From: Bacteroidetes bacterium HGW-Bacteroidetes-3
GTDB taxonomy: Bacteria; Bacteroidota; Bacteroidia; Flavobacteriales; Flavobacteriaceae
Reading direction: 5' to 3'
DNA: 34,503 nucleotides
NCBI GenBank assembly: GCA_002842505.1
Contig: PHDE01000011.1
Location: 1 to 34,503, forward strand
Position 1 is the first letter of the stretch. Every line of letters starts with the position of its first letter. The translations under genes were made by a program, and so were the position numbers. Positions 1 through 34,503 of the stretch are shown here, piece by piece. A model generated the notes under the pieces. The model saw nothing but the letters and a program-made list of their open reading frames with translations, was not told the DNA's origin and made no database searches.

Positions 1-13
1 GACTTTGACGCCC

Positions 14-98
14 ATATTTTTGTCATTCCGAGGTACGAGGAATCTCATTATGCTATGCTATTTGATGTGATTCCTCCTTTGTCGGAATGACAAATATT
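14..98. repeat. Imperfect palindrome, REP/MITE-like
   Basis: The outer arms TTGTCATTCCGA (ending at 31) and TCGGAATGACAA (from 82) are inverted copies. An inner pair, GAGGAATC (37-44) and GATTCCTC (69-76), continues the stem. The resulting long hairpin contains no ORF. The 'GTCATTCCGAGG..GAGGAATCTC' type of sequence is, from general knowledge, a common dispersed palindrome in Bacteroidota genomes. Copy number in this genome cannot be judged from the window. Confidence 0.65.
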
Positions 99-117
99 TT
101 CTTAACTTAATGACATT

Positions 118-145
118 GCCCTTCGGGGGTTAGGGGGCTTTTTTT
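118..145 (+). terminator. Possible terminator of a gene left of the window
   Basis: A GCCC/GGGC stem closes a G-rich loop and is followed by seven T on the plus strand. It would serve a plus-strand gene lying before base 1. It is badly oriented for the minus-strand thioredoxin gene. The stem is short, and the sequence could equally be part of a repeat. Confidence 0.3.
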
Positions 146-162
146 CGGGGTTTTCTTGGGAT

Positions 163-522
163 TTATTTTGAAACCTTTAAAACATCAGCAATAATTTTCT
201 CAAGTTGGTGCTTTGGCATAGCGCCTTGTGCCATTTGTGGCGCCTCATTTTTTGGGACAAACAACATGGAAGGAATGCTTCTGATGCCAAATGCAGCAGC
301 CAATTCCTGCTCGGCCTCTGTATCTACTTTGTAAATGTTTAATTTTCCTTTATAATCATTGCTTAATTCTTCTAAAATTGGGGCAACCATTTTACAAGGT
401 CCGCACCAATCTGCATAAAAATCTATGATACAAGGAACTTCACCTTCAAACTTCCATTCTTTGTTTTTTTCGAAATTAAAAACCTTTTCCAAAAAAGTAT
501 TTTTTGTCAATAATTCTGTCAT
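163..522 (-). CDS. trxA: Thioredoxin
   Basis: This 119-residue protein has a single thioredoxin fold. The redox motif WCGPC is at residues 39-43 (Cys40/Cys43), preceded by FYAD as in classical thioredoxins, and the cis-proline loop SIPSMLF follows later. It has no signal peptide, so it should be a cytoplasmic disulfide reductase for ribonucleotide reductase, methionine sulfoxide reductases and similar targets. It is slightly longer than the 105-110 residue norm because of an N-terminal stretch (about residues 15-29) before the core. The ATG at 522 is the only sensible start. It is transcribed divergently from the DoxX-like gene, and a TAnnTTTG element lies 75 bp upstream. The family call is certain; which thioredoxin paralogue it is cannot be told. 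Confidence 0.93.
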   Translation of the reverse strand: MTELLTKNTFLEKVFNFEKNKEWKFEGEVPCIIDFYADWCGPCKMVAPILEELSNDYKGKLNIYKVDTEAEQELAAAFGIRSIPSMLFVPKNEAPQMAQGAMPKHQLEKIIADVLKVSK

Positions 523-596
523 TTTTTTAAATTTAATATGAATAGTTCGGCAATTTTTATGCCACTTTATTAGACTGCAAAGGACTTCATTTCTTA

Positions 597-604
597 CAAA
601 ATTA
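597..604 (-). promoter_or_regulatory. Putative -7 element for thioredoxin
   Basis: On the minus strand this reads TAATTTTG, matching the Bacteroidota -7 consensus TAnnTTTG. No convincing -33 TTTG was found. The leader would be about 70 nt. Confidence 0.35.
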
Positions 605-629
605 GCGTAACATAAGTTACAGGTGTAAT

Positions 630-637
630 TAATTTTG
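630..637 (+). promoter_or_regulatory. Putative -7 element for doxX-like gene
   Basis: TAATTTTG matches the TAnnTTTG -7 consensus and lies about 45 bp before the start codon. Only 25 bp separate it from the opposing element for thioredoxin, so the two promoters would be back to back. Confidence 0.4.
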
Positions 638-681
638 TACTTTAACGACTTATTTAACTTAATAACTAAAACTTATTTATT

Positions 682-1053
682 ATGAATTCAAAATTAACAA
701 TGGTCCTGCGTATTATTCTGGGACTGCTTTTGGTTGTGTTTGGCTTAAACAAATTTCTGGGTTTTATGCCCGCGATGGAATTGCCTGCTCCGGCAGGAAA
801 TTTAATGGGTGCCATGATGGAATCTGGCTACCTGTTTAAATTGATTGGAGCTACCGAAATTGTGGTGGGTTTGTTGTTGCTTGTTAAAAAATGGGTGCCT
901 TTCGCTTTGGTGGTTTTGGCTCCAATTTCTGTAAATATTGTCTTTTTCCATTTGTTTCTGGCGCCCGCAGGAATTGCTCCAGCAGCGGTTGTGGCATTGC
1001 TAAACATCGTTTTAATTTATGCCAATTGGGATAGATATAAATCGTTATTCTAA
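682..1053 (+). CDS. DoxX-like small integral membrane protein
   Basis: This 123-residue, very hydrophobic protein has four predicted membrane helices (about residues 5-27, 48-68, 71-93 and 98-116). The opening LRIILGLLLVVFGLNKF and the later EIVVGLLLL segment resemble DoxX/DoxD-type four-helix proteins. The biochemical role of this family is poorly defined; some members are linked to thiol/redox or quinone chemistry. The neighbouring divergent thioredoxin makes a redox link possible, but that is inference. The ATG at 682 follows an A-rich leader. A strong hairpin terminator lies 25 bp after the stop, so the gene appears monocistronic. Confidence 0.75.
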   Translation: MNSKLTMVLRIILGLLLVVFGLNKFLGFMPAMELPAPAGNLMGAMMESGYLFKLIGATEIVVGLLLLVKKWVPFALVVLAPISVNIVFFHLFLAPAGIAPAAVVALLNIVLIYANWDRYKSLF

Positions 1054-1078
1054 AACTAAATACCTAAAATATTTAAAA

Positions 1079-1107
1079 GGCATAACCAAATTGGTTGTGC
1101 CTTTTTT
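1079..1107 (+). terminator. Rho-independent terminator after doxX-like gene
   Basis: The 11-bp stem GGCATAACCAA / TTGGTTGTGCC (one G-T pair) is followed by six T. It lies between the doxX stop and the prolyl oligopeptidase start. This argues against starting the downstream gene at the in-frame ATA-like codon near 1019. Confidence 0.85.
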
Positions 1108-1135
1108 AATTATATTTGTTGAAAACTTTACCTCA

Positions 1136-3289
1136 ATGAAAAATCTTTTTTTAATAACCCTTCTTGTAATATTAACCATTTCCTGCAAAAATTCCGAATC
1201 TCAAAAAAATATTACCACCTTGAAATATCCTGCAACAAAAAAAGTTGATACTGTAACCAATTATTTCGGCACAAACGTTATAGATCCCTATCGCTGGCTG
1301 GAAGATGACAGGTCGGCCGAAACTGCCGCTTGGGTGATCGCCCAAAACAAAGTGACTTTTGATTATTTGTCTAAAATTCCTTACCGAGAAGCCTTGAAAA
1401 ATCGCTTGGAAAAATTATGGAATTACGAAAAAATTGGCGCGCCGTTTAAAGAAGGTGACTATCATTATTTTTATAAAAATAACGGATTGCAAAATCAATA
1501 CGTGTTGTATCGTCAAAAAAATAACGAAACGCCCGAGGTTTTTTTAGATCCAAATACTTTTTCTGAAGACGGAACCACTTCTTTAGGAGAGCTCTCTTTT
1601 TCAAAAGATGGAAATATGGTTGCCTATTCCATTTCTGAAGGCGGATCGGACTGGCGAAAAATTATGGTGATGGATGCCATTTCCAAAGAAATAAAAGAAG
1701 ACACTATTATTGATGTAAAATTTAGCGGCATTTCGTGGAAAGAAAATGAAGGGTTTTATTATTCAAGTTATGAAAAACCTAAAGGAAGCGAACTCTCTGC
1801 AAAAACCGACCAACATCGGTTGTTTTATCATAAATTGGGAACCTCACAAAAAAATGATCCTGTTGTTTTTGGCGACAAACAAAAACGAAGATATATCTCT
1901 GGAAATGTAACCGAAGACGGAAAATATTTGCTGATCCGCGCTTCTGTTTCAACCTCAGGAAATGAATTGTATCTTAAAGATTTATCGGCAAAAAACAGTC
2001 AAATTGTTACTGTTTTGGATAATTTTGATTCGGAAACCACCCTGTTGGACAATCAAAATGAAACCTTGTTTTTTGTCACCAATTTAAATGCGCCAAACAA
2101 GCGTGTTGTAAAAGTGAACGCAAACAAGGTAAAACCACAAAATTGGGTGGACGTTATTCCTGAAACCAAAAATGTTTTGTCGCCTTCAACCGCGGGCGGA
2201 TTTATATTCGCAAATTATATGGTTGATGCCGTTTCACAAATAAAACAATATGATTACAATGGAAAATTAATTCGCAATATTGTATTGCCAGGTGTTGGAA
2301 CTGCCGGCGGATTTAGGGACAAAAAAGAGGCAATAGTTATTTATTATTCCTTTTCAAATTATATCAATCCAGGTTCCATTTATTCATTTGTGCCTTCAAC
2401 AGGAATTTCAACCATTTACAACAAACCAGCCATCGATTTTAATCCGGAGAATTTCGAAACAAAACAAGTTTTTTACACTTCAAAAGACGGTACTAAAATT
2501 CCGATGATTATTTCCTATAAAAAAGGAACGGTATTGGACGGCAAAAATCCGACGATGCTTTACGGTTATGGCGGTTTTAACATCAGCTTAACGCCAAGTT
2601 TTAGCATTCCAAATGCGGTTTGGATGGAACAAGGCGGCATTTACGCGGTTCCAAATTTACGCGGCGGAGGAGAATATGGAGAAGATTGGCACAATGCAGG
2701 CACAAAGATGAAAAAACAAAATGTCTTTGATGATTTTATTGCGGCTGCCGAATATTTAATTGAAAATAAGTACACTTCCTCAAATTATTTGGCAATTAAC
2801 GGTCGGTCAAATGGTGGTTTATTGGTGGGCGCCGTGATGACACAACGCCCCGATTTGATGAAAGTCGCTTTGCCGGGCGTTGGCGTTTTAGATATGTTGC
2901 GTTATCACACATTTACAGCGGGCGCAGGTTGGGCTTATGATTACGGCACTGCGGAAGATTCAAAAGAAATGTTCGACTATTTAAAAAGCTATTCACCGGT
3001 TCACAATGTAAAAGCCGGTGTTGAATATCCGGCAACATTAATTACAACAGGCGATCACGACGACAGGGTGGTGCCGGCACATTCGTTTAAATTTGCCGCC
3101 GAATTGCAGGAAAAACAAACAGGAAACAATCCAACATTAATCCGCATTGAAACCAATGCCGGCCACGGCGCAGGAACACCAGTTTCCAAAACGATTGAAC
3201 AATATGCCGATATTTTTGGTTTTACCTTCTACAATTTGGGTTTTGCAGCATTGCCTAATAAAGATAATATTAAAGAGGAACAGAAATAA
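1136..3289 (+). CDS. Prolyl oligopeptidase family protease (S9A), lipoprotein
   Basis: This 717-residue protein hydrolyses peptides after proline. It starts at the ATG at 1136, followed by a lipoprotein signal whose lipobox ends at Cys17 (LTISC). The frame is open further upstream, but that stretch would overlap the doxX gene and the terminator. An N-terminal seven-bladed propeller (about residues 100-430) precedes the alpha/beta hydrolase domain. The catalytic serine is Ser558 in GRSNGG, the acid lies in DHDDRVVP and the histidine in NAGHGAG, so the whole triad is present. Length matches prolyl endopeptidases (about 700 residues). It is probably anchored in the periplasm or outer membrane and supports peptide scavenging, like the M1 and S8 enzymes downstream. 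Confidence 0.93.
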   Translation: MKNLFLITLLVILTISCKNSESQKNITTLKYPATKKVDTVTNYFGTNVIDPYRWLEDDRSAETAAWVIAQNKVTFDYLSKIPYREALKNRLEKLWNYEKIGAPFKEGDYHYFYKNNGLQNQYVLYRQKNNETPEVFLDPNTFSEDGTTSLGELSFSKDGNMVAYSISEGGSDWRKIMVMDAISKEIKEDTIIDVKFSGISWKENEGFYYSSYEKPKGSELSAKTDQHRLFYHKLGTSQKNDPVVFGDKQKRRYISGNVTEDGKYLLIRASVSTSGNELYLKDLSAKNSQIVTVLDNFDSETTLLDNQNETLFFVTNLNAPNKRVVKVNANKVKPQNWVDVIPETKNVLSPSTAGGFIFANYMVDAVSQIKQYDYNGKLIRNIVLPGVGTAGGFRDKKEAIVIYYSFSNYINPGSIYSFVPSTGISTIYNKPAIDFNPENFETKQVFYTSKDGTKIPMIISYKKGTVLDGKNPTMLYGYGGFNISLTPSFSIPNAVWMEQGGIYAVPNLRGGGEYGEDWHNAGTKMKKQNVFDDFIAAAEYLIENKYTSSNYLAINGRSNGGLLVGAVMTQRPDLMKVALPGVGVLDMLRYHTFTAGAGWAYDYGTAEDSKEMFDYLKSYSPVHNVKAGVEYPATLITTGDHDDRVVPAHSFKFAAELQEKQTGNNPTLIRIETNAGHGAGTPVSKTIEQYADIFGFTFYNLGFAALPNKDNIKEEQK

Positions 3290-3365
3290 TTGACAATTAT
3301 ATTCCCAAAATTAGCCACTTTATTAAATAGTTGACATGAAAAGACAATAATTTGCTTATTACCTT

Positions 3366-3373
3366 TACATTTG
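3366..3373 (+). promoter_or_regulatory. Putative -7 element for histidine kinase
   Basis: TACATTTG matches TAnnTTTG and lies 41 bp before the kinase start. The -33 element is not convincing. Confidence 0.35.
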
Positions 3374-3414
3374 CCTGTTTTTAGCAAAAAGGCTAAAATA
3401 TTATAGGATAAGCT

Positions 3415-4476
3415 ATGTTTCAACTTGAGAAATTAGAAAATAAATTCACGATCACCTTTTTATCATTTGCATTACTTGTATTTATTGGCTATTTGGACTA
3501 TGCAACAGGTTCAGAAGCCTCTTTTTTATTGGCTTATTTAATTCCAATTTTATTAATATCGTTTTATAAAAAATCCGACAAAAGGTTACTTGTAATAAAT
3601 GCGCTATTTGCGGCAATTATTTGGTTTATTGTCGATTTTTATACCAGCGAATATTCAAATCTGTTCAATCCAGTATGGAATGCTTTTGTTCGGTTTTCCA
3701 TATTTTTAATTATTGGGATTTTGGTTTTAAAGCTCAAGGAAAAATACCAAAATGTTGTTAAGTTAAATCAGGAATTACAAAAATTAAATGAGGAAAAAAA
3801 TAAATTTATCGGTGTTGCTGCCCACGATTTAAGAAATCCTATTGGAGCCATTTATTCTTTTTCCGATTTGCTTTTAACGGCTAACAACAGTAAAATGGAC
3901 ACTAAGGCCATTGAAATGTTGTCTTATATTAAAGAACTGAGCCATAATTCCCTCGATTTGCTCAAAAATTTATTGGATGTTTCAAAAATAGAATCAGGAA
4001 TTATTGAACTTTCTCCAAAATATCAGGATTATATTGCGTTTACAACAAAAATCATGTACTTCAATTTGTTAATTGCAAGAAAAAAGGAAATTTCCATCAA
4101 ACTTGAAACAACTGAAACCGAGTTAAGTTTTAATTTTGACGAGCATTATTTAAGTGAAGTCATTAATAATTTATTAACCAACGCTATTAAATTTTCTTAT
4201 CCAAAAAGCAACATTTTAATCCGCATTTCCGTCACGGCCAAAAACACGGTAAAAACTGAAATTATTGATGAAGGCCAAGGGATTCCAATTGAAGAACAGG
4301 CCAATTTATTTAACTATTTTCAAAAAACAAGCACTCAGCCAACCGATGGTGAACAAAGCTCTGGCTTGGGCTTGGCCATTGTAAAAAAGATTATAAATGA
4401 GCACAAAGGAAGTTTAGGCTTAATTAGTGAAATAGGAAAAGGCGCTAATTTTTTCTTTGAATTGCCAAGAAAATAA
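3415..4476 (+). CDS. Membrane sensor histidine kinase (orphan)
   Basis: This 353-residue protein has about four membrane helices in its first 110 residues and a short coiled linker (about 108-130). A HisKA domain follows, with the phospho-acceptor His137 in AHDLRNP. The HATPase domain has an N-box around NNLLTNAIKF, the G1 box DEGQGIP and the G2 box SSGLGLAIVKK. It would autophosphorylate and pass the phosphate to a response regulator. No regulator, REC or output domain is encoded nearby on this strand, so its partner must be elsewhere. No extracytoplasmic sensor domain is visible; the signal is probably read by the membrane segments. The start at ATG 3415 follows an AGGATAAGCT leader. Confidence 0.9.
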   Translation: MFQLEKLENKFTITFLSFALLVFIGYLDYATGSEASFLLAYLIPILLISFYKKSDKRLLVINALFAAIIWFIVDFYTSEYSNLFNPVWNAFVRFSIFLIIGILVLKLKEKYQNVVKLNQELQKLNEEKNKFIGVAAHDLRNPIGAIYSFSDLLLTANNSKMDTKAIEMLSYIKELSHNSLDLLKNLLDVSKIESGIIELSPKYQDYIAFTTKIMYFNLLIARKKEISIKLETTETELSFNFDEHYLSEVINNLLTNAIKFSYPKSNILIRISVTAKNTVKTEIIDEGQGIPIEEQANLFNYFQKTSTQPTDGEQSSGLGLAIVKKIINEHKGSLGLISEIGKGANFFFELPRK

Positions 4477-4570
4477 CCCATATTTATTCTAAGATCGACC
4501 TCCAAATTAGGTTGTGTTTATTTTATTTCTTGCTTAAAAATTAAAACTCGCCAAAATGAGCATCTTATTT

Positions 4571-4593
4571 TGGGCGTTTCCCTGCGGGTCGGG
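4571..4593 (+). repeat. Dispersed repeat, copy 1 (inverted partner of 5400-5427)
   Basis: TGGGCGTTTCCCTGCGGGTC recurs in inverse orientation at 5400-5427 with a small central difference. This pattern is, from general knowledge, part of a degenerate intergenic element found many times in flavobacterial genomes. The two copies bracket folB. Confidence 0.6.
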
Positions 4594-4811
4594 TTTTATT
4601 CGTGATCTTTATTTTGTTAATAAGGAACTCATGAATACAAGTATTTCACTACTCGCTTTTTTTAGTTGCGAAAGGCAACTAAAAAATAGTTCAAACATGC
4701 CGTTTAATCCCTAAGCAAGTTGAATTAATAATGAAAAATGAATAATTAAAAATATTTAGAAAATGCCCCAAGGGGATTAATCGCCTTGTTAATGGATACT
4801 ACTGGCTATTC

Positions 4812-4880
4812 TTGACTTTCAAACTTTTGACTTTCGACTTTCAGACTTCCATCTTCGGACTTCCGACTTCCAACTTTTCA
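4812..4880 (+). repeat. GACTTTC-type degenerate simple repeat
   Basis: The tract is built from irregular units of CTTTGAC/GACTTTC/GACTTCC. The 16-mer CTTTCGACTTTCAGAC within it recurs in inverse orientation near 5489-5512, on the far side of folB. Confidence 0.65.
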
Positions 4881-4883
4881 ACC

Positions 4884-4891
4884 TATCTTTG
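4884..4891 (+). promoter_or_regulatory. Putative -7 element for folB
   Basis: TATCTTTG matches TAnnTTTG and lies 16 bp before the ATG at 4908. This supports the short start and implies a very short leader. The simple repeat ends just upstream, in the -33 region. Confidence 0.45.
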
Positions 4892-4907
4892 CCTAAAGTT
4901 ATTTAAA

Positions 4908-5267
4908 ATGGGAATTATAAAGTTAAAAAACATTCGGGTTTACGCCTATCACGGCTGTTTGTTGGAAGAAGGAAAAATTGGTTCCGATTATCGTGTAGAT
5001 GTTTCTGTAAATGCCGATTTAAGTACATCGGCACAAAGCGACAATCTTTTGGATACGGTAGATTATGTCCATTTAAATAAAATAGTAAAACAGGAAATGG
5101 CCATCCGTTCCAAGTTATTGGAAACCGTTGTAAAACGTATTTTGGACAGAATTTTAATGGAAATTCCTTTGGTTGAAAAGGCTGATGTGGCGGTTTCAAA
5201 AATGAATCCGCCAATCGGAGGCAATGTGGCAATGGTGACCGTTGAAATGTCAAAAAGTAGGTCGTAG
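4908..5267 (+). CDS. folB: Dihydroneopterin aldolase
   Basis: This 119-residue protein is of usual length for FolB, which converts 7,8-dihydroneopterin to 6-hydroxymethyl-dihydropterin in folate synthesis. Family features are the opening IIKLKNIRVYAYHGCLLEE (substrate tyrosine and glycine region), the TVDYVHLN segment, the glutamate of LLETVVKRI, and the C-terminal KMNPPIGG loop. ATG 4908 gives the canonical N-terminus; the frame upstream is low-complexity sequence. The last codons (SRS and the stop TAG at 5265-5267) run into a palindromic repeat, so the natural C-terminus may have been replaced by repeat-derived codons. It is monocistronic, with its own -7 element. Confidence 0.93.
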   Translation: MGIIKLKNIRVYAYHGCLLEEGKIGSDYRVDVSVNADLSTSAQSDNLLDTVDYVHLNKIVKQEMAIRSKLLETVVKRILDRILMEIPLVEKADVAVSKMNPPIGGNVAMVTVEMSKSRS

Positions 5268-5306
5268 GGACAGGTCGCGACCTGTCCGTAAGCGACCTGT
5301 CCCTAC
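5264..5306. repeat. Palindromic repeat overlapping the folB stop
   Basis: Perfect 15-bp arms, GTAGGGACAGGTCGC (5264-5278) and GCGACCTGTCCCTAC (5292-5306), surround a centre that itself contains a further GACCTGTCC. The element supplies the folB stop codon TAG. Palindromes of this GGGACAGGTCGCGACCTGTCC kind are dispersed in many bacterial genomes. It may also act as a transcription end for folB, although no T-run follows. Confidence 0.8.
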
Positions 5307-5336
5307 TTATGAATTGAAAATCTGAAATCAATTTGT

Positions 5337-5432
5337 GTTAGCGATAAAAGCGGCATCCTTTTTTGAAATGAAATGAAAAAAAAGATATAGCGAATAGCGC
5401 GACCCGCCAGCCGGCGGGAAACGCCCACAAAA
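5337..5432 (-). repeat. Flavobacterial intergenic element, copy 2
   Basis: The sequence GATAAAAGCGGCATCCTTTTT, then AAAAAAAGATATAGCGAATAGC, then GACCCGCCAGCCGGCGGGAAACGCCCA resembles a degenerate element seen at many gene ends in Flavobacteriaceae (recognised from memory). Its right end is the inverse of 4571-4593. An internal stem, CCCGCC/GGCGGG, lies at 5403-5418. It could be an RNA element or a mobile-repeat relic; neither can be proven here. Confidence 0.5.
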
Positions 5433-5480
5433 AAGCAGGCAGACTCAAAATATAATCAAAAAATTTAAAAGGCTAAATTT

Positions 5481-5600
5481 CAAGTTGAAATGTCTGAAAG
5501 TCGAAAGTTTGAAAGTTATCAAATACACAAATAAACGATTAAACGCATCAACAAATCAACGATTAAACAAATCCTCAATTAAACGGTTAAACAATAAAAA
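5481..5600 (+). repeat. Low-complexity tract before tRNA-Cys
   Basis: Positions 5481-5517 are an inverse copy of the GACTTTC-type repeat before folB. They are followed by degenerate units of AAACGATTAAAC/AAATCAACG up to about 5595. The frame is open for 89 codons, but it is low-complexity and runs through the tRNA, so it is not a gene. Confidence 0.55.
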
Positions 5601-5608
5601 AAATTCCT

Positions 5609-5616
5609 TAAATTTG
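5609..5616 (+). promoter_or_regulatory. Putative -7 element for tRNA-Cys
   Basis: TAAATTTG matches TAnnTTTG and ends 12 bp before the tRNA 5' end, a sensible distance for a tRNA promoter. Confidence 0.5.
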
Positions 5617-5628
5617 CAATCCGATAAT

Positions 5629-5699
5629 GGCGTTTTGGCCGAGTGGCTAGGCAGAGGTCTGCAAAACCTCGTACAGCGGTTCGAATCCGCTAGACGCCT
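5629..5699 (+). tRNA. tRNA-Cys (GCA)
   Basis: The 71-nt cloverleaf can be drawn completely. The acceptor stem GGCGTTT pairs with AGACGCC (5692-5698; one G-T pair). The anticodon stem GAGGT/ACCTC holds the loop CTGCAAA with anticodon GCA at 5661-5663. The T-arm is AGCGG-TTCGAAT-CCGCT. The discriminator base is T5699 and CCA is not encoded. An upstream -7 element and a downstream T-rich hairpin suggest a single-gene transcript. Confidence 0.96.
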
Positions 5700-5707
5700 C
5701 AAAAAAA

Positions 5708-5733
5708 CTCAAGCAATTTGCTTGGGTTTTTTG
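5708..5733 (+). terminator. Terminator after tRNA-Cys
   Basis: CTCAAGCAA (5709-5717) pairs with TTGCTTGGG, including a G-T pair, followed by six T. It begins nine bases after the tRNA 3' end. Confidence 0.8.
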
Positions 5734-5767
5734 TTTTCTTTAACATTATGGTAAGTATAAATTCTTG

Positions 5768-5775
5768 TATATTTG
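5768..5775 (+). promoter_or_regulatory. Putative -7 element for MBL-fold gene
   Basis: TATATTTG matches TAnnTTTG and lies 17 bp before the ATG at 5793. This supports that start over the open frame beginning in the tRNA terminator. Confidence 0.45.
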
Positions 5776-5792
5776 TTGTTAAAGTTTTTTTT

Positions 5793-6653
5793 ATGAAAAT
5801 TTACCCTATTGAAACAGGTAACTTTAAATTGGATGGTGGCGCTATGTTTGGCGTGGTTCCTAAAGTAATCTGGCAACGCACAAATCCCGCAGATGAAAAT
5901 AACTTGATTGATATGGCCATGCGCTGTATGCTTATAGAAGATGGCGACCGACTTATTTTAATTGACAACGGCACCGGAAATAAACAAACAGACAAATTTT
6001 TTGGCTATTATTATTTCTTCGGAAATTTTTCTTTAGACGCTTCCTTGTCAAAATATGGTTTTCATAGAGATGACATTACCGATGTTTTTTTAACCCATTT
6101 GCATTTCGACCATTGTGGCGGGAGTATTCAGTGGAACAATACGCGCACAGGCTATGAACCCGCTTTTAAAAACGCAAAATTTTGGAGCAATAAGAATCAC
6201 TGGAAATGGGCCGTTAAACCCAATCCGAGAGAAAAAGCATCTTTTTTAACAGAAAACATTCAGCCAATTGAAGAGAGTGGACAATTAAATTTAGTGGAAA
6301 TCCCAAACGGTGATTTTACCAAAAATTCCCCACTTGGATTCGATATATTATTTGCAAACGGACATACAGAAAAATTGATGATTCCGCATGTTCAATATCA
6401 GGAAAAAACCATTGTTTTTGTGTCGGATTTGTTGCCGACCGTAGGCCACATTCCTTTGCCGTATGTGATGGGCTATGATACCAGGCCTTTATTGACGATG
6501 GAAGAAAAAGAAATATTTTTAAACAATGCTGCCGATAACAATTATTTTTTGTTTTTGGAGCATGATGCCACCAATGAACTTTGTACCGTAAAACATACCG
6601 AAAAAGGTGTGCGATTAAACCAAACCTATACATTTAACGAAGTATTTAATTAA
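5793..6653 (+). CDS. MBL-fold metallo-hydrolase
   Basis: This 286-residue cytoplasmic protein belongs to the metallo-beta-lactamase superfamily. The dinuclear metal motif HLHFDH is at residues 102-107 (THLHFDHCGG). The later ligands are likely in FANGHTEK and VSDLLPT. The layout, with a short insert after the first strand and no signal peptide, resembles the lactonase/glyoxalase-like branch (the quorum-quenching lactonase type is one candidate), but the substrate cannot be told. ATG 5793 gives a clean start (MKIYPIETGNF); the frame is open further upstream only across the tRNA terminator and promoter. The subtilisin-like gene follows after 13 bp, so the two may be co-transcribed. Confidence 0.88.
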   Translation: MKIYPIETGNFKLDGGAMFGVVPKVIWQRTNPADENNLIDMAMRCMLIEDGDRLILIDNGTGNKQTDKFFGYYYFFGNFSLDASLSKYGFHRDDITDVFLTHLHFDHCGGSIQWNNTRTGYEPAFKNAKFWSNKNHWKWAVKPNPREKASFLTENIQPIEESGQLNLVEIPNGDFTKNSPLGFDILFANGHTEKLMIPHVQYQEKTIVFVSDLLPTVGHIPLPYVMGYDTRPLLTMEEKEIFLNNAADNNYFLFLEHDATNELCTVKHTEKGVRLNQTYTFNEVFN

Positions 6654-6666
6654 ACAATAAAAAAGA

Positions 6667-8316
6667 ATGAGAATATTTAAATCGATGTCTGTTGTTGCAT
6701 TGGCAACAATCACATTAGCAAGTTGCGGTTCTGTAAAATCCATAACAGATAAGGCAGTTCCTACTATGGATACCACTGTATCCATTTCAGAAAAAAAAGG
6801 CGCCATTGGCGAAGAAGAATTTAACTATTGGGCTCATGCCGATTTGGTGGCGGACACCATTCCCGGAATGAGTTTGGACAAAGCCTATAAGTTTATAGAA
6901 GGAAAAAAAGGCGTAACGGTAGTTGTTGGCGTTATAGATTCAGGAATTGACATTGAGCATGAAGATTTAAAAGATGTGCTTTGGACAAATACCAAAGAAA
7001 TTGCAGGAAATGGAATTGATGACGACAATAACGGTTATATAGATGATATACACGGATGGAACTTTTTAGGAGGAAACGGCGACCCTGCTCCTGAACAATT
7101 AGAAATTACGCGCATTGTAGCCAAATTAAATCCGCGTTTTGAAGGAAAAACTTTAGCAGATATCAGTGAAGAGGATAAAGCCGATTTTCAAAAATATCAG
7201 GAATATTTGGAGGCTTACAAGGCTTCTTCTTCCAGGCATTTCCAAACTTTGTCGCGTATGGAGCAAATAGGCGCAAATTTTGCCGCCGTGAAAAAATATT
7301 TAGGAAAAGATAGTTTTACCCTAGAAGATTTACAGGGAATTAATACTGAAGATGAGACTTTAAAAATACAGGTTGGCGATTTAATGGGCTTGTTTGGAAG
7401 AGGTTTGAATGAAGAAGCATATTTAGATTATTACAATACGCAATTAAAAAATAAAAATTACGATTTCAATTTTGACGGACGTGCCATTGTTGGCGACAAT
7501 CCGGAAGATTTCAACGACAGGAATTACGGAAACGGATTTGTGATCGGTGATAAAGAAAGTGAATCTCATGGTACGCATGTATCGGGAATTATTTTGGCGT
7601 CACGAAATAATAACATTGGATTAAACGGTGTGGCAAACAATGCAAAATTATTGGTTGTTAGGGCGGTGCCGGATGGTGATGAGCGCGATAAAGATGTTGC
7701 CCTAGCCATTAGATATGCCGTGGACAATGGCGCAAAAGTTATCAATATGAGCTTTGGTAAAAGTTTTTCCCCTAACAAAGAATGGGTTTTTGAAGCCATA
7801 AAATATGCCGCCGAAAAAGATGTTTTGTTGGTGCACGCTGCCGGAAATGACAATAAAAACATTGATGTAAAGGACAATTGGCCAAATGACTCGGAAGATA
7901 AAATAAATGAAATTTCAGACAATGTGATTACAATTGGCGCATTAAGTGCTAATTTTAATGAAAATATGCCTGCTTCATTTTCTAATTACGGTAAACTTAA
8001 TGTTGATGTATTTGCACCGGGAGTTCAAATTTATTCAACCGTGCCAAAAGACGAATATGCAAAATACAGCGGTACTTCCATGGCTTCGCCAGAAGTTGCT
8101 GGTATTGCAACGCTAGTGCGGTCTTACTATCCACAATTGTCTGCCAGTCAAGTAAAACATATCATTATGAATTCTGGGGTTAAAGTAAATTTGCAAGTGC
8201 TTGTTCCGGGTGAAAAAGGAACAAAAGCAGCATTTTCTAATTTGTCAAAAGCAGGAAGCATTGCAAATGCCTACAATGCATTGTTGTTGGCTGATAAAAT
8301 GGTGAACGGAAAATAA
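6667..8316 (+). CDS. Subtilisin-like serine protease (S8), lipoprotein
   Basis: This 549-residue protease starts with a lipoprotein signal ending at Cys20 (TLASC). The catalytic triad is complete: Asp91 in GVIDSGIDI, His301 in ESHGTHVSG and Ser471 in SGTSMASPEVAG. About 210 residues separate Asp and His, far more than the 30-40 in classical subtilisins. The extra charged, helical insertion (about residues 110-290) is a feature of a Bacteroidota S8 subgroup. There is no acidic cluster after the cysteine and no C-terminal sorting domain, so periplasmic anchoring is likely. It lies 13 bp after the MBL gene, and a terminator follows. Confidence 0.92.
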   Translation: MRIFKSMSVVALATITLASCGSVKSITDKAVPTMDTTVSISEKKGAIGEEEFNYWAHADLVADTIPGMSLDKAYKFIEGKKGVTVVVGVIDSGIDIEHEDLKDVLWTNTKEIAGNGIDDDNNGYIDDIHGWNFLGGNGDPAPEQLEITRIVAKLNPRFEGKTLADISEEDKADFQKYQEYLEAYKASSSRHFQTLSRMEQIGANFAAVKKYLGKDSFTLEDLQGINTEDETLKIQVGDLMGLFGRGLNEEAYLDYYNTQLKNKNYDFNFDGRAIVGDNPEDFNDRNYGNGFVIGDKESESHGTHVSGIILASRNNNIGLNGVANNAKLLVVRAVPDGDERDKDVALAIRYAVDNGAKVINMSFGKSFSPNKEWVFEAIKYAAEKDVLLVHAAGNDNKNIDVKDNWPNDSEDKINEISDNVITIGALSANFNENMPASFSNYGKLNVDVFAPGVQIYSTVPKDEYAKYSGTSMASPEVAGIATLVRSYYPQLSASQVKHIIMNSGVKVNLQVLVPGEKGTKAAFSNLSKAGSIANAYNALLLADKMVNGK

Positions 8317-8338
8317 AATTATAATATTCTGTTAAAAG

Positions 8339-8366
8339 GCACACTCAAAAAGGGTGTGCTTTTTTG
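8339..8366 (+). terminator. Rho-independent terminator after S8 protease
   Basis: GCACACTC (8339-8346) pairs with GGGTGTGC (8352-8359) around an A5 loop, followed by six T. It lies between the S8 gene and the M1 aminopeptidase gene, which therefore needs its own promoter. Confidence 0.87.
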
Positions 8367-8410
8367 TTTTAAAGAGATATGTTTATATTGCAGCCACAAA
8401 ACAGAACTCC

Positions 8411-10261
8411 ATGAAAAAATTAGTAAGCCTTCTATTTTTAATTGCAACAATAGCTGCATCAGCACAAAATAACAATGTATATTATTGGCAGCAGCACGCA
8501 GATTACAAAATGGAAGTGGATGTAGATGTGGATAATTTTCAATATCACGGAACACAGGAATTAACGTACACCAACAATTCTCCCGATGTTTTAAACACCG
8601 TTTTTTACCATTTATTTTTCAATGCGTTCCAGCCAAACAGCGAAATGGATGCCCGATTACCGGCTGTTGTTGATCCGGACAGTAGGATGGTAAACAATAT
8701 TGGCACCAAAGAAAATCCGGTTTATGAAAGCAGAATTGCCAAATTGAAACCTAACGAAATTGGCTATTTAAAAGTATTGTCGTTAAATCAAAATGGAAAA
8801 ACTGTTAATTATTCTTCGGAAGGGACTATTTTAAAAGTTACCTTAAATGAAGGAATTCAACCTGGGGAAACTGTGAAATTTGACATGACTTTTGAAGGAC
8901 AGGTTCCTGTGCATATCAGAAGGGCAGGCAGAAACAGTGAAGATGGCGTGGCGCTTTCTATGGCGCAATGGTATCCGAAAATGGCAGAATACGATTTTGA
9001 AGGCTGGCATGCAGATCCTTATATTGCCAGGGAATTTTACGGAGTTTGGGCTAATTTTGACGTGACGCTTCATATAGACAAAAAATTCACAGTTGGCGGA
9101 ACAGGCTATTTGCAAAATCCGCAGGAAGTTGGCCACGGCTATGAAGACAAATTGAAACCGTTAACACTTCCGAAGGGGAAAAAATTGAAATGGCATTTTT
9201 TGGCGCCAAAAGTTATTGATTTCACTTGGGCCGCCGATCCAAATTATGTGCACGATATTTTAAAAACCGCCAACGGAACGGAACTTCACTTTTTCTATAA
9301 AAACAATGAAAAATATGCTAAAGCATGGAAAGAAGTTCAGCCATTAACGGAGAAAGCACTAAACTATTTTAATGAAAATATTGGTGAATATCCTTGGAAA
9401 CAATATTCAGTAATTCAAGGTGGCGATGGGGGAATGGAATATGCTATGTGTACTTTAGTTTCCGGAGGCGAAACTTTAAATGATATTGCAGGAACCGTTT
9501 TTCACGAATTGGCGCACACTTGGTTTCAACATATTTTGGCAACTAACGAAAGCAAACACTCATGGATGGATGAAGGTTTTGCTACCTATATTTCAACTTT
9601 GGCTTCCAATTTAATTTTGGAAGGCGGCAATGGCAAACCTGATTCAAAAGATTATAGGGGCTATTTTTATGCGGTAAAAAACAATATTGAAGAACCACTA
9701 ACCACGCACGCCGACCGTTTTAACACCAATGTCGCTTTTAGTATTGGAAGCTATACCAAAGGAAGCATGTTTTTGTCGCAATTGAATTATATTATTGGGG
9801 AAGAAAATGTGCAAAAAACAATTAAAAAATATTTTGAAGATTTTAAATTCAAGCATCCAACGCCTAACGATATCAAGCGAACTGCAGAGAAAGTTTCAGG
9901 AATTCAACTTGATTGGTATTTGAATGAATGGACACAAACCACACACACCGTAGATTATGCCGTTGCAAAAGTTGAAGGAAATTCGGTTACCTTGGCAAGA
10001 GTTGGGCAAATGCCAATGCCTATTGATGTTTCAGTAACTTATGTTGATGGCAGTAATGAAAATTTTTACATTCCTTTAAGAATGATGTTGGGTGAAAAAT
10101 CAACCAATGCAACAATCATTAAAAATTGGGCTTGGGCAAACCCAACCTACACTTTTACATGTTCAAAAGAAGTTAAAAAGGTTGAAATAGACCCTTCCCA
10201 AATGATGGCAGATATTGACCGCGGAAATAATGTGTTTGAAAAGCAGGAAGCCAAAAACTAA
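8411..10261 (+). CDS. M1 family metallo-aminopeptidase, secreted
   Basis: This 616-residue zinc aminopeptidase has a Sec signal peptide (MKKLVSLLFLIATIAASAQ). The zinc motif HELAH is at residues 365-369, with the third ligand Glu388 in WMDEGFAT, exactly the HExxH-18-E spacing of gluzincins. The exopeptidase motif is GGMEYAM, in place of GAMEN. An N-terminal beta domain comes first and a short helical/beta tail last, so it is the compact form lacking the long C-terminal helical domain of PepN. ATG 8411 is chosen because the signal peptide begins there; the open frame before it runs through the terminator. It probably trims peptides in the periplasm. It converges on the mscS-like gene with only 3 bp between the stops. 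Confidence 0.93.
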   Translation: MKKLVSLLFLIATIAASAQNNNVYYWQQHADYKMEVDVDVDNFQYHGTQELTYTNNSPDVLNTVFYHLFFNAFQPNSEMDARLPAVVDPDSRMVNNIGTKENPVYESRIAKLKPNEIGYLKVLSLNQNGKTVNYSSEGTILKVTLNEGIQPGETVKFDMTFEGQVPVHIRRAGRNSEDGVALSMAQWYPKMAEYDFEGWHADPYIAREFYGVWANFDVTLHIDKKFTVGGTGYLQNPQEVGHGYEDKLKPLTLPKGKKLKWHFLAPKVIDFTWAADPNYVHDILKTANGTELHFFYKNNEKYAKAWKEVQPLTEKALNYFNENIGEYPWKQYSVIQGGDGGMEYAMCTLVSGGETLNDIAGTVFHELAHTWFQHILATNESKHSWMDEGFATYISTLASNLILEGGNGKPDSKDYRGYFYAVKNNIEEPLTTHADRFNTNVAFSIGSYTKGSMFLSQLNYIIGEENVQKTIKKYFEDFKFKHPTPNDIKRTAEKVSGIQLDWYLNEWTQTTHTVDYAVAKVEGNSVTLARVGQMPMPIDVSVTYVDGSNENFYIPLRMMLGEKSTNATIIKNWAWANPTYTFTCSKEVKKVEIDPSQMMADIDRGNNVFEKQEAKN

Positions 10262-10264
10262 AAA

Positions 10265-11110
10265 TTACGGTTTATATTTTTTAATTTCAACAATGGTAGA
10301 AGGTAAGTAAAATCCATTTTTTGTTAGGTTTTGAACTACTTTATCTATAACGGCCGACCTGATGCTGTTGTGATAAGTTTTTGAAGTGCTCTTAAAAGTA
10401 TTTATCCAAAATTGGATTTTAAAATTTACGGTACTGGCCGTTAATTCGTCAATAAGCACAGTTGTTTTTTTATTTTTAGTGCTCAAAACGTCATCAACTT
10501 CAGAAACGGAATCTGAAATAATTTTAATGCCTTCAGCGAGGTTGCTGTTATAATCTAGGCCAATAATGAATTCATATCGCAAAAAACCGTCTAGAGTATA
10601 ATTGATTAACGGGTTTTTTAGAATCTGTCCATTGGGAATAAACACATCTTTGCCGTCGGGTGTTTTTACCCGAGTTTCCCTTAAATTCAGTTCTTGGACA
10701 TAGCCTAAAACACTTCCTGATTCTATGAGGTCTTTTAGCCTAAACGGACTTTTAAAAGCCAATATAATTCCAGCCAAAAAGTTTTCCCCAATATCTTTAA
10801 AGGCAAAACCAAGCACAAAAGTAAGAATTCCCGCACCGGCCAATATTTGTGTGGTAAAGTTTTTAAAACCCAATAAATTTAGTGCCACAACAATAACAAT
10901 AAACCTAATGATAATTGTAGAAACCTGTGAAATAAAATCGGCTGATAAGGTGTTGGTCAATCTTGGTTTGATTTTCTTCTGAATCAAATTTTTTAAACCG
11001 CTGGCAATTAAAAAACCTACCGTTAAAACAACAAGCGCAATTAAAATAGTTGGCAGTTGATCCATAAAATTATGGTAAAGATCCAAAAAATAATTTATGA
11101 ATTTATTCAT
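10265..11110 (-). CDS. MscS-family mechanosensitive ion channel
   Basis: This 281-residue inner-membrane channel has three helices (about residues 18-40, 62-82 and 87-115). The pore-lining third helix has the typical Gly/Ala-rich pattern AGAGILTFVLGFAFKDIGEN and is followed by the conserved beta domain (PFRLKDLIE, FIPNGQILKNPLINYT). The length matches E. coli MscS (286). The role is release of small solutes on hypo-osmotic shock. It lies 245 bp downstream of alanine racemase on the same strand and probably has its own promoter in that gap, though I could not identify one. Confidence 0.94.
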   Translation of the reverse strand: MNKFINYFLDLYHNFMDQLPTILIALVVLTVGFLIASGLKNLIQKKIKPRLTNTLSADFISQVSTIIIRFIVIVVALNLLGFKNFTTQILAGAGILTFVLGFAFKDIGENFLAGIILAFKSPFRLKDLIESGSVLGYVQELNLRETRVKTPDGKDVFIPNGQILKNPLINYTLDGFLRYEFIIGLDYNSNLAEGIKIISDSVSEVDDVLSTKNKKTTVLIDELTASTVNFKIQFWINTFKSTSKTYHNSIRSAVIDKVVQNLTKNGFYLPSTIVEIKKYKP

Positions 11111-11355
11111 AACAGTTTATTTACGAATTGTTTTATTGTGTTCTTTATTTTTTATTTTTTTTTAAATTCAACAATAGACAGCGCCACTTATAAAGATAAT
11201 AAATATTCGTTAATAAATTTAGTTAAAACGTTGTTTTTATGGTGTTTTATGTATAGAAAATTTAAACCTAACAGTCTTAAAACCTGTTTGGTTTGTTATT
11301 TGCAACCCAAAATATTGGTTTAATTAATTTGCTGAATTACTAAAATTTAGCCCTG

Positions 11356-12513
11356 TCAATCAACCACCAATCGGGGTAAGTTTTCGGGCAATCTTGTCAG
11401 CAATTCATAATTTACCTGTTCACTAAATTCACTGAATGAAGAAACGGTAATTTCTAAATCGCCTTGTTTTCCAATTAAAACCACTTCATCGCCTTTTTCT
11501 ACGGAATTAACCTGCGTTACGTCAACCGTAATCATATTCATATTAACGGTGCCAACAACGCTCACACGCTGTCCGTTAATTAACACAATGCCCTGATTGC
11601 TTAAATTTCTGCTGAATCCGTGGGCGTAACCCACAGGAATGATGGCAATTTTTAAATCGCAGTTGGCTAAATATGAGGTTCCGTACCCTACAAATTCACC
11701 TGTTTTTACTTTTTTAACATCCATTACATGGCTTTTCCAGGAAATAAGGCGCCGTAACGGATTTTGGGTTTCTTTTTTTTGGGTTAAATATTCAATTAAA
11801 GTTTCTTTGTTGGGAAAAAAGCCGTACTGAATAATTCCCAACCTAACCATATCCATTTGAAATTTGGGGTAACGCAATGCGGCAGCTGAACAAGCCGTAT
11901 GTTTTTGCTGGGGCGTTAAACCCGCAGCAGCCACTTTTTTTACCACTTTCTTAAAAACCTGTTGTTGTTTGTGAATTCGGTAATAATTGGTAATGCTTTC
12001 CGCTCCCGCAAAATGCGTGCAAAGTCCTTTAAAATATAAGTGATCAGGATTATTTTTCAGTAGTTTCAGTACTGCCGGAAGTTGGTCTGGCGCAAATCCG
12101 GTTCTGTTCATTCCGGTTTCAACTTCAATGTGAACTTTAGCCATTTTTCTAATTTTTTTGGCCATTTGAAGCGCTTTTTCCAATCGGTCTTGTTCAAAAA
12201 CATAAAACTCAATATTGTTTTCAATAGCCACTTCAAGTTGTTCATTGTTGATCAAGCCCATAATCATAATGCTGCTCTTCTCTGTTTTTGCGTTATATAC
12301 GCGCAAAGCTTCATCTGCACTAAATACCGAAAAATGATTGATGCCGCAATTTTCTGCCAGCGGAACAAAAACTTCAAGTCCGTGGCCATAAGCATTTCCT
12401 TTTACTACGGAAGATATTTGTACGTCGTCACCAATATAATTTTTTAAAAACTTTAAGTTGTGTTCCAACGCTGATTTGCTGATTTCTAAATAGGAGGTGT
12501 GAAGGGATTTCAT
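11356..12513 (-). CDS. alr: Alanine racemase (PLP-dependent)
   Basis: This 385-residue enzyme interconverts L- and D-alanine for peptidoglycan. The PLP lysine is Lys38 in VVKGNAYGHG, and the second-base tyrosine lies in VGYGTSYLA. The N-terminal PLP barrel and C-terminal beta domain are complete, and length is normal (about 370-390). Two usually conserved stretches differ: GYADG is GYAHG here, and the CMDQ-like segment reads NMNM. Activity may still be Alr, but specificity is not assured. The start ATG (12511-12513) overlaps the stop of the upstream M20 gene as ATGA, implying translational coupling in a two-gene operon. Confidence 0.88.
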   Translation of the reverse strand: MKSLHTSYLEISKSALEHNLKFLKNYIGDDVQISSVVKGNAYGHGLEVFVPLAENCGINHFSVFSADEALRVYNAKTEKSSIMIMGLINNEQLEVAIENNIEFYVFEQDRLEKALQMAKKIRKMAKVHIEVETGMNRTGFAPDQLPAVLKLLKNNPDHLYFKGLCTHFAGAESITNYYRIHKQQQVFKKVVKKVAAAGLTPQQKHTACSAAALRYPKFQMDMVRLGIIQYGFFPNKETLIEYLTQKKETQNPLRRLISWKSHVMDVKKVKTGEFVGYGTSYLANCDLKIAIIPVGYAHGFSRNLSNQGIVLINGQRVSVVGTVNMNMITVDVTQVNSVEKGDEVVLIGKQGDLEITVSSFSEFSEQVNYELLTRLPENLPRLVVD

Positions 12514-13664
12514 GATAAAATGCGTAAACTTATTTGGTGAAACAATTGGATGGCATTGGGTAAAATTTTATCCGGGAAATCGTAGTCGGGATTGTGCAAT
12601 GCCGGACTTTTTTCGCCAGCGCCAATGCCAAACATGGCGCCTTTATAATTTTGCGTGAATAGGCCAAAATCTTCGCCCCATTTAAAGGGAAATTTTCGTT
12701 CAAATAGATTAAATGACAAGCTTTTTGCAGCCTCTTTAACCAAGGCAACAGCTTCATCATCATTTTGGTTTGCGTAAAATTCCTGTGTCCACGAACAAGT
12801 TATTGGCATTTGATGTTTTTTAGATGCTTTTTCAATGCACTTTATTAAATCAGCAGTTAATTTTTCCATCGTTTTCTCATTCCAGGTGCGAATGGTAAGC
12901 CTGATTTCGCCATAACCTGCGGAAATTCCGTAAGCAATTTCACCCATTTCAATGTGAATTGGTGTAATCAAGGTGAAATCTTCCCGGTTTGGATCGTTGT
13001 TGGAAAGTTTAGCCGATTCCTGCAAAATTTCCGCAATGGCAAGCGCCGGATTTAGGCCGTTTTCCGGCTCTGCGGCGTGAGCGGTTTTTCCGTTAATTTT
13101 AATAATGATGCTTTTTACGGCGGCGGTAAATGAATTATTTTTTACCACAATTTGGTTTAAAGGATACGCAGGAAGGTTGTGGAAAGCAAAAATATAATCG
13201 GGTTTTACGTCTTCAAATTTTGGATCGGCAAACACTGCTTTTGATCCTTCGCCATCTTCTTCCGCAGGTTGGAACAATAAAAATATTTTTCCAGTTTTGG
13301 GTTTTTGCTCAGATAAAATCCTGGCCAAGCCCAATAAAACGGTCGTATGCCCGTCGTGTCCGCATTTATGTGAAACACCTATATTTGTTGAGGCATGTTC
13401 AAAAGTGTTTATTTCCTGTATCGGCAAAGCATCCAATTCCGCCCTAAACATGACAGATTTTCCGGATTTTCCGCTGTCAAAAATGGCAACAATACCGGTT
13501 CCTCCAATGTTTTCAATGATTTTGGTTGGCGTGCAAGTTTTTAAAAATTTGGCAACGCTTTTCGCAGTGTTGAATTCTTTTCCCGAAACTTCTGGGTTGG
13601 CATGAAGCATTTTACGAAATGCAATTAATTCTGTCATCAAATCTTTATCTATCATCGGGTTCAT
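12510..13664 (-). CDS. M20-family amidohydrolase / N-acyl amino acid hydrolase
   Basis: This 384-residue protein (from ATG 13664) belongs to the M20D amidohydrolases, which cleave N-acyl amino acids, hippurate and indole-acetyl conjugates. Motifs seen are HKCGHDGHTT (metal ligands), PAEEDGEGS (catalytic glutamates) and the final HNPDYDFPD ligand segment. There is no signal peptide, so it is cytoplasmic. The frame also permits a TTG at 13691, but the ATG at 13664 has a purine-rich AGGGAAATAAA leader, and a second ATG follows at 13655. Its stop overlaps the alr start (ATGA), so substrate supply to or control of alr is conceivable; this is inference. Confidence 0.88.
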   Translation of the reverse strand: MNPMIDKDLMTELIAFRKMLHANPEVSGKEFNTAKSVAKFLKTCTPTKIIENIGGTGIVAIFDSGKSGKSVMFRAELDALPIQEINTFEHASTNIGVSHKCGHDGHTTVLLGLARILSEQKPKTGKIFLLFQPAEEDGEGSKAVFADPKFEDVKPDYIFAFHNLPAYPLNQIVVKNNSFTAAVKSIIIKINGKTAHAAEPENGLNPALAIAEILQESAKLSNNDPNREDFTLITPIHIEMGEIAYGISAGYGEIRLTIRTWNEKTMEKLTADLIKCIEKASKKHQMPITCSWTQEFYANQNDDEAVALVKEAAKSLSFNLFERKFPFKWGEDFGLFTQNYKGAMFGIGAGEKSPALHNPDYDFPDKILPNAIQLFHQISLRILS

Positions 13665-13784
13665 TTTTATTTCCCTTAATTCATTTTTCAATGTGTATAA
13701 AACTTTCAGGGAAAATGTGAAAATTAAAAATACAATGCCAATCAGAAATAAGCAATTCTGAAAAGGAAGTTTAGCAGTGAATCA

Positions 13785-13805
13785 CAAATATAGCCCAATT
13801 TGGGC
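13785..13805 (-). promoter_or_regulatory. Putative promoter and palindrome before the M20-alr operon
   Basis: On the minus strand TATATTTG (13785-13792) matches the -7 consensus. Directly upstream of it lies the palindrome GCCCAA-T-TTGGGC (13793-13805), placed in the -33/-7 spacer where a repressor could sit. Both are short, so this is tentative. Confidence 0.35.
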
Positions 13806-13962
13806 AGATTTTTGGTCTGAAACTGTTAATGATTTCCTATTTATGAGGTAACTTCCTTCAAAAAAAAGCTATAAAACGGCATTAATAACTATTTCTTTAA
13901 CTCAAAAAAAGCAAATATTTTAACAAAATTATTTACTTTAGCTTTTCAGAAATAAAATGTAA

Positions 13963-14532
13963 ATGTCAGGAATTGATAAAAACCTTCTAAATCCAGAAAA
14001 ATGGATCAGCTTGCACGCCGATTATCTTTTTAATTATACCATTAGCCGTCTTAACGACAGGGATTTGGCAAAAGATTTGGTGCAGGATACTTTTTTTTCG
14101 GCTTTAAAAGCGAAAGATAATTTTAAGGGAGAGGCAAGTGAACGAACTTGGTTGATTTCTATTTTGAAGCGAAAAATTGTTGACCATTACCGTAAAATAA
14201 ATTCGGCAAAAGGCAAGGCTGAAGTCCGCATGAATTTTTATGCTGATGGTGATAGGGAAGGAGAATGGATTGAAGAATGCGTGCCTACCGACTGGAATGG
14301 CGAAATTGAAAAAAAGATAGAAAATGAGGAATTGGGCGTTGTTTTGGAAAAATGCATTTCAAACTTACCCGAAAAATATGCCATGGTTTTTAGAATGAAA
14401 ACCATGCACCAAATAGAAACGGAAGATATTTGTAATGAACTTGAAATTACTTCGTCAAATTTTTGGGTGATTATTCATAGAGCCAGAACCCAGCTTAGAA
14501 AATGTATGGAAGAAAATTGGTTTAAAAAATAA
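13963..14532 (+). CDS. ECF-type RNA polymerase sigma factor
   Basis: This 189-residue sigma-70 family protein has only regions 2 and 4. Region 2 spans about residues 15-85, with the DLAKDLVQDTFFSALK core and the -10-binding WLISILKRKIVDHYRK helix. Region 4 spans about 125-185, with helix-turn-helix EDICNELEITSSNFWVIIHRAR. The 40-residue linker is acidic. It redirects RNA polymerase to a stress or envelope regulon. The likely cognate anti-sigma is the zinc-finger protein encoded 230 bp downstream, although a duplicated leader lies between them. ATG 13963 is preceded closely by an in-frame stop. Confidence 0.93.
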   Translation: MSGIDKNLLNPEKWISLHADYLFNYTISRLNDRDLAKDLVQDTFFSALKAKDNFKGEASERTWLISILKRKIVDHYRKINSAKGKAEVRMNFYADGDREGEWIEECVPTDWNGEIEKKIENEELGVVLEKCISNLPEKYAMVFRMKTMHQIETEDICNELEITSSNFWVIIHRARTQLRKCMEENWFKK

Positions 14533-14546
14533 AAAGATTAGCAAAC

Positions 14547-14663
14547 ATGAAACGAACATTACAAATTTTGACACACAAAGGAATGATTAATGACGAATTT
14601 ATCTGCCGGATGGCAGGTTTACCTGCCGGGAGGCAGGCAGCAGCTGTTACCGCTAAAAAATAA
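14547..14663 (+). CDS. Small ORF (38 aa), possibly not a true gene
   Basis: An ATG-to-TAA frame of 38 codons opens MKRTLQILTHKGMINDEF and then reads through a GC-rich palindrome (residues 20-32, CRMAGLPAGRQAA). The second repeat unit starts the same way (MKRAIINLDTQ) but stops after 14 codons. It may be a leader peptide or simply a by-product of the repeat; coding is unproven. Confidence 0.25.
   Translation: MKRTLQILTHKGMINDEFICRMAGLPAGRQAAAVTAKK
14603..14645. repeat. Short palindromic insertion element
   Basis: The core GGCAGGT-TT-ACCTGCC (14612-14627) is nested in CTGCC/GGCAG outer arms. Comparison with the neighbouring duplicate unit (14675-14762), which lacks these ~42 bases, suggests it was inserted. 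It resembles the GC-rich CTGCCGG..CAGG palindromes dispersed in some Bacteroidota genomes. Confidence 0.6.
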
Positions 14664-14762
14664 AATTTAAACAGATGAAACGAGCCATAATAAATCTTGA
14701 TACACAGCAGAATGATTAATGGCGAACTGCATCTGTACCAATAAAAAATATAATATAAACAG

Positions 14763-15011
14763 ATGAAAATAACTTGTGACGAAGCAACTGCAATTTGTGA
14801 TAAAAATCAGTACAAAGAGGCCAGTTTGTGGGAAAAAATAAAACTGGGCATTCACCTTTTCTTTTGCAGAAAGTGCGGAAAATACTCAAAACAAAACGCC
14901 ATTATGACAAAATGTTACGAGATTCATAAATGCTCTGAAAGTACGCATGAGCTTGGTTTGTGCGATGAGGAAAAAAAGGAGTGGGAAGAAAAATTAAAAG
15001 CGAAAATTTAA
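14763..15011 (+). CDS. Small zinc-finger anti-sigma-like protein
   Basis: This 82-residue, highly charged protein carries the zinc anti-sigma signature HxxxCxxC (HLFFCRKC, about residues 33-40), preceded by two more cysteines (CDEATAIC). There is no membrane helix, so it would be a soluble anti-sigma of the ZAS type that releases its sigma factor on redox or zinc change. Its position downstream of the ECF sigma gene supports that pairing. The C-terminal half also contains Cys and Glu/Lys-rich sequence. The start ATG coincides with the third unit of the leader repeat. The role is inferred from motif plus context. Confidence 0.72.
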   Translation: MKITCDEATAICDKNQYKEASLWEKIKLGIHLFFCRKCGKYSKQNAIMTKCYEIHKCSESTHELGLCDEEKKEWEEKLKAKI

Positions 15012-15027
15012 AGTAAATATCGCCTAA

Positions 15028-15669
15028 ATGAGCTTTTTGCCCGAAAATATTGAAGAATATATTGTCAACCATACCCAAAATGAACCAGAACTTTTACGGC
15101 AATTAAATAAAGAAACCTGGCAAAAAGTGCTGAATCCGCGGATGTTGAGCGGTGGCTATCAAGGTCGAGTTTTATCGATGATTTCCAAATTAATTCAGCC
15201 AAAAACCATTTTAGAAATTGGCACTTATACAGGTTACTCCGCTTTATGCCTTGCGGAAGGACTCCAAAAAAACGGTTTGCTTTTGACCATTGACAAAAAT
15301 GAAGAACTGGAAGATTTTGCCAAAAAATATTTTGAGCAATCGCCTTATAATACGCAAATAAAACAATTGGTTGGAAATGCTTTGGATATAATTCCAACCT
15401 TAAACGAGCAATTCGACCTTGTTTTTATTGATGCGGATAAAGTAAATTACCCCACTTATTTTAAGTTGATTATTGGCAAAATGAATGCTGGCGGCGTTAT
15501 TTTATCGGACAATGTGTTGTGGAGCGGAAAAGTTGTTGAAAAAATTGCGCCCAATGACAAAGACACCAAAGCCTTGCTTGTATTCAATGAAATGTTAAAC
15601 AATGACGATAGAATTGAAACGGTTTTATTGCCAATTCGCGACGGATTGTCTATTAGCAGGGTAAAATAA
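15028..15669 (+). CDS. Class I SAM-dependent O-methyltransferase
   Basis: This 213-residue protein is of the catechol/caffeoyl-CoA O-methyltransferase type (Methyltransf_3 family). Motif I is ILEIGTYTGYSALCLAEGL (about residues 64-82), the acidic SAM-binding loop is LLTIDKNEE, and the metal-binding region is LVFIDADKVNY followed by SDNVLWSGKV. Length is normal (about 210-220). The substrate is unknown. It starts 16 bp after the anti-sigma-like gene, so it may be co-transcribed with it. Its stop converges on the tatA stop 8 bp away. Confidence 0.9.
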   Translation: MSFLPENIEEYIVNHTQNEPELLRQLNKETWQKVLNPRMLSGGYQGRVLSMISKLIQPKTILEIGTYTGYSALCLAEGLQKNGLLLTIDKNEELEDFAKKYFEQSPYNTQIKQLVGNALDIIPTLNEQFDLVFIDADKVNYPTYFKLIIGKMNAGGVILSDNVLWSGKVVEKIAPNDKDTKALLVFNEMLNNDDRIETVLLPIRDGLSISRVK

Positions 15670-15677
15670 ACTAAAAA

Positions 15678-16226
15678 TTAGCTACCCCTTTTTACAGTGC
15701 CGTTTTCTTCTTCTGAAGGATTTTTGACTTCTTTTTCCGGCGTTGGAGAAACTTTCTTAATATCATTAATTTCTTTTGCGGCGGTTGTGGAATCCGATGG
15801 AATATCTTTAATTTCTTTGGCTTTAGTTGAGGAATCGGCCGTAATATCAGATGAAATGTCTGTGATATTATTTTTTCCGTCTTTAGGTTTGTTAAAATAA
15901 CTCACTAAATTTCCTTCGGCATCTTTCAACGGATTTAAAGATTTTTCTATGTCATTTTTAACTTTTTTAACAGGATTGGTAAAATCGTCAAAATTGTCTT
16001 TTACCCGGTTTACCTCATTTCTCACCTTTGCGGCAATATCAATATCAAGATCATTTTTTTCGGCGCTGTTTTGAATTTCACGCTTAATATCGTTGGTGGC
16101 ATTTTTAATTTGACGCATTCCTTTTCCCAGTTCTCGTGCAATTTCCGGCAATTTATCCGCCCCAAAAACCATCACAACCACCAAAAGAATCACAAATATT
16201 TCGCCGCCGCTAATAAATAAAAACAT
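15678..16226 (-). CDS. tatA: Twin-arginine translocase subunit, TatA/E family
   Basis: This 182-residue protein has one N-terminal membrane helix (about residues 4-21) with the hallmark VFGADKLPEIARELGKGMRQ hinge and amphipathic helix. It oligomerises into the pore that exports folded twin-arginine substrates with TatC. TatA is usually 60-100 residues; here a long hydrophilic tail (about 70-182) of Lys, Asp, Ser and Thr follows. That tail contains an imperfect internal repeat (STKAKEIKDI / STTAAKEINDI). No tatC is nearby. A -7-like element lies just upstream. Confidence 0.87.
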   Translation of the reverse strand: MFLFISGGEIFVILLVVVMVFGADKLPEIARELGKGMRQIKNATNDIKREIQNSAEKNDLDIDIAAKVRNEVNRVKDNFDDFTNPVKKVKNDIEKSLNPLKDAEGNLVSYFNKPKDGKNNITDISSDITADSSTKAKEIKDIPSDSTTAAKEINDIKKVSPTPEKEVKNPSEEENGTVKRGS

Positions 16227-16246
16227 ATTAAATATTTTTTAGATGA

Positions 16247-16254
16247 CAAAGATA
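16247..16254 (-). promoter_or_regulatory. Putative -7 element for tatA
   Basis: On the minus strand this reads TATCTTTG, matching TAnnTTTG, about 20 bp before the start codon. Confidence 0.4.
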
Positions 16255-16401
16255 ATTAAAAATAGGTTCAAAGATTAAATCTTAACAAACCCAACAAAAT
16301 AATTAACTTAAGTTCTACATAAAATACAGTCTATTCTTTTCAAATATTCTATCTTTTTTATGTCGAAGTTACATAATTTTATGTTTTACAAATCTTCACG
16401 T

Positions 16402-18624
16402 TTATTTTACTTCATTAATTTCTAACACCACACTTGTTCTTTGCAAATCAATAACTGGATTAATACCCATTTTCATTAGAAAATCACCCGAATAAACCTT
16501 GTCTGGATTAATTTGTGATTTTGTGCCTGGGTAGAGGTTAATTTCTTTAATCCTGTATTTTTTATTAGGGTTTAAACCATTTAATTTTACGGGTTGTTCT
16601 GTTGTTGCCAATCTTTGACGATAATTAACGAGGTAATTGAATACGATGGCGCTACTTTTATCAGCATTTACATACATTAATGCAGCAATGTCATTTTCAT
16701 GAGGGTTGAGTAAGCGATAAAGATCTCCATGCCATACAATATTTTTGAATGCATGATAATTATTGATCGCTTTTTTACAAAATTGTAAATCATTTTCGTT
16801 TAAACCACTCGCAACAATATCAAATCCTAATTTCCCCATACTGGCAACATCAATTCTGAATTTAAGCGGTTGCTTGCCCCAATCTGTCACATGATTGTCC
16901 ATAGTAATTGAAGGGAAAAAATAAGAGTAATCCCATTGGATGAATATTCTTTCAATAGGTTCGGTATCATCACTTGGCCAGAATTCAGTGAAATATTTCA
17001 GCAGTTCATAATCACCTCTTCCACCTCCTCCGGAACATAACATCATTGGTACCTTAGGGTATTTTATTCTTATCCTTTCCAAAACACTATAAAGACCTTT
17101 CACATAATCTATATACAAATGTGATTGCGGAATCCCTTTTTTATTTAAATACGCTGAGTATGCATTATAAATAACGGCATTACAATCCCATTTTATAAAA
17201 GCCAATTCGGGATTCTCCGTAAACAAACCGTCAACAATTCCATAAACAAAATCCTGTACTTCAGGATTTGACATATCAAGTACTAATTGATTTCGATAAT
17301 ACACTTCAGGTCTTTCAGGTTGACGGATTACCCAATCAAGATGATTTTCATATAACTCACTTTTTGGATTCACCATTTCAGGCTCAATCCATATTCCAAA
17401 CTTAACGCCTTCTTTTTTTGCTTCCTTCATAAGGTGAGCAATGCCATTTGGAAGCTTTTTTACATTTACTTGCCAATCTCCAAGTCCGGCTTTATCACTA
17501 TTTCTTGGATATTTATTACCAAACCATCCATCATCCAATAAAAACATATCAACTCCTAAATTTTTTGCATCCTTAAATAGAGTTGTAATTTTATTTTCAT
17601 CAAAATCAAAATAGGTGGCTTCCCAATTGTTAAGTAAAGTAAGACGCTCACCCTGACCGTCTAATACTCGATATTTTCTTGCCCATGAATGTAAGTTGCG
17701 ACTTGCTTCACCTGTCCCTTTATTTGAAATGGCATAAATTAAAGCCGGTGTTTTGAAAACTTCGTTGGCCGGCAACAAATACTCAGAAGAATATGGGTTT
17801 ATGCCTGATATAAATCGTAGATTATTATATAAATCAACTTCAAATTCAAGTTTAAAATTACCGCTCCAAGCAAGTTGACCGAGGATAACTGTACCTTCAT
17901 TTTCAGAAGCAGGTTTATCAAATGATAACACAAAATTAGGTGAATTAAGCAACATGGCTCTTGCTCCCAATTTAGAATCTACCGTTTTCATGCCACGAGA
18001 TAGTTTTGTTTCAATAGGTTGCATTTCTTTAGCCCATTGACCAGGGTAAGTTGTAAGATAAAAATCTTTGTTGGTGAAATATAAATTTGCGGAAGCGAAC
18101 TTCTCTAACAGTACCGATTTATTTTCGCTATGCACTATTTCGGTCCATTGCTCTATTACATTTTCGTGCTTCCAAACCTTATAAAATAAAGTAATTTGAA
18201 ATGGGTAAATAGGATCTTTCAGAAGAATACTCGTAAGGGTTGTATTGCTGTTTATCTGTTCAACTTTATGACTCACATATTTTAGCTCGAGGGAAGAATT
18301 TCCATCAGCATGCTTAATCTGGATTGCTGGTTCTATTAAATTCCATGTACCTGAAGGAGTATAGGTTGAATTATAAATTCCAACATTTTCCTCATCAAAA
18401 TAAAACAAATCTGAAACAGATAAATATTCGTTTTTATTACTTAGAGTTTCTCCAAAATAAATTGTTCTCAGTCGGTTTTCTGGATCGGTTTGCAACAATA
18501 GTACATTGTTTTCTGTTTCGATTGGTATAGTTACTGTTTGGGCATTTATACTTGCATATCCAATTAACAATCCAATTGTGAACATACATTTTTTAATACA
18601 TTCGAAGAGTAGGTGTTTTTTCAT
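16402..18624 (-). CDS. Alpha-galactosidase, GH36, secreted
   Basis: This 740-residue enzyme removes terminal alpha-galactose, for example from raffinose, stachyose or melibiose. The ATG at 18624 is followed by a signal peptide ending ASINAQ; a TTG four codons upstream is possible but less likely. An N-terminal beta-supersandwich (about 30-320) precedes the catalytic barrel with LLDDGWFG, GIWIEPEMV, nucleophile Asp480 in KWDCN, CSGGGGRGD and the acid/base region WPSDDTEP (Asp552/553). A C-terminal beta sandwich follows. Length matches GH36 (about 720-750). It begins 12 bp after the fructokinase stop, so it is the last gene of the PUL operon. No terminator stronger than a weak ACATAA/TTATGT stem follows. 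Confidence 0.94.
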   Translation of the reverse strand: MKKHLLFECIKKCMFTIGLLIGYASINAQTVTIPIETENNVLLLQTDPENRLRTIYFGETLSNKNEYLSVSDLFYFDEENVGIYNSTYTPSGTWNLIEPAIQIKHADGNSSLELKYVSHKVEQINSNTTLTSILLKDPIYPFQITLFYKVWKHENVIEQWTEIVHSENKSVLLEKFASANLYFTNKDFYLTTYPGQWAKEMQPIETKLSRGMKTVDSKLGARAMLLNSPNFVLSFDKPASENEGTVILGQLAWSGNFKLEFEVDLYNNLRFISGINPYSSEYLLPANEVFKTPALIYAISNKGTGEASRNLHSWARKYRVLDGQGERLTLLNNWEATYFDFDENKITTLFKDAKNLGVDMFLLDDGWFGNKYPRNSDKAGLGDWQVNVKKLPNGIAHLMKEAKKEGVKFGIWIEPEMVNPKSELYENHLDWVIRQPERPEVYYRNQLVLDMSNPEVQDFVYGIVDGLFTENPELAFIKWDCNAVIYNAYSAYLNKKGIPQSHLYIDYVKGLYSVLERIRIKYPKVPMMLCSGGGGRGDYELLKYFTEFWPSDDTEPIERIFIQWDYSYFFPSITMDNHVTDWGKQPLKFRIDVASMGKLGFDIVASGLNENDLQFCKKAINNYHAFKNIVWHGDLYRLLNPHENDIAALMYVNADKSSAIVFNYLVNYRQRLATTEQPVKLNGLNPNKKYRIKEINLYPGTKSQINPDKVYSGDFLMKMGINPVIDLQRTSVVLEINEVK

Positions 18625-18636
18625 TTTATCAACCAA

Positions 18637-19530
18637 TTAAAATCCATTTAAAAACGCATCAATTTCTGATTGATGAATTGTTGGGTTTGCTCCTTCATAT
18701 TGAGCTACAATTGCACCTACTGCACAAGCAAAATTAAGAGCATATTGAGGGTCTTTTTTATCGGATAGATTCACAACTAGAGAGGCTAAAAATGAATCTC
18801 CAGAACCTACTGTGTCAATCACTTTTACTTTAAATCCGCAATTATAATAGAATTTATTTTCCCAATATAATACGGCTCCATGAGATCCTAAGGTAACACA
18901 AATGGCATCTGTATCGGTTTCCTTAGCAATGAATTTTATATTTTGTTCCAGCGATTTGTGCATTGACTTTAAATAGCCGGCAATTTCAAATAACTCATCA
19001 TCGTTAAATTTTATGAAATTAGCGTCATTCATTAAATCTATTAAGGTTTTTTGAGTGTAGTGGGGCACCCTTAAATTAACATCAAAAATTTTATAGTTAG
19101 CAACCTCTAATAATTGTTTTAATGTATTTCGTGAAACAGCATCTCTTGATGCCAGACTGCCGTATATAAAAAAATCAGCTTCTTCCACTATTGAAGTATT
19201 TGTTACAGATGGTTCAATTTTATCCCAGGCTGAAGGATAATGAATATCATAAGATGCGTTTCCCTTTTCATTCAAAATTACATTCACCATTCCTGTTGGG
19301 TACTCATTTTTTATTTCAATGGTTTTTGTATTAATTCCTAAATCTTTTATATAGGCTATCAATTCTCTTCCATTGCTATTGCTTCCAACAGCACTAATTA
19401 TGGAGACATCTCCTCCTAGAGACTTAATCCTTGAAGCCACATTTAAAGGGGCGCCACCAATTTTTTTGTGCTCAAGAAAAACATCAAATAGAATTTCTCC
19501 AAAACAAACAGCTTTCAATTTTTTGTTCAT
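18637..19530 (-). CDS. Fructokinase-like PfkB carbohydrate kinase
   Basis: This 297-residue ribokinase-family protein would phosphorylate fructose freed by the GH32 enzyme, giving fructose-6-phosphate (fructokinase type). The N-terminal substrate motif is GGAPLNVA, and the ATP/anion-hole motif DTVGSGDSF carries the catalytic base Asp245. Length is normal. No signal peptide is present, so it is cytoplasmic. It is the intact kinase of the locus; a truncated copy of its first ~88 codons lies at 21581-21922. A hairpin (19590-19607) inherited from the end of a susD gene stands 60 bp upstream, so expression needs read-through or a promoter in the short gap. GH36 follows after 12 bp. Confidence 0.9.
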   Translation of the reverse strand: MNKKLKAVCFGEILFDVFLEHKKIGGAPLNVASRIKSLGGDVSIISAVGSNSNGRELIAYIKDLGINTKTIEIKNEYPTGMVNVILNEKGNASYDIHYPSAWDKIEPSVTNTSIVEEADFFIYGSLASRDAVSRNTLKQLLEVANYKIFDVNLRVPHYTQKTLIDLMNDANFIKFNDDELFEIAGYLKSMHKSLEQNIKFIAKETDTDAICVTLGSHGAVLYWENKFYYNCGFKVKVIDTVGSGDSFLASLVVNLSDKKDPQYALNFACAVGAIVAQYEGANPTIHQSEIDAFLNGF

Positions 19531-19677
19531 TTTTTAATAATTTTTTTTATGCAAGTTAATATTTGTAGGTCTAAAATAAAATAAAAAAAGGCAGACATTT
19601 GTCTGCCTTTTTAACAATTAACTCAAACATTAAAATAATTAACCAAATATTACACAAAAGTTTGAATTTTAATACCC
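19262..19677 (-). repeat. 416-bp direct repeat, copy A
   Basis: In minus-strand order it comprises the final codons of a susD gene, the spacer with terminator hairpin, and the first ~88 codons of fructokinase. It matches 21654-22068 with about 17 differences by eye (roughly 96% identity). Most differences cluster in one kinase stretch (about 19315-19350), as expected for old divergence or partial conversion. Confidence 0.93.
19584..19612 (-). terminator. Terminator-like hairpin, copy A
   Basis: The 8-bp stem GGCAGACA-TT-TGTCTGCC (19590-19607) has A7 on one side and T5 on the other, so it would act in both directions. Here it stands between the susC/susD relict and the intact kinase. It is identical to the stem after the intact susD. 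Confidence 0.8.
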
Positions 19678-19810
19678 CTGTGATTTTTAATAACCAACAT
19701 TAAATTTTGTAAATGCTTTATCTAATCCTCCTGAAATAGATAAATTATTATTAATAACATAACCTGTTTCATAAATCTCCTCTTTCCAATCTGTATCACC
19801 AACGTTTGTG
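19668..19810 (-). pseudogene. Relict of a second susC fused to a susD tail
   Basis: The minus strand encodes NVGDTDW, then EIYETGYVINNNLSISGG, then DKAFTKFNVGY. This aligns with residues about 320-360 of the intact SusC (VGDTDWQNELYETGYV..., NDLSISGGSDKSFTLFNVGY). The DNA is only about 80% identical, so this came from a diverged paralogue. One T is missing after NVGY; restoring it continues LKITGVLK, matching LKNTGVLK. The match then ends exactly where the tail of susD (GGGTATTAAAATTC) begins. GTATTAAAAT is shared by both parents, which marks a deletion joined at ~10 bp of microhomology. No function is expected. Confidence 0.85.
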
Positions 19811-19997
19811 TATAAGCAGTGACGAGAATCCGAAGCGCTTCACTATCCCCTGAAACCAAACATAATTTGAAAACTAAACTACAAATTTATTCTGAACGCC
19901 ACCATTGATTATATACTTAATTGATGGTGGTATGGCCTTCTCCTCAATTAACCCATAATCTCTTATTTCAGTCATTTGTAGCTATACAAATCAATAA
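19811..19997 (-). other. Unassigned sequence between relict and serine hydrolase
   Basis: This stretch has no match to other parts of the window that I could see. It holds a 33-codon ATG frame on the minus strand (19874-19975, MTEIRDYGLIEEKAIPPS, then IKYIINGG), which I do not recognise. It also has an inverted repeat CCACCAT/ATGGTGG (about 19899-19931) without a T-run. It may be the remains of the flank carried in with the serine hydrolase. Confidence 0.4.
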
Positions 19998-21584
19998 TTA
20001 ATTGACAATTCTCCCTTCGAGCATCCGGGAATTTATGCCCATAAATTCTACATAGACTTTTGTTTCTACATGAACCTTGATCTCCGGACCATTCTCCTCA
20101 AAATGCAGAATCCAAACTTCGCTTCTAATACTTTCTTCAACGAATTTTATGGTTATTTCAAGAGTAACGGCATCAATCCAGGAATATTTTGATGCGACAT
20201 ATATTGGAAGAACTTGTGTTGGCCTTGGAGCATTTACTAATGTGTTTAATTTAGTTTGACTAAGTTTCCAATTATCAAGACCAGTAGTGAATTCGTGTTT
20301 TTCATTACCAAAATCAATTTGTATCCAGGCATCTGTATTTGTCATTGATATACTCAAAGTCTGGATTCCCGCTTCATTTTTCTCAATTTCGATTTTCTTT
20401 CTGGAAATCTTGGTGAGTAATGCTGCAGGGGTTGAAGATGATGTCCTTAAAGTGGATAAAGAGGCTATTCTCTCTGCCAATTCATCTGAAGCCTTTTTAT
20501 CTTCAGCCAATGGTTTATCCAACATGGCCGGAAGAAGATTATCCCATACCAGATTTAATTCTTCCTGCGTGTTTGCTGCCGAGGCTGTCAACACCACTAC
20601 TGCATCTTTTTCAGGCAATACGATGATAAACTGTCCTCCCAATCCATCGGCCCTGAACGCATTATTCCTGCACATCCAAAACTGATAACCATATCCCTGT
20701 TCCCAGTCATTCAAATCCTTTGACAGCTTATTCGGTGGATCGTTGCTCATGATTTGAAACGAAGTAGCTTCCTCAACCCATGATTTGGGAACAATTTGCT
20801 TGCCGTTCCATTCCCCTTTTTGCAATAACAATTGGCCAAATTTGGCCATATCTTCCGACTGAAGCTTTAATCCTATTGCGCCAAATGTATAGCCTTCGGG
20901 TGTTTCATCCCAACTAAAATTCTTGATACCCAATGGCTCAAATAACCGGAGCTTCAAATAGTCAACCAATTTCTCTCCGGTCGCTTTTTGAACAATGGCA
21001 GACAACATGAATGTTGCCATATTGTTATATTTAAAAACTGTGCCCGGCTTATTTTCGACATTGGAAGATAAAAAAACTTTAGGCCAATCCGTGGAATTTC
21101 TGACATTAAAGAGCGGATCTGTATCCATACCCGCTGACATTTTGAGAAGATCCTGCACGGTCATTTCCTTCATAAATGTAATTATCGTATCAGGAATGGA
21201 TTGCGGAAAAAAAACTGCAATTTTATCAGTTAACTTTAGTTTATTTTCAGCGATAGCAAGGCCCACGCCAATGGATGTAAAGCTTTTACTGGTGGAATAC
21301 ATGATATGCTTTAATTCTTTCCCATAGGGACTCCACCATCCTTCTGAAATGATTTTCCCGTGACGCAAAATGACAAAACTGTGAAGTTCATTCTTACCAT
21401 CTTCAACAGCATCGAGGAATTTTAAGATACCTACCGAAGATACACCCTCTGCCTCAGGGGTACTTAAGGGAAGCGCATTACTGGAATTTGCCTTTTTATC
21501 TTGAGCATAGTTGTGAGTGGAACACAAACAAACAAAAATAATTATCGAAAGCGTTTTGAGAATTCCGTGGATTGGATTTTTCAT
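19998..21584 (-). CDS. Beta-lactamase-fold serine hydrolase (class C / PBP4* type), secreted
   Basis: This 528-residue protein has a signal peptide (cleavage near NYAQ, residue 28) and a penicillin-binding-type fold. The nucleophile motif is STSK (Ser97, Lys100), the second motif is YNN (Tyr186, Asn188), and the third, normally KTG/HxG, is probably the GLGGQ segment. A C-terminal beta domain (about 400-528) follows. This broad family includes esterases, D-amino-peptidases and beta-lactamases; the substrate cannot be told. Inside a PUL a de-acylating esterase role is conceivable, but that is inference. Its ATG (21582-21584) overlaps the stop of the truncated kinase copy as ATGA. It sits precisely between the two broken halves of a duplicated locus and looks inserted. 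Confidence 0.88.
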   Translation of the reverse strand: MKNPIHGILKTLSIIIFVCLCSTHNYAQDKKANSSNALPLSTPEAEGVSSVGILKFLDAVEDGKNELHSFVILRHGKIISEGWWSPYGKELKHIMYSTSKSFTSIGVGLAIAENKLKLTDKIAVFFPQSIPDTIITFMKEMTVQDLLKMSAGMDTDPLFNVRNSTDWPKVFLSSNVENKPGTVFKYNNMATFMLSAIVQKATGEKLVDYLKLRLFEPLGIKNFSWDETPEGYTFGAIGLKLQSEDMAKFGQLLLQKGEWNGKQIVPKSWVEEATSFQIMSNDPPNKLSKDLNDWEQGYGYQFWMCRNNAFRADGLGGQFIIVLPEKDAVVVLTASAANTQEELNLVWDNLLPAMLDKPLAEDKKASDELAERIASLSTLRTSSSTPAALLTKISRKKIEIEKNEAGIQTLSISMTNTDAWIQIDFGNEKHEFTTGLDNWKLSQTKLNTLVNAPRPTQVLPIYVASKYSWIDAVTLEITIKFVEESIRSEVWILHFEENGPEIKVHVETKVYVEFMGINSRMLEGRIVN

Positions 21585-21922
21585 AATTTATGCGAATCAA
21601 AAGTTAAAAAATTAGATATATAGTATTGGCGGTAGTTTAATTTCGAAAACCTGCCCTTTTCTGTCAAAATTACATTCACCATTCCTGTTGGGTACTCATT
21701 TTTTATTTCAATGGTTTTTATATTGATCCCTAAATTTTTAATATACTCTATTAATTCTCTTCCATTGCTATTGCTTCCAACAGCACTAATTATGGAGACA
21801 TCTCCTCCTAAAGACTTAATCCTTGAAGCCACATTTAAAGGGGCGCCACTAATTTTTTTGTGCTCAAGAAAAACATCAAATAGAATTTCTCCAAAACAAA
21901 CAGCTTTCAATTTTTTGTTCAT
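21581..21922 (-). pseudogene. Truncated fructokinase copy
   Basis: The first ~88 codons match the intact kinase at 18637-19530 with about six substitutions, including Gly to Ser in the GGAPLN motif. After EKG the match ends, and 25 unrelated codons run to a TGA. The ATP-binding and catalytic DTVGSGD region is missing, so the product cannot be a kinase. The frame is open and translatable, and its stop overlaps the serine hydrolase start, so it could now act as a translated leader for that gene. Confidence 0.92.
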
Positions 21923-22068
21923 TTTTTAATAATTTTTTTATGCAAGTTACTATTTGTAGGTCTAAAATAAAATAAAAAAAGGCAGACATTTGTCTGCCTT
22001 TTTTACAACTAATTCAAACATTAAAATAATTAACCAAATATTACACAAAAGTTTGAATTTTAATACCC
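21654..22068 (-). repeat. 416-bp direct repeat, copy B
   Basis: The partner of 19262-19677 carries the susD tail of the intact gene, the terminator spacer and the start of the truncated kinase. The repeat breaks at CCCTTTT (21654) on the kinase side and at the susD stop region on the other. Confidence 0.93.
21974..22004 (-). terminator. Terminator after susD, copy B
   Basis: The stem GGCAGACA-TT-TGTCTGCC (21981-21998), flanked by A7 and T6-T7, lies about 60 bp after the susD stop. It would reduce transcription from the SusC/D operon into the kinase and serine hydrolase genes, a common arrangement for adjusting transporter-to-enzyme ratios. Confidence 0.85.
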
Positions 22069-23799
22069 AGGATTTTGGTTATATAGGCCCGCAGTAAAAT
22101 CTATTTCTCTTTGAGGTATTGGATAATACTCATCTCTACCTGCAGTAAATAAAGCATTTGAAAGAAAATCTCTTTTTGTTTTTTCAACAGCAAGATATGC
22201 GTTTAAAACAGTAGCCGCTTCCCCCCATCTCACCAGATCATAAAATCTTGGGCCTTCCATACCAAATTCTAATCTTCTTTCAAATTTTAAAGCTTTTAAT
22301 GCATATTCTTTTGAAGGAAAGGCAGGATATGTACCAATATTATAAACATCAGAAGCTCCAGCAGCTATTGATCTTGATGTGCTTGCGGCTGCACGTAATC
22401 TTACTTGATTAATAATACTAGTTGCCGCACCATATTGCCCCAATTGAATTAAAGCTTCTGCTTTAAAAAGTAACACATCTGCATATCTGATAAAATCTAC
22501 ATTTTTAGAGGTTCCAACAAATGGTCCTTCTTTTACATAACAAGAACAGTCAGGTGATTGTTGTTCTTTCATATTTCCAAAATAACCATATACGCCGGGA
22601 TCTCTTGCCCAACTAAATTTATAAATCATATCGCCTGTTACATTTACAGTATTTTTATACTTAAAGGGTCTTCCAGGAATACCAACAGTGTGGTCAATTC
22701 TAGGATCTAAAGTAATTCCTGCAGATAAAGGTGCATTTCCACTTCCATCTATTGAATTGAATATGTCAGAATTATTAAACGAGTCTAGTAGTGGCAATCC
22801 ATTCCCGTCTGTTTTAAAGGCGTTTACCATATTCTGGCTAGCCATATGAAACCCGCAACAACCATAAAGTCCTGTTCCATGAGGTGAATTAAGTCCGGTT
22901 ACAAAACTCACACGGCCTACTTCTGTACCATCATTTATGGAAAATTGAGCCGCCCAAATTGATTCGGGACCATTGTCAAAACCATCAAGGAAATTATTTC
23001 CGTAATCAGATTCTAAGCTTGCAATTACGTCATCTGCATAGTCAATTACCTCTTGCAATCTAGCTTGATTTATATTTGTTACTGCATGGGTCTCATTTTG
23101 TTCATAAGCCTGATACAATCTTAGTTTTGCCAAATAGGCAGCAGCAGCATTTTTATTTGCTCTACCAACTTGGTCTTGGGATTGTGGTAAATTATTATAA
23201 GCAAAGATAAAATCATCAGCAATTGTGTTCCATAAATCTTCATTTGATAAATCATTCGAGGTTTGTAAAATTTCCTCTTGTGAAAGGGTTTCTGTGATAT
23301 ATGGAATTTTATTAAACATCAATTTCAGCATAAAGTGGCAATGCCCTCTTAAAAACCTAAGCTCTGCAGTTCTAATTGTTTTGTTGCTATAATCGGCTTC
23401 AGGGATGTCATTAATTACTGATAAGGCAAAATTTGCTCTTGATATTGCTTTGTAAAAGTTTGTCCAAGTTCTTGGTGTCATCCAATCACCATAATCCGCA
23501 ATTGTTAAATTGTATTGTTCATATCGATCAACAACATCCACATCTCCTCTTCCTCCTCCACCTTTGTAGGCGTCATCAGATCGGACACTTCCATAAACCC
23601 ATTGATTGGTTAATGGACCGATCATTTCATCATTTGCTATTCCTGCATATGCAGCAACTACAAGTGCTTCCGCATTTTCAGCAGTTGCCACATTTTCGGA
23701 TGACAACACCCCCTGTGGTTCATAATTTAAGAAATCTTTATTACAAGAGATCAATACTATAATTGATAACAAGTAACTTGCTTTTATATATTTTTTCAT
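22060..23799 (-). CDS. susD: SusD/RagB-family outer-membrane glycan-binding lipoprotein
   Basis: This 579-residue surface lipoprotein has its lipobox at Cys19 (VLISCNKDF, with the family-typical N-terminus FLNYEPQG). The helical TPR-like scaffold shows segments such as RAELRFLRGHCHFMLKLMF and VDFIRYADVLLFKAEALIQLGQ. The tail is RRLEFGMEGPRFYDLVRWGEA and YYPIPQREID, both classic SusD endings. It forms the lid of the SusC channel and captures the oligosaccharide. It starts 11 bp after susC, so the two are co-transcribed, and a terminator hairpin follows. The binding specificity cannot be read from sequence; the flanking GH32 suggests beta-fructosides. Confidence 0.96.
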   Translation of the reverse strand: MKKYIKASYLLSIIVLISCNKDFLNYEPQGVLSSENVATAENAEALVVAAYAGIANDEMIGPLTNQWVYGSVRSDDAYKGGGGRGDVDVVDRYEQYNLTIADYGDWMTPRTWTNFYKAISRANFALSVINDIPEADYSNKTIRTAELRFLRGHCHFMLKLMFNKIPYITETLSQEEILQTSNDLSNEDLWNTIADDFIFAYNNLPQSQDQVGRANKNAAAAYLAKLRLYQAYEQNETHAVTNINQARLQEVIDYADDVIASLESDYGNNFLDGFDNGPESIWAAQFSINDGTEVGRVSFVTGLNSPHGTGLYGCCGFHMASQNMVNAFKTDGNGLPLLDSFNNSDIFNSIDGSGNAPLSAGITLDPRIDHTVGIPGRPFKYKNTVNVTGDMIYKFSWARDPGVYGYFGNMKEQQSPDCSCYVKEGPFVGTSKNVDFIRYADVLLFKAEALIQLGQYGAATSIINQVRLRAAASTSRSIAAGASDVYNIGTYPAFPSKEYALKALKFERRLEFGMEGPRFYDLVRWGEAATVLNAYLAVEKTKRDFLSNALFTAGRDEYYPIPQREIDFTAGLYNQNPGY

Positions 23800-23810
23800 A
23801 ATCTGTTCTA

Positions 23811-26800
23811 TTAAAAATTAATGTTTAACCCTAGTGATAATACTGTTGGAACCGGTATCCTGTTTACATCTAATCTTTCAGGGTCAGATCCTACATAGCC
23901 TTTTGGAGTAAACCAGAATAGGTTTTCACCTTGCACATACAGTCTAAAACTTGTCATACCACTCCAGTTTTCAATTATTTCTGTTGGTAATGAGTATCCA
24001 ACTTGTAAATTTCTTATTTTGAAGTATGAATTATTTCTATATAGATAGTCTGAAGTTTGGGTGTCATTGTTAATTAATGACAATGCAGGAATATCTGTAT
24101 TGGTATTGGTTGGAGTCCAAGCATTTAATGTTCCAAGTCCGGCATTTTCTCTTCCTTGTACAAAATTATTCCAGAAAATAAATGGATCCAATCCAACTCT
24201 ACCAGCTACGCCAGAACCAAAAATTGAAAAGTCAAAGTTTTTATACCCTAATTCAACACGAATACCGTATTCCAAATCTGGCAATGTAGTCCCTAAAAAG
24301 TCTCTATCGTTGGAATCAATTTTACCATCATTGTTCAAATCAATAAACTTAATTCCTCCGGGTCTGCCCCCAACTTGAGTAGCATGAGCATCTACTTCAG
24401 CCTGACTTTGAAACAATCCATCTGTCTTAAACCCAAAAATCGTGAATTGTGAATGCCCAATGATTGAATTCTCAGATGTTCCAGGGTAGGCAGTTCTTAC
24501 CTCTTCGGGTAAATCTGTAATTTTATCTTTAAATGCACCAAAGTTGGTTGATACTGAAAAATGTAATTCATTTTCGAAGTTTTTAGCGTAAGCTAACGAA
24601 AGTTCCCAACCAGTCGTTTTAGTTGAAGCGCCATTTAAAAAACGTACTTGTCCTTCTCCAACAGCGGAAGCAATTGGAGGCTGAATTAAAATTCCATCAG
24701 TATTACGAGAAAAATAATCAAATGATCCTATTATTCGATTATTAAAAAGACCAAAATCAGCACCTACGTTAATTTCTTTTGTTTCTTCCCATTTTAAATT
24801 GGGGTTTGCTGCCTGTGTTGATACAAATCCTGAAGGTAAATTTCCTGTATTGGTTCCATTTAAATCGTATGCCGTACCTACATTATAATAGATGTTAAAG
24901 AAGTCTGGCTGAAAAACATTTTGATTAGGACCATATCTTGCTTCAAATAGCCCAAACCCTGCTACATCTCCAATAGATTGGTTACCTACAGTTCCATAGC
25001 CAACTCTTAATTTTAAATTGGACAAAACTTTATTATCAATTAAAAAATTTTCTTTACTAATTTTCCATCCAACGGTTGCTGCCGGAAATACACCATATCT
25101 ATTTTCTTTACCAAATCTAGAGGAACCATCACGTCTTAAAGAAAAAGATGCTAAATATTTATCTGCAAATGAATAGTTTAATTTACCGAATTGAGAAAGT
25201 AGTCTACTTCCCGTTGAGAATCCATTTGAAGATCTAGCTCCTGTTGCTGCAGAAAGTGTAAAATAAGATTCGGTTTCAACAGCAAAACCATCTGCTGAAG
25301 AAAGTAACGTATTAAAATCAGTTTTTATAGATTCAGTTCCTACTAAAACACCTAATGTGTGCTCTCCAAATTCTACATTATAGTTTAAAGTATTGGTAAA
25401 TGTCAAACTTGTATATTTATTGGTATCAAAAATCAAGCTGTTATTACTCCTTGTAATAAATCCATTAGCAACAGTAGGTTCTATATTCTTACTGCTATAA
25501 TCATTATAATCTAACCCAATGCTACTTCTAAATGTTAGGTTTTTCATTAAATCAATTTCAGCAAAAACATTTCCAAAAAAGTTTGTTTTTTTTGTATTAT
25601 CCCATCTATTGATATATTGCATAAGCAAAGGGTTGTTTCTATCTGAATATCCAGAACCGATAGGACCTGCAAATTCACCTGTACTAGTATAAACAGGGAT
25701 AGTTGGCGCTAAGCTTATAGCCAAACTTGGCGTAGGGGTATTTCCTACATCTTTAGCTGCCAACCTTTCATTAGATGTTGAAAACTGAGTATTAATTCCT
25801 ACCCTTACTTTGTCGTCAAACATTTTATAATTGCTGTTTAGTTTTACATTATATCTATCGTAATTGGTATATTTTAATACACCTGTGTTTTTCAAATAAC
25901 CAACATTAAAGAGTGTGAAAGATTTATCTGATCCTCCTGAAATAGACAAATCGTTATTGAAAACATACCCTGTTTCATACAACTCATTTTGCCAATCTGT
26001 ATCACCTACCGGTACATTGGTATCCCCTCCAACAAAGGGTTTTACAGAGACACTATTTAAAACGGGATTGTTGAAATCGCCATTCCAATCGAAATTATAA
26101 ATTTCACCATACCCACTGTTTGGGTCTGCATGATCATTTACAGATGCTTGAAAAAGTACTTGACCTCTTTGCTGCGCATTTAACATATCATAGCGCTGTT
26201 TTTTTTCTGACAAAGCTGAAAAATTGGAATTGAAGGTAATACTTAGTTTATCTTTATCACCTTTTGCTGAGTTTTTTGTTGTTACAATTATAACTCCATT
26301 TCCAGCACGTGCACCGTATATGGTAGATGCCGAAGCATCCTTTAAGACCTGAATAGATTCAATTGTACTAGGATTTAGACTTGCAAAAACTTCTTGTCTA
26401 ACGGTTGGTACACCATCAATAACATATAAAGGATCATTATTTCCTAGGGTGCTTACACCTCGTATTAAAACTCGACTGCTCGCACCGCTTGGATCTCCCG
26501 ATTTTTCAACAAATAAACCCGGTACTTTACCTTGTATTGCTTGCATTGGATTTCCGGAACTTAAACTTTGTGCCTCCAAAGAGGATAAATCAACTACAGA
26601 AATTGCCCCTGTAACATCAACGGCTCGCTCTCTGGTATATCCTGTCAATACTATGACTTCCAATGATTCTGCATCTGGTTCCATTACAATATTTATAACA
26701 GTCCTGTTTTCTACTTTAATCTGTTGAGTAGTAAAACCAATATAACTAAATACTAAAGTGGCATTTCCATTAATATTGCTTATCAAATAGTTTCCGTCAA

Positions 26801-26972
26801 AATCTGTGACAACACCTTTGGTTGTCCCTAACACGGATACTGATGTTCCAGGTAATGGGGAGCCATCTTCAGAAGATGTAACAACACCATGCACCTCAAT
26901 TTCTTGGGCTTGCATCGTTAGGAATGCTCCAAAGAAAATTAAAATTAAAATTAAAGCTAATTTAGTTCTCAT
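23811..26972 (-). CDS. susC: SusC/RagA-family TonB-dependent outer-membrane transporter
   Basis: This 1053-residue outer-membrane importer has a signal peptide ending MQAQ. A carboxypeptidase-regulatory-like domain (about 25-105: VHGVVTSSEDGSPLPGTSV, GVVTDFDGNY) comes next, then a plug domain (about 115-235: GNPMQAIQGKVPGL, IRGVSTLGNNDPLYVIDGVP, IESIQVLKDASASTIYGAR) and a 22-strand barrel ending in aromatic Phe (LGLNINF). It moves oligosaccharides into the periplasm with energy from TonB-ExbBD. It lies 15 bp after GH32 and 11 bp before susD. A diverged fragment of a second susC survives at 19668-19810. Confidence 0.96.
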   Translation of the reverse strand: MRTKLALILILIFFGAFLTMQAQEIEVHGVVTSSEDGSPLPGTSVSVLGTTKGVVTDFDGNYLISNINGNATLVFSYIGFTTQQIKVENRTVINIVMEPDAESLEVIVLTGYTRERAVDVTGAISVVDLSSLEAQSLSSGNPMQAIQGKVPGLFVEKSGDPSGASSRVLIRGVSTLGNNDPLYVIDGVPTVRQEVFASLNPSTIESIQVLKDASASTIYGARAGNGVIIVTTKNSAKGDKDKLSITFNSNFSALSEKKQRYDMLNAQQRGQVLFQASVNDHADPNSGYGEIYNFDWNGDFNNPVLNSVSVKPFVGGDTNVPVGDTDWQNELYETGYVFNNDLSISGGSDKSFTLFNVGYLKNTGVLKYTNYDRYNVKLNSNYKMFDDKVRVGINTQFSTSNERLAAKDVGNTPTPSLAISLAPTIPVYTSTGEFAGPIGSGYSDRNNPLLMQYINRWDNTKKTNFFGNVFAEIDLMKNLTFRSSIGLDYNDYSSKNIEPTVANGFITRSNNSLIFDTNKYTSLTFTNTLNYNVEFGEHTLGVLVGTESIKTDFNTLLSSADGFAVETESYFTLSAATGARSSNGFSTGSRLLSQFGKLNYSFADKYLASFSLRRDGSSRFGKENRYGVFPAATVGWKISKENFLIDNKVLSNLKLRVGYGTVGNQSIGDVAGFGLFEARYGPNQNVFQPDFFNIYYNVGTAYDLNGTNTGNLPSGFVSTQAANPNLKWEETKEINVGADFGLFNNRIIGSFDYFSRNTDGILIQPPIASAVGEGQVRFLNGASTKTTGWELSLAYAKNFENELHFSVSTNFGAFKDKITDLPEEVRTAYPGTSENSIIGHSQFTIFGFKTDGLFQSQAEVDAHATQVGGRPGGIKFIDLNNDGKIDSNDRDFLGTTLPDLEYGIRVELGYKNFDFSIFGSGVAGRVGLDPFIFWNNFVQGRENAGLGTLNAWTPTNTNTDIPALSLINNDTQTSDYLYRNNSYFKIRNLQVGYSLPTEIIENWSGMTSFRLYVQGENLFWFTPKGYVGSDPERLDVNRIPVPTVLSLGLNINF

Positions 26973-26987
26973 AATTTATCATATAGT

Positions 26988-28583
26988 TTAGTTAATATTA
27001 AGTTCATTTATAGTCAAGTTTTCGATTTTAAATTTGGAATTTTCAGATTTAACCGAAAAAGACTCAATCGGTTTTTGCATAAAGAATATTTCTGTCATTA
27101 CAGTTTCTCCATTATTAAAAAACAACTCTATAGAAGTTTTATCCAAAAGAAGTCTGACTTGAAAATCACTATGTTTTGTTTTAAAAGGAGCCTTAGATAT
27201 TTTAGGTGCAAATTTTTCTGAGAATGAGAGATCTCCTGATTTTGACCTATCAATAAAAAAATATTTTTCTTTATTATTTATTCCAAATTTTAAGTTTTCT
27301 CCTTTAGAATTTTGAAATGAAAAAGTATAAAGATCTTCTTTAAGGTCTTTAATTTTGAATTGAATATCTAAACTTTCAAAATTTACCAATTCATTGGTCG
27401 TCAAAATAATTTCCTTATCAATAGTTAACAACTCTTTATTTATGGTTTTTGAAATATAATTTGAAATTTCTTTTACAGGCAGTGAAAATATTCGATACTG
27501 ATTGTTTGTTTTAAAAAGCTTTAATTCTCTCGCAACAGTCATTGAACCACGCCATTTTTCTGTTGGAACCGCTTGTGCATATTCCCAATTAGACATCCAT
27601 CCCATAAATAATTTTCTACCATCTGTATCAGGAATGTTTGACCAAGTAACACCTGCATAATTATCTTTTCCAAAATCAATCCAAAAAGCTTGTTCTTCCT
27701 TTAAATCATTTTGAAAAGATGGGTCTAGCTTAAAAGTTTTTCCATCAAAATCACCAATAAAATATTGAGTACCGGAACCATCATTAAATCCTCCCGGATT
27801 TAAACTTTGTATTAATACCCATTTTACTTCCTCTGTGCCATCAACCAACATTGGAAAAAAATCTGGACATTCCCAAACGCCGCCATGTGCGCCGATATTC
27901 GTGCCGAAATCAGACAGCAATTTCCAATCCTTTAAGTTTTTTGAACCATAAAAAAAGGCTTTGTCTTGGGCTGCCAGTACCAAAACCCATTGATGGTGAA
28001 AAGCATCCCAAGTTACTTTTGGATCCCTAAAGTCTCTTATTTCTGGATTTTTAATTACCGGGTTATTAGCATATTTAGTAAAAGTTCTACCTTCATCTAA
28101 AGAATAAGCAATTGCCTGACTTTCCACGTCTATCCCTTCTTTCTTTTCTATTTCAGGGTCATGGTAAGTAAATATTGCAATTATTGGAGGATTTGCTTGA
28201 CTTCCAAAACCTGAAGAATTATTAACATCCACAACAGCGCTTCCCGAAAAAATATACCCTTTTTCATCAGGAAAAATTGCAATGGGTTGCTCTCTCCAGG
28301 TAATCATATCTGTACTTATCGCATGTCCCCAATGCATAGGCCCCCATACATTTCCGTCTGGATAATATTGAAAATATAAATGATAATATTCGTTAAGATA
28401 AAACATTCCATTAGGATCATTCATCCATCCCTTTTTAGGAGTAAAATGAAAATTAGGTTTGTAAAGTTCTTCTTCCGAATAGATCTTATCGTCATTCTGT
28501 GAAGTGTTTTTTTCGTCCTTAGGTATTTGTTTGCATCCTATAAATACAAACAATCCTAACATTACAAAAATTAAATTTTTCAT
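26988..28583 (-). CDS. GH32 beta-fructosidase (levanase/inulinase/sucrase type), lipoprotein
   Basis: This 531-residue enzyme releases fructose from sucrose, raffinose, inulin or levan. The lipobox ends at Cys17 (FIGCKQ), so it is anchored in the periplasm or at the surface. The five-bladed propeller holds the nucleophile Asp56 in WMNDPNG, the transition-state stabiliser Asp187 in FRDPKV and the acid/base Glu238 in WECPDFF. A C-terminal beta sandwich (about 390-531) follows. The SQAIAYSLDEGRTFTKY stretch resembles exo-acting members. Its start overlaps the MFS stop by one base (TAATG), indicating coupling. Whether it is exo or endo, and which linkage it prefers, needs structure or assay. Confidence 0.95.
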   Translation of the reverse strand: MKNLIFVMLGLFVFIGCKQIPKDEKNTSQNDDKIYSEEELYKPNFHFTPKKGWMNDPNGMFYLNEYYHLYFQYYPDGNVWGPMHWGHAISTDMITWREQPIAIFPDEKGYIFSGSAVVDVNNSSGFGSQANPPIIAIFTYHDPEIEKKEGIDVESQAIAYSLDEGRTFTKYANNPVIKNPEIRDFRDPKVTWDAFHHQWVLVLAAQDKAFFYGSKNLKDWKLLSDFGTNIGAHGGVWECPDFFPMLVDGTEEVKWVLIQSLNPGGFNDGSGTQYFIGDFDGKTFKLDPSFQNDLKEEQAFWIDFGKDNYAGVTWSNIPDTDGRKLFMGWMSNWEYAQAVPTEKWRGSMTVARELKLFKTNNQYRIFSLPVKEISNYISKTINKELLTIDKEIILTTNELVNFESLDIQFKIKDLKEDLYTFSFQNSKGENLKFGINNKEKYFFIDRSKSGDLSFSEKFAPKISKAPFKTKHSDFQVRLLLDKTSIELFFNNGETVMTEIFFMQKPIESFSVKSENSKFKIENLTINELNIN

Positions 28584-29908
28584 TATTTTACATTTTTTTT
28601 GATTAATATTTTACTTAATTCTTCTAATGGAACCCCTTTAGTCTCCGGCATCATAAAAATTACAAAGATCAATTGAAACGCCATCATTATTGCAAAAAAC
28701 ATAAAAACCACTCCCGCACCTATTGTTGAAAACAATGTTGGAATTAAAGCCGGTATTATTGCTGCTAAAAGCCAATGGGTTGTACTTCCAAATGATTGGC
28801 CGGAAGCCCTTAAATGATTTGGAAAGATTTCAGATATAAATACCCATATTACTGCACCTTGACCTATAGCATGTGCTGCAATAAATAAAAACAAGAATAT
28901 AGGAACCGCCATTCCTGTCCATCCCAAGAAAAATGCCATTGCCACAAGCGATAAAGATATGATATAGCCTACAGAACCTATATACATTAGTTGTTTACGG
29001 CCAAGTTTATCAATGAGAAAGACACCTAAGAGGGTGAACACAAGATTTGTAAACCCTATACCTATACTGCTTAACAGTGCTGTACTTTCACCCAATCCAG
29101 CTTCTTCAAATATTCTTGGAGCATAATATAGAAATGCATTTATACCCGATAATTGATTAAACATAGCCATAAGAAATGCGAGCATAAGAGGGAAACGATA
29201 TTTTTTCATAAATATATTTTCTCCTGGCAAGTCTCGATTGTTTTCTTCTGTTATTTGGAACATTAATTTTTCAACGTCTTCATCTGGGTTAATGATTTCC
29301 AAAACTTCTTTTGCTTCATTAATCCTAAGTTTCGAAATTAGCCATCTTGGACTTTTTGGCACACTAAACATAAAAATTGTATAAATTAATGCAGGAAAAG
29401 CTTCTATTCCCACCATCCATCTCCAATCGTTTTCTCCTATTCCACTTAAAAGATAATTAGATAAAAAGGCGACAAGAATCCCAAATACGATATTAAATTG
29501 GTATAAAGCTACCAAGCGACCACGATCTTTTGCCGGGGCTATTTCCGAAATATAGGCAGGAGCTGCTATGGTTGATGCACCAACACCCAGGCCTCCAATA
29601 AATCTGAACACGGCAAAAGTCCAGGGGTCATTTGCCAACCCAGAACCAATCGCTGAGATGGTATATAATATGCCTATTAATATTAATGTGTTTTTTCTTC
29701 CCCACTTATTGGTCGGAATTCCACCAAATATAGCGCCAACAACAGTTCCCCAAAGTGCCATTGCCATAACAATTGCACCATGAAAAGCATCAGACGAACC
29801 CCATAATAGTTGTAACTTTTTATCTGCGCCTGATATTACTACAGTATCAAAACCAAAAAGAAATCCTGCTAAAGCCGCTGTTATTGACCAAATTAAAATT
29901 TTATTCAT
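28583..29908 (-). CDS. MFS sugar:proton symporter (sugar porter family)
   Basis: This 441-residue inner-membrane carrier has 12 helices. Sugar-porter signatures are GFDTVVISG in helix 1, NKWGRKNTL after helix 2 (the loop 2-3 motif), PAYISEIAPAKDRGRLVALYQF after helix 4, QLSGINAFLYYAPRIF in helix 7, DKLGRKQL in the second-half loop and PETKGVPLEE at the C-terminus. It would import fructose, sucrose or another product of periplasmic digestion. ATG 29908 is preferred over a TTG two codons upstream. The stop overlaps the GH32 start as TAATG. It is the first gene of the structural operon, just downstream of the regulator. Confidence 0.95.
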   Translation of the reverse strand: MNKILIWSITAALAGFLFGFDTVVISGADKKLQLLWGSSDAFHGAIVMAMALWGTVVGAIFGGIPTNKWGRKNTLILIGILYTISAIGSGLANDPWTFAVFRFIGGLGVGASTIAAPAYISEIAPAKDRGRLVALYQFNIVFGILVAFLSNYLLSGIGENDWRWMVGIEAFPALIYTIFMFSVPKSPRWLISKLRINEAKEVLEIINPDEDVEKLMFQITEENNRDLPGENIFMKKYRFPLMLAFLMAMFNQLSGINAFLYYAPRIFEEAGLGESTALLSSIGIGFTNLVFTLLGVFLIDKLGRKQLMYIGSVGYIISLSLVAMAFFLGWTGMAVPIFLFLFIAAHAIGQGAVIWVFISEIFPNHLRASGQSFGSTTHWLLAAIIPALIPTLFSTIGAGVVFMFFAIMMAFQLIFVIFMMPETKGVPLEELSKILIKKNVK

Positions 29909-30154
29909 TATCAAAATATTTAAGTGATTGTAAGGTATTTTTAATGGATCACTATGAATTTTGATAATGTAACTAATTGTTATATTATTATTAATTATAT
30001 GTTAAAAAATACACAACATATTGATTTTCAGCATTTAAAAAATTATTGATTAATATTACGAAAACGATATAGGTATAATAATGTTACAGATATTATAATT
30101 TTGTAACACTCTTTTTTATTAATAAAAAAAGTAATTAAAGAAAGTTTGAATTAA
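29909..30154 (-). promoter_or_regulatory. PUL control region
   Basis: This 246-bp AT-rich gap separates the regulator from the MFS-GH32-susC-susD operon. It holds the inverted repeat TGTTACA-N13-TGTAACA (30082-30108) and a related site, TGTAAC-TAATT-GTTATA, at about 29968-29984. Both share the half-site TGTAAC/GTTACA and are candidate binding sites for the AraC-type output domain. No TAnnTTTG -7 element is clear on the minus strand. Confidence 0.5.
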
Positions 30155-30913
30155 TTATTCAGCTTTATATTCTTTTGGAGTGACCCCATACTTATTTTTG
30201 AAAGCAGTGGAAAAATAATTAGGAGAAGAAAAACCAGAAGCATAACCAATTTCAGCTATATTTAAATTAGAAGTTTTAAGCATTAGTGCAGCTCTTTCCA
30301 TTTTGAAATTATTTATGTAGTCACTTACATTAATTCCCAATATAGCCTTCACTTTTCTATATAACTGAACTCTTGAAATATTTAAATAGGAGGCAAGTTC
30401 TTCAACGGTAAAATCGGAATTTGCAATGTTCTCACTTAAAAATTCATTTAGTTTTTTTATAAAGTTTTGTTCTGTCTCTCCAAAATTTTGCTCGTCAATA
30501 ATGTCAAGATTATTTTTAAAATAATATTTTAATTTTTCTCTATTAAACAACAATCCTTTTATAGATTGAGATAATACTTTGAGATTAAAAGGTTTTGTCA
30601 AATAAAGGTCCGCGCCTGACTCCAGAGCTTTAATATAGGATTGTTGATTATCAACAGCTGTTAATATAATAGTTGGTACGTGAGATGTTCTTAAATCTTT
30701 TTTCAATATTTCACATATCTCAAAACCATTTTTTTCTGGCAAATTTAAATCACACACAATTATGTCTGGTATAATTTCCAATGCCTTTTCAATGGCATCA
30801 GTTCCTTGAGAGGTATATATATTATATTCTACGTCAAACTTTTTAGAGATAAATTCCAATAAATCAATATTGTCTTCAATAAAAAAGAATAGTATATTTA
30901 TCCTTATCCTCAA
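30155..30913 (-). CDS. Response-regulator half of the split hybrid two-component system (REC + AraC HTH)
   Basis: The frame has no ATG near its start; the first possible initiator is the TTG at 30913, inside the end of the kinase frame. A receiver domain begins at once (FFIEDNIDLLEF, phospho-acceptor Asp in IIVCDLNLPEKNG, TILTAVD, LYLTKPF). After a linker comes a two-motif AraC/XylS DNA-binding domain (FTVEELASYLNISRVQLYRK, then IAEIGYASGFSSPNYFSTAF and YGVTPKEYK). In intact PUL regulators of this class these domains are continuous with the kinase in one polypeptide. Here a T6 tract at 30881-30886 puts them in another frame. Independent translation is possible but would start within the receiver's first strand. 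Confidence 0.88.
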   Translation of the reverse strand: MRIRINILFFFIEDNIDLLEFISKKFDVEYNIYTSQGTDAIEKALEIIPDIIVCDLNLPEKNGFEICEILKKDLRTSHVPTIILTAVDNQQSYIKALESGADLYLTKPFNLKVLSQSIKGLLFNREKLKYYFKNNLDIIDEQNFGETEQNFIKKLNEFLSENIANSDFTVEELASYLNISRVQLYRKVKAILGINVSDYINNFKMERAALMLKTSNLNIAEIGYASGFSSPNYFSTAFKNKYGVTPKEYKAE

Positions 30914-32903
30914 CTGATTTGTTGGATAAATTAATATCTTCAGCTTCTAAATAATCGGCTTCTTCCACTAAATTAAGCAACGGCTCTTCTATAATATCTT
31001 TCTCATTCAAGTGCAATTTACCCTTTAGCAATGTTAAAGTAAACTCAGTTCCCTTTTTTGAGATAACCTCAATCTTCCCTTGGTGTAAATCAATAAAGTT
31101 TTTTGACAAATGCAATCCAATCCCAGAACTATTTCTATAATTATTAGAGCCTTGGTAAAATGCCGTGAATACATTTTGTAATTCCCCTTGAGGAATCCCA
31201 ATACCTGAATCTGCAAAACAGATACTTACACAATCAGCATTTTTATGGTCCTTTATTGTAATAGAAATTTCACCATTATTAGGCGTAAATTTAAATGCAT
31301 TGGATAACAAATTAAAATAAACTTTATCCATTAAATTTCTGTCTATATAGATTTCCAAATTTTCATTGGTAGTGGTTATTGTAAAATCTATATTTCTTTT
31401 TTTTGCTTCTCTTTTAAAATCTTGAAAAATTCCTTTTGAAAATTTCCAGATATTTGTTTTTGATGGTTTTAGTCGGAAATTATTATCTTCTGATTTTTTG
31501 AAGTCCAACAATTGGTTTATTAATCTTAAGAGTCTTTTTGAATTGTTAAAAATCAAATCAACCTCATTCCTTAACTTTTTATCTTTATTTTGAAAATCGG
31601 ATTTAAGAGATTCAACAGAACTTAAAATGAGGGTTAAAGGCGTTTTAAATTCATGTGAAATTCCTGTAAAAAAATTAAATTTAGCTTCGTTGTTTATTTT
31701 AATAATATTTACTTGTTTCGCTATTTGATTTCTTTGAATAACAATTTTTTGATTGGTTAATTCTAACAATTTCTTTTTCCTGCTTATTGTCACCGCAGAA
31801 TAAATACTGTAGAGCGCTAAACTGAATAAAATGATTAACAATACAGCAAGTATTTTAATCATATTACCCTGTGTATAATATTTTTCGTCCTGAATTTTTA
31901 TGACGTTTAATTGAGCTTTTATACTCTCCTGCTGTTCATCAATTTTATTTAATTGATTTTTAATAATTTCAGCATTTAACGGATCAATAATAATAGAATT
32001 TAAAATATTACTTTTAGAAAAAGGGTCATTTTTAACAATTTTCAAAGCAAGTTTTAAAGCTTCATTTCCTCCTGTAGGGTAAAATACTGTAGCTGAAAGC
32101 ACCCCTTTTTCCACTAGTTGAATTCCGCCATTGGAAGTGTTTAAGCCATCTACGCCAACAAATTGAATGTTTTTTTCCAACCCTAATTCTTTGGCAACTT
32201 CCCAAGCGCCAAAAGCCATTCGATCATTGTGCGCAAAAACAAAATCGATATTTTTTTCTTTTTTCAGTAAATTTTCAAATTCCTTCTTAATTGATATTGC
32301 CTCCCAATTTCCATCAATGCTGCCTATCAATTCTAAATGATCACTTTGATTTAGAATGTGGTTAAACCCTAAACTTCTTTCAAAAGCAGGAGAAGAGCCA
32401 CTTAATCCCTTAATTTCAATTATGCGAGATGTTTTATTGGTGGCTTTTAATAAAATATAATTTGCAGCATTTCTCCCAATCTCAATATTGTCTGCCCCAA
32501 CATAGGCCGTATAATTTTCGCTCTCTATCTTTCTGTCAATAATCAGAACTGGGATTCCTGCATTCATAGCTTTTTCAACAACCTCCGTTATTGGTTTTGA
32601 CTGAATTGGGGAAACGATGATAACATCAACTTTTTGCTTAATCAAATTTTCGATATCCTTAATTTGCTGTGCAATATCGTTATTTCCATCATAAAGCAAC
32701 AAATCCACTTCAGGATGCATAGAAGCCTCTATCAACATTGCCTTATTCATCTGCTTTCTCCAATCATCTGTGGTCATTGCCTGAGAAAAGCCGATTCTGA
32801 TTTTATGGGCATCTGATTTCTTGCCGCAGCCTGTTAAAAAAGCAACAAAAACTATGATTATTACAGATAGCTTAAATAAATATTTTGAAGAATAAAAATT
32901 CAA
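30876..32903 (-). CDS. Sensor half of the split hybrid two-component system (periplasmic binding domain + histidine kinase)
   Basis: This 675-residue protein starts at a TTG (32903): the in-frame codon two before it is a stop and no ATG precedes the signal sequence. A lipobox-like LTGC (Cys26) ends the signal segment. A LacI/ribose-binding-like periplasmic sugar domain follows (about 34-310; ASMHPEVDLLLYDGNNDIAQQ, FAHNDRMAFGAWEVAKELGL), then a membrane helix (about 345-368), HisKA with His417 in GISHEFKTPL, and HATPase (NLLSNAFKF, DSGIGIP, SSGIGLHL). This is the architecture of BT1754 of Bacteroides thetaiotaomicron, known to bind fructose and drive a fructan PUL. It stops at TGA 30876 by a one-base shift, just inside the receiver domain. 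Confidence 0.92.
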   Translation of the reverse strand: MNFYSSKYLFKLSVIIIVFVAFLTGCGKKSDAHKIRIGFSQAMTTDDWRKQMNKAMLIEASMHPEVDLLLYDGNNDIAQQIKDIENLIKQKVDVIIVSPIQSKPITEVVEKAMNAGIPVLIIDRKIESENYTAYVGADNIEIGRNAANYILLKATNKTSRIIEIKGLSGSSPAFERSLGFNHILNQSDHLELIGSIDGNWEAISIKKEFENLLKKEKNIDFVFAHNDRMAFGAWEVAKELGLEKNIQFVGVDGLNTSNGGIQLVEKGVLSATVFYPTGGNEALKLALKIVKNDPFSKSNILNSIIIDPLNAEIIKNQLNKIDEQQESIKAQLNVIKIQDEKYYTQGNMIKILAVLLIILFSLALYSIYSAVTISRKKKLLELTNQKIVIQRNQIAKQVNIIKINNEAKFNFFTGISHEFKTPLTLILSSVESLKSDFQNKDKKLRNEVDLIFNNSKRLLRLINQLLDFKKSEDNNFRLKPSKTNIWKFSKGIFQDFKREAKKRNIDFTITTTNENLEIYIDRNLMDKVYFNLLSNAFKFTPNNGEISITIKDHKNADCVSICFADSGIGIPQGELQNVFTAFYQGSNNYRNSSGIGLHLSKNFIDLHQGKIEVISKKGTEFTLTLLKGKLHLNEKDIIEEPLLNLVEEADYLEAEDINLSNKSVEDKDKYTILFY

Positions 32904-33239
32904 TGATTAAGTTTTTTTGGTTATCCTCCAAAAGTCGGAAGTTTTTTAAGAATTATATAGTTGTGAAAATTAGTGAAAAATAAAATCAAATTTAATAATT
33001 GGCATAAAAATATTATTTGATATTTTTAATAAGCATTAATTTTTTAGGAAGTTTCTAGAAAAAAGACAGTAAAGGTTGTGGTTCAATGAATAAATCTTAA
33101 TTTATCGGTTCATAAAATTTGGGATGTCTAAAATGCCAAAAGTCAACGGTCCTTAATTTTATTGGGATATAAAACGGCGCATCTATTAACTTTTCAGTAG
33201 AAAACGATTTTTTTAGCAAAACACTTTTTTTATTTTTAC
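32904..33239 (-). other. Intergenic region between mutS and the PUL regulator
   Basis: This 336-bp AT-rich region has no credible ORF. It should contain the end of the mutS transcript and the regulator promoter. I saw no strong terminator hairpin. Confidence 0.5.
32987..32994 (-). promoter_or_regulatory. Putative -7 element for the PUL regulator
   Basis: On the minus strand this reads TAAATTTG, matching TAnnTTTG. It lies about 85 bp before the TTG start. No clear -33 box was found. Confidence 0.4.
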
Positions 33240-34503
33240 TTACTTTTTAATAAGCATCCGCTTTATTTCATTCAATTTCATTAAGGCTTCAATTGGGGTT
33301 AGGGTGTCAATATTGGTGGAGAGAATTTCTTCTTTGATATTTTCAAGCAAAGGATCGTCGAGCTTAAAAAAGCTCAACTGCATGTCGTTTTCCGAAGCGG
33401 TTTTAAGGGTTTCTTTTACGTTAGCGTTGGTATGGTTTTTTTCGAGTTGTTTCAACATTTTTGTGGCTCGGTGTATCATGGAAGAAGGCATTCCGGTCAG
33501 TTTTGCCACGTAAATTCCGAAACTGTGTTCGCTGCCACCAGGAACCAATTTTCGCAAAAAAACAACCTTGTCTTTCAATTCTTTTACGGAAACATTGAAG
33601 ATTTTAACTCGTTCAAATGTGTTCGCCATATCATTTAATTCGTGGTAATGCGTGGCAAACAATGTTTTTGCTTTTGAAGGATGTTCATGCAAATATTCTG
33701 CAATGGCCCAGGCAATTGAAATACCGTCGTAAGTGCTTGTTCCCCGTCCAATTTCATCCAACAATACCAAATTTTTTTCGGAAATGTTGTTTAAAATACT
33801 GGCGGTTTCGTTCATTTCAACCATAAAAGTTGATTCTCCCATGGAAATATTGTCACTGGCGCCAACACGCGTAAATATTTTATCGACCACGCCAATTCGG
33901 GCGTTTTGTGCTGGCACGTAACTTCCCATTTGCGCCAATAACACAATGAGGGCGGTTTGCCTTAAAATAGCCGATTTACCGCTCATATTGGGACCGGTAA
34001 TCATAATAATTTGCTGTAGATTTCTGTTTAAAACAACGTCGTTTGCAATATATTCTTCGCCGATTGGCAATTGCTTTTCAATAACAGGATGCCTGCCGTT
34101 TTTAATTTCCAAATCGGTGCTTTCATCCAAAAGCGGACGCACATAATTATTTTGTTTGGCAACTTCGGCAAAGGAACTTAAACAGTCAATTTGACCAATC
34201 AATTGGGCGTTTAGCTGTATGGGCTGAATGGAATCCATCAACGAACTGATGAGTTTGGAAAAAAGTTCATTTTCAAGTTTGCTTATTTTTTCTTCGGCGC
34301 CTAAAATTTTGGTTTCGTACTCTTTTAATTCTTCAGTGATGTAACGTTCGGCGCTTACCAAAGTTTGCTTTCTAATCCATTCTTCAGGAACTTTGTCCTT
34401 GTGGGTATTGCGCACTTCAATATAATAGCCAAAAACATTGTTGAAGGAAATTTTTAAGGAAGAAATTCCGGTTCGATCAATTTCACGCGCCTGCATATTG
34501 TCC
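33240..34503 (-). CDS. mutS: DNA mismatch repair protein MutS, C-terminal part
   Basis: About 420 residues are visible, and the gene continues beyond the right edge; the ATG at 34496 is internal, since the frame stays open to the end and begins in mid-domain ([11 protein letters not shown]-type sequence). The clamp/core region with [12 protein letters not shown] comes first, then the ABC ATPase with Walker [14 protein letters not shown], the signature [11 protein letters not shown], Walker [17 protein letters not shown] and the H-loop LFATHYHEL. The C-terminal helix-turn-helix dimerisation part is present to the stop. The final ~90 residues are typical of full MutS. It recognises mismatches and recruits MutL. 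It is not part of the PUL. Confidence 0.96.

Follow-up and report, generated by a model that had tools for sequence, protein, structure and literature searches.

A hybrid two-component regulator of the BT1754 type, which heads a fructan locus, is spread over two reading frames on the minus strand of the window (the whole stretch of DNA analyzed here, one entire contig of 34,503 bases from a 3.55 Mb draft genome in 270 contigs with a contamination value of 3.95). Its sensor-kinase and receiver halves part at a run of six Ts, so that the window sequence yields no single chain for the fusion, whereas relatives do encode it as one. The most likely explanation is an ordinary one, namely that a BT1754-like regulator carries a one-base frameshift that is either young or an artifact. 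Specifically, we favor a one-off, recent lengthening of T5 to T6 in the DNA of the strain or population, to which we assign a probability of roughly 0.5.

A hybrid regulator split at its receiver joint

The sensor-kinase piece (30876..32903, minus strand; 675 aa) comprises a periplasmic sugar-binding domain (Peripla_BP_4, PF13407, E = 1.2e-47), HisKA (PF00512, 4.1e-14) and HATPase_c (PF02518, 6.2e-22), and ends in KYTILFY at a TGA at 30878-30876. The receiver and AraC-type DNA-binding piece (30155..30913, minus strand; 252 aa) lies in another frame, carries Response_reg (PF00072, 2.7e-17) and HTH_18/HTH_AraC (PF12833, 2.9e-20), and closes at a stop at 30155. Taken together, the two pieces present the domain order of a BT1754-like hybrid (sensor, HisKA, HATPase_c, receiver, AraC), as Pfam also finds in the intact loci L034 and L083, but not on a single polypeptide. 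On the minus strand the joint reads ATT CTT TTT TAT TGA, with the T6 run at 30886-30881 (30881..30886, A6 on the plus strand). Rechecking of sequence and coordinates bore out the split at T6 and the stop at 30876 given in a preliminary description of this DNA, and its arithmetic was right as well: the span from sensor to receiver is 2749 nt, and removing one base leaves 2748 nt, or 916 codons including the stop.

That description also held that the receiver half has no ATG of its own. We found none in the first 90 codons of the receiver frame, but a TTG at 30913 had been missed. Over these 90 codons the frame offers TTG at 30913, 30859, 30781, 30742 and 30706 and GTG at 30757; the TTG at 30913, which gives MRIRINILFFFIEDN, is the only start ahead of the receiver. 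Since it sits upstream of the joint, the second piece has a possible start that spans the whole receiver. The TTG of the sensor ORF (32901-32903) stands one codon past an in-frame stop in the window and in the closest (sister) genome alike, and thus looks like the only possible full-length start in both.

Among solved structures, the chain that best matches the sensor is 2x7x_A (E = 1e-67; table title SENSOR PROTEIN), which we take to be the fructose-binding domain of BT1754. From this match, the window's sensor is predicted to bind fructose and to induce its locus. PMC3404733 describes BT1754, which senses fructose for the fructan locus of Bacteroides thetaiotaomicron, as a hybrid two-component regulator encoded by one gene, with a periplasmic domain that binds fructose, and as being required to induce that locus. 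Both regulators combine periplasmic sugar-binding sensor, kinase, receiver and AraC domains, and both stand beside a fructan locus with SusC/SusD, GH32, a transporter and a sugar kinase; BT1754, however, is one gene, whereas the window regulator is frame-split at the receiver joint.

The fructan locus and its setting

As BT1754 does in Bacteroides, the split regulator heads its fructan locus, whose structural genes are all open. On the minus strand these comprise an MFS sugar transporter (28583..29914; PF00083, E = 7.1e-112; its ATG lies three codons inside the listed TTG ORF), a GH32 fructan hydrolase (26988..28583; PF00251, 3.5e-93), a SusC-type TonB-dependent receptor (23811..26972; PF13715, PF07715, PF00593), a SusD-type lipoprotein (22060..23799; PF07980, PF14322) and a PfkB-family, fructokinase-like sugar kinase (18637..19530), which reached NCBIfam ribokinase/fructokinase models at scores that were all below cut-off and whose sister copy is assigned to PF00294.

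A close copy of the regulator, with at least 58% identity in the receiver half, occurs in three of 38 Lutibacter genomes (G000, G021 and G012). Within its own genome no second close copy was found: DNA comparison gives just one other match, 39 bases long, and none of the four further protein matches listed covers the sensor domain. The neighborhood of the locus differs among the three Lutibacter genomes: the window has mutS (33018-34503), cut by the contig end so that just the C-terminal part is present (33240-34503), G021 has AAA_25 and an Eco57I-type methylase (L033, 1-3400), and G012 has an aminotransferase and a DsbD-like gene (L034, 14174-17765). These differing neighborhoods suggest that the fructan locus may be mobile.

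The kinase end of the locus also contains a 408-column duplication (21653-22060 versus 19262-19669; 391/408 identical) that takes in the 5' end of the PfkB kinase gene and the region upstream of it; what the duplicate retains of the kinase is a fragment of 113 aa (21581-21922). Between the two copies sits a gene for a serine hydrolase (PF00144, 19998-21584). The sister has a single kinase and no serine-hydrolase gene between SusD and kinase. By eye, the stretch from serine hydrolase to kinase (19531-19997) resembles a remnant of the C-terminal end of a SusC, as might be expected of a recombination scar.

Relatives read through the joint

We compared 54 homologous loci for reading frame and for the length of the T-run where the two halves meet. 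Sensor and receiver share one stop-to-stop frame in 48 of them (L034, L036-L072, L076-L085), upholding the earlier statement that related regulators are single proteins, and in all 48 the joint run is T4 or shorter. Because one frame is found in 48/54 loci, the pairing of sensor and receiver is more than chance juxtaposition. These intact orthologs, from Lutibacter G012, Flavobacterium spp. and Galbibacter, agree with the window in domain order and in a joint of the form KH/Y-x-L-L/V-IEDN, but each is a single open frame of 912 to 957 codons. The remaining six loci are L033 and L035, which are one sister record, three from Sinomicrobium (L073-L075), and L086, which had no match at threshold. 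No two-gene version of the regulator, one of two outcomes by which the preliminary description would have been refuted, was seen among the 54.

The Sinomicrobium loci match the sensor and the DNA-binding part only. In L073 (5010-6548), Pfam finds a sugar-binding domain of like type and an AraC domain, without kinase or receiver, which makes it a one-component version of the regulator; L074 and L075 show an equal match pattern.

The closest genome among those compared is the sister, Lutibacter sp. UBA8495 (G021; contig of 20,010 bases), and on this basis we take the genus of the window to be Lutibacter. Its regulator resembles that of the window (amino-acid identity 93.5% in the sensor, 90% in the kinase and 87.6% in receiver plus AraC; locus order the same) but has T5 at the joint, which reads through; there, window and sister are exactly one T apart. 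The only break in the sister's regulator is a run of two Ns over the H-box region. We rejected an independent loss of the regulator in the sister, as this apparent frameshift is an NN assembly gap and so carries no information on loss.

Both halves appear constrained

Between window and sister, dN/dS comes to 0.055 in the sensor, 0.083 in the part of the kinase after the gap and 0.066 in receiver plus AraC, while the five locus genes range from 0.033 to 0.120. Splitting the second half gives 0.026 for the receiver and 0.121 for linker plus AraC (interval 0.061-0.221), the highest value among the pieces, although its interval overlaps the others. All of these values are rough, since synonymous divergence is high (0.54 to 1.75; receiver dS 1.49, near saturation). 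Relaxed selection after the break was not seen by dN/dS (0.026-0.121), a measure that a very young lesion would escape. Even so, the receiver half has been constrained for nearly all of its separate history, and a simple calculation from the upper end of the interval (0.110) limits free decay to roughly a sixth of the window's branch or less. Strong purifying selection on both halves implies that the break is recent, artificial (an error) or harmless; with low dN/dS in the locus genes as well as in the halves, decay would have had no time to show.

Origin of the extra base

A recent T5 to T6 lengthening would place the frameshift precisely where the linker of a fructose-sensing hybrid regulator meets its receiver. 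Phosphotransfer to the receiver/AraC half could then not take place inside a single chain, and fructose induction of the locus would be lost or weak; the structural genes would still be open because the lesion is young. The preliminary description had offered a broken regulator with a locus that is dead or constitutively low. The regulator is indeed broken as a fusion, given one frame in 48/54 loci and a sister exactly one T away, but a dead locus does not follow, as the other locus genes are open and a TTG-started receiver half could be made.

Alternatively, the sixth T may be a sequencing, assembly or strain-consensus error in a genome that truly has T5 and an intact regulator, a reading that we consider possible but hold with less than even confidence. 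A single-base change in homopolymer length, T5 in the sister, intact selection on both halves, and a fragmented draft (the 270 contigs and 3.95 contamination noted above, plus N gaps, of 7 and 47 bases, in two of the stretches sampled) all speak for it. Conversely, T6 is a short run for short-read indel errors, and the remaining sampled stretches yielded no further break of this kind. This last point comes from an ab initio scan of 41 stretches of the window's own genome (504,090 bases, one stretch being wholly N) for same-strand frames that overlap and lack an ATG nearby. Among 65 pairs, the one overlapping pair without an ATG was the window's own. The scan flagged three pairs in all, but frames overlap in the window's pair only; in the other two, the downstream frames open 11 and 7 nt past the upstream stop and so could not be explained by a single indel. 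A closed control relative gave 0 of 27 pairs over 260,000 bases. The isolated break argues that the assembly is not grossly indel-prone, and we therefore rejected an error-riddled assembly as its source. The scan is of limited sensitivity, however: it passed 125 of 400 simulated single-base breaks (31%), its filter drops real frameshifts that have a chance ATG, and the gap-made break in the sister went unflagged, so that zero other matches in ~470 kb would still allow up to about 10 undetected breaks. The constraint on the receiver (0.026) would fit an error, or a second piece that is still functional, just as well as a recent mutation.

Such a functional second piece is the basis of a further, improbable reading, in which the insertion made a working pair: a membrane kinase as one protein and, as the other, a soluble response regulator started at TTG 30913 and translationally coupled to it across the 38-nt overlap with the kinase stop. 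The TTG-started frame would be a complete receiver, with strand 1 (INILFFFIEDN) supplied by out-of-frame T-rich codons before the joint. AlphaFold2 predicts this piece with a mean pLDDT of 88.3 and a pTM of 0.58, placing strand 1 at residues 8-12, and the model agrees with the one obtained for the native receiver of the sister (88.0 and 0.57, strand at 9-13). However, its first block reaches a pLDDT of 65 versus 72 in the sister, and the alignment supplied to the predictor consisted of native receivers, which favors a good model in any case. A fold search matched the TTG-started model to solved receiver domains, confirming the receiver fold only. The near-invariant residues D14, D55, T85 and K107 of the family, which we take to have catalytic roles in receivers, are retained; both pieces look constrained; and the sensor ORF likewise has only a TTG start, in the window and in the sister. 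Weighing against a working pair, none of the 54 loci encodes two genes, and the TTG is present unchanged in the unsplit sister, where nearby changes amount to ACC/ACT and the extra T, so nothing shows that it was selected as a start.

A reversible switch or recoding event, with the T-run varying in length in the population or with slippage of RNA polymerase or ribosome yielding some full-length protein, seems to us the least probable of these explanations. The T-run does lie at the joint, and CTT-TTT could in principle permit a +1 slip into the right frame; as described previously, the classical -1 heptamer does not fit, and a +1 (or -2) shift would be needed. Yet the run is ordinary for this genome and not unusually long, as phase variation would need: a genome sample of 185 open ORFs, each 300 codons or longer (279,306 bases in all), holds 255 T6 runs, and runs of six or more number 336 for T and 801 for A. 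The split gene itself has 14 A/T runs of six or more, 13 besides the one at the joint, including A8 and T7 in open frame. Nor is the slip site conserved among orthologs, which have T4 or less with an open frame in 48/54 loci and T5 with an open frame in the sister. In prfB the stop stands directly beside the slip codon; here it is not adjacent. No unusual stimulatory RNA structure was found in a 126-nt fold around the site under a pseudoknot-free model (z = +0.89; 156 of 200 shuffles at least as stable). We accordingly rejected programmed or reversible slippage, and the homopolymer switch proposed in the preliminary description is unsupported. In a mainly open-access literature, we found no paper that appeared to bear on split or phase-variable regulators of this kind.

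Implications

Should the extra T prove an error, the case illustrates how one homopolymer base in a draft genome can suggest a dead regulator. Its general interest is low unless the split proves to work, and that interest would then lie solely in showing how easily a hybrid regulator can turn into two proteins: a single base would have converted a hybrid, in one step, into a two-gene pair of kinase and response regulator, which would capture gene fission on the way between hybrid and classical two-component systems. If, as we favor, T6 is real and recent, the window would hold a natural case in which a fructose-sensing regulator was recently lost (or split) while the fructan genes below it stayed open, and would offer a natural test of what becomes of such loci when they are deprived of one-piece control.
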